A stretch of DNA of 64,000 bases, taken from Terriglobales bacterium (GTDB taxonomy: Bacteria; Acidobacteriota; Terriglobia; Terriglobales; Acidobacteriaceae). The DNA is taken from positions 1-64,000 of the forward strand of contig JAOAPE010000003.1 in the NCBI GenBank assembly GCA_025462725.1, read 5' to 3'. Shown here one piece after another: positions 1-64,000 of this stretch; position 1 is the first letter of the stretch; every line of letters starts with the position of its first letter. The notes below the pieces were generated by a model. It worked only from the letters and a program-made list of their open reading frames with translations. It was not told the origin of the DNA and searched no databases. The position numbers and the translations under genes are program-made.

Positions 1-81
1 AGTGCGGGGATTGGCCCGGCGAGACTCCTTCTGTTTTGCCATGCGGGGAATGATAAATGGGAAGCAGCGGGATGTGTATGA

Positions 82-963
82 TTGGCGGGGAATTTGGAGA
101 GAATTATTCAAACCAAAACTATTGCGATAGTCGGTCCTGGCAACGTTGGCGGAGTGCTTGCATTGGCGCTGCACAAGGCTGGAAGGCGAGTGACGGAGCT
201 GATCGTTAGGGACGATGCTGAGTCCCGGCGCAAGACTCGTCCGCTTGCGAAAAAGCTTGGCGCTGATGTTGTGACGATTGCAAGCGCCAAGCTAGATGCC
301 GATGTGATCTGGCTGTGCGTGCCGGATGGCGCGATTGTACAAGTCGCGTCGGAGTTGGCGGGACGAGATGTGCGATGGAAACAGAGGGTCGTGCTTCATG
401 CGAGCGGCGCGCTGACATCGGCTGAGTTGAAGCCACTGAAGAAAAAGGGCGCGGCTGTGGGGTCGCTGCACCCTATGAATACTTTCGTTGCGAACTCCAA
501 ACCGAAGCTGGGGGGCACTCCATTCGGAGCTGAAGGAGATGCACGAGCGGTGCGAGTGGCGCGGGAGATTGCGAAATCCATCAATGGCAACGGGGAAGTG
601 TTCACGATCAAGCCCGAAGCGAAAGTGTTGTATCACGCGGTAGGATCCTTTTCATCGCCGCTGTTGATTTCCATGTTGAACGTTGCGGAGCGAATCGCGA
701 AAGGGGCAGGGATTGTAAAACCGCAAGCACTGATGCGAAAGATTCTGTTGCAGACAGTCGAGAACTTTCTGAGGGATGGCTCCGCTGCGGCTTTCAGCGG
801 ACCGATTCGCCGGGGCGATGTAGCCACTGTGCAGAAACATCTGTCCGCGCTGAAGGGAATGCCCGATGCGAAGCGCGTTTATTCAGCTCTCGCGGAGAAC
901 GCGATTGAGAACCTGCCGGTGAGGAGTGAGAAGGAATTGCGGAAGGCGTTAAAGCGTGGGTGA
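82..963 (+). CDS. Rossmann-fold, DUF2520-type oxidoreductase-like protein
   Basis: A 293-residue protein with an N-terminal NAD(P)-binding Rossmann fold (glycine motif GPGNVGG at residues 18-24, preceded by a beta-strand IAIV) and a helical C-terminal half of the kind seen in the Rossmann-like/DUF2520 family, related to F420-dependent NADP reductases and ProC-like enzymes. The mid-region GSLHPMNTF is typical of that family. The start is TTG at 82; the nearby ATG and GTG codons are in other frames. The stop codon abuts the stop of the convergent ribA gene with no spacer. The substrate is unknown; family members are often found beside coenzyme-biosynthesis genes such as pantothenate genes, but none is visible here. 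Confidence 0.85.
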   Translation: MAGNLERIIQTKTIAIVGPGNVGGVLALALHKAGRRVTELIVRDDAESRRKTRPLAKKLGADVVTIASAKLDADVIWLCVPDGAIVQVASELAGRDVRWKQRVVLHASGALTSAELKPLKKKGAAVGSLHPMNTFVANSKPKLGGTPFGAEGDARAVRVAREIAKSINGNGEVFTIKPEAKVLYHAVGSFSSPLLISMLNVAERIAKGAGIVKPQALMRKILLQTVENFLRDGSAAAFSGPIRRGDVATVQKHLSALKGMPDAKRVYSALAENAIENLPVRSEKELRKALKRG

Positions 964-1602
964 TTATTTCCCCGCTTTGCCGAAAAGGTGTCCCAGTTTC
1001 TCCTGCTTCGTTTTAAGGTATTTCTCCATGTGTTCCTGCACAGGAATCTCGCAGGGCACACGTTCAATCACTTTCACTCCTGCGGCTTCGACGGCAGCCA
1101 CCTTTTCCGGATTGTTTGAAAGCAAGCGAATCTCTTTTATCCCGAGTTCCACGAGCACTTGCGCAGGAAGTTCGAATCCGCGATGGTCGGCCTTGAAGCC
1201 AAGATGTTCGTTGGCTTGAACCGTGTCCATGCCCTGGTCTTGCAGTTCATAGGCCTGGAGTTTGGCCATCAGCCCTATTCCGCGGCCTTCCTGTTGTTCG
1301 TAGACGAGGACGCCGGCACCGGCACTGGCGATCATTGATAGTGCCATCTCCAACTGTAGGCGGCAATCGCAGCGGAGCGAGCCAAAGACATCGCCGGTTA
1401 GACATTGCGAGTGCACGCGGACTAGCGGCGGCGCAGTCGTGATGTCGCCATGCACCAGCGCGACGGCCTCTTCCGTGCGACGATCATCAGTCGTGCGTCC
1501 CTCAAAGCCCATGATGCGGAAGTGTCCCCACCGCGTGGGGAAATCTGCTTCTGCGATCTTTCGGGCTGTACTTGCGGAACTCACGGCTTGATTATATGGC
1601 AC
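964..1602 (-). CDS. ribA: GTP cyclohydrolase II
   Basis: First committed enzyme of riboflavin synthesis: it opens the imidazole ring of GTP, releasing formate and pyrophosphate. The zinc site is visible as Cys67, Cys78 and Cys80 (numbered from this start) in the segment HSQCLTGDVFGSLRCDC, followed by the substrate-binding YEQQEGRGIGL motif near residues 101-111. At about 212 residues it is a stand-alone RibA, not the fused RibBA. A longer TTG start at 1617 is open, but GTG at 1602 has AAGGA about six bases upstream, so I prefer it. It faces the DUF2520 gene tail to tail. Cytoplasmic. No FMN riboswitch was seen upstream. Confidence 0.95.
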   Translation of the reverse strand: MPYNQAVSSASTARKIAEADFPTRWGHFRIMGFEGRTTDDRRTEEAVALVHGDITTAPPLVRVHSQCLTGDVFGSLRCDCRLQLEMALSMIASAGAGVLVYEQQEGRGIGLMAKLQAYELQDQGMDTVQANEHLGFKADHRGFELPAQVLVELGIKEIRLLSNNPEKVAAVEAAGVKVIERVPCEIPVQEHMEKYLKTKQEKLGHLFGKAGK

Positions 1603-1679
1603 TCGTAATCCTTGCAATGGGATCGGCGCTTCTGTGGAATGTACATTACGTTAGATGAAGAAGTGATTAAATAGACTCA

Positions 1680-3065
1680 ATGGATCAGAAATTCATTCTG
1701 GTAACGCTGCTGGTGAAGCTTGGCGTGTCCGCGGCAATCTCCGCGGCACTGGTACGGTCGCGTGAATTCCATTCCCGGCTTTTCCGCGAAGAGGGCCGTT
1801 CACTTCGCGATACCACCATCCTGACCATAGCAATCGCTATTCCGTATGGACTCGGTGTGCAAGTGCGGCATATGGTCGCGAACTTCAAAGCCGCCGACTT
1901 GGCATTTGAAGCGACGATGATTACAGGCGTGATCGGCGGAGTCTATGCGGGAGTCTTAGGCGGAGTGCTGATGTCAATACCCGCCGTGATCCATGGCGAA
2001 TATGTGACGCTGCCATTTAATGTGGTTGTGGGCTTAATCGCGGGAGGCCTGCGCGAACTAGCTGACTATTGGGCGGACAAGGAAGATATTTGGTCATTTT
2101 CTCCATTCATTGATCTGACAATCTTCCGCTGGATCAAACGCAACATCCCGAAGCCGCGCATGGACTGGCAGATCGCTTTTTTCGTTGTCATTCTGCTCCT
2201 GCAGTTTGCGCGCATGCAGCTGAGCCTGCTCTTTCCCGGAATGCTGTTTTCCATTAACAGCCAAGAGTTCTGGATATTTGTGGCAATCTGCGCGGCGACA
2301 GTGATGTGCGTCGCCATTCCACTCAAGATTTGGAACAACACCCGCACGGAGCTTAAGCTGGAAGAGCAGACGCGCCTGCTGCTCCAAGCGAGGCTCGATG
2401 CGCTTCAGAGCCAGATCAATCCGCACTTTCTGTTCAACACGCTCAATTCTGTTTCGTCGCTGGTGCGTATCGATCCGGACACCGCCCGCGAGGTGATCGT
2501 AAAGCTGGCGAATATCCTGCGGTCGCTTTTGCGCAAACATGATGCGTTCTGCGATCTGAAGGAAGAAGTCGCGTTCATCGACGACTACTTGGATATCGAA
2601 GTAATCAGGTTCGGTCGTGACAAATTGCGCGTGAACAAAGAGCTCGATCCGGAGACGCTGGATTACATCGTCCCCAGCATGTTGCTTCAGCCGCTGGTGG
2701 AAAATTGTATAAAGCACGGGCTGTCGCCAAAGATCGAGGGCGGCAGTATCACGTTGCGCAGTCAGTTGCTGAACGGAAAACTGCAAATTCAAGTTCAGGA
2801 CGACGGCGTTGGCATGGCAGCGGCAGCAATCGAGAGCGCGCATGAAAACGGAAACGCGCCGCGTCCCGGGTATTCAGGCATTGGAATGAGTAACGTCGCC
2901 GAGCGAATGAAAGTGCTTTATGGCGAGGCTGGAAGAATGAGTATTACCACTCCCGCGTCCGGAATCGGAACAGTGATCACGCTCGAGTTGCCAATAGTAG
3001 AAACCGAACTCGCCCGGTCTGCGGCGGACAGAATTTACAGCGAGCGCTCCAGAACGCGAGCATAA
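1680..3065 (+). CDS. LytS/YehU-type membrane sensor histidine kinase
   Basis: A 461-residue membrane kinase. Residues 1-130 and 160-215 hold hydrophobic segments of the 5TM-LytS (5TMR-LYT) type. A short coiled linker (residues 222-245) leads to the His_kinase domain with the motif QINPHFLFNTLNS, placing the phosphoacceptor at His249. The C-terminal ATPase domain has its N-box around VENCIKHGLSP and a glycine-rich QDDGVGM box. Family members usually act with a LytTR response regulator; none lies beside it, so the partner is elsewhere. Its last 31 bases overlap the 3' end of the convergent bshA gene. The upstream ribosome-binding site is weak. Confidence 0.9.
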   Translation: MDQKFILVTLLVKLGVSAAISAALVRSREFHSRLFREEGRSLRDTTILTIAIAIPYGLGVQVRHMVANFKAADLAFEATMITGVIGGVYAGVLGGVLMSIPAVIHGEYVTLPFNVVVGLIAGGLRELADYWADKEDIWSFSPFIDLTIFRWIKRNIPKPRMDWQIAFFVVILLLQFARMQLSLLFPGMLFSINSQEFWIFVAICAATVMCVAIPLKIWNNTRTELKLEEQTRLLLQARLDALQSQINPHFLFNTLNSVSSLVRIDPDTAREVIVKLANILRSLLRKHDAFCDLKEEVAFIDDYLDIEVIRFGRDKLRVNKELDPETLDYIVPSMLLQPLVENCIKHGLSPKIEGGSITLRSQLLNGKLQIQVQDDGVGMAAAAIESAHENGNAPRPGYSGIGMSNVAERMKVLYGEAGRMSITTPASGIGTVITLELPIVETELARSAADRIYSERSRTRA

Positions 3066-4183
3066 ACCTCTTCGTACTTCGCGACAATCTTCGTAGAGCA
3101 GAAGCGCGACTGCGCTTCATAGCGCGCGAGTTCACCCATGTCGCGCAACTTCTTATCATCAGAAAGCAGATCGATTGCGCATCGCGCCATTGTCCCGACA
3201 TCGCCCACGTCAGCGAGATATCCCGTCTTGCCGTTCTCAATGAGTTCGGGCAGTCCGCCAACGTTTGTAGAAATGGCCGGAACCTTGCAGGCCATTCCTT
3301 CGAGTGCTGCCAATCCGAAGGACTCTAGTTCGCTGGGCATGAGCATCACGTCAGCAATGGCGAGCTTTTCCTGAACTTGATCCTGCTTGCCTAGAAATTC
3401 CACCTTGTTTGAAATCCCTTTTTTCTTCGCCAGCCATTCGGCAGCGGAACGGTCAGGACCGTCGCCTATCATTAGCAAGCGCGAAGGAATCTGTTTCTGC
3501 ACGCGGTCGAAGATCTCAATCACATCGAGCACGCGCTTCACCGGACGGAAGTTCGAGAGATGTACGAGAATGCGCTCGTTGGAGTCCGCGTACTGCGCAC
3601 GGTTCTCGGCGGACTTGCTGTCACGCTTGTAGATATCGCAATTCACGAAGTTGTGAATCACGTTGATCTCATTCTGGACGTCAAACTCTTTTACCGTACG
3701 CTCCCGCAAGTAATTGGATATCGCTGTTACCCCATCGCTTTGTTCAATGGAGAAACGAGTGATGGGCAAATAAGAGCGGTCGAGGCCTACCAGCGTGATG
3801 TCAGTGCCGTGCAGCGTAGTGACAAAAGGCAGGTTTCGCTTCGCGCCGTTGCGAGCGGCGGCGAGCATCTGCTTTGCAAGCATGGCGCTAACAGAGTGGG
3901 GAATGGCGTAGTGAACGTGCAGCAGGTCGAGCGAGTAGATGTCGGCGACTTCCGCCATGCGCGTAGCCAACGCGAGATCGTACGGCGGATATTGAAACAG
4001 CGGATACTGCGAGACCACGACTTCATGAAAGTGAATGCGCGGATGGTCTTCAATCAACCGGATAGGCTGCGAGTAGGAGATGAAATGGATATCGTGTCCA
4101 CGGTCGGCGAGTTCGATGCCGAGCTCCGTGGCAACGACTCCGCTGCCGCCGTAAGTGGGATAACAGGTGATGCCGATCTTCAC
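3035..4183 (-). CDS. bshA: N-acetyl-alpha-D-glucosaminyl L-malate synthase
   Basis: A GT4-family glycosyltransferase of 382 residues that transfers GlcNAc from UDP-GlcNAc to L-malate, the first step of bacillithiol synthesis. The N terminus KIGITCYPTYGGSGVVATELG, the HVHYAIPHS segment, the TTLHGTDITLVG stretch and the C-terminal ELESFGLAALEGMA (E-x7-E nucleotide-sugar motif) match BshA closely. The gene is transcribed leftward, 66 bases after a ChbG/HpnK-type deacetylase gene and probably with it. No bshB (LmbE-type deacetylase) or bshC is in the window. Cytoplasmic enzyme; it implies a low-molecular-weight thiol of the bacillithiol type in this organism. Confidence 0.92.
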   Translation of the reverse strand: MKIGITCYPTYGGSGVVATELGIELADRGHDIHFISYSQPIRLIEDHPRIHFHEVVVSQYPLFQYPPYDLALATRMAEVADIYSLDLLHVHYAIPHSVSAMLAKQMLAAARNGAKRNLPFVTTLHGTDITLVGLDRSYLPITRFSIEQSDGVTAISNYLRERTVKEFDVQNEINVIHNFVNCDIYKRDSKSAENRAQYADSNERILVHLSNFRPVKRVLDVIEIFDRVQKQIPSRLLMIGDGPDRSAAEWLAKKKGISNKVEFLGKQDQVQEKLAIADVMLMPSELESFGLAALEGMACKVPAISTNVGGLPELIENGKTGYLADVGDVGTMARCAIDLLSDDKKLRDMGELARYEAQSRFCSTKIVAKYEEVYARVLERSL

Positions 4184-4249
4184 AGCAATCTTTCTTAAAT
4201 CTGTGGCGTTGTTCTGATTCGATGTCGCCGACCTGTTAACCGATTCAGT

Positions 4250-5116
4250 TTACAGTTCCGCATAGCTGATGAGCTCAATGCCGTGCCGCTGTAACTGCTG
4301 CTTAGACTCTGGCGAGGTCAATACGTCTCGTTCGGCATCGCGAGATGCGCGGAGGCGTGTGGCAACCTCGGAGAGGTCGGAGTCGTTGTATCCGGGATGG
4401 CAGACGAACTCCCAAGTGCCTTCGGGAACGGACCCGACAATCGCATTAAACAGATTCTGATCGAGTGCACCTGTGGCGACAATCCCGAAGGTGCCGTCCG
4501 TAGTTCGCAAACCGGATTGCTTGACTTCAGCTTGGAATGCGGCGGCGTATCGCCGAAGTATGTTCACTTCGGAATAGCGCACCCAGAGTTTGGGCTGGCG
4601 CAGAATGTGAGCTATCGCCAAAGCCTTGAGTGGCACAAATGGATTCCTCACCGCCCTAATGCCGCACTCCTTTGCGGCGCGCAGTAAGGGTCGCAGTACC
4701 TGGGGAAACATGTGTGTGTGCTTGTGAGTATCGAAGTGGGTCAATTCGATTCCGGCACTCTGAATCTTTCGCAGCTGTGCCGCAGCTTCTGTTGCAATCT
4801 CATCCGGGGACAGCTTGTTTCGTAGCGCAACGCTGGCAAAATCCGTGAATGCAGTCCGAAGCAGATTTGTACCGGGTGTTAGCAAAGAGCGAACCGAATC
4901 AGGACGGGAAACAGGCGCGCCGTCGATTAGAACCACATGGCATCCCACGCGCAGCTTCGGAGACGCCCTCGCGATTTCTACAGCGGGGAGAAAAGCGGTG
5001 GCGTTCGCCATCAGCGTGGCCGAAGTGACTGTGCCAGCTTGATTGCATTCTGAGATGGCGCGATTCACTCCGGCAGTGAGTCCGAAGTCGTCTGCATTAA
5101 TGATCAATCTGCGCAC
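4250..5116 (-). CDS. ChbG/HpnK (YdjC-like) carbohydrate deacetylase
   Basis: A 288-residue member of the YdjC/ChbG/HpnK metal-dependent deacetylase family. The N terminus RLIINADDFGLT (Asp9-Asp10 metal/catalytic pair), the segment GCHVVLIDGAPV and the histidine cluster HFDTHKHTHMFP are family hallmarks. HpnK members act in hopanoid biosynthesis-associated clusters and ChbG members remove acetyl groups from chitin-type oligosaccharides. No hopanoid genes are nearby; instead the gene lies between a receiver-domain gene (34 bases upstream) and bshA (66 bases downstream) on the same strand. The substrate is therefore open; a role on GlcNAc-malate is a speculation treated in the findings. Confidence 0.85.
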   Translation of the reverse strand: MRRLIINADDFGLTAGVNRAISECNQAGTVTSATLMANATAFLPAVEIARASPKLRVGCHVVLIDGAPVSRPDSVRSLLTPGTNLLRTAFTDFASVALRNKLSPDEIATEAAAQLRKIQSAGIELTHFDTHKHTHMFPQVLRPLLRAAKECGIRAVRNPFVPLKALAIAHILRQPKLWVRYSEVNILRRYAAAFQAEVKQSGLRTTDGTFGIVATGALDQNLFNAIVGSVPEGTWEFVCHPGYNDSDLSEVATRLRASRDAERDVLTSPESKQQLQRHGIELISYAEL

Positions 5117-5150
5117 GGCAGGAGTTTAACAGGCACGATTGCGGCGAATG

Positions 5151-5528
5151 CTAACTGGCGTGCAAGACTTGGTCAGGCGCGGATTCACCTTCGCCCAAAT
5201 GTGTCTTGATCTCTTCCAGCAAGTTGGGAAAGAGTGTGTCCTTGCTGAGGACGATGATGTCCTTGGCGCCTTCGAGTTTCCCGTAGCCCGTGACAATGAT
5301 GATCGGGGCGTCGGGCCGGCGTTCGCGGATCCTCTTAGCGAGTTCGAGCCCGTTCATGCCATCCATGCGGAAGTCGGTGACCACAAGGTCAATGTCTTCG
5401 TTCTCGAATTTGGCCAGGGCGTCTGCGCCGTTGTAGGCGCTGATCGCGCGGTAGCCATTCATTTCAAGGATGTCGCAACTAAGTCGGGCAAGCACTTCGT
5501 GATCGTCAACAAATAGGATTGTCTTCAA
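5151..5528 (-). CDS. Single-domain response regulator (receiver only)
   Basis: A 125-residue CheY-like receiver with no output domain. Acidic pocket residues Asp8-Asp9 (FVDDHE), phosphoacceptor Asp52 (VVTDFRMDG), the Thr of VTGYG and a lysine in the VLSKDT segment are present, so it should be phosphorylatable. The start ATG at 5528 is the first in frame. It is the first gene of a leftward set with the deacetylase and bshA. The partner kinase is not identified; the LytS-type kinase downstream on the other strand is a candidate by proximity only, and LytS partners normally carry LytTR domains. Confidence 0.88.
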   Translation of the reverse strand: MKTILFVDDHEVLARLSCDILEMNGYRAISAYNGADALAKFENEDIDLVVTDFRMDGMNGLELAKRIRERRPDAPIIIVTGYGKLEGAKDIIVLSKDTLFPNLLEEIKTHLGEGESAPDQVLHAS

Positions 5529-5696
5529 CTAAGAGTGCCTCCATTGCACTGGGACAGACTGGGGGGAGGGAAGAGTACTACAAACAATTGGTTTCCGGAT
5601 GGGGTACAAAGGATGCCTGAGATGGAGAAAAAGAGTACTAATTTTGGGCAAACAAAGGGGAGAGCTGAATCCATTTGGGACGTCCCGACGGCCCGG

Positions 5697-5726
5697 TTGA
5701 CCAAAAATTCTGCGGTCACGTATAGT
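5697..5726 (+). promoter_or_regulatory. Sigma70-type promoter for the tRNA-Val/tRNA-Asp pair
   Basis: TTGACC (5697-5702) and TATAGT (5721-5726) are separated by 18 bases, about 60 bases before tRNA-Val. Between 5529 and 5696 I see no other gene; the stretch probably also contains the leftward promoter of the receiver gene. Confidence 0.6.
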
Positions 5727-5789
5727 AGATGAGTACCGACGAGCATGGCTAAGACGCGAACGCGAGTTTGATCGCTCTTATCTAGCTGG

Positions 5790-5866
5790 GGGCGGTTAGC
5801 TCAGCTGGTTAGAGCACCTGCCTTACAAGCAGGGGGTCGTAGGTTCGAGTCCTACACTGCCCACCA
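5790..5866 (+). tRNA. tRNA-Val (TAC)
   Basis: A complete cloverleaf of 77 bases: acceptor stem GGGCGGT pairs with ACTGCCC (one G-U), D-arm GCTC/GAGC, anticodon loop CTTACAA with anticodon TAC, T-arm GTAGG TTCGAGT CCTAC, and an encoded CCA end. Confidence 0.97.
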
Positions 5867-5979
5867 TTCAGTGTACAAGTTGAGCACGACGATTCGGCAC
5901 TGACAACGCCGGAGAGCAACACACAATTCAGCGCACGGATCAGTAATTCCCCGGTCTAGTGCATCCACTTCAAAGAAGT

Positions 5980-6056
5980 GGGGACGTAGCTCAGTTGGTT
6001 AGAGCGCCGCCCTGTCACGGCGGAGGTCGCGGGTTCGAGCCCCGTCGTCCCCGCCA
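5980..6056 (+). tRNA. tRNA-Asp (GTC)
   Basis: A 77-base cloverleaf with acceptor stem GGGGACG/CGTCCCC, anticodon loop CTGTCAC (anticodon GTC), discriminator G and an encoded CCA. It lies 113 bases after tRNA-Val on the same strand and probably shares its transcript. Confidence 0.97.
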
Positions 6057-6245
6057 TTTATTTCGAATCCATCTAATCTATCGCCATCAAACTAACCGGC
6101 AGTTTGCAGCGCGGAAGTTTTTCCATTGATGCAGCACAAACTCAGTGGCAAGCGTCCGACACTTGAGCAATCGTCACTGCCTACGTCGAGGTCCTGCACT
6201 ACACAGGCCAGCGCTGCACGGTGCAGAAGCAGCCTTCAGTTGTGA

Positions 6246-7256
<1,011 letters not shown>

Positions 7257-7281
7257 ACTCAAAGCCTGAAGGAGTTCACAA

Positions 7282-7677
7282 ATGGAAATCAAAAGAGTTG
7301 GTTCACAACCTTCGGCTAAGGGCCCTTCAGAATGGTTCACCGGGACTGTTCGAATCGATCCGCTGTTTCAAGCGCCAGATCCGGCGTTCGTCCAAGGAGC
7401 GAGTGTGACCTTCGAGCCCGGTGCACGGACTGCATGGCATACGCATCCGCTCGGACAGACTCTCATTGTGATTTCCGGCTGCGGATGGGCGCAACGCGAA
7501 GGCGGGCCTATCGAGGAAATCCATCCCGGTGATGTGGTCTGGTTTTCGCCGAACGAGAGGCACTGGCACGGAGCTACTCCGAGTACCGCCATGACACACA
7601 TCGCCATTCAAGAGAAGAAGGACGGCAAGGTCGTGGATTGGATGGAGCAGGTCAGCGAGCAGCAATACCGCAAGTAA
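7282..7677 (+). CDS. Small cupin protein ((R)-mandelonitrile lyase-like)
   Basis: A 131-residue single-domain cupin. The metal-binding histidines are in WHTHPLGQT (cupin motif 1) and in ERHWHGA (motif 2), with the PGDVVWF turn between them. It resembles the small manganese cupins annotated as (R)-mandelonitrile lyase-like or as partners of carboxymuconolactone decarboxylase proteins; true hydroxynitrile lyase activity cannot be inferred. GGAG lies before the ATG. It probably shares a transcript with the upstream aldo/keto reductase. No signal peptide, so cytoplasmic. Confidence 0.85.
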
Positions 7678-7741
7678 ATACCACGGCGAAAAACTCGATC
7701 CGAGATTGTACAATTTGCGCGCACGACAGTGAGGTAAGCAC

Positions 7742-8287
7742 ATGCCAGCATTCACCGCCTGGCAGAACTTTTATGTGATTGTCGGGTCATCGGCCGGCGC
7801 CTTGATCGGTTTACAGTTCGTTGTCCTCGCTCTCATTGCAGAAAACCCGGTGCCGAGGGATTTAGAAGGCGCCAATAGCGCATTTGCAACGCCAACTATT
7901 GTTCACTTCGGGGCTGTTCTGCTGATGTCAGCGATAATGAGCGCGCCATGGCCGGCAATTGCAACCGCTGCAATCCTGTGGGGGATTTTGGGACTGGCTG
8001 GACTGATATACGTGCTCCTCGTGGCACGTCGGATGCGAGTTCAAGCGGCCTATTCTCCCCAGTTCGAAGATTGGGTCTTTCATGTCTTTTTGCCATTTGC
8101 GGCTTATGCAACGCTGACCTGGTCAGCATATGCGAGCGGGTCACGGATTGACGGGGCGCTATTCGGAATCGGTGGGGCGTCGCTGCTATTACTTCTTGTG
8201 GGGATTCATAACGCCTGGGACGGCGTCACCTACCACGTCGTATCAACGAACCGGAACAAGGTGAAGGCAAAAGCAATTGCGGAGTAG
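7742..8287 (+). CDS. Integral membrane protein of unknown function
   Basis: A 181-residue, strongly hydrophobic protein with about five predicted membrane segments (roughly residues 8-30, 52-70, 73-93, 112-130 and 138-156) and a short basic C-terminal tail. I do not recognise the family. The N-terminal segment YVIVGSSAGALIGLQFVVLALI is glycine-rich, as in small membrane proteins with tightly packed helices. It stands alone on its strand, 64 bases after the cupin gene, and converges on the DUF2231 gene. GAGG precedes the ATG. Confidence 0.75.
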   Translation: MPAFTAWQNFYVIVGSSAGALIGLQFVVLALIAENPVPRDLEGANSAFATPTIVHFGAVLLMSAIMSAPWPAIATAAILWGILGLAGLIYVLLVARRMRVQAAYSPQFEDWVFHVFLPFAAYATLTWSAYASGSRIDGALFGIGGASLLLLLVGIHNAWDGVTYHVVSTNRNKVKAKAIAE

Positions 8288-8313
8288 GCTTCCGTCCAAT
8301 CTCATATCACAGT

Positions 8314-8736
8314 TCAGCCGAATACCATCTCTCCGCCCAAGCTGCCCTGGTACATCAGCGCGAACACAAATAACAACGCTAATAAGAGATATGGAATGCC
8401 AGGTGCGCCGTCCTTCTTGTGAATGGACGAACGCCATAGCGCAAGCACAATGAAGAGCACTGCCAAAGAGATGCCGAGCCATTGATGAGTCATGAGCGTC
8501 GTCGGAGGAAGCGCTGCGGCGACAGATTGCTTCCACCACAATCCCGCGAGGGCCGTGAATGGCGTGATCGCGGCGGCAAGGGCGATTGTCCACCATGCGG
8601 CATGATGCAGTGACTCCTTCCGGGTGAGGCGTCCACCCACGTCGCAAAGGAACGAAACTGGAACCAATGCGGCGGTGAAGTTAACTAGTATCGGGTGAAT
8701 GTGATCGGGTGTGAGTGCAGGTAGTGCGATCATCAT
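8314..8736 (-). CDS. DUF2231-type membrane protein
   Basis: A 140-residue protein with four hydrophobic segments and the N-terminal signature LTPDHIHPILVNFTAAL, typical of DUF2231 proteins (conserved His in HPxxVNF). These are often found with cupredoxins and cytochromes. It is the third gene of a tight leftward set (DUF4142 protein, cupredoxin, DUF2231), 12 bases after the cupredoxin stop. The function of the family is not established; the conserved histidines near a membrane face suggest metal or haem handling, which is inference. Confidence 0.8.
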   Translation of the reverse strand: MMIALPALTPDHIHPILVNFTAALVPVSFLCDVGGRLTRKESLHHAAWWTIALAAAITPFTALAGLWWKQSVAAALPPTTLMTHQWLGISLAVLFIVLALWRSSIHKKDGAPGIPYLLLALLFVFALMYQGSLGGEMVFG

Positions 8737-8748
8737 TTGCTTGCGGCC

Positions 8749-9162
8749 TCATTCGACAGTCAATCTGGCCTTCATGTTGGGATGATAGGTGCAGATGTAG
8801 TCGTGCGTTCCTTTAGCTTTCTCATCCGCAACGAACTTGCCCGTCATTCCAGTCTTGAGTTTGCCGGAGTCAAAAGATTTGTCCTTAGCAACCGCGTTAT
8901 GCGGCATGCTGTCCATGTTCTTCCACTCGACAGTGTCCCCGACCTTGACGGTCAGCTCTGAAGGCTGAAACTTAAACCCGGTGATCGAAATCGTGTGAGT
9001 GGTCGCTTGCTGAGCGTCCGGCGCAGTGGCGGGCTTTTCTGTCGTCGACGCTGCGGCTGGAGTGTTCTGTGTTGCAGGTGTAGGAGTGCCCGATGAACAC
9101 GCGAGCATCCACGTCATTACCGAACCAAGCAGTAAAAGCGAAATTGCAGGTCGTATGCTCAT
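8749..9162 (-). CDS. Cupredoxin lipoprotein (plastocyanin/azurin-like)
   Basis: A 137-residue exported copper protein. The N terminus has a signal peptide ending in a lipobox (MLAC, Cys22), then an Ala/Thr/Pro-rich linker (residues 25-55) and a plastocyanin-like fold. The type 1 copper ligands are visible as His88 (SMPHNAV), then Cys124, His127 and Met130 in YICTYHPNMKA. It should sit on the periplasmic side as an electron carrier. It lies between the DUF4142 and DUF2231 genes in one leftward operon, a context suggesting an extracytoplasmic redox module. Confidence 0.9.
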   Translation of the reverse strand: MSIRPAISLLLLGSVMTWMLACSSGTPTPATQNTPAAASTTEKPATAPDAQQATTHTISITGFKFQPSELTVKVGDTVEWKNMDSMPHNAVAKDKSFDSGKLKTGMTGKFVADEKAKGTHDYICTYHPNMKARLTVE

Positions 9163-9182
9163 CGGGTAGGCCTCTTGTCGAA

Positions 9183-9725
9183 TTACTTGCTGCTTTCAAG
9201 ATCTGACTGCACTTTTTGCGCGTGTTCCATGTGACCCTGAAAGGCAGGCAGCACCCCGGTCAATGCTCCCTTCAACTCTGCATTCTTCGCGTTCGGAATC
9301 AACACCGTATTGAGGGCGTCGATGACGGTTTTGTGATATCCGACTTCATTCTCGGCATAAGCCTTGTCGAATGCCTTTCCTTTTAGTGAGCGAAGTTTTT
9401 TCGTGGTATTCGCAGCTTGGACTTTGAGGCCCTTACTGGTGTCGCTGTCAGCAGGCGTGACGCTTAATTTCTTTCCGAGATCAGCCACGGATTTCTGCAC
9501 AGCCGTGTGATCCGTGACCATTTGCTGCGCCAGTTCACGAACTTCTTTGTTCTTTGACTTCGCGAGCGCGAGCTTGGCGTGGTCAATGTCAATTTGGTTG
9601 GCGGCTACAACGATGCCGACAATCTGTGGGTCACTGGGTGCTTGGGCATGTGCCAGCGGGCTAAGGCTAGCACTCAACAGAATGCTTCCTGCAAGGGTGA
9701 TCAAAGGCTTGAAGCGTGAGTTCAT
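9183..9725 (-). CDS. DUF4142 exported protein
   Basis: A 180-residue protein with a signal peptide (cleavage probably after the AHA near residue 27) followed by an all-helical domain of the DUF4142 type, a ferritin-like four-helix bundle; the segments VVAANQIDIDHAKLALAKS and MVTDHTAVQKSV are typical. The function is not established; these proteins are common in Acidobacteriota and Proteobacteria and are often linked to stress or metal exposure. It is the first gene of the leftward set with the cupredoxin and DUF2231 genes; CAGGAGAAC precedes its ATG. Confidence 0.85.
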   Translation of the reverse strand: MNSRFKPLITLAGSILLSASLSPLAHAQAPSDPQIVGIVVAANQIDIDHAKLALAKSKNKEVRELAQQMVTDHTAVQKSVADLGKKLSVTPADSDTSKGLKVQAANTTKKLRSLKGKAFDKAYAENEVGYHKTVIDALNTVLIPNAKNAELKGALTGVLPAFQGHMEHAQKVQSDLESSK

Positions 9726-9900
9726 GCTGTTCTCCTGTTCGATATCAATGATTACAACGGTCTCCAGTACAAGGGAGTGAGGAGTCTCGAATCGGTTACA
9801 GGTTTCTTCAAGGGAGATGCTGCTGGAAGGGTTTCATTGACACCGGTGACGCTCGAGAGTAGCTTGGCCGCAACTCAAATCTGAAGTCCCAGGAGCCAAC

Positions 9901-10323
9901 ATGCGAAGAATACTAATGTTCTGCTTGGCAGCACTGTGTCTAGGCTATACCTCACTACTTTCGGCGCAGGATGCGGTCAAGGTCGATCCAAAACATTACA
10001 AAGTAGTGAGTGAAAACGATCAGGTGCGAATCCTGAAAGTTCACTATGCTCCCCACGAAAAATCAGTGATGCATAGCCATCCGGCCAGCGTGGCAGTGAT
10101 GATGTCGGATGCAAAAATGAAATTCACCATGCCTGACGGCAAGACACAGGAGATGGCAGCGAAATCCGGCGAGAGTATGTACTCAGAAGCAGCCACGCAC
10201 AACCCAGAGGTCATCGGTGACACCCAACTCGACATGGTTCTTATTGAACTGAAAGGGCACAAGAGCGCAACCAAAGCGGCAGCAGACGAGCCAGCCGCAA
10301 TGGCAAAGGCTGCAAAGAAGTAG
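9901..10323 (+). CDS. Exported cupin-fold protein
   Basis: A 140-residue protein with a cleavable signal peptide (cleavage probably after LLSAQ near residue 23) and a single cupin barrel; the first motif is seen as HEKSVMHSHPASV. The second motif (EAATHNPEVIGD) carries one histidine. The C-terminal tail is Ala/Lys-rich. It is probably periplasmic, with unknown substrate. The ATG follows CAGGAGCC. A strong hairpin terminator follows the stop codon, so it appears to be a single-gene unit. Confidence 0.8.
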   Translation: MRRILMFCLAALCLGYTSLLSAQDAVKVDPKHYKVVSENDQVRILKVHYAPHEKSVMHSHPASVAVMMSDAKMKFTMPDGKTQEMAAKSGESMYSEAATHNPEVIGDTQLDMVLIELKGHKSATKAAADEPAAMAKAAKK

Positions 10324-10347
10324 CTGCGAAGTATCTTGCGGCAGCCT

Positions 10348-10378
10348 AAAAGGAAGCGAATCATATTCGCTTCCTTTT
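10348..10378 (+). terminator. Rho-independent terminator after the exported cupin gene
   Basis: A 13-base perfect stem (AAAAGGAAGCGAA / TTCGCTTCCTTTT) with a 5-base loop, ending in a T-rich run. It separates the cupin gene from the BNR-repeat gene and argues against the longer start of the latter at 10336. Confidence 0.85.
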
Positions 10379-10428
10379 CTTATTGCAGCACTCCGGATGT
10401 TAAACTTTCCTCCTTCCTGAGGAGACCT

Positions 10429-13400
10429 ATGATTCGTGCTTTCCGCAACAGAGCCTCGCTTTCTAATCTCATCACTTTTGTCGTAATCACTTTTATCGCA
10501 ATCCTTCCTCTCGCTGCGCGGGAGATCACGCCTGAGATGTACAGCAGCATGAAATGGCGCTCGATCGGCCCGTTCCGCGCAGGCCGAGTGTCCGCGATCG
10601 CAGGAGTCCCAATCCAGACTGCGGTGTATTACATCGGGACGCCCGGCGGCGGCGTGTGGAAGACCACCAATGCCGGACAGACATGGAAGCCGATCTTCGA
10701 CAGCGTCCCGGTCTCTTCCATCGGCACGGTTGTAGTTTCGCCGTCGAACCCTAATATTGTCTATGTCGGGACTGGTGAACAGACGCAGGGCAATGGCGTT
10801 TACAAATCCACGGACGCTGGCGCGACGTGGAAGAATGTTGGCCTCGAAAAGACGCACATCATCACCGGGATGGAAGTCGACCCGAAGAATCCAGACATCG
10901 TGATTATTGCGGCGGCGGGAGATTTCTTCTCCGGCGCAGAGCGCGGGATTTTCAAAACCACTGACGGCGGCAAGAGCTGGAAGAAGGTCTTGTTCAAGGG
11001 CGAGGACACGAGCCCGATGGATTTGAACATGGCCGCGGGCAATCCGAAGGTCATGTATACGGCGATGCTGAAGCGTCCAACTCCTCCGCCTGCGGGAACC
11101 CCTTTCAATCAGAATGCTCCTCGCGAGCAGGACGCGACTATTTACAAGTCCACCGATGAAGGCTCAACTTGGAGCCCCGTTGGTGGAAAAGGATTGCCAA
11201 CCGATCCAATGGGAAGAGTGGGAATCGCTGCTGCTCCGGGCGCTTCCAACAAGACAGTCTTCGCGATTGCGACCCAGGGTGTCTTCCGTTCAGATGACGG
11301 CGGTGCCACCTGGACACAGACCACAAAAGACGCGCGGGTGATCGGCAATGGATACTTCAGCCGAATCTTCGTTGACCCCACGAACGCGAACACCGTTTAC
11401 GTGGCGCAAACGTCGATGTATCGCTCTACCGATGGCGGAAAGAATTTTGAAGCATGGGTCGGAGCGCCGAGTGGCGATGACTACCATTTGATCTGGATCA
11501 ATCCTTCTGCTCCGCAGAACATCCTCCTGGGAGTGGATCAGGGTGCGGTCATCAGCAATGATAGCGGCGCAACCTGGAGTTCCTGGTACAACCAGCCCAC
11601 TGGGCAGTTCTATCACGTGAGCACGGACAATCACTTCCCGTACTTCGTCTATGCGGCGCAGCAGGACAGCGGCACGATGGCTGTCGCAAGTCGCAGTGAC
11701 TATGGCGAAATAACCGACCACGACTGGGCGCCCACAGGTGGATTTGAATTTTCGTTCATCGCTCCTGATCCACTCAACGCGAATCTCGTTTACACCGGCG
11801 GCTGGTACGGAAGCGTTCTCCGCTACGACAAGATTACCGGACAAGTCGTACACATATTCGTTCGCACGCCGAAGTACCGCACCGCGAACATGGCGCCCAT
11901 TGCGTTCTCGCCGCAGAATCCGCGCATCCTCTACATCGGTGCGCAGTACGTTCTGGAAACCACAGATGGTGGCGACAACTGGCGTGAGATCAGTCCGGAT
12001 CTCACTGTCAAAGCGGACGCAGCTGCCGCAGCACCCGCGGGCGGACGAGGTGCAGGACGCGGCAACGCAAATGGCGTCATCAACACTATGGCCGTCTCAA
12101 CTCTAAAAGCAGGACAAATCTGGGTTGGAACTACGAATGGCTTGATCCAAGTCACTCGCGATGGCAGAACCTGGCAGGATGTGACTCCTGCTGGCCTTCC
12201 CGAACGCTCGTCAGTGAACGCAATCGAAGCTTCGCGGCACGATCCTGCAGAAGCATACGCAGTCATCAATGCATTTCGCGACGCCCGTCCTTACATTTAT
12301 CGCACGCGTGATTTCGGAAAGAGTTGGCAGGCCATCACTGCTGGAATCCCTGAGTCGCCGATTGCACGAATCGTGCGTGAAGATACTGTTCGCAAGGGAC
12401 TGCTTTATGCAGGAACCGAAGCCGCAGCTTTCGTTTCGTTCGATGACGGTGATCATTGGCGCCCGTTGCAATTAAATCTGCCTACAACACCGGTTCGCGA
12501 TATGGAAGTTCACGGCGATGACTTAGTGATTGCCACTTACGGCCGCTCGCTTTGGATCCTGGACAACCTTACTCCATTGCGCCAGGCCGACAACAAGTTG
12601 ACCCAGGCGGATGCCACGCTGTTGAAGCCCGCAAACGCGATTCGCGCCCGATGGGACATGAATCAGGACACTCCTCTCCCGGTGGAAACGCCAGCAGGGA
12701 AGAATCCCCCGGACGGTGCGATCATCGATTACTACCTAAAAGCTGCGCCGGGATCCGAGATCAAGCTTGCCATTTACGATTCGCAAAATGAATTGGTGCG
12801 GGAGTACTCAGGTACTGTAGCGCCAATTGACAAGACCCCCATGAATGTTCCTGGCTACTGGTTCATGGACCCAGCCGTTCTATCGAAAGCCGCGGGACAC
12901 AACCGCTTTGTTTGGGACATGCGTTACGAACCGCCGAAGACCATGCGCTATAGCTACTACGGAAATCGGCTGGACTACATTGAATACACTCTCGCTGACC
13001 ATGCGATCCCGGGCGAGACTCCGCGCGAGCAACCCCTCGGGCCGCTAGTAACGCCCGGCGAGTACACGGTTGCCCTCACGGTTGGCGGTCAGACCTACAA
13101 GCAGCCGTTGACGATCACGCTCGATCCACGCGTCCATGTGTCACAGGCGGATCTGGTACTCCAACTGAATGCTGAGAAGAGCATCTCAGCGCAGATGGCG
13201 GCGACTTACGATGGTTCTGACCAAGTCACTGCGTTGCGGACGGCGATTACTGATCGGCAAACGCAACTGGCGAAGAATCCTGCAGCGAAGGACGCTGCAG
13301 ATGCGATCAAAGCGCTGGATGAAAGAGCGATGCTGGTCGCGGATGGCTCCCGGACAGAACTGGGATTAGGCCCTTTGAATCGCGAGTTGGCCCGTTTAGC

Positions 13401-13605
13401 CACAATGATTGAAAGCGGAGACGCGCGGCCTGCAAGCGCGTTGCAAGCAAGCGTTGATCAATCATGCGAGCAGCTAGGCAAGCGGTTAGCATCCTGGCAC
13501 GAGCTGAACGGACAAATCGCATCTGTGAATTCCACGTTGCAGAAATACAGCGTGGCTGCACTTCCGGTTGCGTCGAACATTCCCGCTGCTCCTGCTTGCA
13601 AGTAA
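10429..13605 (+). CDS. Large exported sortilin/BNR-repeat (VPS10-like) beta-propeller protein
   Basis: About 1058 residues. The start at ATG 10429 has GAGGAGA directly upstream; the longer frame from 10336 runs through the terminator hairpin and is rejected. A signal peptide (ITFVVITFIAILPLAA) is followed by many Asp-box repeats of the form S/T-x-D-x-G-x-x-W (for example TTDGGKSW, STDEGSTW, SDDGGATW, TTDGGDNW), about eleven in all, forming one or two beta-propellers to about residue 710. The rest is a beta-sandwich plus a C-terminal helical domain. A Gly/Ala-rich insert (AAPAGGRGAGRG) sits near residue 530. Such proteins are abundant in Acidobacteriota and annotated as glycosyl hydrolase-like or sortilin-like; catalysis is not shown. 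Confidence 0.88.
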   Translation: MIRAFRNRASLSNLITFVVITFIAILPLAAREITPEMYSSMKWRSIGPFRAGRVSAIAGVPIQTAVYYIGTPGGGVWKTTNAGQTWKPIFDSVPVSSIGTVVVSPSNPNIVYVGTGEQTQGNGVYKSTDAGATWKNVGLEKTHIITGMEVDPKNPDIVIIAAAGDFFSGAERGIFKTTDGGKSWKKVLFKGEDTSPMDLNMAAGNPKVMYTAMLKRPTPPPAGTPFNQNAPREQDATIYKSTDEGSTWSPVGGKGLPTDPMGRVGIAAAPGASNKTVFAIATQGVFRSDDGGATWTQTTKDARVIGNGYFSRIFVDPTNANTVYVAQTSMYRSTDGGKNFEAWVGAPSGDDYHLIWINPSAPQNILLGVDQGAVISNDSGATWSSWYNQPTGQFYHVSTDNHFPYFVYAAQQDSGTMAVASRSDYGEITDHDWAPTGGFEFSFIAPDPLNANLVYTGGWYGSVLRYDKITGQVVHIFVRTPKYRTANMAPIAFSPQNPRILYIGAQYVLETTDGGDNWREISPDLTVKADAAAAAPAGGRGAGRGNANGVINTMAVSTLKAGQIWVGTTNGLIQVTRDGRTWQDVTPAGLPERSSVNAIEASRHDPAEAYAVINAFRDARPYIYRTRDFGKSWQAITAGIPESPIARIVREDTVRKGLLYAGTEAAAFVSFDDGDHWRPLQLNLPTTPVRDMEVHGDDLVIATYGRSLWILDNLTPLRQADNKLTQADATLLKPANAIRARWDMNQDTPLPVETPAGKNPPDGAIIDYYLKAAPGSEIKLAIYDSQNELVREYSGTVAPIDKTPMNVPGYWFMDPAVLSKAAGHNRFVWDMRYEPPKTMRYSYYGNRLDYIEYTLADHAIPGETPREQPLGPLVTPGEYTVALTVGGQTYKQPLTITLDPRVHVSQADLVLQLNAEKSISAQMAATYDGSDQVTALRTAITDRQTQLAKNPAAKDAADAIKALDERAMLVADGSRTELGLGPLNRELARLATMIESGDARPASALQASVDQSCEQLGKRLASWHELNGQIASVNSTLQKYSVAALPVASNIPAAPACK

Positions 13606-13617
13606 TTAATCCGTCCG

Positions 13618-13658
13618 ACAAAGAAGAGCGCTGCTTCGGCGGCGCTCTTCTCTTTGTG
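13618..13658 (+). terminator. Terminator after the BNR-repeat gene
   Basis: A long hairpin, ACAAAGAAGAGCGC pairing with GCGCTCTTCTCTTTGT around a TGCTTCGGC loop. It lies between the BNR gene and the transporter gene. Confidence 0.75.
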
Positions 13659-13678
13659 CTTTGATTTATCTTTAGTGC

Positions 13679-14431
13679 ATGCCCAATGTCTTGGTCCAAC
13701 GACTGACCACTAAGCACCACAGCCTCGCCAATTTTCGTTACTACGACATCCTCGTCCACATTTTCGTCGTCATCCTGCTGATCTCGAACCTTGTTGCTCC
13801 CAAGATATGCGCTATCGGGCCTTTCCGCATCAGCGGCGCACTGCTCCTGTTTCCGCTCACATACATCTTTGGCGACGTATTCACTGAGGTCTATGGATAC
13901 TCCGGCTCGCGGCGTGCGATCTGGATCGGATTTTTCGCATCAGCGCTCATGGCGGGGTTAGCGAAGCTCATCGTATGGCTCCCACCCGCCCCGGAGTGGG
14001 GAAGTCAATTGGCTTTCGCAACGGTCTTTGATCTTGTTCCCAGGATCGTAGTTTCGAGCCTGATTGCATTTTGGGCGGGGGAATTTGCCAACTCCTACGT
14101 GATGGCGAAGATGAAGCTCTTCACTGAGGGCAAACATCTGTGGACACGCACAGTGGGTTCGACTGCAGTGGGACAAGCCGTGGATACGGCTCTGGTTGTC
14201 ACGCTGATGTTTGTGGGGAGCCAAAGCTGGGCGACTATCGGAAACCTGATCGTGTCAGGTTATGTGACCAAAGTCGCTTATGAGGTGTTAGCTACGCCGC
14301 TGACCTACCTCGTTGTTAATAGTTTGAAGAAGGCTGAAGGGGTTGACGTCTATGACAGGGACACGAACTTCAATCCGTTTGGCAGGGAAATGCCGGAGGA
14401 TCTAGTCGCGGCTGAAGCGAGCGGAATGTAA
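13679..14431 (+). CDS. YhhQ-type queuosine precursor transporter (VUT family)
   Basis: A 250-residue inner-membrane protein of the VUT/YhhQ family, which imports queuosine precursors (preQ0/preQ1) or queuine. There are about six membrane helices; the family signature FPLTYIFGDVFTEVYGYSG lies after the second helix, and the TVGSTAVGQAVDTALV segment is also characteristic. The C-terminal 30 residues are hydrophilic. The ATG at 13679 is chosen because the family signature sits at the expected distance; a ribosome-binding site is not obvious. It is a single-gene unit between two transcription ends. Confidence 0.9.
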   Translation: MPNVLVQRLTTKHHSLANFRYYDILVHIFVVILLISNLVAPKICAIGPFRISGALLLFPLTYIFGDVFTEVYGYSGSRRAIWIGFFASALMAGLAKLIVWLPPAPEWGSQLAFATVFDLVPRIVVSSLIAFWAGEFANSYVMAKMKLFTEGKHLWTRTVGSTAVGQAVDTALVVTLMFVGSQSWATIGNLIVSGYVTKVAYEVLATPLTYLVVNSLKKAEGVDVYDRDTNFNPFGREMPEDLVAAEASGM

Positions 14432-14485
14432 GCATGGTGGCTTCGGAACAGTACGTCGTGCCGAAGCCACTCGCTATAACGTCGA

Positions 14486-14815
14486 TTAGTTTGCTGAGCC
14501 GTTGAACTTGAACTCGACCGTTTCTTTAGTCTCGTCCGGGCCAGCTTCATACTTGAATTGTTTGGCTGCATTCACCGAAGCATCGATCAGCAACGGATGT
14601 CCGCCCAGTGCCTTCGCGCTGGTCACATGACCGTTAGGCGCTACGGTAAGCTCTACCTTCACAACTCCCATGACGTTCATCTTCTTCGCCAGGTCGGGAT
14701 AGTTAGGTGAGATCTTTTGCTTAGTGGCGCGTCCGTCAGCGAAAGCAAAGCCGCTCAGCGAGATCGTCAAGATCGCAATCAGCAGCGCGGGGGTAAATTT
14801 CTTCAGGTTCAACAT
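14486..14815 (-). CDS. Free-standing TonB C-terminal-domain periplasmic protein
   Basis: A 109-residue protein: signal peptide (cleavage probably after AFA, residue 26) and a single TonB C-terminal domain, with the typical YPDLAKKMNVMGVVKVELTV strand and KQFKYEA. Canonical TonB has a membrane anchor and a proline-rich spacer; both are missing, so it cannot transmit ExbB/ExbD energy in the usual way. It is very similar to the protein at 47521-47853 that leads the chemosensory operon, so the two are paralogs. GGAG lies before the ATG. It is likely soluble in the periplasm, with unknown partner. Confidence 0.82.
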   Translation of the reverse strand: MLNLKKFTPALLIAILTISLSGFAFADGRATKQKISPNYPDLAKKMNVMGVVKVELTVAPNGHVTSAKALGGHPLLIDASVNAAKQFKYEAGPDETKETVEFKFNGSAN

Positions 14816-15028
14816 TTCTTTCTCCTATATTTATCTGCCCTGCCACGTCCCTTGTATCTCTTTGGCGTAGTCCAGCAAGGCTCTTCTGATTCCGGGAATT
14901 ATGATGGACGCAAATCAGGGATTGCGAAAGTTACTTTGGTCAGACGGGTTTACCATTCGTGTTCACTAGCGCGAAACCCGCGTCGTTACTGGGGCACAGA
15001 TTCATCTTGCCAATCGCCGACTGCTTGT

Positions 15029-15520
15029 ATGAATCTCTATGCCATGCACCGCACACGGGACAAAGGTCTGCTGCTGATCGCTTCCATGAAGCTGCTCAAA
15101 GGAATTTCCCTCCTGGCAATCGGCGTCGGAGCCATTGGATTGCTCCATAAGGATGTCGAAGCGGTCGTCTTTTATTGGATAGACATTCTCGGAATAGACT
15201 TTGACAATCGGTTCTTCGGACACATCATTGCGAAGGCAATGAACGTGGATGACCATCAACTCCGGGTCATCAGCATCGCGACATTCTTCTACTCGGTCGT
15301 ATTGCTAACAGAAGGCGTTGGATTGTTCATGGGCTTACGCTGGGCGGAGTATTTGACCATCTTTGCGACAGCTTCCTTCATTCCTTTTGAAATTTACGAG
15401 ATTGCTGTTCACTTTAGCGCCGGAAAAGTTCTGCTGTTTTTGGTAAACGTTGCGGTAGTGGGGTACCTTGTTTACGTGGTACGCAAGAAGGAAGCGCATT
15501 TCGCCGCTGGACATTCATGA
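15029..15520 (+). CDS. DUF2127-type small membrane protein
   Basis: About 163 residues (or 158 from the second ATG at 15044). Four hydrophobic segments, the first being LIASMKLLKGISLLAIGVGA, with the KGISLLAIG signature of DUF2127 proteins. A longer open frame from 14717 runs antisense through the TonB-C gene start and has no membrane-protein character, so I reject it. The stop overlaps the start of the next gene by four bases (ATGA), so the two are translationally coupled. The function of the family is not known. Confidence 0.78.
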   Translation: MNLYAMHRTRDKGLLLIASMKLLKGISLLAIGVGAIGLLHKDVEAVVFYWIDILGIDFDNRFFGHIIAKAMNVDDHQLRVISIATFFYSVVLLTEGVGLFMGLRWAEYLTIFATASFIPFEIYEIAVHFSAGKVLLFLVNVAVVGYLVYVVRKKEAHFAAGHS

Positions 15521-15927
15521 ATACTGAGACGCTGCGCACATACTGTCTATCGCTTCCTCATGTCTCAGAAGACATCAAGTGGGGACATGATCTCTGCTTC
15601 CTTATCGCGGGCAAGATGTTCACAGTAGCGTCCCTCGACAGCGACAACCATTGTGTAGCCTTCAAGTGCGCTCCGGAAACATTTGCAGAACTGGTTGAAG
15701 TGGAAGGCATTATCCCTGCCCCGTACATGGCTCGCAATCATTGGGTCATGCTGGAGCGCTTCGATGCATTGCGCGATGCGGAGATCCGAAACCATGTGAA
15801 GCAATCCTACGAGATGGTGCTCGCTAAGCTGCCGAAGAAAGTCCGCGAAGGGCTGTCCGCCGCCCCTGCTAAGAAGAAGGCGGCAGCTCCAGCCAAGAAA
15901 AAGGCTGCGAAGGCACGCTTGCGATAA
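15517..15927 (+). CDS. MmcQ/YjbR-family protein with a histone-like tail
   Basis: A 136-residue protein with the MmcQ/YjbR fold (CyaY-like): N terminus LRTYCLSLPHVSEDIKWGHDLCFLI and the typical ARNHWVMLE segment. The last 25 residues are a run of Lys and Ala (AAAPAKKKAAKARLR), resembling histone H1-like tails, which suggests binding to DNA or another polyanion. The start ATG overlaps the stop of the DUF2127 gene. Family members are annotated as DNA-binding, although biochemical evidence is thin. Confidence 0.82.
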   Translation: MNTETLRTYCLSLPHVSEDIKWGHDLCFLIAGKMFTVASLDSDNHCVAFKCAPETFAELVEVEGIIPAPYMARNHWVMLERFDALRDAEIRNHVKQSYEMVLAKLPKKVREGLSAAPAKKKAAAPAKKKAAKARLR

Positions 15928-15972
15928 CGCCACTCCGGCGTTTTCGTTCTTATCGTTTACAATCGAAGGTTC

Positions 15973-16719
15973 ATGCCGCTGAAGCAATCGGAAGCAATTG
16001 TTTTGCGTAGCTATCCCATGCGCGAGGCGGACCTGCTGGTCACATTTTTCACTCGCGCAGAGGGCAAGATCCGCGGGATTGCGCGGTCGGCAAAGAAGTC
16101 AAAGAAGCGGTTCGGTGGCGCGCTGGAACCGCTTACATTTGTCAGGGTGTATTGGGAAGAGCGCGAGGGAAAGGATTTTGACCTCACGCGCATCGATTCC
16201 TGTGATGTGTTGGAATCGCCGCTGACTGACACTGTGGATTACCACCGCGCCGTGGCCTTGGGCTACGTTGCGGAAATGCTAGATCAGTTGTTGCCGGACA
16301 GGGAAGCGAACGATGCAATCTTCCGGCTATCGCATGCAGTGTTGCAACACATGCGAGCGGGCGCGATTTGGATGGCGGTCACCTATTTTGATCTTTGGAT
16401 CGTGCGTCTTACAGGATTGTTACCGGAACTCCACGCGTGCATTGAATGTGGCGCGCCGCTGGATGGAAACAAGGCTTATTACCACGCACTGGCAGACGGC
16501 CTGATGTGTGCGGAGCACAAGAGGCTGGCGAGTTCTGAGATGACGATGGAGTCTCGCTTGATCGCGGCGGAAATGTTTCGATCTCCGGTAGAAGCGTTTG
16601 CAGGAACACAATGGCCGCGACAACGCGGAGTTGATTTAAGGAAATTTTTGACGCAGCGCATCGAGCGTCAACTAGAAAAAAAATTAGTCACGGCTACGAT
16701 GCTGGAAAAATTGGACTAG
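15973..16719 (+). CDS. recO: DNA repair protein RecO
   Basis: A 248-residue RecO, which loads RecA with RecF/RecR and anneals single strands. The N-terminal OB-fold begins LKQSEAIVLRSYPMREADLLVTFFT, with the basic segment RGIARSAKKSKKRFGGALEP; the C-terminal helical part carries the zinc-site residues CIECG and CAEH near residues 156-181. The length is normal. It is followed three bases later by glyQ, so recO-glyQ-glyS form one transcription unit. Confidence 0.95.
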   Translation: MPLKQSEAIVLRSYPMREADLLVTFFTRAEGKIRGIARSAKKSKKRFGGALEPLTFVRVYWEEREGKDFDLTRIDSCDVLESPLTDTVDYHRAVALGYVAEMLDQLLPDREANDAIFRLSHAVLQHMRAGAIWMAVTYFDLWIVRLTGLLPELHACIECGAPLDGNKAYYHALADGLMCAEHKRLASSEMTMESRLIAAEMFRSPVEAFAGTQWPRQRGVDLRKFLTQRIERQLEKKLVTATMLEKLD

Positions 16720-16722
16720 GAA

Positions 16723-17697
16723 TTGTCTCAAGCAAAAGATAAATCGTTAACGTTCCAGGAACTCATCTTCACGCTTCAGAAGTTTTGGGCGAAGCAGGGA
16801 TGCGTCCTGCAACAGCCCTATGACGTGGAAATGGGCGCGGGAACCATGTCGCCGGAGACGTTTCTGCGCGTGCTCGGGCCAAAGCCGTATCACGTCTGCT
16901 ATCTGCAACCATCGCGACGACCAGCGGATGGCAGGTTTGGTGAGAATCCCAATCGCCTGTTCAAACACACTCAATGCCAGGTGATTCTGAAGCCTCCGCC
17001 GGACAATGTTCAGGAACTGTATCTCGAATCCTTGCAAGCGATTGGCGTGGATTTACGTAAGCATGACTTGAAGTTTGAAGAGGACAATTGGGAGTCGCCA
17101 ACACTCGGTGCATGGGGCATCGGCTGGCAGGTGATGTTGGACGGTCTGGAAGTCACGCAGTTCACATATTTTCAGCAATGCGGTGGAGTGGACCTTGAAC
17201 CGATATCCGCAGAACTGACCTATGGACTCGAACGACTCTGCGCCTTTCTCCAGGATGTGGACAGCGTCTTCGACATCGTCTGGGCGCGCGATCCGAAGTC
17301 CGGTCGCGAGATCACGTATCGCGAGATCCGCCAGACGGAGGAGTTGCAGTTCTCGGTTTACAACTTTGAATTCGCGGATGTCGAAAAGACCTGGGAGCAC
17401 TTGAAGTTGTACGAGACCGAGTGCAAAGCTCTTATCGATGGATACAACGGCTTAGTAAAGGCCCTTGGCGAAAAGAAATCCGCATCTCGAGAAGAGTTGA
17501 AGCGCTATCCGCTACTGCCGGCCTTTGACCTTTGCCTGAAGTGCTCGCATCTTTTCAACTTGCTCGATGCGCGCGGAGCAATCTCCGTGACTGAACGCGT
17601 TGGAGTCATCGCGCGAATCCGAGCTCTCGCGGTTGGGGTGGCGAAAGCATATGTAGACCAGCAGAGTGATACGGCAGCCGCAGCGACGAAATCATAA
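16723..17697 (+). CDS. glyQ: Glycyl-tRNA synthetase alpha chain
   Basis: The class II catalytic subunit of the heterotetrameric bacterial glycyl-tRNA synthetase; it activates glycine with ATP. The conserved start [20 protein letters not shown] and the motifs [19 protein letters not shown] and [19 protein letters not shown] are diagnostic. At 324 residues it is slightly longer than usual because of a C-terminal tail. The start is TTG at 16723 with AGGA close upstream. It works with GlyS, whose gene starts two bases after its stop. Confidence 0.97.
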
Positions 17698-17699
17698 CT

Positions 17700-19826
17700 A
17701 TGCCTGATTTTTTATTAGAGATCGGACTCGAAGAAATTCCCGCGCGGATGGTTGATGCCGCACGCGAAGAACTCGCGCGTCGAACCCAGGAACTACTGGT
17801 CAAAGAGAATCTGTTGTCCGGCGAAGCACAGGTAAGTTCGTACTCCACTCCGCGGCGGATTGCCGTGGTCGCATTCGGTTTAAATGCCACACAAGCCGAC
17901 GCTCAAGAACAAATCACGGGACCATCGCTCAAGGTCGCATATAAGGATGGTGCGCCCACGCCCGCGGCAGAGGCCTTTGCGAAGAAAGTGGGCATGGACG
18001 TCACGAAGCTGGGCAAGATCAGCAACTCCAAGGGAGAGTATCTTTCGGCAACGGTCGAGAAAAAAGGCCGTGCCGCTGCCGATGTCCTCGCCGAGTCGTT
18101 GCCGAAAGAGATTACTGGAATCTACTGGGCAAAGAATATGTACTGGCGGGCAGGGAAGCCTGAGCGGTTCGTCCGCCCGGTGCGCTGGCTTACCGCGCTG
18201 CTCGACAGCAAAGTCGTTCCGCTTGAATTCGGTGGGATCAAGGCCGGAGCGAAATCCCGCGGACATCGCATCTTGTCGCAAGGGGACATTACGTTGCAGT
18301 CGCCGAGCGCTTATGCTGGCTCCCTCGAGTCAGCTAAGGTTGTGGTTTCGCCCGCCGAGCGTGAACACAGCATCCGTAAAGCACTCGATGCCGCGACACG
18401 AACTATCCCCGGAGCGCGTTGGCGCGAAGACGAAGACTTGCTGAAGACCGTAGTCAACCTTACGGAATTTCCGTCAGTCATCATCGGAACTTTCGAAAAA
18501 GAATATCTGTCTCTACCCGAAGAAGTCCTCGTAACCGTCATGCGTGACCACCAGAAATATTTCGCCGTCGAAGATGCTAACGGAAAACTCGCGCCCCACT
18601 TCTTGGCAGTCCTGAATACTGATGGCGATCCCGACGGCTTGATCCGGCACGGCAACGAACGCGTGCTCCGCGCTCGCTTCAATGACGCACGATTCTTCTG
18701 GCAGACAGACCAGAAGATCCCCTTGACCGAGCGCGTGGAAATGCTGAAGGCCGTCACCTTCCAAAAAGACCTTGGCAGCTACTACGAAAAAGCCAAGCGC
18801 ATGGCGCATCTTGTTAATATCGGCGGCGCGGATTTCGACGCACCCGGCCGTAAGATCAATCGGAAAGCGCTCCATGAAGCCGCATGGCTGGCAAAAACAG
18901 ATCTCACGACTGAGCTCGTGAAGGAATTCACTGAACTGCAAGGCGTCGTTGGTGGGCTTTACGCCAAAGCGCAGTGCCTCGCTCCTGCCGTTGCGGATGC
19001 CATCTACGATCACTACAGACCGTTATCGATGGAAGACGAATCGCCCCGCACGCTCGAATCCGCATTGCTCGCACTGGCTGATAAGTCCGACAGCATCGCC
19101 GGAATGTTCGCTCTCGGATTGCAGCCCACTGGTTCCAAAGATCCATTCGCATTGCGCCGCCAAGCCAATGGGATTGTGAAAATCATCGTTGAGCACAAGC
19201 TGCCGGTTGATTTGCGGATGCTCTTCCACGTTGCGCTGATCGGATACAAAGGCTCTGACGCCGAAAAGAAGTTCACAAACCTGGATAAATACGCCGATTC
19301 CATCTCCGCATTCTTCCGCGAGCGTCTGGAGTTCTACCTTCGCGACGTTCGTGGATTTGCATACGACGAAGTCAACGCCGTGCTCGCCGCCGGATATGAC
19401 CGCGTCACGGACGCTCTCGATCGGGTAGAGGCCGTTGCCGAAGTGAGGAAGTCAGCAGACTTTGAGCCTATCTCAGTCGCGTTCAAGCGCATCAAGAACA
19501 TTCTGCGGCAGGCGAATGAGGCCGGGAAGTCGCCAATGGGTGAATTTAACGCAGCCGGACTCCCCGACCCCGCGGAGAAACAACTTGCGGAAATCGTCGA
19601 AATGAAAGCACCGATTGTCGCCGAACTACGGCACAAGCATCAATACGTAGCGGCCCTTGCTGAGATCGCTCAGTTGCGTCCTGCGTTGGATACTTTCTTC
19701 GAGAAGGTTATGGTAATGGTCGAAGACGAGAAACTGCGCTCCAATCGCCTAGCGCTGCTGCAAAAGATGTTGAACAATTTTTCGACAATTGCAGATTTCT
19801 CTGAAATCGTTACGGAAAAGAAGTAA
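17700..19826 (+). CDS. glyS: Glycyl-tRNA synthetase beta chain
   Basis: A 708-residue beta subunit that binds the tRNA. The N terminus DFLLEIGLEEIPARMVD, the MRDHQKYFAVED segment near residue 280, the HD-like central portion and the DALRRQ-like stretch DPFALRRQANGIVKI near residue 480 are typical; the C-terminal DALR/anticodon-binding part ends at EIVTEKK. The length is normal. It immediately follows glyQ. Confidence 0.97.
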   Translation: MPDFLLEIGLEEIPARMVDAAREELARRTQELLVKENLLSGEAQVSSYSTPRRIAVVAFGLNATQADAQEQITGPSLKVAYKDGAPTPAAEAFAKKVGMDVTKLGKISNSKGEYLSATVEKKGRAAADVLAESLPKEITGIYWAKNMYWRAGKPERFVRPVRWLTALLDSKVVPLEFGGIKAGAKSRGHRILSQGDITLQSPSAYAGSLESAKVVVSPAEREHSIRKALDAATRTIPGARWREDEDLLKTVVNLTEFPSVIIGTFEKEYLSLPEEVLVTVMRDHQKYFAVEDANGKLAPHFLAVLNTDGDPDGLIRHGNERVLRARFNDARFFWQTDQKIPLTERVEMLKAVTFQKDLGSYYEKAKRMAHLVNIGGADFDAPGRKINRKALHEAAWLAKTDLTTELVKEFTELQGVVGGLYAKAQCLAPAVADAIYDHYRPLSMEDESPRTLESALLALADKSDSIAGMFALGLQPTGSKDPFALRRQANGIVKIIVEHKLPVDLRMLFHVALIGYKGSDAEKKFTNLDKYADSISAFFRERLEFYLRDVRGFAYDEVNAVLAAGYDRVTDALDRVEAVAEVRKSADFEPISVAFKRIKNILRQANEAGKSPMGEFNAAGLPDPAEKQLAEIVEMKAPIVAELRHKHQYVAALAEIAQLRPALDTFFEKVMVMVEDEKLRSNRLALLQKMLNNFSTIADFSEIVTEKK

Positions 19827-19838
19827 GTTGAGGTTTTC

Positions 19839-19876
19839 CTGACTACTGACTACTGACTACTGACTACTAACTACTG
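19839..19876 (+). repeat. Tandem heptamer repeat (CTGACTA)
   Basis: Four exact copies of the 7-base unit CTGACTA, a fifth with one change (CTAACTA) and a partial sixth, in the 56-base gap between glyS and the next gene. Because 7 is not a multiple of 3, the array carries TGA or TAA stops in several frames. Confidence 0.9.
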
Positions 19877-19882
19877 CATCAG

Positions 19883-20485
19883 ATGGCTGACCAACTCTAT
19901 TTGAATCTGTGGTTCCCAAGTTTTTCCGAACAGGAAATGTTGCCGCGGCTCCTGTCGGTCATCAAGCAGCTTCCATTTTCTGAAGCGCTGCCTGGCGTCG
20001 GATACCTCGCCATTCATCCGCTCTCATTCACTGAGCCGGAAATTCTAGAAGACAGTTACGAATTTCGGGCTGACCCTGAGCAGGCGATTCAGCAGGCTGC
20101 CGAGTTCATTCATGCCGACTACGCCTACGAGATCGAGGCCGCGTGGGACATCTGGACTCCCAAAAAAGAGGGCGACTTGGACGAGACATGGATCGCCTCT
20201 CCTCAGCCAGTAAAGTTTTTCGCGTATGGAAAAGACTTCGACGACGGCATTTATCAGGAAGATGGGCACGTGCAAGTTGACTTCGGGCTCGACACTCCAT
20301 TTCTGTCAGACGACACCGAGTTCACCCCGCAAGTGGCCGTGCGGGTGAAGTCGAACGTCCAAAAGCTGGTGAATTTCGTCCATGCCGTTGAAAAGAACTG
20401 CGGCATCAGCGGACGCGTCCTCTGGTCAGAGTCGAATGAGAATCTCGCCCAGAAGCTCATCGCAAAGTTGCAAAAAGTCCAGTAG
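19883..20485 (+). CDS. Conserved hypothetical acidic protein
   Basis: A 200-residue soluble protein that I do not recognise. It begins MADQLYLNLWFPSF and is acidic, with several aromatic strands (YEIEAAWDIWTP, VKFFAYGKDFDDG) and no signal peptide or membrane segment. The composition and the regular alternation of hydrophobic residues indicate a real alpha/beta protein. It follows glyS by 56 bases on the same strand, across the heptamer repeat array, and may be read with the glyQS unit. The coding start at 19883 has no strong ribosome-binding site. Confidence 0.7.
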   Translation: MADQLYLNLWFPSFSEQEMLPRLLSVIKQLPFSEALPGVGYLAIHPLSFTEPEILEDSYEFRADPEQAIQQAAEFIHADYAYEIEAAWDIWTPKKEGDLDETWIASPQPVKFFAYGKDFDDGIYQEDGHVQVDFGLDTPFLSDDTEFTPQVAVRVKSNVQKLVNFVHAVEKNCGISGRVLWSESNENLAQKLIAKLQKVQ

Positions 20486-20578
20486 GAAATCCTGTCCCCG
20501 GCCAACTTTCCTGATTCCTCAACTTACCTTTCGCTGATATCATCCTGCTTGCATTTCAACTGTGGTGGGGGAAATGAC

Positions 20579-20941
20579 ATGCCGGTAGTCCTGCGTAAGA
20601 TTGGGGATGCGGTCATTGTGGATCTCGACGGGCGGCTCGCTCTGGGCGGCCCTGTTGACGAGTTCCGTTTGAAGTGGATGGAAGCGCTCGCAGGCGGAGC
20701 CAAGGGCATCATCGTGAATCTTGCCCGCGTCACTATGGTGGATTCCTCCGGAATCGGCACCATGATCCGCTGCCATTCAGCGGTGAGCGCCGCCGGCGGC
20801 AAACTGAAGATCGTGGGCGCGAACCATACCGTGAGGGAAGCGTTCCGCGTCACGCGGCTCGACAAAGTTTTCGAATTTCACGAAAACGAAGCCAGCGCTC
20901 TTGGAGTCTCCGGCGTCTCGATTGCTGTGGCTGGGGTTTAA
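20579..20941 (+). CDS. STAS-domain anti-sigma factor antagonist-like protein
   Basis: A 120-residue single STAS domain. The DSSGIGTMIRCH segment carries the conserved phosphorylatable serine (Ser56 or Ser57) of SpoIIAA/RsbV-type antagonists; GRLALGGPVDEF and AAGGKLKIVGAN are also typical. The ATG at 20579 has GGGGGAA upstream and is preferred to an ATG at 20549. It would be phosphorylated by a serine kinase/anti-sigma factor and release a sigma factor when dephosphorylated; no such kinase gene is adjacent. Confidence 0.88.
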   Translation: MPVVLRKIGDAVIVDLDGRLALGGPVDEFRLKWMEALAGGAKGIIVNLARVTMVDSSGIGTMIRCHSAVSAAGGKLKIVGANHTVREAFRVTRLDKVFEFHENEASALGVSGVSIAVAGV

Positions 20942-21108
20942 CTTTTTGGATTTGTTGTGTCGCGCGGCTCGAAGTTCCTTGACATCGGCTGGTGAGGATC
21001 TTCGCGCTTCTGCTTCGGTTTCTTCGCACGTTCTTCTTGCGCACGTTTAGTGACTTCCGCAAACTTGCTATTGACGGGGGGCTTATTGGTTTCCATGCCG
21101 TCCATCAT
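20938..21108 (-). CDS. Candidate small basic/charged protein (56 residues)
   Basis: An open frame of 56 codons on the minus strand beginning ATG-ATG at 21108 and ending in TAA, overlapping the stop of the convergent STAS gene by three bases. The product is hydrophilic, rich in Lys, Glu, Arg and Pro (for example KRAQEERAKKPKQKRED), with the composition of a real small protein, but there is no clear ribosome-binding site. I do not recognise it. The 313 bases between the STAS gene and tRNA-Glu hold this frame and the tRNA promoter; nothing else was seen. Confidence 0.4.
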   Translation of the reverse strand: MMDGMETNKPPVNSKFAEVTKRAQEERAKKPKQKREDPHQPMSRNFEPRDTTNPKS

Positions 21109-21153
21109 GACACAGAATGCGTGTGCATAATCGCCAGCGAAGACCTGAGTTTT

Positions 21154-21183
21154 TTGACACTCGTACTTAGCCGCTGTTAGGAT
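21154..21183 (+). promoter_or_regulatory. Sigma70-type promoter for tRNA-Glu
   Basis: TTGACA (21154-21159) and TAGGAT (21178-21183) with an 18-base spacer, about 70 bases before tRNA-Glu. Confidence 0.6.
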
Positions 21184-21254
21184 AGATACTTCGGAGGCAA
21201 GTTCTGTCGGCCACGTCAGAACGCGCTAGGCCACCGAATCCCGCAGCAATTAGC

Positions 21255-21332
21255 GTCCCCGTCGTCTAGCCCGGCCTAGGACACCGCCCTTTCACGGCGA
21301 TAACACGGGTTCGAATCCCGTCGGGGACGCCA
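21255..21332 (+). tRNA. tRNA-Glu (TTC)
   Basis: A 78-base cloverleaf: acceptor stem GTCCCCG/CGGGGAC, anticodon loop CTTTCAC (anticodon TTC), T-arm ACGGG TTCGAAT CCCGT, discriminator G and an encoded CCA. Confidence 0.97.
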
Positions 21333-21461
21333 AATAATCGGAAATACCTGAAACTTCACTGAAACTCATGCCGCGGAGCGAACATTACTGCTTGCAATTG
21401 AAAGTCTTTTCACAAAGAATGACTCTCAAGCCGCCAAGTTAGAGTTCACCGGGGAAATTGT

Positions 21462-22535
21462 CTGCAGAAGCGAATTCCAACCCTCGACGGGTTACGAGGT
21501 ATCGCAGTTTTTTTGGTGGTGATAGGCCATAGCTATGATGGCTCCCACTTCTCCGCATCAAAAAATATCCTCTGGAAGATTGTTGGAAGTGCCTCGCTTG
21601 GGGTGTCCATATTCTTCGTCCTTAGTGGATTCCTGATCACTTCCATACTTCTGGACGAATGGAATAAATCGCAAACGATCAGTGTTAAGACCTTTTACTT
21701 CCGACGCTCGCTGCGCATCTTTCCTGCCTTTTATTTTTATCTCTTGGTGGTCGCCATCTTGGGGATATTTCACATTCTCCAAATAACGAAGGCGGATCTG
21801 TTAAGCGCGGGATTCTATGTTTGGAATTACTCGCCATGGGCACAATCCTGGGCGCTGGATCACATATGGTCCCTAAGCATGGAGGAGCAGTTCTACCTGA
21901 TCTGGCCTGCGATTCTCGTCTTTAGTCTGAAGAAAGGCGGACGTCCGTTGGCGACTAAAGTTTGCATTGCGCTGATAGTCGCCACTCCATTCGTGAGGGT
22001 AGCGACCTATCTTTTCGGCAATAGCTGGCTTTATCACCACATGTTCTTTACGACCCACACCCGCATTGATGTCATCATGATGGGATGTCTGGGTGCACTG
22101 CTATGGCACGAAGCAAGGCTGCAAACTGCATTAGCCCGAATTCCTAGCTTGAGCATAGCGGCGATTGCGATATATGTGGCTTTCGTATCACCACTGTTCC
22201 TCGCAATGTTCGGCGGAAGATACATGTTCTCAGTGGGCTTCTCTTTGGAAGCCATCTGCATACTGACGATCATGCTTTGGTTAGTGACTCACTACGATTC
22301 GCTAGCCGGCAGGGCATTGCACCATCCAGTGCTGGTTCACATTGGAAGGATTTCCTACAGCATTTATTTGTGGCAGATGATCTTTTTATACGAAGCGAAT
22401 ACCTCTGTGTTCGGATCGCCTGGCATTGATCTGATTTCCATTTTTCTCTGCGCCGAGTTCTCCTACTTCTGTATCGAATGGCCATTCCTAAGATTACGAG
22501 ATAGGAAAAGAGTATTCGCGGCAGCCGCTGGTTAG
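21462..22535 (+). CDS. Acyltransferase 3 family membrane protein (OafA/YrhL-like)
   Basis: About 357 residues with roughly ten membrane segments. The family N terminus IPTLDGLRGIAVFLVVIGHS, including the catalytic His, is complete only if translation begins upstream of TTG 21513. In that frame no ATG, GTG or TTG exists between the TGA at 21420 and 21513; a CTG at 21462 has GGGGAA eight bases before it, so I place the start there. Members O-acetylate or acylate surface polysaccharide, peptidoglycan or secreted sugars. The R-x-x-R-I-F-P segment (RRSLRIFPAFYF) is typical. It converges on the luciferase-like gene. Confidence 0.85.
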   Translation: MQKRIPTLDGLRGIAVFLVVIGHSYDGSHFSASKNILWKIVGSASLGVSIFFVLSGFLITSILLDEWNKSQTISVKTFYFRRSLRIFPAFYFYLLVVAILGIFHILQITKADLLSAGFYVWNYSPWAQSWALDHIWSLSMEEQFYLIWPAILVFSLKKGGRPLATKVCIALIVATPFVRVATYLFGNSWLYHHMFFTTHTRIDVIMMGCLGALLWHEARLQTALARIPSLSIAAIAIYVAFVSPLFLAMFGGRYMFSVGFSLEAICILTIMLWLVTHYDSLAGRALHHPVLVHIGRISYSIYLWQMIFLYEANTSVFGSPGIDLISIFLCAEFSYFCIEWPFLRLRDRKRVFAAAAG

Positions 22536-22549
22536 AATTTGCGAAAAGG

Positions 22550-23602
22550 TCATCGTGCCCGGTGTGAATCAACTACTCCCATCGACATCGAATTCCCTAC
22601 TTCCTTCGCCACCTCCGCCACCTCCGCCACTCGCTCGTACGATTGCAGTCGGTCGGTGTGCTCGTAAGTGTCCGTCACAACGATTACCTCGTCAGCTTCT
22701 GTTTCGGACACCAATCTCTCCAAACCCGCTTTCACCGTCGCGTTCGAACCCACGATGGCGGAGCTGAGTCTTGATTCCACTGCTGCCCGTTCAAATTCCT
22801 GCCACAGCCCGTCCATGGAATCCACAGGAGGCAATAATTCAACTGGCTCATTACGGATCAATCGCAAGAAGCGCTGCTGCGGAGTCGTGAATAGCCGCCG
22901 CGCCGCAGCATCCGTCTGCGCCGCGATCACCTGCACCGCCACCATCATGTATGGCTTACGCAACGCACTACTCGGACGGAAGCTCTCACGGTATAGACTC
23001 GCGGCAGCAAGTAAATATTCAGGAGCAAAATGAGCTGCAAATGCGAATGGCAGTCCCAGAATGCCCGCCAACTTGGCACTGAAACCGCTCGATCCCAGCA
23101 GTGTGATGGGAACATTGCTCCCTTGTCCCGGAATCGCCTTCACCGCTTGCCCCGGTTTCGCCGGCGCTAAGTAACTTCGCAATTCCTGCAACAGCTCGGG
23201 GAACTCATCTCCGGTCTGTTTCGAATCTCTCCGGAGTGCCCGCATTGTTTGGAAGTCGCTGCCGGGCGCTCGTCCCAGTCCCAGATCGATTCGTCCGGGA
23301 TACAGCGCGTCCAGTGTTCCGAACTGCTCCGCCACGACCAATGGCGCGTGATTGGGCAGCATCACTCCGCCACTGCCGACGCGAATCGTCTTGGTCGCGC
23401 CGGCCACATGTCCGATCAGCACGGGAGTTGCCGAGCACGCCAATCCTTCGATGGAGTGATGTTCTGCTAACCAATAACGCGTGTATCCCAAACGCTCAAC
23501 GTGCTGCGCTAACTCCACCGACCGTGCAATCGCACTTCCAGTGGATTCTCCCGCACGCATCCCCACCAGATCGAGAACAGAGACCTTCAATCCATCACTC
23601 AT
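22550..23602 (-). CDS. Luciferase-like (LLM class) flavin-dependent monooxygenase
   Basis: A 350-residue protein with the bacterial luciferase-like TIM barrel. The [24 protein letters not shown] segment near residue 40, the [22 protein letters not shown] stretch near residue 75 and [15 protein letters not shown] near residue 103 are typical of the group that uses FMNH2 from a partner reductase. The substrate is unknown. Near the C terminus is a short repeat ([10 protein letters not shown]) encoded by 9-base direct repeats. It stands alone on its strand and its start region faces the GNAT gene. Confidence 0.9.
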
Positions 23603-23726
23603 GCAAAGTTAGATTGCTCAAGCAGCACGAGGGATTCGTTAGAACATTTGTAGAATTTAGGTGAGAGTCGCATTTCACCAGACTCTGTGATTGACTACGG
23701 GAGGTGTGCCTCAGGAGAGACATCGA

Positions 23727-24029
23727 ATGGTCGCGTGGGGGATTTTTAGTCGTAAGCCAGTACCGCAGCAGAACGTAACTACTGGTCGCCTCGAGATCGA
23801 GCAGAACGGGGAAGTCGCCTACCTCCAATACAGTTTGAGTGGAAATGTGCTGGAACTGACTCACACCGAAGTTCCAGAAAAATTGCGCGGCACGGGCCTT
23901 GCGTCGTCATTGGCAAAAACCGCGCTTGATTGGGCCCGTAAAGACAAACTTAAAGTGGACATCATTTGTCCGACAGTGCAGGAGTACGTGATGAAACATC
24001 CGGAGTACTCGGATCTCGTAATGCATTGA
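23727..24029 (+). CDS. Small GNAT-family (YjdJ-type) N-acetyltransferase
   Basis: About 100 residues from ATG 23727, which has CAGGAGAG upstream; a TTG start at 23691 is open but lacks that support. The core LTHTEVPEKLRGTGLASSLAKTALDWAR contains the acetyl-CoA pyrophosphate loop (RGTGLA), and the CPTVQEYVMKHPEY end is characteristic of the small YidJ/YjdJ (Gcn5-related, DUF4442-like) group. The substrate is unknown. It converges on the polyprenyl synthetase gene. Confidence 0.87.
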   Translation: MVAWGIFSRKPVPQQNVTTGRLEIEQNGEVAYLQYSLSGNVLELTHTEVPEKLRGTGLASSLAKTALDWARKDKLKVDIICPTVQEYVMKHPEYSDLVMH

Positions 24030-24054
24030 GGATTAATGAAAGCGCGAGAAAGAT

Positions 24055-25044
24055 CTATTTTTCGCGTTCGACGACGAAATCTGGAACCCAGAGCAGAGCG
24101 CGTTTAATCTCGGAATCGGGGAAGTTGGAGATGGCCTCGCGCGCGGCTTCGGAATATTCCGCGGCGGCGGTGTTGGCGGCGTCAATGGAGCCGTAGCGGT
24201 GCAGCATCTCAAGAATCTGCTTGTGGGAAACGCTCTTAAAGGCGCGTTCCGCGAGGACGGTTTCTACCAGCTTGCGCTCCTCGGGAGTACAGCGTTCGAG
24301 GGCGTGGATTACTGCCATGGTGACTTTGCCCTCGCGGAGGTCGCTGGCGACAGGCTTGCCAAGGACTTCTTCCGAGGCAGTCAGGTCGAGAACGTCATCA
24401 ACGATCTGGAAAGCCATGCCGAGATTGCGTCCGTAGTCTTCGAGGCATCGCTCCTGGTCTTCAGTGGCGTTACCGAGGATTCCGCCCAGGCGCATGGATG
24501 TTGCAAAAAGGCAGGCAGTTTTGCGGAAGATGAGATCGAAATGTTCTTTCAAGCCGACGCACTTGCCGAGCTTTTCCATTTGCAGCAGTTCGCCTTCGAC
24601 CATCTGCTGCGTGAGGTCGATGAGAACGTCCAAGACTTTGAGTTTGCGTTCCTGCAAAGCGATGCGGAAGGCTTGCATGTAAAGCCAATCGCCGGCGAGA
24701 ACGCAGCGGGCGTTTCCCCAATTGGTGTTGGCGGAGGGGCGTCCGCGGCGGATCTCAGCTTCATCAATGATGTCGTCATGGACGAGAGTGGCCGTGTGAA
24801 CGATCTCGACCACTGCACCGAGTTTGACGGCACCATCACCGGTGTATCCCATCAGTTTGGAAGAGAGCAGCAGCAGGGCAGGGCGGATGCGCTTGCCACC
24901 GCCACCGCGCAGATAGGAGCCGATGTCAGTGATAGCGGAGACGCGCGAGACGGTTCCGCGCTCGAATTCGGTTTCAATGGCGGCGAGGTCGTCGCGCAGC
25001 AGATCGAAGACTTCCTTCACCGTGAATGTTGTCGCCGTACTCAA
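24055..25044 (-). CDS. Long-chain trans-polyprenyl diphosphate synthase
   Basis: A 329-residue isoprenyl synthase that extends FPP or GGPP with IPP to make the quinone side chain. The two Asp-rich motifs are LVHDDIIDEA and QIVDDVLD, with GGKRIRPALLLLSSKL upstream and the small-residue position before the first motif suggesting a long product. It is similar to IspB/HepT-type enzymes; chain length cannot be fixed from sequence alone. It lies 17 bases after the yajQ-like gene on the same strand, in a leftward run from tatD onward. Confidence 0.92.
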   Translation of the reverse strand: MSTATTFTVKEVFDLLRDDLAAIETEFERGTVSRVSAITDIGSYLRGGGGKRIRPALLLLSSKLMGYTGDGAVKLGAVVEIVHTATLVHDDIIDEAEIRRGRPSANTNWGNARCVLAGDWLYMQAFRIALQERKLKVLDVLIDLTQQMVEGELLQMEKLGKCVGLKEHFDLIFRKTACLFATSMRLGGILGNATEDQERCLEDYGRNLGMAFQIVDDVLDLTASEEVLGKPVASDLREGKVTMAVIHALERCTPEERKLVETVLAERAFKSVSHKQILEMLHRYGSIDAANTAAAEYSEAAREAISNFPDSEIKRALLWVPDFVVEREK

Positions 25045-25061
25045 ATCAAACCCTCAATGCT

Positions 25062-25565
25062 TCAGTTGGTGCGGAAATTCGTGAACTGTAAGTCTATTCC
25101 AAGATCCTTTTGGCGGAGCAATGCGATGGCTTGTTGGAGGCTGTCGCGATCTTTTCCGGTGATGCGGACGACGTCACCCTGAATGGAGGCCTGGAGTTTC
25201 AGCTTGGAGTCCTTGATGATCTTGACGATCTCTTTGGCTTTTTCTCCGGCGATGCCTTGCGTCAAGGTGATCTTCTGGCGAACGGTGCCGCCGGCAGCGG
25301 GATCGATCGTGCCGTAGGTGAGTGCCTTGAGTGAGATGCCGCGCTTGACCATCTTCGCTTGAAGAATGTCAGTGACGGCTTTTATTTTGTAGTCGTCAGC
25401 GGAGGCGAGGACGAGAGTCGTGTCCTTCTCTTCGAGGGTGATGTTGGACTTCGAGTCCTTGAGGTCGAAGCGGGTGTGAATCTCTTTCAACGCCTGTTGG
25501 ATAGCGTTGTTGAGCTCTTGAATGTCTGTCTTGCTGACAACGTCAAATGAATTATCGGCGGCCAT
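25062..25565 (-). CDS. YajQ-family nucleotide-binding protein
   Basis: A 167-residue YajQ-like protein with the diagnostic N terminus [21 protein letters not shown] and the end [12 protein letters not shown]. Some YajQ members bind cyclic di-GMP and act as transcription co-regulators, so it is of interest in a genome region with many signalling genes; that role is inferred from family work, not visible here. It is the middle gene of a leftward set with tatD and the polyprenyl synthase gene. Confidence 0.95.
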
Positions 25566-25589
25566 AGTTTTCTGTTTCCTTAGATTGTT

Positions 25590-26432
25590 TCACAGAGTTG
25601 GCTGATGCGAATCTTTGTTCTGAGTTGCGGCTGCGTTTCGCGTGCGCGGGAAGAAGCGGTGGAAGTTTGCGGTGGTTGCCTGCGCGATGTCGCTGACGCT
25701 CACGCCGCGAACCTCGGCGATCTTTTCTGCCACTTTTACCACGTAAGCAGGTTCGTTGCGCTTGCCGCGAAGAGGCGCCGGCGCGAGAAACGGGGAATCG
25801 GTCTCAATGAACATTTTATTGAGCGGGACTTCCTTAGCGGCGTCGCGGATGTTCTGTGCTTTGGCAAAGGTGACGTTTCCGGAAAACGAAATCATGAAGC
25901 CGATGTCGAGAGCTGCGCGCATGTGCTGAAGCGTTCCGGTAAAGCAATGCAGCACGCCGCCAAGGCCGGTAGGCGCCCAATATTTGCGGAGGATGTCGAG
26001 AGTGTCGTCCCAGGCGTTCTCGGTGTTGTCCGAGGGGCGGCAGTGGATAACGATGGGCAACTGCGCTACGCGGGCCATCTCCATTTGGCGGAGGAAGACA
26101 GATTTCTGAACGTCGCGCGGAGAGTGGTCATAGTGGTAGTCGAGGCCGATCTCTCCCCAAGCGATAACGCGTGGATTCTTGCTCAGAATCTCAAGTTCGG
26201 CGTAGTCGGATTCGGTCGCGAGTTTTGCTTCGTGCGGATGGATACCGATAGTCGCGTAAATCCAGTTGTATTTCTCAGCAAAGCGGATGGCGCAATCGAG
26301 GGAGCCGGGACCAGTGCCGCTGCCGATGGCGAGGATAGTGTTGATGCCTGCGTCGCGGGCGCGCTGGAGCATGGCGTCGCGGTCAGGCTCGAACTGCTCG
26401 CCTTCGAGATGTGCGTGGGAGTCTACGTACAT
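25590..26432 (-). CDS. TatD-family metal-dependent hydrolase
   Basis: A 280-residue TIM-barrel metallohydrolase. Metal ligands are visible in DSHAHLEGEQF (His6, His8), in the glutamate of AWGEIGLDYHYD, in HCRPSDNTENAW and in HCFTGT, with the late Asp in FIETDSPFLAP. TatD proteins are 3'-5' nucleases or D-aminoacyl-tRNA deacylase-like enzymes. The gene lies 59 bases after metG and is often paired with it in bacteria, as here. The C terminus is short and unremarkable. Confidence 0.93.
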   Translation of the reverse strand: MYVDSHAHLEGEQFEPDRDAMLQRARDAGINTILAIGSGTGPGSLDCAIRFAEKYNWIYATIGIHPHEAKLATESDYAELEILSKNPRVIAWGEIGLDYHYDHSPRDVQKSVFLRQMEMARVAQLPIVIHCRPSDNTENAWDDTLDILRKYWAPTGLGGVLHCFTGTLQHMRAALDIGFMISFSGNVTFAKAQNIRDAAKEVPLNKMFIETDSPFLAPAPLRGKRNEPAYVVKVAEKIAEVRGVSVSDIAQATTANFHRFFPRTRNAAATQNKDSHQPTL

Positions 26433-26491
26433 GGCTATCGGCTGTCAGCTATCTGCTCTCAGCAAAGTCAAAATCAAATCAGTTCAGTTCT

Positions 26492-28570
26492 CTACTTCAG
26501 TCGGGCGCCGATGGGCACGTCTTCCAGGAATCCGGCGAGGACTGGAGTTCCTTGTTCCCCAAACGAAGCGGCGACGATCATGCCATTTGATTCAATGCCC
26601 CGCAGTTTGCGCGGAGCGAGATTCGCAACGATCACGACTTTGCGTCCGACGAGAGTTTCCGGAGCGTATGCGAGAGCGATGCCGGCGACGATCTGGCGGA
26701 CTTCTGTTCCGATGTCTACTTCGAGTCTGAGTAGTTTGTCTGCGCCTTTTACTTTTTCTGCAGTCTTAACCAGTCCCACGCGGAGTTCAACTTTTGCGAA
26801 ATCGTCAATTGAGATGATGCCGTTTGATGCCGCGCCTGGCGTGGCGGGAGTTGCGGTCGGAGCGGCGATGGCAGGAGTAGCCCCGGCGGCTTGAGTCGCG
26901 GGCTGTCCGGCAACTGCACCGGTGCCTGCGGGTTCCGGAGTTACGGCTGACGCAGTTGCGGCGGCAGACTGATTGATGCGGTCTTGCTCCATTTGTTGCA
27001 TCCTCTCGACAAAGTTCTTTTCAGCGCGGGGGAAGACGGCTTCGATCTTGCCGAGCTTGGTGCCGAGCGCGAGGCCTCCCCACTTCAATTTCTGCGGATT
27101 TACCTGTTCGAGCTTCTTGAGACCGAGTTGTGCCCAAATCTTCTGTGTGGATTCCGGAATTACTGGGTGGACGAGCGCGGTGACAATGCGCAATGCCTCG
27201 GCCGACGTGTAAAGGATTGTCGCCAGGCGCGAGAGACTGCCTTCATCACCTTTTTCGGCGACAGCCCAAGGTTCCTGCTCGACAATATATTTGTTCACCG
27301 CAGCAACGAGTGACCATGCTGCTTCCAGCGCGCGAGAGAACTGATACTCACTGAAGAGCTGGTTGTAGTTGCGAATCACCACAGCAGCGAGTTGTGCGAT
27401 TCCATCTTCCGCGGCCGTGCGTGCTGCTGTCGGCGAAGGATAAGGCACAGTGCCATTGAAATACCTTTGAATCATGGTCAGCGTGCGACTAGTGAGATTT
27501 CCGAGTCCGTTGGCGAGATCGGAGTCGTAGCGCTGAACGAGAGAGTCGAACGAGAAGCTGCCGTCTTGTCCGAAGACGATCTCCCGCATCAGAAAGTAAC
27601 GCAGCGCATCATTGCCGAGCACGTCGATGATGGTTTCCGCTCGCACGATATTGCCGCGCGTCTTCGACATCTTGCTCTCTTCAAACAGTAGCCATCCGTG
27701 CGCCACGATGGACTTTGGCAATGGCAACCCTGCCGCCAGCAGAAATGCGGGCCAATACACGCAGTGAAAGCGGACGATCTCTTTGCCGATCATGTGCACG
27801 TCAGCAGGCCAATACTTTTCAAACATCTGCTGATCGCGCTTTTCGGGCGAGCCGTAGCCGACGGCGGTGCAGTAGTTAGAGAGCGCGTCCATCCAGACAT
27901 AGATCACCTGCGACGGATCGTCAGGGACGGGAATGCCCCACTTGAAACTGGAACGGCTGATGGAGAGGTCTCGAAGTCCGCTCTTGACGAATGAGATCAC
28001 TTCATTGCGGCGTGTCTCCGGACGGATGATGTCGGGTTGCTCTTCGTAGAGCTTGAGAAGCTGGTCTTGAAATGCGGAGAGCTTGAAGAAATAATTTTCT
28101 TCGCTGACAGTCTCAGTCGGATTTCCGCAAATAGGGCATGGCGCGCCGGGGCCGCCTTCGGTTACGTAGAGTTCGTCGGAGACGCAATACTGTCCGGTGT
28201 ACTTCGCTTTGTAGATGAATCCGTTGTCGCGGATCTTCCGGAAAATCTGCTGCACGCCGCGTTTGTGGTGCTCATCAGTGGTGCGGATGAATCCGTCATA
28301 CTTGATGCCCATCTTGTCCCAAAGCGCGCGGAACTCGGCGGAGACTTCATCAGTGAACTGCTGCGGAGTTTTTCCAGCAGCAACGGCGGAGCGCTCGATC
28401 TTTTGTCCGTGTTCGTCAGTGCCGGTGAGGAAGTAGGTATCCACTCCAGTCATGCGCTTTTGACGGGCAATGGCGTCACAGGCGAGGGTGGTGTAGGCGT
28501 GTCCGATATGGGGGCGCGCGTTCACGTAATAGATGGGAGTGGTGATGTAAAACTTGTCGCTGGGGGTCAT
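26492..28570 (-). CDS. metG: Methionyl-tRNA synthetase
   Basis: A 692-residue class I synthetase charging tRNA-Met. The HIGH motif is HIGHAYT near residue 21, and the KMSKS loop is SKMSKTRG near residue 300. Between them lies the zinc-knuckle region with CPICG. Residues 585-692 form the C-terminal EMAP/Trbp111-like tRNA-binding domain (FAKVELRVGLVKTAEKV, ANLAPRKLRGIESNGM), joined by an Ala/Thr/Pro-rich linker. It is transcribed leftward, divergent from argS. Confidence 0.97.
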   Translation of the reverse strand: MTPSDKFYITTPIYYVNARPHIGHAYTTLACDAIARQKRMTGVDTYFLTGTDEHGQKIERSAVAAGKTPQQFTDEVSAEFRALWDKMGIKYDGFIRTTDEHHKRGVQQIFRKIRDNGFIYKAKYTGQYCVSDELYVTEGGPGAPCPICGNPTETVSEENYFFKLSAFQDQLLKLYEEQPDIIRPETRRNEVISFVKSGLRDLSISRSSFKWGIPVPDDPSQVIYVWMDALSNYCTAVGYGSPEKRDQQMFEKYWPADVHMIGKEIVRFHCVYWPAFLLAAGLPLPKSIVAHGWLLFEESKMSKTRGNIVRAETIIDVLGNDALRYFLMREIVFGQDGSFSFDSLVQRYDSDLANGLGNLTSRTLTMIQRYFNGTVPYPSPTAARTAAEDGIAQLAAVVIRNYNQLFSEYQFSRALEAAWSLVAAVNKYIVEQEPWAVAEKGDEGSLSRLATILYTSAEALRIVTALVHPVIPESTQKIWAQLGLKKLEQVNPQKLKWGGLALGTKLGKIEAVFPRAEKNFVERMQQMEQDRINQSAAATASAVTPEPAGTGAVAGQPATQAAGATPAIAAPTATPATPGAASNGIISIDDFAKVELRVGLVKTAEKVKGADKLLRLEVDIGTEVRQIVAGIALAYAPETLVGRKVVIVANLAPRKLRGIESNGMIVAASFGEQGTPVLAGFLEDVPIGARLK

Positions 28571-28690
28571 TTCCGCTTTCTAAGACTCAATCTGGAGCGC
28601 GCTTGAGCGTTGCCGGCGTTCGAAATCCTGAACATTCATCTTATGTAACAGTGTGCGCTCCGTCAAACCGGAGGGGCTATTCTGCTCTGT

Positions 28691-28696
28691 TATAAT
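28691..28696 (+). promoter_or_regulatory. Likely -10 box (TATAAT) of the argS promoter
   Basis: A perfect TATAAT in the 214-base divergent gap between metG and argS, 89 bases before the argS GTG. No good -35 element lies at the expected distance, so the call is tentative. Confidence 0.45.
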
Positions 28697-28784
28697 CGCC
28701 TGTTTATCAGCAACTTACGCGACATTCTTGCGGCTGTGCGCGCGGCTTTTATCCCCAAGATCAAGTTAAGGAACCCAAGGAAAA

Positions 28785-30770
28785 GTGTACAGAGAACTGC
28801 AATCCCGATTGACGGCGCGGATGCGCGAGTACCTCAAGCAGCAGTACGAAGTTGACCTGCCGAACATCGGCGTTGACCAGCCGCCCCAGGTGCAGATGGG
28901 CGAGTACGCGCTCACGTTCAGTTTTGAGTTGGCGAAGAAGCTCAGAAAGGCTCCGCGGAAGATTGCGGAGGAAATCGTTGCAGGGATCGGCCCCATTGAG
29001 GGGTTCGAAAAACTGGAAGTGGCCGGAGCTGGATACATCAACGCAAGAGTTGACCGCGCGGTCATGGCAAGGGACATCCTGAAGTCGGGCGGGAGCGTGG
29101 CGGCGAGTGGAGAAAAGATCCTCGTCGAGCACACGAGTATCAACCCGAACAAGGCTGCGCACATCGGGCATCTGCGGAATGCGATCCTCGGCGACACGTT
29201 CGTGCGCATGCTAAGGACTGCGGGATGTCACGTGGACATTCAAAACTACATCGACAACACTGGCGTGCAGGTTGCGGATGTAGTGGTCGGATTCCTCTAT
29301 CTGGAAAAGAAATCGAAGTCGAATGTCGAGAAGTTGATTGCAGATCCGGCGGCAAGAGGAAATCGCCCGATCGATTTTTATTGCTGGGACCTCTACGCGC
29401 AAGTTTCGGGATGGTATGAACAGAGTCCGGAGAACAAGGCGAAGCGGCTGAAGACGCTGCATGACATCGAGCAAGGCGACAACGAGGCGGCTGAGATCGG
29501 GGAGTTGATATCGACGGCGGTACTGCGCCGGCACTTGGAGACGATGCAGCGGTTGAGTATCTACTACGATTTTCTTCCGCGCGAGAGCGAGATACTTTCA
29601 TTGCATTTCTGGGACTTGGCCTTTGAGCAGTTGAAGAAGAAGGGCGTCCTGTATTTGGAGACGGAAGGGAAGAACAAGGGATGCTGGGTGATGAAGCGCG
29701 CCGGGACGAAGGCGACGGAAGTCGTCGCAGGGGAAGACGCCGGGCCGGATGAGGATGCAAAGGTAATCGTGCGGTCGAATGGCACGGTTACCTATGTCGG
29801 AAAAGACATTGCGTATCACTTGTGGAAGTTCGGCTTGCTGGGAAGGGACTTCGGATACAGAAAATTCTTCCGGTATTCAGAGAGCGCGGTGTTTCCGCAA
29901 GGGCATGATGTTTGGATATCTGCGAAGACCGGCGAGAGCGAACATCCGCATTTTGGCGGAGTGCAGGCGATTTATAACGTGATCGACTCGCGGCAGTCGG
30001 ACCCGCAGAACAATGTGATCGAAGCATTGCGATTGCTGGGGTACACGAAGCAGGCGGAACACTACACGCATTTTTCGTACGAGATGGTGGCGCTGACTCC
30101 GCGATGCGCGGTGGAGTTGGGCTATGAGGTGTCAGAAGAAGACCAGCAGCGCGCTTATATCGAGGTGTCCGGGCGAAAAGGTTTTGGAGTGAAAGCGGAC
30201 GACTTGCTCGATGCGCTGATCGCGTCGGCGCAAAGGGAAGTGGATTCGCGGCATCCGGAGTTGGCGGAGGATGAGCGGCGGGGGATTGCGGAGCAGATCG
30301 CCATTGGCGCGTTGCGCTATTTCATGCTGAAGTTCACGAAGAATTCGGTGATCGCGTTTGATTTCAAAGAGGCTCTGAGTTTCGAAGGCGAGACCGGGCC
30401 GTATTGCCAGTATGCCGTGGTACGGGGAAGCAACATCTTCAGGAAGGCAGGGTTGGAGCCGGAAGAGGTGCTCGCGGGGGATATCGATTTCAGCGCGACT
30501 GCGCAAGACGACATTTGGGAGTTGTGGCTTACGGCTAGCAAGCTTGGCAACACTGTTGACCAGGCTATTGCGACGACGGAACCGGCGTATGTGGCGAAGT
30601 ATGCGTTCCAGTTGGCGCAGATGTTTAACAACTTTTACCATCGGCACCACATCTTGACTGAGCAGGATGAACGCCGAAAGCGGTTCCTGCTGGCAAGCGC
30701 GGGAATCGCGCGAAGAGAATTAGTGCGGGCGCTAAGCGTAATGGGGATAACGGCACCGAGTGTGATGTAG
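28785..30770 (+). CDS. argS: Arginyl-tRNA synthetase
   Basis: A 661-residue class I synthetase. The N-terminal Arg_tRNA_synt domain precedes the HIGH motif in NPNKAAHIGHLRNAILGD near residue 125. The KMSK position is replaced by SGRKGFGVKADDLL, the variant form that many bacterial ArgS proteins carry. The C-terminal DALR anticodon-binding domain ends with LVRALSVMGITAPSVM. The start is GTG at 28785, with AAGGAAAA upstream. It is followed 21 bases later by a small frameshifted gene. Confidence 0.96.
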   Translation: MYRELQSRLTARMREYLKQQYEVDLPNIGVDQPPQVQMGEYALTFSFELAKKLRKAPRKIAEEIVAGIGPIEGFEKLEVAGAGYINARVDRAVMARDILKSGGSVAASGEKILVEHTSINPNKAAHIGHLRNAILGDTFVRMLRTAGCHVDIQNYIDNTGVQVADVVVGFLYLEKKSKSNVEKLIADPAARGNRPIDFYCWDLYAQVSGWYEQSPENKAKRLKTLHDIEQGDNEAAEIGELISTAVLRRHLETMQRLSIYYDFLPRESEILSLHFWDLAFEQLKKKGVLYLETEGKNKGCWVMKRAGTKATEVVAGEDAGPDEDAKVIVRSNGTVTYVGKDIAYHLWKFGLLGRDFGYRKFFRYSESAVFPQGHDVWISAKTGESEHPHFGGVQAIYNVIDSRQSDPQNNVIEALRLLGYTKQAEHYTHFSYEMVALTPRCAVELGYEVSEEDQQRAYIEVSGRKGFGVKADDLLDALIASAQREVDSRHPELAEDERRGIAEQIAIGALRYFMLKFTKNSVIAFDFKEALSFEGETGPYCQYAVVRGSNIFRKAGLEPEEVLAGDIDFSATAQDDIWELWLTASKLGNTVDQAIATTEPAYVAKYAFQLAQMFNNFYHRHHILTEQDERRKRFLLASAGIARRELVRALSVMGITAPSVM

Positions 30771-30791
30771 GGCCGTTTTGCTGGAGGGAAT

Positions 30792-31287
30792 ATGAACACC
30801 ATTGTTGCGATCGCGTTGTCGTGTCTTCTGTTGATTTCAGGTGATAACAAAAACAAGAAAGATTACTTTGCGAATGTGATATCGACCTCGAGATATGTGG
30901 CAGTGGTGCCGCTACAAGGCAAAGACATCACCAGACAAAGCCAGGAAGACCTGCAAGCGCAAGCGGATATTGAGACAGCACTGCGAAAGTGGAAACGGTT
31001 TGTGGTCGTCTCCAATCCGGCGGCAGCAGATTTGATCATTGCGTTCCGACGAGGCAATGTAGCTTCAGTCAAAGTAGGCCCGGTGTATCGGGAAGATTGG
31101 GGCCGCGGAGATGGGGAGTGCAGGCTCGGGAACGGATTTGTTCGAGGTCTACAATGCGCGCAATAATCCGACGCCGCTGGATGCTCCTGCATTGTGGAGG
31201 AATTCCTCACGCGATTGTCTAGAATCGCCGAGCGTGCCTGCTGTGGCGCTCTTCCGCAAGGTCGTAGAAGAGGCGGAAAAGCCGTAA
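30792..31287 (+). pseudogene. Frameshifted small exported protein gene
   Basis: The first 107 codons encode a signal peptide (MNTIVAIALSCLLLISG) and a domain with IETALRKWKRFVVVSNPAAADLIIAFRRG, typical of a small exported family common in Acidobacteriota. The frame then drifts to a nonsense tail and stops at 31166. In the +1 frame the reading continues naturally (GSGTDLFEVYNARNNPTPLD, then ALFRKVVEEAEKP) to TAA at 31285-31287. An extra G in the GGGG run at 31113-31116 would explain the shift; removing one base gives a 164-residue protein. It could be a recent pseudogene, a sequencing error or programmed slippage. The function of the family is not known. Confidence 0.75.
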
Positions 31288-31310
31288 GGGAGTTTCTATA
31301 GCAAAGCGCA

Positions 31311-31332
31311 GGGCACGGAGAGATCCGTGCCC
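31311..31332 (+). terminator. Hairpin between the frameshifted gene and pepA
   Basis: GGGCACGGA pairs with TCCGTGCCC around a four-base loop between two convergent genes. It lacks a strong T-run, so termination is likely but not certain. Confidence 0.55.
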
Positions 31333-31344
31333 CTTGTCATTTCG

Positions 31345-32856
31345 TTAGGACTGCCAGCCGTTTACGAATTCGACCAAGCTGCGAACGGCAATTCCTGATG
31401 GGCCCTTTGCGATCCACGGTTTGTTCTCTTCCATCCATGCGACTCCGGCGATATCGAGATGGATCCATGGTTTATCCTCAACGAACTCCTGAAGGAATTT
31501 CGCGGCAGTGACCGCGCCGCCCCAGCGTCCGCCGGAGTTGACGATGTCGCCGATGCCGGACTTGATCATTTCGCGGTATTCGTCGTCGAGCGGAAGTCGC
31601 CAGAATTTCTCCCCTGCGGATTGTTGCGCCTTGTTGAAGCGGGTGTACATGTCATCATCGTTGGCGAAGATGCCGGCGTTGACGTATCCGAGGGCGACGA
31701 CGCACGCGCCGGTGAGGGTGGCAGCGTCGACGAGATGGGTGCACCCGAGCTGGCGGGCGTAACAGAGGCCGTCCGCGAGGACGAGGCGGCCTTCGGCGTC
31801 AGTGTTGATGATCTCGATGGCTTTGCCGTTCATCGCGAACTGGATGTCGCCAGGTTTTTGCGCTGTGCCTGAAGGCATGTTCTCCGCTGCGCAGACGATG
31901 CCAATCACTTTCACATTGGGCTTGAGCAGGGCTATGGCACGCATGGCACCGATCATGGCCGCTCCGCCGGCCATGTCGTACTTCATCTTTTCCATGCCGT
32001 CGGCGGGCTTGATGGAGATTCCGCCAGTGTCAAAGGTAATGCCCTTGCCCACGAGTCCGAGAACCGGGCCGTCTTTCTTAGCGCCTGCAGGTTCGTAGCG
32101 CATGACGATGAGCGCGGGAGGTTCGGGCGAGCCTTGGGAAACGCTCCAGAAGGAGCCCATCTTGAGCTCGTGGAGTTTGTCGGTGGAGAATACCTCGCAC
32201 TTGAGGCCGACTTCGTCTGACATCTTCTTCGCGCGCTGACCAAGGATGGTGGGCGTCATCTTGTTGCCGGGTTCATTGACGAGATCGCGCGTGAAGTTTT
32301 GCGATGCGCCGATGATTGCGCCGGTGACGATGGCGGCGTCGAGGGATTTCTTGTCGGCGTTTGCGGCAGAGATAACGGTGAGTTCGTCGATGCGCTGGTC
32401 TTTGCGGTCACTGGCGTAGTAGTTGGGATCGAAGTCTCCGACGAATGCACCTTCGACAATGGCACGCGCCGCGTCTGCTGCGGAGACAGTCGAATCGGGA
32501 ACTGCAATGGCGAGAGACTTCAGGTTTTTGGTCTTGGCGTATCGGACAGCGGTTCCGGCGATCTTGCGAATGTCGTCGGCGGAGAACTTTGCGGCCTTAC
32601 CGCCGCCGATCAGCAGCAGTCGCTTGGACTTGAGTCCTTTGGGACCGTGGAGCAGAACTGTTTCGAGTGATTTGCCTGTTACATCGCCGCTGGCGATTAC
32701 GTCAGCGAGAGCTTCTGTGAAACCAAAGTCGGCGGAGGCGATCTTGGCGTCAGGCTTTGCGTCTTTGCTTTTATCTGTGTTGTGGTCGAGCACAATGGCA
32801 ACGAGACATTCCGATTGAATGTCGGCGACTGCTGAAGAGACTAGCTTTGTTTTCAT
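31345..32856 (-). CDS. pepA: Leucyl aminopeptidase (M17, PepA)
   Basis: A 503-residue M17 metallo-aminopeptidase that removes N-terminal residues from peptides in the cytoplasm. The C-terminal catalytic domain has KGITFDTGGISIKPADGM (metal/catalytic Lys) and the signature NTDAEGRLVLADGL; the N-terminal domain is the variable macro-like domain. The length is normal for the hexameric enzyme. It is transcribed leftward, 42 bases after the transglutaminase-like gene. Some PepA proteins also bind DNA; nothing here tests that. Confidence 0.95.
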   Translation of the reverse strand: MKTKLVSSAVADIQSECLVAIVLDHNTDKSKDAKPDAKIASADFGFTEALADVIASGDVTGKSLETVLLHGPKGLKSKRLLLIGGGKAAKFSADDIRKIAGTAVRYAKTKNLKSLAIAVPDSTVSAADAARAIVEGAFVGDFDPNYYASDRKDQRIDELTVISAANADKKSLDAAIVTGAIIGASQNFTRDLVNEPGNKMTPTILGQRAKKMSDEVGLKCEVFSTDKLHELKMGSFWSVSQGSPEPPALIVMRYEPAGAKKDGPVLGLVGKGITFDTGGISIKPADGMEKMKYDMAGGAAMIGAMRAIALLKPNVKVIGIVCAAENMPSGTAQKPGDIQFAMNGKAIEIINTDAEGRLVLADGLCYARQLGCTHLVDAATLTGACVVALGYVNAGIFANDDDMYTRFNKAQQSAGEKFWRLPLDDEYREMIKSGIGDIVNSGGRWGGAVTAAKFLQEFVEDKPWIHLDIAGVAWMEENKPWIAKGPSGIAVRSLVEFVNGWQS

Positions 32857-32898
32857 TCCGTCCTCAATGATTAGATAAAAAGGTTTGATGAGAGCCGT

Positions 32899-35151
32899 TC
32901 AGTGCTTGGCGGCGGTTTCGACTTCTTCGTAGAGTTCCGGCAATTTCTCGGCGTCTTCTTCCGATCCGCCAAAGCGCGCGCGCTCGTAATGTTCGGTGAA
33001 TGCGGCCACTGACGATTGAATCTTTCTGTCCTCGATAGTACGCAGAAAATCTTGTGGCGTCTGCGCAGGACCTTTTTCAATGCCGCGACGGCCGAGCATC
33101 CGGCTCATTCGCTCATACCAAATAGTAGCAGCAGCGCGGGGAGCTTCGGCAGGCTTGCGGGCGAGGCGGAACTCGCGGATGAAACGATAAATGCTGCGCG
33201 CATTCAGCAGCAAGAGGATGGAGAGCAGAGCAGCGATGCCGGAGAATCCAAGTTTCCTGGGGCTGCGTTTTACGTTGATCTGGATACTGCGAACACGATC
33301 GAGAGCGGCTTCGTATTTGTCTTGCATCCATTTCCTGGCGGAGTCGAAGGCGTGGCGTGTGGTTGAAATCGATGACTGGCCTAGAGATTCCTGGTGGGTG
33401 AAGTCGTAATTCACGATCCACTCGTTCCAGAATTCACGCATGGCGTCGGCGTAGAGCATCATGCGAGAGAACGTAGAAGTCTCACCGACAGGGACGTTGG
33501 GCGTGGGATCGAAGGTGGCCCATCCGTATCCAGGGATGTAGGCTTCCACCCAGGAGTGTGCGTCCTTGGCGCGAATGATGTAACTGCCGCTGATGTCATT
33601 GAACTCGCCGTTGCGGAAGCCGTTGACGATTCGCGAAGGAATCCCTTGAGTACGCAACATGATCGCCATCGCGGAGGAGAAGTATTCGCAATGTCCTTTC
33701 TTGCGCCAGAACAAGAAATAAGTGACTGCATCGACGCCGTCCGGAATGGCTTCCATGTCGAGCGTGTAACCGTATGTGTTCTGGAGATACCGTTCGATGG
33801 CCGAAGCTTTTTCGTAAGTTGAGTTGGAGTTCTGAGTGACAGTCTTCGCTAATTCGGCAACTCTGGGGTGGAGCAGCGGGAGTTGGAGATAGTTGTCCTT
33901 GATCGGCTGTGGGTAATCAGCGGTTACAGAAGAACGCTGCTGAGCGTTGGGCCGTGCGATAGTGGATGAGGCAGTGTAAGTGCGGATCTGCCGTGTGGGG
34001 TCGTTGAGGGTGATCGCACCAGAACTGTCCACTACGAATTCACGAACGGGAGATGAAACGTAATTGGCCACTGGCGCAACGAAAAATGCGGTAGTGCCAA
34101 TGGGCTGCATTGCAACGCGGTAGTTAAGCGTTTGATATCCATCTGCGGCACCTGTGGCGGGATTTCCAACTATCAGTGTCCGTATGCGGGAGGATTGGAG
34201 ATCAAGCCGACCGTCTGCCTCGCCCCGAACCGCCAGAACTTGCGAGCGATTTCTCCAGTGCTTGCCGTTGAAGACGTTTAAACTCACGCCCCGCCATTTC
34301 AAATCCTGTGGTACACGTGCGCCTTCAGCAAATTGGACGTGCATGATAACCGCATCGAGTTGCTGAATGCGTCCTATCTCGCCGAGAGTTATCTCATCAC
34401 TGAATCCAGAAGAAAAATTACTACTGCTGGCGAGTTTGCTGAGGTATCCGCGAGAGACGCGCGGCAGGACAAAGAAGATTGCGACCGCACCAAAGGCAAT
34501 GGTGATGACCAGCGTCGCAGCGGCCAAGGAGATCGAACGCGACATCCGGGAGACAGAATCAGGAGCACCTTCAGCAATGAGTGTTTTTCCGCTGGCGTCG
34601 AATTCGGAAGTCTCGGGAACTTTGCTGGCGTCGGCGAATGAGCGACGCATCTCCATGCTGATCGAGGTAGTGACGGTGAGTAGGAGGAAAAGGCAGAAGG
34701 CGGCGAGAAAGAAGCTGTCCACTGTGAGGACAGCGGAGGCGAGGATCATCAGGAACGAGATGATGGCCAGATAGACGTGATCGCGCTCGCGCTGCACGGA
34801 GAAAAGCTTGACGACCATGATGAAGAGGACGAGGTGGACAGTGGCGACGACGAAGTTGCCGGAAAATCCGATGAAGTCGAGGACGTAGAAGATGACGTAC
34901 CCGATGGTGAGCCGGGAAGTGGTCTTCACCGAGAGTGTGATGTCTTTGTGAGTGGCGAAGAGAAAGGCTCGGAGTCCGAGTGCGCAGAGGACGAAGAGCA
35001 ATGAAAAGGGATCGAGTTTACCGGTGCCGCCGAGGGCGACGAATCCGGTGACGATCATGGCGAAGAGTGAGAGTTCGAAGTAGCGTTGGATCTTATTGGC
35101 GATGGGATTTGCTGGGTCGAGAGTAATACGGGTTGGAGCGGGCGCGGCCAC
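32899..35151 (-). CDS. TgpA-like membrane transglutaminase (DUF3488/DUF4129)
   Basis: About 750 residues. Around six membrane helices fill residues 20-220 (DUF3488), then a large extracytoplasmic part with the transglutaminase core: the Cys in KKGHCEYFSSAMA, the His in AKDAHSWVEAY and the Asp in ATFDPTP form the triad. A further helix near residue 630 precedes a cytoplasmic DUF4129-like tail. The start is uncertain: the frame is open back to 35223, inside the SRP RNA, but GTG at 35151 lies after that RNA and is preferred. Such proteins may cross-link or cleave envelope peptides. Confidence 0.85.
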   Translation of the reverse strand: MAAPAPTRITLDPANPIANKIQRYFELSLFAMIVTGFVALGGTGKLDPFSLLFVLCALGLRAFLFATHKDITLSVKTTSRLTIGYVIFYVLDFIGFSGNFVVATVHLVLFIMVVKLFSVQRERDHVYLAIISFLMILASAVLTVDSFFLAAFCLFLLLTVTTSISMEMRRSFADASKVPETSEFDASGKTLIAEGAPDSVSRMSRSISLAAATLVITIAFGAVAIFFVLPRVSRGYLSKLASSSNFSSGFSDEITLGEIGRIQQLDAVIMHVQFAEGARVPQDLKWRGVSLNVFNGKHWRNRSQVLAVRGEADGRLDLQSSRIRTLIVGNPATGAADGYQTLNYRVAMQPIGTTAFFVAPVANYVSSPVREFVVDSSGAITLNDPTRQIRTYTASSTIARPNAQQRSSVTADYPQPIKDNYLQLPLLHPRVAELAKTVTQNSNSTYEKASAIERYLQNTYGYTLDMEAIPDGVDAVTYFLFWRKKGHCEYFSSAMAIMLRTQGIPSRIVNGFRNGEFNDISGSYIIRAKDAHSWVEAYIPGYGWATFDPTPNVPVGETSTFSRMMLYADAMREFWNEWIVNYDFTHQESLGQSSISTTRHAFDSARKWMQDKYEAALDRVRSIQINVKRSPRKLGFSGIAALLSILLLLNARSIYRFIREFRLARKPAEAPRAAATIWYERMSRMLGRRGIEKGPAQTPQDFLRTIEDRKIQSSVAAFTEHYERARFGGSEEDAEKLPELYEEVETAAKH

Positions 35152-35190
35152 AAGGCATTTTAGAACATTGTATGTTCGCAAAATGAAAAA

Positions 35191-35298
35191 GCCAGGTACC
35201 GGGTTGACCCACTGCACACGCACGAGCCCGTTACCGTTGCTTCCTTCCGGACCTGGCGGGATTGGCGGGATTGCGTCGCGTGGGACCCGGTACCTGAC
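35191..35298 (-). ncRNA. ffs: Signal recognition particle RNA (4.5S-type)
   Basis: Read on the minus strand, the apical domain GGTCCGGAAGGAAGCA is the universal Ffh-binding loop of bacterial SRP RNA. The ends pair: CAGGTACCGGGT near the 5' end and ACCCGGTACCTG near the 3' end form a 12-base closing helix. A T-rich stretch (CTTTTTCATTTT) follows, consistent with termination. It is the small Alu-less form. It lies in the gap between the tgpA-like gene and fabH. Confidence 0.93.
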
Positions 35299-35318
35299 CC
35301 GCTTAATAATATCATTCT

Positions 35319-35347
35319 GAGATATGCGTTCCGGATGGCTAAGTCAA
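35319..35347 (-). promoter_or_regulatory. Possible promoter of the SRP RNA
   Basis: On the minus strand, TTGACT and TATCTC are 17 bases apart, ending about 20 bases upstream of the RNA's closing helix. The -10 match is modest. Confidence 0.4.
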
Positions 35348-35363
35348 AACCAAAAGCAAGACC

Positions 35364-35407
35364 TTGAACCACAAAGCCACGAAGGATCACAAAGATTCAC
35401 AGAGGAA
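35364..35407 (+). repeat. Degenerate dispersed repeat, copy 1
   Basis: The A/C/G-rich stretch TTGAACCACAAAGCCACGAA and its continuation share the pattern TGAACC-x-CAAAG-x4-CGAAG-xx-TCAC with the stretch at 36623-36655. Both copies are intergenic and flank fabH. Between 35408 and 35573 I see only an AGCGGCTAAAGCCG micro-palindrome and presumably the fabH promoter. Confidence 0.45.
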
Positions 35408-35573
35408 GTAGGCGGAGTCGTTTGTGCTAGCACAGGTTACCTGAGCGGCTAAAGCCGTGCCCTCCCAAAACACTAATCGCAACTAACTACATTCGTTCTT
35501 GATGCAAGTCTTTGTTAGACAATTTCCGTCAGCGTAGTCCACAATATCTCATCATTTCTTACGGAGAACTCAT

Positions 35574-36575
35574 TTGAAGCCTTTGATTGGGGCGAAGATC
35601 ACCGCCCTGGGAACATACGTGCCACCGCGGTTGTTGACCAATGACGACCTCGAGAAGATGGTCGACACGACCAATGATTGGATCTTGGAGCGAACCGGGA
35701 TAAAACAGAGGCACATTGTCGATAAGGGAGTGGCCACGTCAGACCTGGCGTGCGAGGCGGCGCGCTCTGTCCTCACGCAGAAGGGAATTGCTCCGACCGA
35801 TATTGAGTTGATCCTCGTAGCGACAGTGACGCCGGACATGTTGTTTCCGTCGACAGCCTGTCTGGTGCAGGACAAACTGGGCGCGAGGGGAGCTTGGGGA
35901 TTCGACATCTCTGCCGCGTGCTCGGGTTTTCCTTACACGTTGCAGACTGCAGTCAAGTTCGTGCAGACAGGCGCGCACAAGAAGGTGCTGGCGATTGGTG
36001 CGGATGTGATGTCATCGATCATTAATTATGAAGACCGCGCGACCTGTGTGATCTTCGGCGACGGAGCCGGAGCGGTGCTTGTCGAGCCCGCCGAAGAGGG
36101 CGATCCGAATGTGATCATAGATTATCTGCACGAGATTGACGGTTCGGGCGGGAGTTCGTTGTATATGCCCGCGGGTGGCAGCCAGCATCCGCCGACTCAT
36201 GAGACGGTGGACAAGAAGATGCATTACGTCCATCAGGATGGGCAGGCGGTCTTCAAATACGCCGTGCGGAAGATGGCGGAGGTCTCAGAGCGCTTGCTGA
36301 CGCGAAATGGGCTGACGGGCAAGGACCTGGATTTGTTCATTCCGCATCAGGCGAATCGCAGGATCATCATGTCGGCGGCGGAGCGGTTGGGCATGCCGGA
36401 AGACAAGGTGATTATCAACATTGGTGAGTACGGAAACACCACCGCAGGTACGATTCCGTTAGCAATGGGCACGGCGCGTGAACAGGGGAAACTTAAGACA
36501 GGTGACCTGGTGCTGATTGCGTCCGTGGGCGCTGGATTTACGGTGGGAGCGACATTGTTGCGGTGGGGGGCTTAA
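35574..36575 (+). CDS. fabH: Beta-ketoacyl-ACP synthase III
   Basis: A 333-residue condensing enzyme that starts fatty-acid synthesis by joining acetyl-CoA (or branched acyl-CoA) with malonyl-ACP. The triad is visible as the Cys in [11 protein letters not shown], the His in IPHQANRRI and the Asn in GEYGNTTAG. The N terminus [20 protein letters not shown] and TGIKQRHI are typical. The start is TTG at 35574 with ACGGAGAA upstream. It is not in a fab cluster; other fatty-acid genes are outside the window. Confidence 0.95.
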
Positions 36576-36622
36576 AGGCAGTTTCACGTGTCGCGTTTAG
36601 AGTTTCAAAATCAAAGGCGAAC

Positions 36623-36655
36623 CTGAACCGCAAAGGGTGCGAAGTCACGCGGAGC
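36623..36655 (+). repeat. Degenerate dispersed repeat, copy 2
   Basis: CTGAACCGCAAAGGGTGCGA and its continuation resemble copy 1 at 35364-35407 (shared TGAACC-x-CAAAG and CGAAG-TCAC blocks). It lies in the gap between fabH and the DUF92 gene. Confidence 0.4.
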
Positions 36656-36663
36656 CTATTTAG

Positions 36664-37473
36664 TCAGAGTTGCGCAGCTGTGTTGTAGAGTAGGACTGCA
36701 AAACCCGCAGCGATGGCGGTGCTGATCAGATTTACTGCGTCATTATTGAGGTAGCCGCGATTTTCCAAGGTGGCTCCGAGAAGGCTGTCGGAGAACATTC
36801 CGACGGTTCCCGCCAAAACGCAGATCCACAATCCCGTTAACAGTGGTGCAACGGCGAAGACTGTTGCGGCGACCGCAATCGCGGCGCAGATTCCAAAGAT
36901 CGTTCCCCAAAAGCTGATGCCACCGTTGGTGCCTGGAGCGGCGTGTCTGAAAGTTGTGACGAGGTAGGTTGGGCGCCCGAGGGCTTCGCCGACTTCGCTG
37001 GAGACAGTATCCGCTGTGAGTTCAGCGAGTGCGGCAAAAGCGGCTATGAAGGCGGCGCTGGGAGGAATCGCTTTGGCTTGAAGCAACAGAAGCGCCGTCG
37101 GAACGAAGAGATTGGCCATGACTTGCGAGGCGCTACGTCCACCGGTGAAGGGCCGTTTTGTTTTCAGTGATCCGATTTTCGTGGCCAAGTAGGTGACGGC
37201 GAAGACGACGAGCAGAACAAGAAATAAACGCCAGTCACCGACGCCGTAGAAGATGAAGGCAACGACTGCTCCGGCGGCAGCGCCGGGGAGGTTGACTCCC
37301 CCTAAGCCCCATGCCGCAATTGCAAAAGCAATGGCCGTGCCCATTGCCATTGGTGAATCGGCCTGCTCGGGGCGGGTGCCAAGAAAGGCCAGCAGCAACA
37401 CTACTGCGCCAACGAGAGCCGCTATGTCGCTCCTGCTGATTTTCCCGGCTTTTGCAGTATCGATACTGCTCAT
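36664..37473 (-). CDS. DUF92 membrane protein
   Basis: A 269-residue protein with about seven hydrophobic segments and the DUF92 signatures GGRSASQVMANL, AELTADTVSSEVGEALG, GTNGGISFWG and GMFSDSLLGATLE. The family includes plant VTE5/VTE6-related prenyl-alcohol or prenyl-phosphate kinases, so lipid phosphorylation is a possibility, but bacterial members are uncharacterised. It is transcribed leftward as a single gene, divergent from ku. Confidence 0.88.
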   Translation of the reverse strand: MSSIDTAKAGKISRSDIAALVGAVVLLLAFLGTRPEQADSPMAMGTAIAFAIAAWGLGGVNLPGAAAGAVVAFIFYGVGDWRLFLVLLVVFAVTYLATKIGSLKTKRPFTGGRSASQVMANLFVPTALLLLQAKAIPPSAAFIAAFAALAELTADTVSSEVGEALGRPTYLVTTFRHAAPGTNGGISFWGTIFGICAAIAVAATVFAVAPLLTGLWICVLAGTVGMFSDSLLGATLENRGYLNNDAVNLISTAIAAGFAVLLYNTAAQL

Positions 37474-37557
37474 ACGGTCAACAATCCCAAGTAGGCTTGC
37501 ATCCTATCAAAGACAGGCGCGGGAGTAGTCTGCCTGCGCGTGGACGGAGAACCCTGA

Positions 37558-38418
37558 ATGGCTTCACTTTGGACGGGATACCTGACTTTTGGCTTGATTT
37601 CGATGCCAGTGCGCTTGTTTGCCGGGGCGCGCAGCGAACATATTTCGTTCAACATGTTGCATCGGGATGACCTGGTGCGAGTGAAGCAACAGCTTATTTG
37701 TCCTGCGGAAGAGAAGGTTGTGGAGCGCAATGAGACAGTAAAAGGATACGAATTCCGCAAAGGCGAGTATGTGGTCATTGAGCCGGAGGAGATCAAGAAA
37801 ATTGAGCCACGTACCGCGAAGGCCATGGAGATACTGGAGTTTGTCCGCGCGGAGGAGATTGATCCGGTTTACTTCGAATCGTCGTATTACCTGATGCCGG
37901 AGGAGGCAGGGCGGCGTCCTTATGCGTTGTTGGAGAAGGCGCTGGAGGAGAGCAATTTCTACGGCATTGCGAAGCTTACGATGCACAACCGCGAGTACAT
38001 TGTGATCCTGCGTCCTAAAAACGGCGGCATCATGCTACATACGATGTATTACAAGAATGAAGTGCGCGAGGTGGAGGGTTTCGGAAAGATAGACGTGGAA
38101 CTCAAGCCAGCGGAGTTGAAGGTGGCGTATCAGCTGATAGAAGCTCTGTCTGGAGATTGGGAGCCGGAAAAGTACAGCGATGCCTTCCAGGAGAACTTGA
38201 AGAAACTGATAGAAGCAAAACTTGAGGGCAAGGAAGTAACTGCGGTGGAGAAGCCGAAGAGGGTCGCTCCGGTGGTAGATCTGATGGCAGCGTTGAAGGA
38301 GAGCTTAGCGCACACGGAAGCAAGAAAGAAGCCGGCAGGGAAGGCCGCAGCGCCGACAGCTAGGAGCGTTGCTCCCGCTCCCGCGCACAAAGCCAAAAAG
38401 TCCAAAAAAGTGGCATAG
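37558..38418 (+). CDS. ku: Bacterial Ku DNA-end-binding protein
   Basis: A 286-residue homodimeric Ku that binds double-strand ends in nonhomologous end joining. The N terminus SLWTGYLTFGLISMPVRLFAG, the MLHRDD loop and the PEEAGRRPYALL segment are diagnostic. After the core (about residue 235) is a Lys/Ala/Pro-rich tail (ARKKPAGKAAAP, then KKSKKVA) typical of Ku proteins with DNA-binding tails. The usual partner ligase LigD is not in the window. A 22-base tandem duplication begins within its final codons. Confidence 0.95.
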   Translation: MASLWTGYLTFGLISMPVRLFAGARSEHISFNMLHRDDLVRVKQQLICPAEEKVVERNETVKGYEFRKGEYVVIEPEEIKKIEPRTAKAMEILEFVRAEEIDPVYFESSYYLMPEEAGRRPYALLEKALEESNFYGIAKLTMHNREYIVILRPKNGGIMLHTMYYKNEVREVEGFGKIDVELKPAELKVAYQLIEALSGDWEPEKYSDAFQENLKKLIEAKLEGKEVTAVEKPKRVAPVVDLMAALKESLAHTEARKKPAGKAAAPTARSVAPAPAHKAKKSKKVA

Positions 38419-38450
38419 CTCTGATTTCAAAGTGGCATAGCTCTGATTTC
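38407..38450 (+). repeat. Perfect 22-base tandem duplication across the ku stop codon
   Basis: Positions 38407-38428 and 38429-38450 are identical. The first copy contains the last ku codons and the TAG stop; the second copy lies after it and repeats the stop in another context. Confidence 0.95.
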
Positions 38451-38460
38451 TCTGTGACAC

Positions 38461-38485
38461 AAAAACCCCCTTGCGGGGTTTTTCC
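38461..38485 (+). terminator. Terminator after ku
   Basis: AAAACCCC pairs with GGGGTTTT around a short loop, followed by T residues, just after the 22-base duplication. Confidence 0.85.
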
Positions 38486-38593
38486 GTTTGTACACTGCTT
38501 GACCGGCAGGCAGGCGCGGATGTCAGCATGTATTACAATGAGAAGTTGCGCATTCATTATAAAAATTCATTGGGAACTCCTGCAGGAGCAGTA

Positions 38594-39775
38594 ATGAGGG
38601 TTCGGTACGCGGCCGCTCTGTTGGCCATCGTCTGTTTGGTATTTTTCGAAGCCGGCTGTGGAGATACTTTCCGTCCAATAGCCATTCCGATCGTTCAGCC
38701 GGGTGGGCAGCCACAGGCGCAGGCACACGCGGTTGTAGTTTCTGACGCGGGCGCTGGCACGGAAGGGTTCACGACACATATCAATGTCTCTGGCGATACC
38801 AATGTGGGCCAGGTGACCGTTGGACGAGGGCCTGTGCACGCGGCGTTCGTGAACAACAACACAGTAACGGTGGTTGCGAATAGCGGTTCAGACAATCTGA
38901 GTTTCTACTCTACCTTTGCTCCGACGACGGCGAATCCTCCGAGTTCAGTCACCTTGACTTCCGGCGCAAAGCCCGTGTTTGTGGCGTCGAATGTTCCTAA
39001 TACTGTTTATGTTGCTGAATCCGGAATCAACTCTGTGGGAGTTGTAAACCTGAGCGGGCAGCCGGCAGTAGTAGCTGATCTTCCTGTGGGCGCAAATCCA
39101 GTGGCGATGGTGGGGACGTCCGATGGAGTGAGGCTGTATGTTGCCAACCAGGGCGATAACACTGTCACCGCGATCGACACAACCGCGAATCTTGTAGTGC
39201 CCTCATCGGCTGCACTGCCTAATCCGATCGCCGTAGGTACTTCACCGGTGTGGCTGGTCGTTTCGCAAGACAACTCCAAAGTCTTTGCAGTGAACCAGGG
39301 GAGCAGCAACGTATCGGTAATAAACACCAACACCAACGGTGTGACGAATGTGGCAGTCGGGGCGTCTCCGAATTACGCATTTTACGACGTCTTCAACAAC
39401 TATGTTTGGGTAACGAACACGGCGGGAAATTCGGTGAGCGTCATCAACGTGGCGGACCTGTCAGTCTCGACGATAAGCGTGGGAGCGGGATGCGCACCGA
39501 AATCCGTAACGGCACTTGCCGACGGGACGCGGGCCTACGTCGCGAATTCCGGTTGCGATACCGTCAGCGTGATCAATATTCCGAGCAGGACTATTAGCAA
39601 GACGATCCCAGTGGGGACAACGCCGATATCGATCGTGTCTTCTTCGGATTCGACGAAGGTGGTTGTGGCAAATCAGGGATCCTCTAACGTAAGTGTTATT
39701 GCTACGGCAAGTGACGCAGTGGAAGCGACGCTTCCGGTTCCTGCAACGCCTCGGTTCTTGGCGATAACGCGATAG
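38594..39775 (+). CDS. Exported YVTN-type beta-propeller protein, possible lipoprotein
   Basis: About 393 residues from ATG 38594, which has AGGAGCAG upstream; the longer frame from 38471 passes through the terminator and is rejected. A signal peptide ends at FFEAGC (Cys near residue 20), an imperfect lipobox. The rest is a chain of about seven YVTN/NHL-like blades with the recurring pattern VANQGSSNVSVIN and SVGAGCAPKSV, so a single beta-propeller of the surface-layer type. The ligand is unknown. It ends at a bidirectional terminator shared with the chemotaxis operon. Confidence 0.85.
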   Translation: MRVRYAAALLAIVCLVFFEAGCGDTFRPIAIPIVQPGGQPQAQAHAVVVSDAGAGTEGFTTHINVSGDTNVGQVTVGRGPVHAAFVNNNTVTVVANSGSDNLSFYSTFAPTTANPPSSVTLTSGAKPVFVASNVPNTVYVAESGINSVGVVNLSGQPAVVADLPVGANPVAMVGTSDGVRLYVANQGDNTVTAIDTTANLVVPSSAALPNPIAVGTSPVWLVVSQDNSKVFAVNQGSSNVSVINTNTNGVTNVAVGASPNYAFYDVFNNYVWVTNTAGNSVSVINVADLSVSTISVGAGCAPKSVTALADGTRAYVANSGCDTVSVINIPSRTISKTIPVGTTPISIVSSSDSTKVVVANQGSSNVSVIATASDAVEATLPVPATPRFLAITR

Positions 39776-39790
39776 AGTTTGGTGGAACGG

Positions 39791-39820
39791 AAAAAGGGCG
39801 AGATAATCTCGCCCTTTTTC
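39791..39820 (+). terminator. Bidirectional terminator between the beta-propeller gene and cheX
   Basis: A perfect stem AAAAAGGGCGAGA / TCTCGCCCTTTTT with a short loop, with A and T runs on the two sides, so it can end transcription from both the rightward gene and the leftward chemosensory operon. Confidence 0.9.
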
Positions 39821-39837
39821 TTTTGCCTGGATATTGA

Positions 39838-40338
39838 TTAGGAGCCGACGACGGCTGCGCGTTCGGTCTTTCGGCGCCGATTGTAGCGCATGGCAATGTT
39901 CATGTAGACGCTGCCGCTGGGCGTATCGAGGCACATTACGAGAGCTTCCGTGTCCTCAGAGCTGTGGATACCCTGTTCTGCTGTGTGCAGTTCCGGGGGA
40001 TGGATCTTGAAGCGGAAGCCCTGGTCGTTCAGCGTGGTCACGGCATTTCCGATGATGAGGTTTGAGAGCTCGAAAATTGTTTCCTGCACGGCCGGATCGG
40101 TCTCAGCAACCGGACTCCCCATCAGCGCAGTTGCAACAGCGGCCGCGGTCTTAGTGTCGAGGTCGAGAATAACGCGACCTTCGATGTCCCCCTGTATGGT
40201 GATGAGCGCGGCCATGCCTTTACGGCGATAGACCTCTTCGTCCATGTTGACGTCGCCGATCTGGGTGGAACATTGCAGGGTCTCAGAAAGAACAGCGTCA
40301 CCTGCGTTGATGAACGGTTGGATCAGTTCCATTTTCAT
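39838..40338 (-). CDS. cheX: CheX-type CheY-P phosphatase
   Basis: A 166-residue protein of the CheC/CheX/FliY family. The phosphatase motif is seen in ETIFELSNLIIGNAVTTL near residue 105 (Glu and Asn of the E-x2-N pair), one motif rather than two, so CheX rather than CheC. It dephosphorylates CheY-P to end the signal. Its ATG shares a base with the TAA of the upstream receiver gene, so the two are coupled, consistent with the pair acting on each other. It is the last gene of the leftward chemosensory operon. Confidence 0.88.
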   Translation of the reverse strand: MKMELIQPFINAGDAVLSETLQCSTQIGDVNMDEEVYRRKGMAALITIQGDIEGRVILDLDTKTAAAVATALMGSPVAETDPAVQETIFELSNLIIGNAVTTLNDQGFRFKIHPPELHTAEQGIHSSEDTEALVMCLDTPSGSVYMNIAMRYNRRRKTERAAVVGS

Positions 40339-40784
40339 TACTTCGAATCTCCGGCGGCTGCGCCTTCAACGGCGACCGCGTCTTCTCCCATGACGTATTT
40401 GATGACCTCGTACAGGACCTCAGCCTTCACCGGCTTCTGCACGAAGTGTTTTGCGCCCTTTTGCAATGCGGCGACGATGTTCTCCTGGTATCCGACAGAG
40501 GAGACCATGATGACGCGTGCGTCAGAGTGCTGGCGGATGATACGCTCGGCAGCCTCAATGCCTTCCATTTGCGGCATCGTGATGTCCATGAGGACGATGT
40601 CAGGCTGCGCCCGGTCATACTCGGTAATGGCGGTGAGGCCATCGCCGGCTTCTCCGGCGACTTTGCCACCGAAAGCCTCGATCATCTTGGTTACGTTCTT
40701 ACGCGCGAAGACGGAATCATCCACCACGAGGTAACGGATGGGCTGACGATCTTTGCTGCGAATCAGAACCGCAAATTGCTCCAT
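40338..40784 (-). CDS. cheY: CheY-like single-receiver response regulator
   Basis: About 148 residues from ATG 40784, which has GGAG upstream (a longer start at 40853 is open but overlaps cheB). Acidic residues Asp22-Asp23, phosphoacceptor Asp67 (IVLMDITMPQ) and Lys near residue 118 (VQKPVK) are present. It is the output regulator of the leftward operon, probably phosphorylated by the CheA at 41895-44021 and dephosphorylated by the overlapping CheX. The C terminus is a short Ala-rich tail. The target could be a flagellar or pilus motor; no motility structural gene is in the window. Confidence 0.9.
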   Translation of the reverse strand: MEQFAVLIRSKDRQPIRYLVVDDSVFARKNVTKMIEAFGGKVAGEAGDGLTAITEYDRAQPDIVLMDITMPQMEGIEAAERIIRQHSDARVIMVSSVGYQENIVAALQKGAKHFVQKPVKAEVLYEVIKYVMGEDAVAVEGAAAGDSK

Positions 40785-40824
40785 ACTTTTAGTTCTCCTG
40801 ACTGGACCCAAATACTTTGTCCTG

Positions 40825-41898
40825 CTAAACCCTTGCCAAGCTGCGGCGCTCAATGTTGCACTGCGCCAGAATCGTGTTTGCCATCATGTCGAGCGAGACC
40901 ACGCGCTGTGCGTGTCCTCTTTCGATCGCGACCTTCGGCATGCCGAAGACCACGCACGATTGCTCGTCCTGCGCGATGGTGATTGCGCCCGCGTTCTTCA
41001 TCGTGCCTAATTCTTCTGCGCCGTCTTCGCCCATTCCGGTCATGATGACTCCGACCGAGTTCGCTCCGAACTCTTGGGCGACAGATTTGAAGAGAACGTC
41101 GGCGGATGGGCGGTGTCCGTTAACGCGATCATCGTCTGCGAGAACGACCATGTCGCCGAGTGGCATCCTGCGCACGCGGATGTGGCGGTTGCCGGGACAG
41201 ATGAGTGCGCGTCCTGCAACGAGCATGTCCCCTGATTGCGCTTCCTTCACTTCGATGGCGCAACACTCGTTTAAACGGCGCGCGAACATATCAGTGAATC
41301 CTTCAGGCATGTGCTGTACGACGACGATGCTGCCGGGGAAGTCGCCGGGAAGCTGCGAGAGCATGTACTGCAATGCGTTGGGGCCGCCTGTGGAGATGCC
41401 GATAGCGACAATCTTGGTGGGCGGCGCCTTTGGTTTTGTCTTGACCTTGTGAACCCTTGTAGGCTCGAGAGAGACGATGGCCTTTACGCGCGGCTCGGCT
41501 TTGGCTGCAACCTTGATCTTGCCGATGAGTTCAGCGGCGATCTGTTCCATCTGCGCCGAGGCGGCATCGCGTGGTTTGGCAACAAAGTCGAACGCGCCGA
41601 GCGCGAGGGCCTTGAATGTTGATGAAGCGCCGTCAGTCGTGTGCGAACTGACAATGATGACAGGAAGTTTGTATCGGCGCATGATCTGGCGGAGCGTCTC
41701 CATGCCGTCCATGCGAGGCATTTCGAGGTCAAGTGTGACGACTTGAGGATTCAACTCCTCTATCTTCTTGAGTCCGAATTCGCCGTCCATGGCAGTGCCA
41801 ACGACTTGAATCCCGGAATCCCGTTCGATGATCTGCGGGATCATTTTGCGCATCAGCGCGGAATCGTCGATGACCAGAACTCTTACGGGTGCGCTCAT
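40825..41898 (-). CDS. cheB: Chemotaxis methylesterase CheB
   Basis: A 357-residue protein with an N-terminal receiver (Asp11-Asp12, phosphoacceptor Asp57 in VVTLDLEMP) and a C-terminal methylesterase/deamidase. The catalytic Ser-His-Asp are visible in GISTGGPNALQ, VVQHMPEGFT and MTGMGEDG. It removes methyl groups from receptor glutamates, opposing CheR. Its ATG overlaps the cheA TGA by four bases, so the genes are translationally coupled. It acts in adaptation of the receptor at 45457-47436. Confidence 0.95.
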   Translation of the reverse strand: MSAPVRVLVIDDSALMRKMIPQIIERDSGIQVVGTAMDGEFGLKKIEELNPQVVTLDLEMPRMDGMETLRQIMRRYKLPVIIVSSHTTDGASSTFKALALGAFDFVAKPRDAASAQMEQIAAELIGKIKVAAKAEPRVKAIVSLEPTRVHKVKTKPKAPPTKIVAIGISTGGPNALQYMLSQLPGDFPGSIVVVQHMPEGFTDMFARRLNECCAIEVKEAQSGDMLVAGRALICPGNRHIRVRRMPLGDMVVLADDDRVNGHRPSADVLFKSVAQEFGANSVGVIMTGMGEDGAEELGTMKNAGAITIAQDEQSCVVFGMPKVAIERGHAQRVVSLDMMANTILAQCNIERRSLARV

Positions 41899-44021
41899 GC
41901 TGAGGCCCCCGCTCTGAGGTCGTCCGAGATGTTGGAGCGGCCAAGACGAGCAACAACGGAATTAACGTTAAGGATCAGTACAACGGTGCCGTCACCGAGG
42001 ATGGAGGCTCCGCTGACAAGTTCGGTCGCAACCAAATGGTCGTCAAGAGCTTTTATTACCAATTCTTCTTCACCGATGAGCTTGTCTACGACGAGACCGA
42101 ACTTGCGGTCATTCACAGCAATCACGACGATGAAAATCTTCTTCTGCTTACTAGTGCTATTTGCCAGCCTGTTCAGGCGAACGAGCGTGAGCACCTGGTC
42201 GCGCAGCTTGATGACTTCGTGTTGATCGACACGATGGATCTCCGTCTCCATGGCTCGGGTGATCTCCATGACGGAGCCCAGCGGCACGGCATACATGCGA
42301 TCGACGACGCGGAACATTAGCGCCTTGATTATGGCGAGCGTCAGCGGGACCTTGAGGTAAAAGGTGGAACCCTGGCCGACTTTTGAGTCAATGACTACGG
42401 AGCCCTTCAGCCGCTCGAGGACACTCTTGACGATGTCCATGCCTACGCCGCGACCGCTCACAGATGTAATTTCTTCGGCGGTGCTCAGGCCAGGATGGAA
42501 GATGAGGTTGAGAGCTTCGCCGTCAGTCATGCGCGCAGTCTCTTCCTGTGTGACAATCCCGCGCTCGATTGCTTTTGCTAAAACTTTCTGCCGATCTATC
42601 CCGCGGCCGTCGTCAGAAACTTCAATCACGATATTGTTGCCCTGGTGATAGGCGTCGAGCTTGATGGTGCCAATCTTCAATTTGCCGGCAGCCAAGCGTT
42701 CTTCTGGTGATTCGATTCCATGTCCGATGGCGTTGCGGACGAGATGCGCCATGGGCTCGGCGAGAACGTCGAGGATGCTCTTGTCGAGATCAGTTGCTTG
42801 TCCGTGGACTTCGAGATGGACTTCTTTGCCGCAGGCTTTGGACACGTCGCGAACCACGCGAGGGAAGCGGCGGAAGAGCTGTTCCACCGGCACCATGCGG
42901 ACTTTCATTACTGACTTTTGCAAATCGGTGAGGACGCGTGCTTGATAGGCGAGGGCATCTGCAAACTTTGCACGGAGTGGATCTTTTGCGAATTTCTTAT
43001 CGAACTCGTTGATGGTCTGCGTGAGCATCGATTTGCCAATGATCAACTCGCCGACGAGGTTCAAGACGGCATCGATGCGTTCGGCGTCCACCCGCAGAGT
43101 TGATTCCGGTGCGGTGGATAGAGAAGAGGTCGAGAAGGAGTCCGCTTCGGAGATCGGCTCCTGATGTGGCACGTTTTGTTCCGGAGCGAGATTGAGAGCG
43201 TCTTCTTCCGCGTGCTGCGCTCCGCCCGCGCCGTTAGTTGATGCAGCTTCTGCTGCGGGCGCGGTGTAACGCTCGACAAATACTTCGGAGATGACCGCCG
43301 GAATTTTGCACTTTCGCGCGATGTACTCTTCATCAAAGCTGCTGGCCAAGGCTGCGGTGATTACTTCCACCTTGTCCAATGGCGAACCTTCTTCGGGAAC
43401 GACGACCAACACAGTTCCCAAATCCGAGAACGCAGTCTTGATCATCTGTAAGGCGACAACGCGCACCACGCAGTTGGGATCAATCGTGAGCGCTAGCTGA
43501 AGGACTTTTAGGCCGCGGCTGACAGCGTCCGTCATGACCATCTTTTCGTATTCGCTCCACTCGAAGCGGGGCTTTGCTGGCGCACTCTCGGTGACAATGC
43601 CTGACACAGCATTTGGGGAGGGCACCAAAGCCGGTTTGCGGATGAGCGCGTGAATCGCCGCAAACACGCGATCACCAGTCGGAGCGGGTGTATTCGCGCG
43701 ATAAGCATTCAACATGTTCTGAAATGTGTCAGCGGCGCTCAGAACCACTTCGGCAACTTTCACGCCGTGTTGCTTTGCAAGTTCGGGAGTGAGAGCGTCT
43801 TCGAGTTCGTGAGCGAGAGCGCTAAGCTCTGTGTAGCCGCAGGCAGCGGAATCTCCTTTAAGCGTGTGCACCGTGCGACGGACTTGTCGCACCACCTCGG
43901 GATCTCCCGGGTGTTTTTCCAAGTCAAGACCCTCTTCGTTCAGCGCCTGCAATAACTCGGTGGCGCTTTCAAAGAAGAGATCTTTGAGCTCGGATGCACG
44001 CTCTTCGGAAAAAAAGCTCAC
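41895..44021 (-). CDS. cheA: Chemotaxis histidine kinase CheA (leftward operon)
   Basis: A 708-residue CheA. The N-terminal Hpt has phosphoacceptor His52 (VHTLKGDSAACGY). Residues 150-260 hold an extra globular region with FEWSEYEKMVMTDAVSRGL, as in several CheA subgroups, then the dimerisation helices, the HATPase domain (N-box HLVRNAIGHGIE, glycine box DDGRGID, GRGVGMDIVKS) and the C-terminal CheW-like regulatory domain. There is no receiver. The GTG start overlaps the cheR stop. It phosphorylates CheY and CheB in the leftward pathway. Confidence 0.95.
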   Translation of the reverse strand: MSFFSEERASELKDLFFESATELLQALNEEGLDLEKHPGDPEVVRQVRRTVHTLKGDSAACGYTELSALAHELEDALTPELAKQHGVKVAEVVLSAADTFQNMLNAYRANTPAPTGDRVFAAIHALIRKPALVPSPNAVSGIVTESAPAKPRFEWSEYEKMVMTDAVSRGLKVLQLALTIDPNCVVRVVALQMIKTAFSDLGTVLVVVPEEGSPLDKVEVITAALASSFDEEYIARKCKIPAVISEVFVERYTAPAAEAASTNGAGGAQHAEEDALNLAPEQNVPHQEPISEADSFSTSSLSTAPESTLRVDAERIDAVLNLVGELIIGKSMLTQTINEFDKKFAKDPLRAKFADALAYQARVLTDLQKSVMKVRMVPVEQLFRRFPRVVRDVSKACGKEVHLEVHGQATDLDKSILDVLAEPMAHLVRNAIGHGIESPEERLAAGKLKIGTIKLDAYHQGNNIVIEVSDDGRGIDRQKVLAKAIERGIVTQEETARMTDGEALNLIFHPGLSTAEEITSVSGRGVGMDIVKSVLERLKGSVVIDSKVGQGSTFYLKVPLTLAIIKALMFRVVDRMYAVPLGSVMEITRAMETEIHRVDQHEVIKLRDQVLTLVRLNRLANSTSKQKKIFIVVIAVNDRKFGLVVDKLIGEEELVIKALDDHLVATELVSGASILGDGTVVLILNVNSVVARLGRSNISDDLRAGASA

Positions 44022-44923
44022 CCATTCACCTCAATACGTTGATAGGCGGTGCCGTTGTTCACGTGGATCATCTTGTACTTGTCACTGAGACCGAAGAGGC
44101 TCTCGGCGTGTCCGATGAAGAGGTAGCCTTCGGAATTCAGGCAGCGATAGAACTTGTCCACCAGGCGCTTCTGCTCGGCTTCATCGAAATAGATCATCAC
44201 GTTGCGGCAGAAGATCACATCGTTGCGCTGCGGTAAGAATTCAGTCTTGAGATTGTGAAAGTCGAAGTGGACGAGTTCTTTTACAGCCTTCTTGATGGCG
44301 TACTTGTCGCCCGTCTTATCGAAGTAACGAAGGCGGAATGCATAATCCACCTGCTCCATGTGGTTCTCGTTGTAGAGGCCTTCCTGAGCGGCGCGGAGGA
44401 CGGAATAATTGATGTCCGACGCGAGAATCTCCACCTTCCACGGCGGAGGAATCAGCGGCTTGGGTGAAGGCATTTCAAAAGGCAGGGGATTGCGAAGATA
44501 GTAGTAGGCCAATGCATCACAGATGATCATGGCCAGCGTGTAGGGCTCTTGTCCGGTGGAGCACCCGGCGCTCCAGATGCGCAGGCTGAAATCTCGGCGC
44601 TGCTGCTTGCGATGAAGAATCTCTTCCAGTGTGGTTTTGTGGAAGAGTTCGATCTGCGGCTTGTTGCGGAAAAAACTGGTCTCATTAACAGTGAGATTTT
44701 CGACAAGAGCAGAGAGTTCGGCGCGTCCTTCGCGGCTGGTGAGCAGGCGATAGTAACTGTAAAAGGAATCAAGGCCGGTGATCTTCAAGCGGCGTTGCAA
44801 ACGGTCTTGAAGGAAGTGGACGCGGCGCTCGTCAAAGAACATGCCACATTCCTGATAGACCAGGGTCTGCAGCAGCTTTAACTCGGGCTCAGTGATGGAT
44901 AGGTTTAAGCTCGGTGTGGCCAT
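44018..44923 (-). CDS. cheR: Chemotaxis methyltransferase CheR (leftward operon)
   Basis: A 301-residue CheR that methylates receptor glutamates using S-adenosylmethionine. The N-terminal all-helical domain is followed by the SAM-binding core with SLRIWSAGCSTGQEPYTLAM, EILASDINYS and ICRNVMIYF-type motif (VIFCRNVMIYFDEAEQ). It lacks a C-terminal pentapeptide-binding extension beyond the normal fold. The gene is 43 bases after cheW and overlaps cheA by four bases, so it is part of the leftward operon. Confidence 0.95.
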   Translation of the reverse strand: MATPSLNLSITEPELKLLQTLVYQECGMFFDERRVHFLQDRLQRRLKITGLDSFYSYYRLLTSREGRAELSALVENLTVNETSFFRNKPQIELFHKTTLEEILHRKQQRRDFSLRIWSAGCSTGQEPYTLAMIICDALAYYYLRNPLPFEMPSPKPLIPPPWKVEILASDINYSVLRAAQEGLYNENHMEQVDYAFRLRYFDKTGDKYAIKKAVKELVHFDFHNLKTEFLPQRNDVIFCRNVMIYFDEAEQKRLVDKFYRCLNSEGYLFIGHAESLFGLSDKYKMIHVNNGTAYQRIEVNG

Positions 44924-44966
44924 GAGTCTTTAACTTGCCCCCAAATAATTCTCAATACTGTCAGGA

Positions 44967-45446
44967 CTAGACCGCGGCCCCTAGCTGCGTGGCAGCGACA
45001 TCACCCAGTCGCTTCAACTCGCCCTTTTGCAAAATCTTGTTTAGCTCGATCAGGATGATCAGCCGCTCTTTCAGCTTGCCGACTCCTGTCACGTAATTCA
45101 GATCGCCTTCGTCAAAGACATTCGGCGGAGCTTCAACATCGTCAGCGGGCATCTTCAAAACTTCTGAGGCTGCATCAACGATGAGACCCACCATCTTGGA
45201 ATCGACTTCAACGACGAGGATGCGATTCTTCTTGTTGCGGGTAATCTCGCGTTCTCCAAAGCGTTTTCGCAGATCGACTATGGAAACGATCTTTCCGCGA
45301 AGATTGATGACGCCCTCAATATATTCAGGAGCATCCGGAACGGAAGTGATGTCCGGGACGCGGACGATCTCATGCACCATGGAGATAGGGACACCGAACG
45401 TCTCCCGCCCAATCCGAAACCCCACAAGATGTAAGTCTTTGGCCAT
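44967..45446 (-). CDS. cheW: Chemotaxis coupling protein CheW (leftward operon)
   Basis: About 159 residues from ATG 45446, which has GGAG upstream; a longer start at 45521 overlaps the receptor gene and adds a sequence without CheW character. The fold begins HLVGFRIGRETFGVPISMVHEIV, with the typical GVINLRGKIVSIVDLRKRFG near residue 52. It bridges the receptor and CheA. Its coding start is only 11 bases from the receptor stop codon on the same strand. Confidence 0.93.
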   Translation of the reverse strand: MAKDLHLVGFRIGRETFGVPISMVHEIVRVPDITSVPDAPEYIEGVINLRGKIVSIVDLRKRFGEREITRNKKNRILVVEVDSKMVGLIVDAASEVLKMPADDVEAPPNVFDEGDLNYVTGVGKLKERLIILIELNKILQKGELKRLGDVAATQLGAAV

Positions 45447-45456
45447 CGAATCTCCG

Positions 45457-47436
45457 TTAATTCTGCGAGGTCGCGTATCGCGACATGCCACGACTGCTGC
45501 CATGACTGCTGCCGTGTCCATTGGTGCTGGTTTCTAGAACGAACCGGTCCATTGATTCCAACAGCGTGCGCGCCATCTTTGACATCTCTTCTGAAGAGGC
45601 AGCCAACTCGGTGGAACCTGACGTGGAACGCTGAGTGAGCTCGCGCATCTTTTCCATCGCCCGGACCACAGCTTGTGCGCCCGATGCCTGCTCTTCGACA
45701 GAAGAGTTGATCTCATGCGTGATCTCATTCAGACGTCCGGTGGCTTTGGCTATCTGCGTGGAGCCATTCGACTGCTCGTTGGTAGCTGCGCCGATCTCCT
45801 GGGCGAACTTGTAAACCTCAGTCACCACGTTGGAGATTTTCTTCAACGCGGCGCCAAGGTCGGTTCCGAGTCCGAGGCCTTCGTCAACGATGGTGGTGCT
45901 CTTGTCCATGTTCTCTACCGCTTTGCGGGCTTCCTTCTGGATGCTGGAGATCAGTTCGGAAATCTCACGCGTAGACTGTGCGGACTTTTCTGCGAGCTTG
46001 CGTACTTCGTCGGCGACGACTGCGAAGCCGAGTCCATGCTCGCCGGCGCGGGCAGCTTCAATCGCAGCGTTAAGCGCCAGAAGGTTGGTCTGCTCAGCGA
46101 GGTCATCGATTACTTCGACAATCTTGCCGATATCATCAGTCTTCTGTCCGAGATCGCCGATGATCGTGGCAGAGGATTCAATCGCCTGATTGATGCGGTT
46201 GAGTCCGTTGGTGGCCTTTTCCATGGTGACAATGCCGCTCTGCACTTCTTCGCGTGAGCGCTGAGAGATGTCGAGCAGAACCTTTGCAGTGTCTGCAACG
46301 CGTTGTATCGAGGCGACCATCTGGTCGATGGATGCGGATGTCTCGCTGACGCTGGAAGCCTGTGTCTGCGTGTTCTTCACCATGTTCTGCACGTTGATAC
46401 TCATCTCATGCATGGTGCTGGTGACTTCGTCGATCGCGGAAGCAGCCTGAACGTTGATGCGAGCAGATTCGTCCGAGGCGGATGCGACTTCGTTGGAGCC
46501 GCTGGCCACTTGCGATGCGCCGTCGCGAACGCTCTTCACCATGCTGCGAAGTCCGTGGATCATTTCGGTGAAGGCGATGGCGAGCGTGTCGCGCTTGGAG
46601 CGGGCCTGAACGTCAACAGTGAGGTCACCGCCGGCGATGGATTCAGAAACGGCGGCCATCTCTTTGAGGTATCCGACCATATTGTTGAAGGTCTTCGCGA
46701 GTTCGCCAATCTCGTCGTCACGGTTGATGTCCACCGTCTGATCGAGGTCGCCGGAGTTACCGATCTCACGGGCGACGCCGATGAGGTGTCCGAGAGGTTG
46801 AGTGATGGATTTAGAGATCAAATACGCGATGATCAATCCGCCAGCGATGGCAATAAGCATGCCAATGATTGAGATTCCGAGAGTGAGATTGCTGGCCGAG
46901 CGACTGGATGCCTGCTGATCTTCAACCAGTCTCTTGATGGCGCCTTGCGATTCGTCCAGAGGAGTCTTGGAGCGTTTCAGCCATTCGTTCGGGTCCTGCT
47001 GGAGATAGAAGATCTGTAATTCAGCGACTGTGGAATTGCCGGAGTCAACTTGCTTGCGCTTATCTACGAGAGGATCGGCAAAGCCAGTCTTCCATCTTTG
47101 TTCGGCATCCTTGATGCGAGTGAGGTCGGCCTTGATCTCGACGTCTTGAGCTTGCGCGATGACCTTGTCCAGGCGTGCGTCGAGTTCATGAGAACCCTTG
47201 GTCATTTCTTCGGCTGCGCGGGTGTCACCACTGAGCAGGTAATTGCCAAGGTTCTGGCGGTTCTGCATCATCTGAAAGCCGATGTCGGCGGTGGCGCGTT
47301 GCACGTCAAAGAGCGTCGCCATTTTTTCTTTGGCGGAGCGGTCGTACGCCATGACGGTCCAGGTAATGATGGAGACGAGCCCCACAAGACCCAGCACAGC
47401 GCCGAATCCGTAATATAGTTTTTTGCCGATAGTCAT
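45457..47436 (-). CDS. Methyl-accepting chemotaxis receptor with a periplasmic four-helix sensor
   Basis: About 659 residues. ATG at 47436 has GGAGG at a good distance; TTG at 47445 is too close to it. A first membrane helix (residues 10-30), a periplasmic helical sensor to about residue 185 (a CHASE3/four-helix-bundle type, rich in Gln, Arg and Asp), a second membrane helix near 190-210, a HAMP domain, then a long cytoplasmic coiled-coil with the hairpin tip [20 protein letters not shown] and [26 protein letters not shown]. The tail [17 protein letters not shown] has no CheR-tethering pentapeptide. It is the only receptor of the leftward operon; the ligand is unknown. Confidence 0.93.
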
Positions 47437-47520
47437 CTCTTGCAAGCCTCCGCAATCACAGGCATGCCGGCGAATCTAGTTAGCCGGGAATGTAGCTGCC
47501 CATTATTGCCCAGTATTGGG

Positions 47521-47853
47521 CTACTGCCCACCATTGAACTTGAATTCCACTGTCTCTTTTGTTTCCTCTGTTGATGCCTCGTACTTGAACTGTTTGGCGG
47601 CGGAAACGGCCGCATCGATCAAGAGGGGATGTCCGCCGATGGCTTTTGCGCTTTTTACCGATCCATTCGGGAGGACGGTGAGCTCGACCTTGACCACGCC
47701 GGCGATGTTCATCTTTTTCGCGAGTTCGGGATAAGCAGGCGAAGCTTTGGTCTTGACCGCTCGTTGCGCAAAGGCAGGTTGGCCAAAAACACACATCAGG
47801 AACGCGATAGTGCAAATGTGCATGCATCGCCGGACGATTTTGGATTTGGACAC
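47521..47853 (-). CDS. Free-standing TonB C-terminal-domain periplasmic protein, first gene of the chemosensory operon
   Basis: A 110-residue protein: a signal peptide (cleavage probably after AFA, residue 29) and one TonB C-terminal domain (YPELAKKMNIAGVVKVELTV, IGGHPLLIDAAVSAAKQFKYEA). It is a close paralog of the protein at 14486-14815 and, like it, lacks the membrane anchor and proline-rich spacer of TonB. GTG is the start, preceded by AGGAGG. It lies directly downstream of a sigma54 promoter and 75 bases before the receptor gene, so it heads the leftward operon. A periplasmic partner of the receptor sensor is a plausible but unproven role. Confidence 0.82.
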   Translation of the reverse strand: MSKSKIVRRCMHICTIAFLMCVFGQPAFAQRAVKTKASPAYPELAKKMNIAGVVKVELTVLPNGSVKSAKAIGGHPLLIDAAVSAAKQFKYEASTEETKETVEFKFNGGQ

Positions 47854-47881
47854 AGCTCCTCCTTATTGTTGAACCTTATAT

Positions 47882-47897
47882 AGCAATGAGAGTGCCA
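47882..47897 (-). promoter_or_regulatory. Sigma54 (-24/-12) promoter of the leftward chemosensory operon
   Basis: On the minus strand TGGCACTCTCATTGCT matches the sigma54 consensus TGGCAC-N5-TTGCT, with GG and GC separated by exactly ten bases. The expected start point is near 47871, about 18 bases before the GTG of the TonB-C gene. Confidence 0.85.
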
Positions 47898-47981
47898 GAT
47901 AGGGGATGTGGGCCCGAGCTTGTAAGTTGATGATTTTATTGAGTTGATTGCGTAAATCTCGTGAAACACAGTGGTGGGAGG

Positions 47982-47988
47982 CGTCTCA
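47982..47988 (+). promoter_or_regulatory. Half-site CGTCTCA of the putative activator operator
   Basis: Same heptamer as in the palindromes at 48012 and 52323, but no good second arm. It lies about 114 bases upstream of the inferred start point of the leftward operon. Confidence 0.5.
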
Positions 47989-48011
47989 CATGGGAGGAAT
48001 CAGGCAATTTT

Positions 48012-48028
48012 CGTCTCATGCTGAGAAT
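48012..48028 (+). promoter_or_regulatory. Imperfect palindrome CGTCTCA-TGC-TGAGAAT, likely activator-binding site
   Basis: Five of seven bases of the second arm mirror the first. It is centred about 149 bases upstream of the inferred start of the leftward operon and about 129 bases before the kinase gene. The 295 bases between the TonB-C gene and the kinase gene hold this site, the half-site at 47982 and the sigma54 promoter at 47882. Confidence 0.65.
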
Positions 48029-48148
48029 CGATACGCTGGCGGGCAAGTGTTTTACAACTACATTCGGGACGTTGATTCTGCTTGACTCAATTTGAGATTC
48101 CGCATTACTGTCTCCTCCTCCCCCTAACTATCTATATAAGGAAGCAGA

Positions 48149-50518
48149 TTGAGCGAGCGACCGCGAGGGAGTGTGTCCGGCCGGGCCCAAGGTGAAGAGG
48201 TGCGCGATGGCGTTGGTGTGAATCGCGCGGAAAATCTCGTTGCTATGGCGCTGGAGTTAGGCAATTCGCTCAGCTTGCCGGACCTTGTCCATACGGTTGC
48301 GACTCGCGCCGCCAGCATGTTTGGCGCGCAGGGAGTTGCGGTAGCGTTGGCGCACGGCGAAGTCGTCGAGACAGTTGCATTGCAAGATTCGCGACTGCCC
48401 GCGGCGCGAAATCTGCAGTCGAAGCTGACGAGCATCCTGACATCCTTCGCAGAGCACTCGCATGAACCGGTTCAGTCGTCCACTGGCGCAGAGTTGCTGG
48501 GCGAATTGCATTCGGACTTGAAATGGGAAAAAGTAACCGTCGCACGGTTGACGGGAACGGATGGCGAGCTACTCGGACTCATATGCCTGGCCGACGCGGA
48601 GCCTCCGATCACGGTGGATGATCTGCGGCTTCTGCAAGCTTTCGTGCGACACGCATCGATGTCGCTGGAGAACTCGCGGCTGTTCTCGCGGATCACGCAA
48701 GCGAGCAAACAATGGGCGGAAATTTTCGATTCGCTGACTGACTTCATCGTGGTGCATGACGATGAGCATCGGGTGATGCGGGTCAATCGCACGTTGGCCG
48801 AATTTATTGGCGCGCGTCCGGCTGAGTTGATCGGCATCCACATGCGCGATCTACTGGCGAAAGGCGACAGTGTGGGCATGCAGCCTTGTCCTTTCTGCTT
48901 GCCTGACATGAAGCAAGATGAATTCATTCATCCAGTACTTGAACGTGTGTATCTGCTGTCCACTTCGCGGGTGCACGGCGCGCTCGATGAGGGATTGCAG
49001 ACTGTCCACGTATTGAAGGACATCACGGACAGACGCGAGGCGGAGCGGCGATATCAGGAGTTGTTCGATAACGTGCAGGAAGGCGTCTTCTTTTCGTCGC
49101 CCGAAGGCCGGTTCATCGAAGTCAACAATGCGCTGGTCTCCATGCTCGGATACGCGAGCAAACAAGAACTGTTGAGCATTCATATTCCCACGCAGTTATA
49201 TGTATCTCCGCAACACAGGTTGCAGGGACATGAGTTTTTGGATCCGATCGGAGAAGTGCGCCACTATGACGCTTCCTTCCGAAAAAAAGATGGCACCCAG
49301 ATACACGCGCTTGTGAATGCATTCGCGGTCACTGACGCGGACGGCAAAGTGGTGCAGTACCGGGGAATGATCCTCGATGTCACCAGCACCAAGAACTTCC
49401 AAACCCAGCTGCAGCGCGAGCGCGACTTCAATATACAAATCCTGAACAACACACAGAGCATGATCCTGGTGGCCGACACAGCCGGATTGATCAGCTATGC
49501 GAATCGGCGATGCTATGAGGCTGGTGGATACGGCAAACGCGATCTAGTCGGACATAAATTGGCGGAACTAGTCTCAATCGCAGATCGCGCAACGTGGGAT
49601 TCCGCATTTGATGTGGCGCTGCTGGGCGATCCGGTGGACAATCTGGAGATCCAATTGATCCGTGGTGGAGGTTCGACAGGAACTTTCTCAGTGAATATGA
49701 GTCCGATGCGCGGTGACCATGATGTGGTCAACAGCGTGGTCGTCGTGATGACGGACATCACTGAAGTTGCGAATATCCAAGCTAAGCTGATGAACACGGA
49801 AAAGCTCGCAGCGGTTGGACAGTTGGTATCCGGTGTAGCGCATGAGGTGAACAACCCCCTGACGGCGATCATGGGATTTGCTGACTTGATGTTGGAAAAT
49901 CCGAAGTTACCGGATGCGGTGCATCAAGACCTGCGCGTGATCATGCAAGAGGCGCAACGGACAAAAGAGATTGTCCAGAATCTTCTGAGTTTTGCGAGGC
50001 AGATGCCTCCGCAACGCGAGCCTGTAGATGTCAATGCGGTGCTTCGCCGAACTATTGCTTTGCGCTCCTATGATTTCTCGAGTCATGGAGTTGATGTTGT
50101 TGAGAGATTGGAAGAGCCGCTGCCACACATTATCGGCGACGGCCACCAATTGCAGCAGGTATTCCTCAATATCCTGAATAACGCCTATGACGCGGTGCGG
50201 GAGACAGAGCGTCGCGGGCGGATCGAGATCAGCACCATCCGCGAGAACGATTGGGTGCATGTGATGTTCAAAGACAACGGTCCCGGTATCGCGAATGCTG
50301 AACGCATTTTTGATCCGTTCTTCACAACAAAAGATGTAGGAAAGGGAACTGGATTGGGCTTGAGTATTTGTTATGGGATCGTGCACGAGCACGCAGGCGA
50401 GATCACATGTGAGAACAATCCGGGAAGCGCAGGAGCAACTTTCATGGTGAAGATACCGATGATCCCGGAGCCGTACCGAAAGCCGTCGCGGACGAGAACC
50501 CACAGGAGAGCCAGATGA
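48149..50518 (+). CDS. NtrB-like GAF-PAS3 sensor histidine kinase
   Basis: A 789-residue soluble kinase with no membrane helix. In order: a GAF domain (about 25-170), a PAS domain with IFDSLTDFIVVHDDEHRVMRV and a CPFC motif near residue 250, two more PAS domains (about 295-420 and 430-540), a HisKA helix pair with phosphoacceptor His565 (VAHEVNNPLTAIMGFADLM), and an HATPase domain (N-box NILNNAYDAV; GIANAERIFDPFFTTK; GKGTGLGLSICYGI). The start is TTG at 48149 with AAGGAAGC upstream. Its stop overlaps the start of the receiver gene. It is the likely partner of the sigma54 activator two genes on. Confidence 0.92.
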   Translation: MSERPRGSVSGRAQGEEVRDGVGVNRAENLVAMALELGNSLSLPDLVHTVATRAASMFGAQGVAVALAHGEVVETVALQDSRLPAARNLQSKLTSILTSFAEHSHEPVQSSTGAELLGELHSDLKWEKVTVARLTGTDGELLGLICLADAEPPITVDDLRLLQAFVRHASMSLENSRLFSRITQASKQWAEIFDSLTDFIVVHDDEHRVMRVNRTLAEFIGARPAELIGIHMRDLLAKGDSVGMQPCPFCLPDMKQDEFIHPVLERVYLLSTSRVHGALDEGLQTVHVLKDITDRREAERRYQELFDNVQEGVFFSSPEGRFIEVNNALVSMLGYASKQELLSIHIPTQLYVSPQHRLQGHEFLDPIGEVRHYDASFRKKDGTQIHALVNAFAVTDADGKVVQYRGMILDVTSTKNFQTQLQRERDFNIQILNNTQSMILVADTAGLISYANRRCYEAGGYGKRDLVGHKLAELVSIADRATWDSAFDVALLGDPVDNLEIQLIRGGGSTGTFSVNMSPMRGDHDVVNSVVVVMTDITEVANIQAKLMNTEKLAAVGQLVSGVAHEVNNPLTAIMGFADLMLENPKLPDAVHQDLRVIMQEAQRTKEIVQNLLSFARQMPPQREPVDVNAVLRRTIALRSYDFSSHGVDVVERLEEPLPHIIGDGHQLQQVFLNILNNAYDAVRETERRGRIEISTIRENDWVHVMFKDNGPGIANAERIFDPFFTTKDVGKGTGLGLSICYGIVHEHAGEITCENNPGSAGATFMVKIPMIPEPYRKPSRTRTHRRAR

Positions 50519-50904
50519 GCGCGACAGCTTTCGCCACATTGCCACTATTAGTCATAGAGGACGAGGTATCAGTTCAGTCTTTCTTGCGGGCGGCGCTCGA
50601 AAGGAATGGATTCAAGTTGGAGATTGCTTCGTCGGGTGCAGACGGATTGGAACTGCTGAAGCGGAACAGCTACAGCTTTGTGATATCGGACATGAGAACG
50701 CCGGGCGGGGTGAACGGCGCGGATGTACACGCGTGGATTTGTGCGAACAAGCCGGAACTGGCCGCCCGAATGCTGTTTATTACCGGCGATATTGTGAATG
50801 AAGAGACAACGAAGATTCTGCAGACCACAGGAATCCCCTGCATCGAGAAACCATTTCGGGTGCAAGAACTGATCAACGCGATCAATAAGGTCGTGAGCGA
50901 ATGA
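50515..50904 (+). CDS. Single-domain receiver between the kinase and the sigma54 activator
   Basis: A 129-residue receiver with no output domain. Glu15-Asp16 form the acidic pocket and Asp59 (VISDMRTPGG) the phosphoacceptor; Lys near residue 111 (IEKPFRVQEL) is present. It overlaps the kinase gene by four bases and the activator gene by four bases, so the three are co-translated. It may be an additional phosphoryl sink or intermediate in a relay from the kinase to the activator; that is inference. Confidence 0.9.
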   Translation: MSATAFATLPLLVIEDEVSVQSFLRAALERNGFKLEIASSGADGLELLKRNSYSFVISDMRTPGGVNGADVHAWICANKPELAARMLFITGDIVNEETTKILQTTGIPCIEKPFRVQELINAINKVVSE

Positions 50905-52286
50905 GTATGGATGACCTTCGCATACGCTTCCTGATAGTGGATGACGACAAGAACATTCGTCGTCTCTGCATGACAATTGGTGTGTCGCTGGGATTTCAAT
51001 GCTCTGAGGCGGAGAGTGCGGAGGCCGCGCTGAATGATATCGATATCAATTCGCCAGACATTATCCTTGCCGATTTGATGATGCCGAACATGACGGGCTT
51101 AGATTTCCTGGAGCAAGTAAAGAAGGTACTGCCGAGAACCGAAGTCGCCATCATGACCGGCCATGGGAGCATCGAGACGGCTGTCCGCGCCATGCGGATG
51201 GGCGCGTACGATTTCATCACCAAGCCATTTCGCATTGATGAGTTGAAGTTGCTCTTGCAGCGGATGGAAGAGAAAGTTCGCCTCGTGGCAGAGAACCAAT
51301 TCCTGCGTGAGCGCGTCAGTGCGGACATGGAACTGAACGGCATCATCGGTTCATCCGCGAAGATCCAAGACGTGCTGCGGATGATCGCGCGCCTAAAGGA
51401 CACTCGCACTCCAGTGTTGATCACAGGCGAAAGCGGCACAGGAAAAGAGCTGGTAGCGCGCGCCATTCATTACCGCGGAGCATTGGCAAAGCGTCCGTTT
51501 GTAGCTGTGGACTGCGGTTCGCTGGTACCAACGCTAATCGAAAGTGAGTTATTCGGCTACGAAAAAGGCGCATTCACAGGAGCGCTTCGATCCAAAGAAG
51601 GATTATTCCAGGCGGCGAATGGCGGAACGATATTCCTCGACGAAATCGGCGAGTTGCCGCTGGAGATGCAAGCAAAACTGTTGCGCGTGCTGCAAGAAAA
51701 AGAAGTGCGTCCTGTGGGTCGCAATGACAGAGTCAAAGTCGATGTCCGCGTCATCGCGGCAACGAACCGCGATTTAGAAACGGCGTATCGCGATGGTGAT
51801 TTCCGCAAAGATCTGTTCTTCCGTTTGAACGTAGTGACGATTCACATGCCGTCGTTGCGCGAGAGAAAGTCTGATATCCCGACGCTGGTGCATTGGTTTC
51901 TGGATAAATACGCGCCGAAACAGATGGTGCAGGTTTCCAGCGACGCAATGAAGTGCATGCTCAATTACGAGTGGCCGGGAAATGTCCGCGAGTTGGAAAA
52001 TTGTATTGAGCGCGCGGTCGCATTGGGAACGGACAATCTGCTGGAAGTCTCTGATCTGCCGCCGGCCATGCATGCGGCAAGTGAGCCCGTCGTTGTACAG
52101 GGAAGCAATCTTTCCGGTAACGACCTGGAAGAGTTGGAAAAAGAGACGATCCAGCGCGTATTCGAGCAGGTCCGCGGCGACAAGGTGCTCGCCGGAAAAA
52201 TGTTGGGAATCAGCCGGGCAACACTGTATCGAAAACTCAAGCGCTATCACATCGGCGAGAGAAGCATGTCGGCCACCGCAAGCTAG
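50901..52286 (+). CDS. NtrC-family sigma54-dependent activator
   Basis: A 461-residue enhancer-binding protein: receiver (residues 7-120, phosphoacceptor Asp58 in ILADLMMPN), AAA+ domain (about 145-375) with Walker A GESGTGKE at 176-183, the sigma54-contacting loop GAFTGA at 223-228 and Walker B GTIFLDEIGELP, and a Fis-type helix-turn-helix near the end (DKVLAGKMLGISRATLYRKLKRY). All catalytic features are intact. Given two sigma54 promoters and a shared palindrome on both sides of it, it is the obvious candidate activator of both chemosensory operons and possibly of its own. Confidence 0.95.
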   Translation: MSMDDLRIRFLIVDDDKNIRRLCMTIGVSLGFQCSEAESAEAALNDIDINSPDIILADLMMPNMTGLDFLEQVKKVLPRTEVAIMTGHGSIETAVRAMRMGAYDFITKPFRIDELKLLLQRMEEKVRLVAENQFLRERVSADMELNGIIGSSAKIQDVLRMIARLKDTRTPVLITGESGTGKELVARAIHYRGALAKRPFVAVDCGSLVPTLIESELFGYEKGAFTGALRSKEGLFQAANGGTIFLDEIGELPLEMQAKLLRVLQEKEVRPVGRNDRVKVDVRVIAATNRDLETAYRDGDFRKDLFFRLNVVTIHMPSLRERKSDIPTLVHWFLDKYAPKQMVQVSSDAMKCMLNYEWPGNVRELENCIERAVALGTDNLLEVSDLPPAMHAASEPVVVQGSNLSGNDLEELEKETIQRVFEQVRGDKVLAGKMLGISRATLYRKLKRYHIGERSMSATAS

Positions 52287-52320
52287 TCTCACCTCGAAAT
52301 TGCTGTTCTTGTTGAGACTA
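52284..52320 (+). promoter_or_regulatory. Spaced inverted repeat TAGTCTCA / TGAGACTA
   Basis: TAGTCTCA (52284-52291) and TGAGACTA (52313-52320) are perfect 8-base arms around a 21-base spacer, beginning at the activator's stop codon. They share the GTCTCA/TGAGAC core with the neighbouring 17-base palindrome. Confidence 0.65.
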
Positions 52321-52322
52321 CC

Positions 52323-52339
52323 CGTCTCACCCTGAGACG
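52323..52339 (+). promoter_or_regulatory. Perfect palindrome CGTCTCA-CCC-TGAGACG, likely activator operator
   Basis: Seven-base arms around three bases, centred about 94 bases upstream of the inferred start point of the rightward operon, the usual position of NtrC-type enhancer sites. The same motif, less perfect, is at 48012-48028 upstream of the other sigma54 promoter. Confidence 0.8.
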
Positions 52340-52398
52340 AAAGCCTGAATCCACTCTGGCATGGTACTTAGAATCAACAACTTATTCGCGTTCCGTTT

Positions 52399-52414
52399 TG
52401 GCGTCTCTCTTGCA
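52399..52414 (+). promoter_or_regulatory. Sigma54 (-24/-12) promoter of the rightward chemosensory operon
   Basis: TGGCGTCTCTCTTGCA has the GG-N10-GC spacing and the TTGCA -12 element of sigma54 promoters, with a weaker central CAC. The expected start point is near 52425, about 70 bases before the first gene. Confidence 0.8.
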
Positions 52415-52493
52415 TTACCCTCTCTGACTCTATTCGTGTGCTTTGGTCGAGCCACCCTTCGCAAGTTGGAAAATGGAGTTCGGAGAAATTGAA

Positions 52494-53948
52494 ATGAGCA
52501 CGGCCGTAGTTAATTTGGCGGAAGTAGCACAGAAATGGCGAAATGCTCGCCGGATCTATCCGGTCTATTCGGCATTAGATCAGCAATTTGAAATTGGCGT
52601 AGGGCCATGCCGCGAGTTGGAAAGCCCGATTAATCGGTCCGAACCGGAAGTGCTGCAACGGATCGATGAATGGTTCGACAAGATGGACAACCAAGTCCAA
52701 GTCTTCCAGCTTCGCCAATTACTGCAGACTACTCACCTCGCAACTGAGGAAAACCTACACGCTCTGCTGGCGCGCCATTTAGGAAAGCCTATCCGCCCGG
52801 TTTCTGTCCGCGACAAAGTTGATTACCTGCTCGTCCAATATTTCGCTTATTGCGCTCCACACGATGCCCACAATACTCACGTCGAGATAGACCATGTAGC
52901 GGAAGTATTGCATCCGGTGCTGGGAGACGTTTCACCTCTGGTACCTGCGTTCTGTGAAAACCTGGATCCGATACTCAAAGAACTTGATGAATGCTCGAGC
53001 CTCCGCGACCTGCTGCAGCGCAAGATCGTAGAGAAGGCACGCAGCGTAAAGGACGAAGCGGGAGAGAAGTACTTCATGCCTTCCGTGCTCGTCGCGTTCA
53101 CTAGATTTAATTTTTCGCTGCGGCTCGGATTCTTCCGGCTGATGCACGCCGATTTGCATGCCATTCGATTCGCCCTCCATCAAATGGAAGCCCGCGGACA
53201 ATCGGAATGCGATTGCTCTTCCGCTGGAATGAACGAGCAAGAGCCGCTGAGCAACATTCGGGAGATTTGCCACAACTGGAAGAAGCCGTTTCGCGCTTCG
53301 TACACGGGAGGCAACAGCCTTTCGCACTTGGTGGAGATCCGCAGTGCGGTGGAAGCTGCAATGGCAAAGCCATTGCCGGTAGTGGAACCTGAGCCGTTGC
53401 CGGTTGTGGAAGAGCCAGTCGCCGAAGTTGCGGTTGAGGAAGCGCCCGCCGGAGAATTCGCAGAGCCTTCGACGATTGAAGGACCTGTTGCAGTCGAACC
53501 GAAGCCAGTAATTACGCCTCTTGCCTCGAAAATTTCCGCAGTCTCTGCTATTCCGGATATCGAGTCCTGTTTGGAGCAGATCGCAGAACAGCTCATTACC
53601 ACTTCAACGAAGTCGGCCTCGGTTTCTACAGTGGTGATGGGTGACACGAAAATACTGCTCGCTTCTTGGGAAGTGGCTGCCTTTGTACGCGGGGGAGACG
53701 ATGTCTCTGATGCATTGCAACGCGCAGTCGCGGCACGAGTCATGGTGGGATTAGCGGTGGAGCGCAAGAAAAAGGGCGAATCCACGGACCTTTCTGCTGT
53801 GATCGCACTGGCGCATGTGGAGGCTTCACAGATTCAAGAGCGAATCGCTGAGGCGAAAGACAAGAAAAATATTGACGATGCAGTAAATCTTGCAGCAACC
53901 GCCAAGCGTCTTTTGGGCGTGCTGGACGAAGCGGAAAAGGCCAAATAG
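52494..53948 (+). CDS. Unrecognised 484-residue protein, first gene of the rightward operon
   Basis: About 484 residues from ATG 52494, which has GGAGA upstream; an earlier ATG at 52443 is open but lacks a ribosome-binding site. No known domain is recognised. The N-terminal 285 residues form a mixed alpha/beta part (SPINRSEPEVLQRIDEWFDK, then RDKVDYLLVQYFAYCAPHDAHNTHVEIDH), then a Pro/Glu/Val-rich linker of about 55 residues with repeated VVEPEPLPVVEEP, and a C-terminal helical part (residues 345-484) ending KRLLGVLDEAEKAK. No signal peptide or membrane segment. It is the first gene behind the sigma54 promoter, so it is probably central to this pathway. Confidence 0.85.
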   Translation: MSTAVVNLAEVAQKWRNARRIYPVYSALDQQFEIGVGPCRELESPINRSEPEVLQRIDEWFDKMDNQVQVFQLRQLLQTTHLATEENLHALLARHLGKPIRPVSVRDKVDYLLVQYFAYCAPHDAHNTHVEIDHVAEVLHPVLGDVSPLVPAFCENLDPILKELDECSSLRDLLQRKIVEKARSVKDEAGEKYFMPSVLVAFTRFNFSLRLGFFRLMHADLHAIRFALHQMEARGQSECDCSSAGMNEQEPLSNIREICHNWKKPFRASYTGGNSLSHLVEIRSAVEAAMAKPLPVVEPEPLPVVEEPVAEVAVEEAPAGEFAEPSTIEGPVAVEPKPVITPLASKISAVSAIPDIESCLEQIAEQLITTSTKSASVSTVVMGDTKILLASWEVAAFVRGGDDVSDALQRAVAARVMVGLAVERKKKGESTDLSAVIALAHVEASQIQERIAEAKDKKNIDDAVNLAATAKRLLGVLDEAEKAK

Positions 53949-53972
53949 GAATTGATCGCCGGAGGCTTAGCA

Positions 53973-54653
53973 GTGAACGGACAGAATGTACTTATCGTCT
54001 CGGACAGCGCTCAATGCACGCGTGATCTGGTGGCGCACTGGCAGATGGAACGCATGGTCCCCACCTTCACCATGCGCGACAGTGTGACTTGGAGCGGAGG
54101 CGCTTCAGGAGCCAGCGACCTGGCAATCGTTATCGGATTGCCCGAACACCGGGTGGCAGCGATATTGCGGTCATTGGAATCGCTAGCCGTCCCCACGATC
54201 TATGTGGTCGATAAGCTTGCGTTGCATCAATTGCGGTCGGAGTTTGGAAGAGTGATGTCAGTCCGCAAACATGATGATTGGCTGGATGCAGTGGTAACTC
54301 TAGGCAGCGAAGTGTTGCATAGGGTTGACGCGATCTCGCGTGCCCGTCGGGCGGAAATCTCCGCGACCGGCAACAGCAATCAGGCCGCACTAGGGAAGTA
54401 CATGCTGGATGCGCGGCACGGTTTCAACAATGCACTCACTTCCGTTTTGGGCAATGCGGAATTGTTGCTGTTGGAGACTGAAGAGCTGCCGGAACGGATG
54501 CGGGAACAGGTTGACACCATCCACAACATGGCTTTGCGATTACACGAAATGATGCAAAGATTTTCATCTTTGGAAGCCGAAATGTACTTTGCCGAGAGGG
54601 AATCTCAGCAAGAAAACAAGGGTGCGGCTCAGGCTTACCTATCAGGTACCTAA
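53973..54653 (+). CDS. Degenerate receiver joined to a DHp (HisKA-like) domain, no ATPase domain
   Basis: About 226 residues from GTG 53973, which has GGAGG upstream (TTG 53952 is open but weaker). Residues 1-120 resemble a receiver fold (NVLIVSDSAQ in place of the DD pocket, then DLAIVIG and VPTIYVVD) but lack the phosphoacceptor, so a pseudo-receiver. Residues 135-205 form a DHp-like helical hairpin with the HisKA-type His149 in DARHGFNNALTSVLGNAE and the conserved spacing to LRLHEMMQRFSSL. There is no HATPase domain, so it cannot autophosphorylate. It may accept phosphate from another protein and pass it on, or regulate by binding. Confidence 0.8.
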   Translation: MNGQNVLIVSDSAQCTRDLVAHWQMERMVPTFTMRDSVTWSGGASGASDLAIVIGLPEHRVAAILRSLESLAVPTIYVVDKLALHQLRSEFGRVMSVRKHDDWLDAVVTLGSEVLHRVDAISRARRAEISATGNSNQAALGKYMLDARHGFNNALTSVLGNAELLLLETEELPERMREQVDTIHNMALRLHEMMQRFSSLEAEMYFAERESQQENKGAAQAYLSGT

Positions 54654-54677
54654 GCCTTTTATTAGGCATTACTTAGG
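54649..54677 (+). other. Possible stem-loop at the end of the DHp protein gene
   Basis: CCTAA (54649-54653) and TTAGG (54673-54677) can pair with an inner GCC/GGC match around a TTTATT loop, overlapping the stop codon. It is imperfect and may be an attenuator or nothing. Confidence 0.35.
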
Positions 54678-54770
54678 TTAACTGGGTGGTAAGCTTTATT
54701 CCCGACGCGACATTCATGTGGAAGACTTAACACCCGGAACCGGAAACGAACAGAAAACCAGCGTAATCGC

Positions 54771-55130
54771 ATGACAAAGATCCTGATTTGCGACGATTCC
54801 ATCGCCGAGGTGCGGCTGATCCAAGCTGTTCTGGATAAAGCCGGTTATCGGTCCGTGGTGACGAACGATCCAACGGCGATCGAACGCACGATAGATGCGG
54901 AGCGTCCGAATTTGATCCTTCTCGATGTGGTTATGCCACAGCGGAATGGATACCAGGTATGCCGCGACCTGAAAGGTAACACCGAGTACAACCGGATTCC
55001 GGTAGTAGTGGTGAGTTCAAAAGATCAAGATAGCGACAAGTTTTGGGCAAGAGAACAAGGCGCGGATGGATATGTGGTGAAGCCCTTCACGCCGGAACAA
55101 TTGCTGGGCACGATCAAGAGGTTTGTCTAG
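54771..55130 (+). CDS. CheY/PilH-like single receiver
   Basis: A 119-residue receiver with Asp8-Asp9 (ICDDS), phosphoacceptor Asp52 (LILLDVVMPQRNG) and Lys in VVKPFTP. All residues needed for phosphorylation are present. It lies 117 bases after the DHp protein gene and 75 bases before the cheW gene on the same strand. The RNGYQVCRDLK segment resembles PilG/PilH-type regulators of type IV pili. The ATG has no clear ribosome-binding site. Confidence 0.9.
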   Translation: MTKILICDDSIAEVRLIQAVLDKAGYRSVVTNDPTAIERTIDAERPNLILLDVVMPQRNGYQVCRDLKGNTEYNRIPVVVVSSKDQDSDKFWAREQGADGYVVKPFTPEQLLGTIKRFV

Positions 55131-55205
55131 GGGTGAGCGCGGAGCGAGCGCTGATGCGCGCGAGCAAAGCGCCAGGGTGAAGCGGCTTTGCCGCGGAACC
55201 CTGTC

Positions 55206-55760
55206 ATGAGAAGAAAAATGCCGGGAGACATTCCACAACTCGAAGCAGTGTCTTCAGAGGCTGCTGCCGCAAGCGCCGCTGAAAACGCTGGCGTTCGTAT
55301 GGGCGAATCTGGAAACCGACTGCCGGAAGTGCAGTACTGCATTTTTCGCGCCGGCCGCGAGCGGTTCTGCCTGCAAGTGCTCGATATCGAGGAAGTAGTG
55401 GAGTGGCCGTCCGTAACGAAACTGCCGCTGGCTCCGAGCTTTTTGATGGGAGTATTCAATCTGCGGGGCGGAATTGTTCCCGTGATCGATATCGCGTTCA
55501 CTGAAGGACGTCGTGCGGACCTTCCGCCAAAGCATTGCGTTGTGGCGATGATGAAGGGCGCAGATGGTAACGATGATTTGCGGTTGGGAATTGCAGCAGA
55601 TGAGGTCATTGGGACATACACCACATCAGAGCCGCTGTTGATCGATGAAGCGCCGCGAGATGTACCACATTGCTGCGGAATGTTGCGCCACGATGACCGG
55701 CTGGCATTGGCATTGAGTTTGAAACGGCTCACGGAAGCATTTCCGGTGCCGGTGATTTAA
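55206..55760 (+). CDS. cheW: CheW-like coupling protein (rightward operon)
   Basis: About 184 residues. A CheW fold spans residues 45-180 ([40 protein letters not shown]), after a 35-residue Ala/Glu-rich N-terminal extension. The start is uncertain: TTG 55188, ATG 55206 and ATG 55218 are all open; 55206 is chosen as the first ATG. Conserved residues for CheA and receptor binding are in the loop around [12 protein letters not shown]. It couples the following receptor to the CheA hybrid. Confidence 0.88.
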
Positions 55761-55791
55761 GAATTTAGAAACGGGTTCTTGGAGGCTGTAT

Positions 55792-57225
55792 ATGAAAGGT
55801 CGGTTGGGTTCGACCATTTGGACGTGGGTGATCATCAACGCAGCGGTGCTGCTGAGCGTGGTCGTGCTGGCATACATTGCCGGAGAAAAATCGCGATTGC
55901 CGATCGCTAGCGCACTGCAAGGCGAAGGCGCCATATACTTTCTGAGTGCCATTGTTGTGGCTATCGGAATGGCCTTCGTGCTGATGGTTGTTCTGGGCAA
56001 CCGCGTGATCAAGCCTGTCAAAGAGCTTACAGACTTCTCAGAGAAGCTGGCCGCAGGAGACTACAAGGCGAAAGCCGAAGTTGATTCCGACGATGATTTC
56101 AGCGCCATTGCCACCGCCTTCAATCAGACATCGGAAAAAGTAGCGCGCGCGGTCCTCAACCAGGAGGCGCAGGAATCCTTGCAACGCAGCGTGACTGACT
56201 TCCTGACTATCGTTAGCCAGATCGGTCGGGGCGATTTGACGCTTCGGGGCAAAGTGACTAGCGACGCGCTTGGCAATGTAGTCGACTCCGTCAACTACAT
56301 GCTCGACAACTTTACGCGCGTGCTGGAACGAGTCCGCAAGAGCGCCATCGATGTGGCATCGAACGCCAACGAAATTCTCTTGTCGTCGGAAGACATGTCT
56401 GCAGGCGCGACGCAGCAGGATCAGGAAATCACGAACACGTCGTCTGCTGTCGAGGAGCTTACTGTTTCGATGAAGCAAGTCTCCAACAACGCGGAAGCCA
56501 GCGCAGAAGCTGCGCGTCGCGCGTTGGATGCAGCGGAGCAAGGCAACCGGGCTGTGCGTGACACGTTAGAAGGAATGCAACGCATCCGCGCATCGGTGCA
56601 GGCAACAGCGAAGAAGATCAAATCGCTGGGTGACCGTTCGCTTGAGATTTCGGAAATCATCAACGTCATCAATGACATCACCGAACAAACCAACTTGCTC
56701 GCGCTCAATGCCGCTATCGAAGCAGCGCGCGCGGGAGAGGCAGGGCGCGGATTCGCTGTTGTCGCCGATGAAGTCAGGAAATTGGCTGAACACTCGCGCA
56801 CTGCGACGAAAGACATCGCTGCATTGATCAAAGCCATCCAGGCGGAGACGAACGAAGCGGTTGTCGTGATGGAAGAAGGCACCAAAGAAGTGGAAGTGGG
56901 AGCGCGACTCGCAGACCAAGCCGGAAAAGCGCTGGAAGCAATCTCCAGCGTTGTGCGTCAGTCGGCAGAACTTGTGCAGGAAATCTCGCTGGCGTCGAAA
57001 CAACAGGTGCGTGGAACTGAAGGCGTCGCGAATGCGATGCAGATCATTTCCAACATCACGCGGCAGACTTCGCAAGGCGCGCGGCAGACGGCGCGCACGG
57101 TTGAACACATGGTGAAGCTGTCAGAACAGTTGAATGAAGCGCTCTCGCAATTCAGAATCGCTTCGGGCAATTCACAAACGTCGGTGGGACAATCCGCGGA
57201 GATCGCTGCGGCGGCGAGACGGTAA
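55792..57225 (+). CDS. Chemoreceptor with almost no periplasmic domain
   Basis: A 477-residue receptor. Two membrane helices (about residues 8-28 and 45-68) are separated by only about 18 residues, so there is no sensory domain outside the cell. One HAMP domain (residues 68-120) and a second HAMP-like region (120-190) lead into the coiled-coil signalling part with the hairpin tip [27 protein letters not shown]. The adaptation region is short. It is like PilJ-type receptors that sense an internal or surface signal through their HAMP domains or a partner. No CheR-binding tail. Confidence 0.92.
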
Positions 57226-57246
57226 GAACCTCACGAGCAAAGGTAC

Positions 57247-58125
57247 ATGATAGAGAAGCAGGCCACAGGCGCGATTGTTAGCGAACATGAACTCTCAGAG
57301 ATGCGCTCCTTGTTGGAGCAACGCTCTGGGATTTTGTTCGATGTGTCGCGTGAGAGATTTTTTTCCGGACGCGTGCGCGAGCACATGTCCGAAAAGAAGA
57401 TGGCGCATGGGTCCGAGCTGTTGCGGACAATCCGCAGTTCGAATGTCGAATATGACAAATTTCTAGAAAGGCTGCTGACGCAAGAGACGTCGTTCAACCG
57501 GTATCCCGCGATCTTCCGTGCGTTGGAAAAGAAAGTCCTTCCAGAGATGCACATGAAGAAATTCTGGGAGAATCCGCGGGCACTGCGGATATGGAGTGCG
57601 GGGTGTTCGTCCGGCGAGGAACCGTACACGATCGCGATTGCGATCGCGGACACGATTGAATCGTCAGAGGCGTGGAACATACAGATACTGGCGACGGACA
57701 TCAGCAAGCAGGCGTTGGATTTTGCGGAGCGCGGGGTTTATCCGCGAAGGGAATTGGAGACGCTGAAGCCGCACCACCTGACGAGTTATTTCACGCAAGA
57801 GGGAAATGATTTCAAGGTGCGTCCGAAGTTGCGGAACATGGTGACGTTCGCTCCTCTGAATCTTGCGCAGGCTGTTTACATGGGAAAGTTTGACTGCATC
57901 TTCTGCATGAACGTGTTGATTTATTTTTCAGAAGAGCGCAGGGCGGGATTGATCCAAAGGTTCTTCGATTATCTGGAGCCGGGTGGATATTTGTTTTTGG
58001 GTCATGCGGAGTCAGTGGCAAAGGCAGGAGTGAATTTCGAGCCGATCGTCGTTGGTGATTCATTGATCTACCAAAAGCCCGCGGGAAATAAGAAATCCGC
58101 TGCAATGGGGCAGGAGAAGCGTTGA
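57247..58125 (+). CDS. cheR: Chemotaxis methyltransferase CheR (rightward operon)
   Basis: A 292-residue CheR. The SAM-binding core has LRIWSAGCSSGEEPYTIAIA near residue 115 and ILATDISKQ, and the FDCIFCMNVLIYFS motif near residue 215. The N-terminal domain is normal. It is the second cheR in the window and is only distantly similar to that at 44018-44923. It is 21 bases after the receptor gene, and its stop overlaps the start of the cheA gene. Confidence 0.95.
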   Translation: MIEKQATGAIVSEHELSEMRSLLEQRSGILFDVSRERFFSGRVREHMSEKKMAHGSELLRTIRSSNVEYDKFLERLLTQETSFNRYPAIFRALEKKVLPEMHMKKFWENPRALRIWSAGCSSGEEPYTIAIAIADTIESSEAWNIQILATDISKQALDFAERGVYPRRELETLKPHHLTSYFTQEGNDFKVRPKLRNMVTFAPLNLAQAVYMGKFDCIFCMNVLIYFSEERRAGLIQRFFDYLEPGGYLFLGHAESVAKAGVNFEPIVVGDSLIYQKPAGNKKSAAMGQEKR

Positions 58126-61100
58126 GCACGCCTGGTCAGGAATTCGTAGAGGTCTTCCTCGCGGAAGCGTCAGAGCACCTGCAGTTCCTGCGGGAGTACT
58201 CCGGCATTCTCATTGATCCGTATCCCATGCCTGAAGATGTGGAGCGTCTTTATATATCGGCGCACACCTTGGCTGGGACATCCGCCTCGTATGGGTATCC
58301 GCTATTCTCTGAAGTCTCCAGCAAGCTCGCACACATTTTTCAGTACGCGATGAACGCCACGATCGGACCGGAAGCTTCGGGTCCGCTGGTCGAGTTCATC
58401 TCTGAAGGCGTGGCGGTTCTTGAGTCTGACCTGATCATGATCAGCACCAACAATGTTGAGGCTGATGAAGAGATCAATTCGTTCAAGATCAAATATCCGT
58501 TTGCGTTTCAGGCGCCCGCGCCGCCGGTGGAAGAGCCGGAGGTTGCGCCGATCAGCTACGTCGAGCATCAGCCTGAGCATCATTTCGGCCATGACCTGAA
58601 TCCAGAGCCAGCGCAGCAGGAAACGCCTGCGCCTGTTCCGGCGCGCACTGCGCCCGTATTTCATTTCGAGCCGCTGGAGCCAGATGCGGAGATTCCAGCA
58701 GAGATACTCGAGTTCTTCGTTCCTGAAGCGGAAGAGCACTTGCAGATCGTGCAGGATTGTTTGCTGGCGCTTGAGGCGAATCCGAATCCGGAAGACATCA
58801 ACCGTCTGTTCCGCGCAATGCACACCGTTAAGGGAAGCGCGGCGCAGGTTGGATTGCAGCGGATTGCGCGTGTCGCCCACCGTGCAGAAGACCTGGTTGG
58901 TCGGCTGCGAGATGGGCTGCTGCATCCGAGCGCCGAGATCGTAGACATCTGCCTGGAGTCAGTGGATGCGTTAAAGAAATTCCTCTACAACCAGTGGGCG
59001 GACGAACAGACGATGCAATCGGCGGTGAAGTCGCTGATGACTCGCATCGCGCGATTGGCGCCAGAAGAGATTGAGGGAGAAGAGGCACCTGTTGCGGTTC
59101 TTCCCGAAGTGCATGTAGTGGAAGCCGCGGTTGCATCGGCTGAAGTGGCTGATACGCCGGTTGCAACAGAGATCGAGGTTGCGCATCCGGAGACGGACTT
59201 CGTTGCGCGGATGGCGGCTTCAGCGGAAGCGAAAGACGAAGTTGAAGGCGGGGGAGTTGCCAAACGCGACATCACTGCCGTAGCGCAGTCGAAATCGGTG
59301 CGCATCGCGCTCGAGCGGCTTGACCGCATGATGAACGCGGTAGGCGAGCTGGTCATCAATCGAACGCGGATGCTGGGCAGACTAGCGGAACTTGAACGCC
59401 TTGCGGATGTGCTCAATTTCTCTAAAGGCCGCATGGCCGACAAGGTCACTGAATTCCAGGAAAAATACGAGTTCAGCCGGCTCACATCGCAATCACAGCA
59501 GCCGCAGTATCCGTCACAGTCATACATGGGCGGTGGAGAATTTCCATTCCGGGGCGGGTTCTCAAGCTACTCCGGCGGATACGATGCCTCGCTCGCAGAA
59601 TTCAGCGAACTGGAGATGGATCGCTATGACGACTTCAGCATTCTCTCGCGGTCGCTGACGGAAATCTCCGCGGACATTACGGAAGTGCTTACGCAACTCG
59701 ATGGATTTGTACGTCGTGTAGATTCCGACATCGATGAATTCACTAAGCTGGCGCATCGCTTGCAGGATGAGATCACTCAGGCACGCATGGTGCCGATCGG
59801 AAATCTGTATACGCGGTTGTCGCGCACGGTTCGCGACGCTGCCAAGGCTGCGAACAAGCAAGTGGAGTTGACGCTGGCTGGCGCGGAAACGGAACTCGAT
59901 AACAACATCATTCAGCAGATTTCAGATCCATTGATCCATTTGGTTCGCAACTCGGTGGCGCACGGACTCGAGCGGCACGATGAGCGATACCAGACAGGTA
60001 AGAGTGATCACGGCAATGTTGCTGTCCGCGCATACCATCGCGGCAATCACATCTTTATTGAAGTAGAAGACGACGGGCGCGGCATTGATTACGAGAAGGT
60101 GAAGCAGACAGCGATCGACGCGGGTTTGGTCAGTGCTGAGGATGCCAATTCGCTCGCCGAGCGTGACCTGCTCGAATTTCTTTTCCATCCCGGATTCTCC
60201 ACTGCACCGCGCAAGACGGAACTCGCGGGACGCGGTGTCGGACTCGATGTAGTAAGGGCAAATCTTTCGTCGCTGAACGGCGAGATCGAGATTGAGACCT
60301 CGAAGGGGCATGGAACACGTTTCACGCTGAAGGTTCCGCTGACGTTGATCATCTCGCAGGCATTGTTCATTCGCTGTGGAAAGAGCACGTTTGCAATGCC
60401 GCTGTCGTTCGTCGAAGAAATTCGGCGTTTGAAAGAGACGGATATCGAAGAAGTCGGCGGAAAGCTGCTGACGAAGGTCAGAGACGTTGTCACCGAAATC
60501 GTGCGGTTGGATACGCAGCTTGGGCTTGAGCCTGTTGAACCGGTGAACGGTTACTACAGGATGGTCATCGCCAATGTTGCGGGACGGCAAGTGGGCATCG
60601 TTGTTGAAGAAGTCCTGCGCAAGGATGAGATCGTGATCAAGAGTCTTGGCGAATATCTGCGCAACGTGAAGATGTTCCCGGGTTCCACAATCGCGCCGGA
60701 CGGCAGTTTAATCCTTCTTATTGATGTGAACCGGTTGGTAGTTGGCGAATCCATCGAGCATCGTCCGCTAATGACAAGTGGAATGGCCGCGCGGATTTTC
60801 GCACCGGGTGCGGTAGCTGTCGCGACAGGCGCAATCCCTGTTGCTGCAATCGACATTGTGGAAGCAGAAAAAGTGATCGTCCTAGCAGACGATTCGATCA
60901 GCGTGCGCAAGTTCGTCGGACGCATGCTTGAGAAAGCTGGATATCGCGTGAAGCTGGCCTCTGACGGACTCGAGGCGCTTGAGATCGCCACGCAGATTAA
61001 GTGCGACCTCGTCGTCACAGATTTGGAAATGCCACGCACAAACGGATACGAGTTGATCGCGCACTTGCGGCAGAATCCGCAAACAAGAAATATTCCTGTG

Positions 61101-61280
61101 ATGGTGGTGACATCACGCGCCGGAGCCAAACATCGCGATCGCGCCATGAAAGAAGGCGCGGCCGCGTTCATGACCAAACCGGTGCAAGACGACCAATTTG
61201 TGGCCGCAGTCGCGGAGTTGATCGGGCACGGTTCAGGACAGAAGACGATTCAGGTAGATGCTGCGCATGTTGGGCGGTAA
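58122..61280 (+). CDS. cheA: Two-Hpt CheA hybrid kinase with a C-terminal receiver
   Basis: A 1052-residue CheA of the hybrid class. The first Hpt-like domain has His48 but Ala51 in place of the usual Lys (AHTLAGTSASYGY); a Pro/Glu-rich linker follows; the second Hpt is canonical with His234 (MHTVKGSAAQVGL). Next are a long linker, dimerisation helices, the HATPase domain (N-box HLVRNSVAHGLE; DDGRGID; GRGVGLDVVRANLSSLNGE), a CheW-like domain to about residue 880, and a receiver with phosphoacceptor Asp967 (VVTDLEMPRTNGYE). The start is TTG at 58122, overlapping cheR. This layout resembles FrzE or the ChpA/PilL-type kinases of pilus pathways. Confidence 0.95.
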   Translation: MSTPGQEFVEVFLAEASEHLQFLREYSGILIDPYPMPEDVERLYISAHTLAGTSASYGYPLFSEVSSKLAHIFQYAMNATIGPEASGPLVEFISEGVAVLESDLIMISTNNVEADEEINSFKIKYPFAFQAPAPPVEEPEVAPISYVEHQPEHHFGHDLNPEPAQQETPAPVPARTAPVFHFEPLEPDAEIPAEILEFFVPEAEEHLQIVQDCLLALEANPNPEDINRLFRAMHTVKGSAAQVGLQRIARVAHRAEDLVGRLRDGLLHPSAEIVDICLESVDALKKFLYNQWADEQTMQSAVKSLMTRIARLAPEEIEGEEAPVAVLPEVHVVEAAVASAEVADTPVATEIEVAHPETDFVARMAASAEAKDEVEGGGVAKRDITAVAQSKSVRIALERLDRMMNAVGELVINRTRMLGRLAELERLADVLNFSKGRMADKVTEFQEKYEFSRLTSQSQQPQYPSQSYMGGGEFPFRGGFSSYSGGYDASLAEFSELEMDRYDDFSILSRSLTEISADITEVLTQLDGFVRRVDSDIDEFTKLAHRLQDEITQARMVPIGNLYTRLSRTVRDAAKAANKQVELTLAGAETELDNNIIQQISDPLIHLVRNSVAHGLERHDERYQTGKSDHGNVAVRAYHRGNHIFIEVEDDGRGIDYEKVKQTAIDAGLVSAEDANSLAERDLLEFLFHPGFSTAPRKTELAGRGVGLDVVRANLSSLNGEIEIETSKGHGTRFTLKVPLTLIISQALFIRCGKSTFAMPLSFVEEIRRLKETDIEEVGGKLLTKVRDVVTEIVRLDTQLGLEPVEPVNGYYRMVIANVAGRQVGIVVEEVLRKDEIVIKSLGEYLRNVKMFPGSTIAPDGSLILLIDVNRLVVGESIEHRPLMTSGMAARIFAPGAVAVATGAIPVAAIDIVEAEKVIVLADDSISVRKFVGRMLEKAGYRVKLASDGLEALEIATQIKCDLVVTDLEMPRTNGYELIAHLRQNPQTRNIPVMVVTSRAGAKHRDRAMKEGAAAFMTKPVQDDQFVAAVAELIGHGSGQKTIQVDAAHVGR

Positions 61281-61298
61281 GAGAACGATTCGGAGCAA

Positions 61299-62522
61299 GT
61301 GAGCTTAGGGATGAACTTAGTTGTTGGAAAGAAAATCCGGGTGTTGGTGGCCGATGATTCGGCCTTCATGCGCAAGGTGTTGGTCAGCATCATCGGCGCC
61401 GATCCCCAACTCGAAGTCGCCGGGGAGGCGCGCGATGGCCGCGATTGCGTTGCCCAATCCGAAGCGCTCACTCCCGATGTCATCACCATGGACATCAACA
61501 TGCCGCACATGGATGGCTTGCAAGCGACAGAAGTGATCATGTCATCCAAGCCGCGGCCGATCGTCATCGTGAGTTCGGAATCGCGCGAAGGCGCAGACAC
61601 GACGCTCAAGGCGCTGGAACTCGGCGCTATTGATTTCATTGCGAAGCCGTCAAGCGGAATCGATCTGGACATGAACTCCGTCCGCGAAGATCTTTGCAAA
61701 AAGCTGAAGATGGCCGCGAAAGTCAGGGTCGTTCGGACAGCGTCGAAGTCGAAGCTTGCACAAGAAATATCCAGTTCCGCCCCGAGAACGGAACCATCGC
61801 TACCTTCGGGCTATGCAGGAGCGATGAATGCAATCAACTCGCGGCCGGCGAGCACAATAGACCCGCCGAAACCGATGAGCACTGCTTTCTCATCGGCAGT
61901 TGCAGGTGCCCCGGCGAAATCGAGTGAAAGATTTCCGATCATCATGATCGCCGCATCCACCGGCGGACCGGCGACGCTGATGAAACTCGTTCCGTCATTC
62001 CCAAAAGACTTTCCCGGAGCCGTGTTGCTGGTGCAGCACATGCCCGCGAGTTTCACTTCGCAGTTCAGCCAACAGTTGGCAGAGATTGCTGCCATTCGCG
62101 TGAAAGAGGCGGAGCCGGGCGAGATCATCGCGCCAGGAAATCTGTATCTGTGTCCGGGTTCGGGACACATGCGCGTCTCGCAGACAGGGCGGCTCACCCT
62201 CGACGAAGGTGCGCGAATCAATGGCTATCGTCCTTGCGCGGACGTGATGCTCGAAACCGGCGCGGATTTCGCCGGGAATATGGGTGTCGGCGTCGTGCTC
62301 ACTGGCATGGGCAACGATGGATGCCGCGGCGTGCAGGCGGTCAAAGCTGTCGGCGGATACGTCATCGCGCAGGATGAAATGACATCGGTGATTTTCGGCA
62401 TGAATGCTGAAGCCATCAAGACCGGTGCGGTGGATCAAATACTGCCCATCGAAAATATCTACCAGGCCATTGAGAAGCGTGTGCTGTACATCTTCGGGGC
62501 GTCGAAAGTAGGCGCGCTGTGA
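61299..62522 (+). CDS. cheB: Chemotaxis methylesterase CheB (rightward operon)
   Basis: A 407-residue CheB with receiver (Asp19-Asp20, phosphoacceptor Asp65 in ITMDINMPHMDG) and methylesterase domain (Ser in ASTGGPATLM, His in QHMPASFTSQ, Asp in TGMGNDG). The linker between them is longer than in the leftward CheB and is Ser/Pro-rich. The start is GTG 61299 with GGAG upstream, or ATG 61311. It removes methyl groups from the receptor at 55792-57225, so the rightward pathway has full adaptation. Confidence 0.93.
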   Translation: MSLGMNLVVGKKIRVLVADDSAFMRKVLVSIIGADPQLEVAGEARDGRDCVAQSEALTPDVITMDINMPHMDGLQATEVIMSSKPRPIVIVSSESREGADTTLKALELGAIDFIAKPSSGIDLDMNSVREDLCKKLKMAAKVRVVRTASKSKLAQEISSSAPRTEPSLPSGYAGAMNAINSRPASTIDPPKPMSTAFSSAVAGAPAKSSERFPIIMIAASTGGPATLMKLVPSFPKDFPGAVLLVQHMPASFTSQFSQQLAEIAAIRVKEAEPGEIIAPGNLYLCPGSGHMRVSQTGRLTLDEGARINGYRPCADVMLETGADFAGNMGVGVVLTGMGNDGCRGVQAVKAVGGYVIAQDEMTSVIFGMNAEAIKTGAVDQILPIENIYQAIEKRVLYIFGASKVGAL

Positions 62523-63058
62523 AGTTGCAACGTGGCAAAAGCCGGGTGAAGAAGCCGCAGGTTGAAGACGTAATCGTCTTCAATGTGGCCGATACCCGCT
62601 TTGCGATTGCCGCCAATGCAGTCGATGAGATCCGCAACATGGATGATCTGAATCCGCACAAATCGGGCTTCGACCGGAAGCTTGCGAAAGTGAAGTTCAC
62701 TCTTGTGCGTCACAACAAGGACCGCGAGAAGACCTACTTCGTAGTGGACGCAGCCACACACTTCCACGCGGCAGATTCAAAGCCCAGCCGTGTGCTGGTC
62801 ATGCGGAACTCCTCTGTAGCGCTGATGGTAGATGGCATCGACCGCATGATGCAGATCACTGCGGTCATCACCATGCCGCATGCGTTCAGCGGCGAAGAGC
62901 GCACATGGTATCGCGGATTAGCCATCATGGACGACAAGATTGTCCCAGTGATCAATCCAGATTCGTTCCTGAACGCGGGAGAGATTGCCGTGCTCGAAGC
63001 CAAAGTGAAGGCGCAAACAGCGCCAGCAGTATCGGCGAAGGGAGCAGCTTCAGCATGA
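62519..63058 (+). CDS. CheW-like protein with a basic N terminus
   Basis: A 179-residue CheW-fold protein. The first 20 residues are basic (KLQRGKSRVKKPQVED); the fold starts VIVFNVADTRFAIAANAVDEIRN and ends with WYRGLAIMDDKIVPVINPDSFLN. A conserved-looking VLVMRNSSVALMVDGIDRMMQ segment is present. The GTG start overlaps the cheB stop. It is one of three CheW-type proteins in this operon. Confidence 0.85.
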   Translation: MKLQRGKSRVKKPQVEDVIVFNVADTRFAIAANAVDEIRNMDDLNPHKSGFDRKLAKVKFTLVRHNKDREKTYFVVDAATHFHAADSKPSRVLVMRNSSVALMVDGIDRMMQITAVITMPHAFSGEERTWYRGLAIMDDKIVPVINPDSFLNAGEIAVLEAKVKAQTAPAVSAKGAASA

Positions 63059-63474
63059 GCAGCTCTCAAAAGTTCGTTTTGTTCCCACTGGGCAAGAAGC
63101 GTTTTGCTATGACAGCAGAGCAGGTAACAGAATTAGCTCAGCCGGATACATTGCAGACATTTCCGCACACCACGCCATTGCTGGCCGGAGTGCTGGTGCG
63201 TCGCGGACGCATCGTTCCAGTGCTCGACATCGCGCAGATACTGATTGGGCCAAATGCTCCAGCGAGGAAGTTCTACTTGATTGCAAATCGAAAATTCGGA
63301 ACTGAGATGGAGTGGACGGCAGTCCCCGTCACCGGCGAATGTGAATTGATGAACGCGGAGATGGTCGCGCCCACCGGACGCCTGCCGCGATACGTTGTAG
63401 GACTACTGTCGCTCGATGGGGAAATCGTGGAAGTGATCGATTTGCAAAAACTCGCAACGGCGGAGGCGGCATGA
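63055..63474 (+). CDS. CheW-like protein
   Basis: A 139-residue CheW-fold protein from ATG 63055, which overlaps the previous gene's stop; the longer frame from 62905 is a shadow of that gene. The fold is KFVLFPLGKKRFAMTAEQVTEL then GVLVRRGRIVPVLDIAQIL, ending LPRYVVGLLSLDGEIVEVID. It is translationally coupled to the next gene by a four-base overlap. Two adjacent small CheW proteins may be needed for array assembly or be alternative adaptors. Confidence 0.85.
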   Translation: MSSSQKFVLFPLGKKRFAMTAEQVTELAQPDTLQTFPHTTPLLAGVLVRRGRIVPVLDIAQILIGPNAPARKFYLIANRKFGTEMEWTAVPVTGECELMNAEMVAPTGRLPRYVVGLLSLDGEIVEVIDLQKLATAEAA

Positions 63475-64000
63475 GCACATCCGCTACTCCCGCGACCAAG
63501 ACTCCTCGCTTGTTGCTCATCGACAGCAACGTATTTTTCGCCAAGCGAGTTGGTGACGCGCTGAAGAACGAAGGATTCGACGTAGTCCATAACGCGCAAA
63601 CGGCGTTCGCACTGACTTCGCTAGAGTGGGACACGCCGGTGGCCATCCTTTGTTCCACGAACATGCGTGAGATGGGCGCGTTCGAGTTGCCAAAAATCCT
63701 TCATGCCGACGAGAAGACAGCGAACATTCCGATCATCGCCATGGGAGAAGGTGGCGGACAGGCTTTGATGGAAGCATTCCGCGCAGGTTGCGATGACTAC
63801 GTGGATCGCCGCTTAGGACCGGAGCATATCGCGACGCACGTTCGCACATTCCTCAAGAGCCACATTGACGGATTCCAGCCCACGCAGATGTTGACGACCT
63901 CTGAGACCGCATTGAGCGGAAGCCTCTCGCACCTTGATCTGCCGGGCGTGGTCCAGATGTTGTGCCATTCGCGCAACTCAGGCGCTCTGCACATTAACGC
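63471..64000 (+). CDS. Degenerate receiver with a DUF4388 (PATAN-type) domain, partial
   Basis: Partial; runs off the right edge of the window. Residues 12-130 resemble a receiver (LLLIDSN pocket), but the phosphoacceptor position is Ser62 (AILCSTNM in place of a D-x-N-M segment) and the conserved Lys is Arg (DYVDRRLGP), so it is probably not phosphorylated. From about residue 150 the GSLSHLDLPGVVQMLCHSRNSGALHIN segment is the start of a DUF4388/PATAN domain. PATAN domains in cyanobacteria regulate type IV pili. It is the last visible gene of the rightward operon. Confidence 0.85.
   Translation, partial: MSTSATPATKTPRLLLIDSNVFFAKRVGDALKNEGFDVVHNAQTAFALTSLEWDTPVAILCSTNMREMGAFELPKILHADEKTANIPIIAMGEGGGQALMEAFRAGCDDYVDRRLGPEHIATHVRTFLKSHIDGFQPTQMLTTSETALSGSLSHLDLPGVVQMLCHSRNSGALHIN

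Follow-up and report, generated by a model that had tools for sequence, protein, structure and literature searches.

The window that we analyzed, a 64,000-nucleotide stretch of the Terriglobales contig JAOAPE010000003.1, displays a plus-strand run of genes that begins with a histidine kinase containing GAF, PAS, HisKA and HATPase domains (48149-50518) and continues with a single-domain receiver, RR50515 (50515-50904; read from the sequence and an alignment, without a Pfam scan), and an NtrC-type response regulator combining receiver, sigma-54 AAA+ and Fis HTH domains (50901-52286). The kinase and the NtrC-type regulator were assigned by Pfam, alignment and locus comparison. They are followed by ORF501 (52443-53948), by the 226 aa protein studied here, P1 (53973-54653), and by a second single-domain receiver, RR54771 (54771-55130; Pfam and alignment), whose phosphoacceptor Asp is intact. 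ORF501 is mostly helical in a confident structural model (pLDDT 86.3, with low-confidence stretches at residues 1-14 and 328-367). It exceeds the cut-off of no Pfam family and matches nothing in NCBIfam, and a fold search of the PDB found no counterpart (best E 0.36). P1 starts at a GTG codon with GGAGG at 53961-53965 and the stop codon of ORF501 24 bp before it, and neither a sigma-70 promoter-like site nor a plus-strand terminator-like site was found in 52200-55300.

We recovered 129 relatives with a profile (A1) from GTDB contigs and used the best 80, whose titles name Acidobacteriota or taxa inside it; 78 of these and the window protein form a 79-row alignment (A2), with L124 and L126 omitted for their frames of <200 aa at contig starts. 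Pfam, this alignment and an AlphaFold2 model (monomer, built with the 79 rows; mean pLDDT 85.8, pTM 0.61) agree on a pseudo-receiver joined to a HisKA/DHp hairpin devoid of a catalytic ATPase (CA) domain. The model has a receiver-like alpha/beta domain at approximately residues 1-118, the last helix of which continues into a two-helix hairpin (103-146/148-167 and 174-224). HisKA (PF00512; residues 146-198, E 2.3e-7, 31.2 bits against a cut-off of 26.9) is the only family above cut-off in P1, Pfam detects no HATPase/CA domain in it or in any of the 79 members (0/79), and the protein ends after the second hairpin helix, with only 22 residues past the hairpin core. These results support the anatomy given in the first-pass annotation, namely a kinase-less DHp hairpin, with a His at residue 149 (codon 54417-54419), behind a degenerate receiver module.

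The receiver identity of the N-terminal part (residues 1-118; 53973-54326), recognized from the model, fold matches and alignment columns, is predicted from its fold and is barely detectable by sequence. A fold search with the P1 model, which probes chiefly residues 2-135, retrieves solved receivers at Z of about 14 (HupR first, with Z 14.3 over 130 residues and rmsd 2.3; the FrzS pseudo-receiver at 14.1) and also a few unrelated proteins at Z 13-14, while plain Foldseek places the pseudo-receiver protein AmiR on top, with two flavodoxins within its seven matches at E<=0.001. By sequence, Response_reg has no Pfam match in P1 at E<=1 and none among the family members (0/79), and hhalign returns a probability of 13% (E 0.002). 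Position 54, the phosphoacceptor site, is Gly in 74/79 rows of A2 and Asp among none of the letters listed, which bears out the earlier description of a receiver without a phosphoacceptor. The accompanying description of its acidic pocket as SDS in place of DD is not typical, even within the P1 family, most of whose members retain the beta-1 acidic pair (D11 in 75/79; D or E12 in 70/79).

Distribution and gene neighborhood of the P1 family

At E<=1e-27, P1 has a match in 39 of the 100 genomes searched, its own included (by eye, 37 from the window's taxonomic family and two from a second one), and in 38 of these 39 the open frame runs to 226 aa or more. Its own genome has a single copy, the six other matches (E 2.7e-5 to 0.064) sitting in frames of 558-1214 aa. 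Across 396 genomes of the phylum, full-length matches are found in five, all from the window's taxonomic family, with a sixth match inside an 823-aa frame; these phylum-wide searches scored at most seven candidates per genome and members may be missed. Eight weak matches with frames of 190-263 aa were also present among the 100 genomes, and five of these (L027-L030, L058) were inspected. No relative was recovered by a single-protein search of genome contigs or from plasmid records, phmmer of P1 against the PDB gave no meaningful match, and the P1 profile against the PDB retrieved at best a designed protein (2e-5), with RetS at a meaningless E of 0.92; among the titles listed by our literature searches, which covered few subscription journals, none deals with the family. 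As judged from its relatives, P1 is a conserved Acidobacteriota family. A broken or truncated kinase is ruled out, since its relatives have the same plan, a start codon aligns in 33/38 of them and selection is purifying (see below). In another Acidobacteriota family, we observed tiny stand-alone HisKA proteins of 134 and 103 aa (L146 1465-1869, minus strand; L148 1420-1731, plus strand) with an intact H-box (VRHEINNPLTG) and no two-component gene evident within the 3 kb seen; L152 gave a third match.

Conserved gene-neighborhoods link P1 to the genes on its 5′ side. Among the 56 loci with at least 9.5 kb of upstream flank, the NtrC gene (>=55% identity) is present in 51, and RR50515 and the kinase (>=45%) are each found in 49. 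In 72/75 loci, ORF501 is no more than 400 bp away on the 5′ side of P1. Downstream, where 52 loci have flanks of 5.5 kb or more, CheA is found in 20 and RR54771 in 19 of them, no CheA ortholog being seen in the other 32. Given these counts, P1 is tied more closely to the upstream block of kinase, receiver, NtrC and ORF501 genes than to the che genes, and we reject a role in which it would serve exclusively RR54771 or the hybrid CheA (58122-61280). RR54771 nevertheless lies downstream in all 13 rows of A2 that are without His149. The first-pass annotation had drawn attention to P1 lying beside receivers and a two-Hpt CheA hybrid; Pfam confirms the two Hpt stretches, but the CheA link is inconstant. 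By blast, 27 of the 74 loci with at least 1 kb downstream have RR54771 and 31 have a CheR-like gene within 500 bp, as if a che operon had decayed around P1 in many loci; in L067 (10704-11633) and L079 (10758-11891), a CheR-like gene directly 3′ of P1 is unaccompanied by any other che gene in the ORFs read.

Counted by eye, ORF501 itself is present at E<=1e-40 in 37/100 genomes, 34 of which have P1 and one of which (G009) has P1 cut by a contig end, while two are without P1; conversely, five P1-bearing genomes are without such an ORF501. P1 is likewise missing from two loci (L139 in G053 and L140 in G086) that display the kinase, receiver, NtrC, ORF501, RR54771, CheW, MCP, CheR and CheA genes in the same order. 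In G086, a distant P1-like protein (L027) is encoded at another site, adjoining another kinase and NtrC; in G053, the 100-genome search found no P1, its matches being only in frames of >1100 aa. These P1-less loci rule out an obligatory relay step from kinase to NtrC, and because such intact loci exist P1 probably acts as an accessory modulator, this being likelier than a required step. Distant proteins of the same plan also neighbor NtrC genes, either directly after them (L029, L030) or beside a kinase followed by NtrC (L027, L028). All four have an intact H-box (RH[DE]LNNPL) with the acidic residue retained at H+1 (positions being numbered from the H-box His), suggesting that the ancestor may have been phosphorylatable. 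In G049 (L058 6831-8842), another distant P1-like protein is flanked on one side by a che operon and on the other by RR50515 with a short stretch matching NtrC over 43 aa, an arrangement that loss of most of the NtrC gene would leave.

Conservation of the hairpin and changes of His149

The DHp hairpin (residues 138-204; 54384-54584) is the most conserved part of P1, with a mean column entropy of 0.82 bits against 1.87 bits in the receiver part. In a scan with five Pfam families, 75/79 members match HisKA at E<=0.01, and one with a Pro at position 149 (L069) scores 13.9, under the cut-off. Ten positions are invariant in all 79 rows of A2 (N152, L155, T156, L159, G160, N161, L164, R196, F197 and E203). 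The linked kinase, too, frequently has T at H+7 and G at H+11, which leaves N161 alone as distinctive for P1, its position being Phe in 54/55 linked kinases. Asn153 at H+4 (codon 54429-54431) is Asn in 76/79, including all 13 rows of A2 without the His, and Asp in three (L072, L130, L135), whereas H+5 is Ala in 74/79. At H+1, only one member of the 79 has an acidic residue (Ser 33, Gly 19, Asn 14, Thr 11, Asp 1, Ala 1). With neither a CA domain nor an acid at H+1, P1 is by its build incapable of autophosphorylation.

The His itself is variable: position 149 is His in 66/79 rows, Pro in 12 and Asn in one (L112), with Ser in one additional genome (L056). When L053, L055 and L056 are added to A2, the resulting 82-row tree requires three changes of His149, the 12 Pro rows lying on one side of one branch (100/96) as one event. 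The rows are not independent, 12/13 losses coming from this one clade, and the 13/79 losses consequently count as two events, or three with L056. By comparison, a 2025 survey gives the His as absent from 722 of 76,471 HisKA domains, or 0.9% (PMC12632262). Within the Pro clade, pN/pS is 0.18 in the hairpin (34 pairs) against 0.37 in the receiver part and 0.66 in the tail; hairpin values fall in the range 0.18-0.25, and these ratios are rough, as pS is close to saturation for many pairs. Such ratios indicate that the Pro clade remains under purifying selection, hairpin included, and suggest that His149 is dispensable for whatever keeps the family conserved. The view that P1 is a decaying, functionless kinase remnant could appeal to its two degenerate domains and to its absence from some otherwise intact loci, but is rendered highly improbable by the low hairpin entropy and pN/pS and by the near-universal full-length frames in the 39 genomes that carry it.

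These changes bear most directly on a phosphotransfer function of the Spo0B/ChpT type, which the first-pass annotation had proposed (as a Spo0B- or ShpA-like protein) and had itself tied to a His conserved in orthologs. In such a scheme, His149 would take phosphate from one receiver and hand it to a second, for instance that of NtrC. The majority of members do have the His, the linked single-domain receiver and NtrC effector resemble a kinase-Spo0F-Spo0B-Spo0A-like chain, and PhyT, first taken for a phosphatase, can relay according to one report (PMC5898713). Nevertheless, the non-conservation of His149 weakens this reading: the residue was changed three times with constraint kept, and the partners retain their counted catalytic residues irrespective of it (kinase His in 55/55, counted in the H-box only; RR50515 Asp in 54/54; RR54771 Asp in 29/29; NtrC phosphoacceptor Asp in 54 of the 55 loci with a letter there, 8 of the 63 loci having a gap). 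Together with the loci that are without P1, the 32/52 without CheA and the want of a CA-like domain, this leaves phosphotransfer unsupported as the general function of the family and, on the whole, unlikely, although His-bearing members, including the one in this window, may engage in it. We also set aside a split kinase that would phosphorylate the hairpin in trans, a mechanism for which the His would be needed as well.

Predicted role as a response-regulator docking protein

As P1 has been kept by evolution even where His149 is lost, we posit that it probably tunes the neighboring sensor system through a partner that it binds or dephosphorylates, and not by passing phosphate. In our leading proposal, put forward tentatively and at a little under an even chance, P1 docks response regulators as a stand-alone polypeptide, its most probable activity being that of a phosphatase acting on the linked system. 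The regulator-binding face of the hairpin, rather than a phospho-histidine, would do the work. We infer that P1, as a dimer, could strip phosphate from either the NtrC-type activator or the receiver RR50515, with Asn153 positioning the water for dephosphorylation and the pseudo-receiver gating or localizing the activity.

The changes of His149 in three lineages, the constraint on the hairpin of the Pro clade, the retention of Asn at H+4 and the loss of the H+1 acid argue for the phosphatase reading, as do the upstream NtrC gene in most loci, the proximity of L027-L030 to NtrC and the kinase and receiver residues kept regardless of His149. A precedent is found in the Myxococcus kinase CrdS (PMC3510030): E at H+1 is needed for kinase activity only and N at H+4 for phosphatase activity only (lost on replacement by Ala), the E372G variant is phosphatase-competent, most phosphatase activity survives a change of the His, and the half-life of CrdA~P, the target and also a sigma-54 regulator, is 2.6 min with CrdS H371A, 0.7 with the wild type and 53.5 without enzyme. 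According to the same source, EnvZ and NtrB need no more than their DHp domains for phosphatase activity, which the CA domain raises greatly (PMC3510030), and a review presents PtpB of Clostridioides difficile as a protein of phosphatase type whose His is not required (PMC11210211).

Several observations count against the phosphatase reading. Three members have Asp at H+4, while CrdS N375D lacks significant phosphatase activity, and the prevalent Ala at H+5 is set against the loss of much of that activity in CrdS P376A (both in PMC3510030). The linked kinase commonly shares the H+7 T and the H+11 G, and L027-L030 retain the H+1 acid. Moreover, the His is described as contributing to HisKA phosphatase chemistry (PMC7005713, in its discussion of that chemistry) and, in what is reported of PleC, as required for phosphatase activity; the data of the 2025 survey, in the part concerned, do not favor phosphatase as a general role of His-less HisKA proteins (PMC12632262).

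The Ala at H+5 and the three Asp rows at H+4, in speaking against catalysis, bring in a reader of phosphorylation akin to DivL, which we consider possible if rather doubtful: the hairpin would bind the phosphorylated regulator with its phosphate unchanged, and would signal to the linked kinase or ORF501, or shield or sequester the regulator. DivL, with a natural Tyr for His, binds DivK~P via its docking interface and stabilizes it, without kinase or phosphatase activity in the account given (PMC4211667). The change of the His amid invariant neighboring hairpin residues and the nearly constant adjacency of ORF501 fit such a function; however, binding alone does not explain the strong retention of Asn at H+4, and P1 is without the CA and PAS parts of DivL. 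Quite unlikely, in our estimation, is a RetS-like function, wherein the P1 hairpin would heterodimerize with that of the linked histidine kinase to poison or redirect it. The two hairpins do belong to the same Pfam family and the kinase is linked in most loci, but they differ consistently from each other (Leu against Tyr at H-6, Leu against Arg at H+47 and, with Phe in the kinase, Asn at H+12 in P1). Stated so as to cover both enzymatic and binding forms of the docking proposal, we give roughly even chances to P1 combining two catalytically dead two-component domains into a free-standing phosphatase or phospho-reader for the linked NtrC-type regulator, in which case evolution's own His-to-Pro experiment would separate docking from phosphotransfer.

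Comparison with known incomplete kinases and docking proteins

The build of P1 places it in a known class. Like the proteins classified in P2CS as HisKA without HATPase or as possible incomplete histidine kinases, some of which have a REC domain, it is a HisKA hairpin without an ATPase; those described in the census in question come from archaea, keep the His and have sensor domains, whereas P1 has a pseudo-receiver and has lost the H+1 acid and, in three lineages, the His (PMC5847659). The same census raised phosphatase activity as a possibility for HisKA-only proteins (PMC5847659). LvrB of Leptospira (PDB 8vc9) is, among the 50 matches listed, the sole one to span the P1 hairpin too (model 3-225, Z 13.8, 214 residues), and the rmsd of 18.3 means that its two domains cannot be overlaid on those of P1 as a single rigid unit. 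As read from NCBIfam match positions, LvrB resembles P1 in having a REC followed directly by the kinase core, but it keeps the CA part, and the PDB search gives no sequence match between the two.

The phosphatase halves of EnvZ, NtrB and CrdS have the same Pfam hairpin with Asn or Thr at H+4, and an NtrC-type regulator near NtrB and CrdS; unlike these, P1 is a separate polypeptide incapable of kinase activity, with no H+1 acid and with Ala at H+5. DivL of Caulobacter resembles P1 in that its phospho-His is naturally replaced and the regulator still docks, but it has PAS and CA domains and P1 has none. Spo0B and ChpT, like P1, are dimerization hairpins outside a working kinase that act with receivers. 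Both have a conserved His and a C-terminal CA-like domain, neither of which is a constant feature of P1. ShkA, like P1, unites a pseudo-receiver and HisKA in one protein. It is a hybrid kinase in which, according to the survey's treatment of it, the pseudo-receiver blocks autophosphorylation (PMC12632262).

Against this background, P1 belongs by its build to the known incomplete-histidine-kinase class, whose functions are putative, and what appears new is a family with repeated loss of the His. It offers a natural test case for the role of HisKA hairpins without an ATPase: within one largely syntenic family, the His is missing in 13/79 members through two events, with a third in a further genome, and since the partners look intact around His-bearing and His-less members alike, these natural forms are directly comparable.
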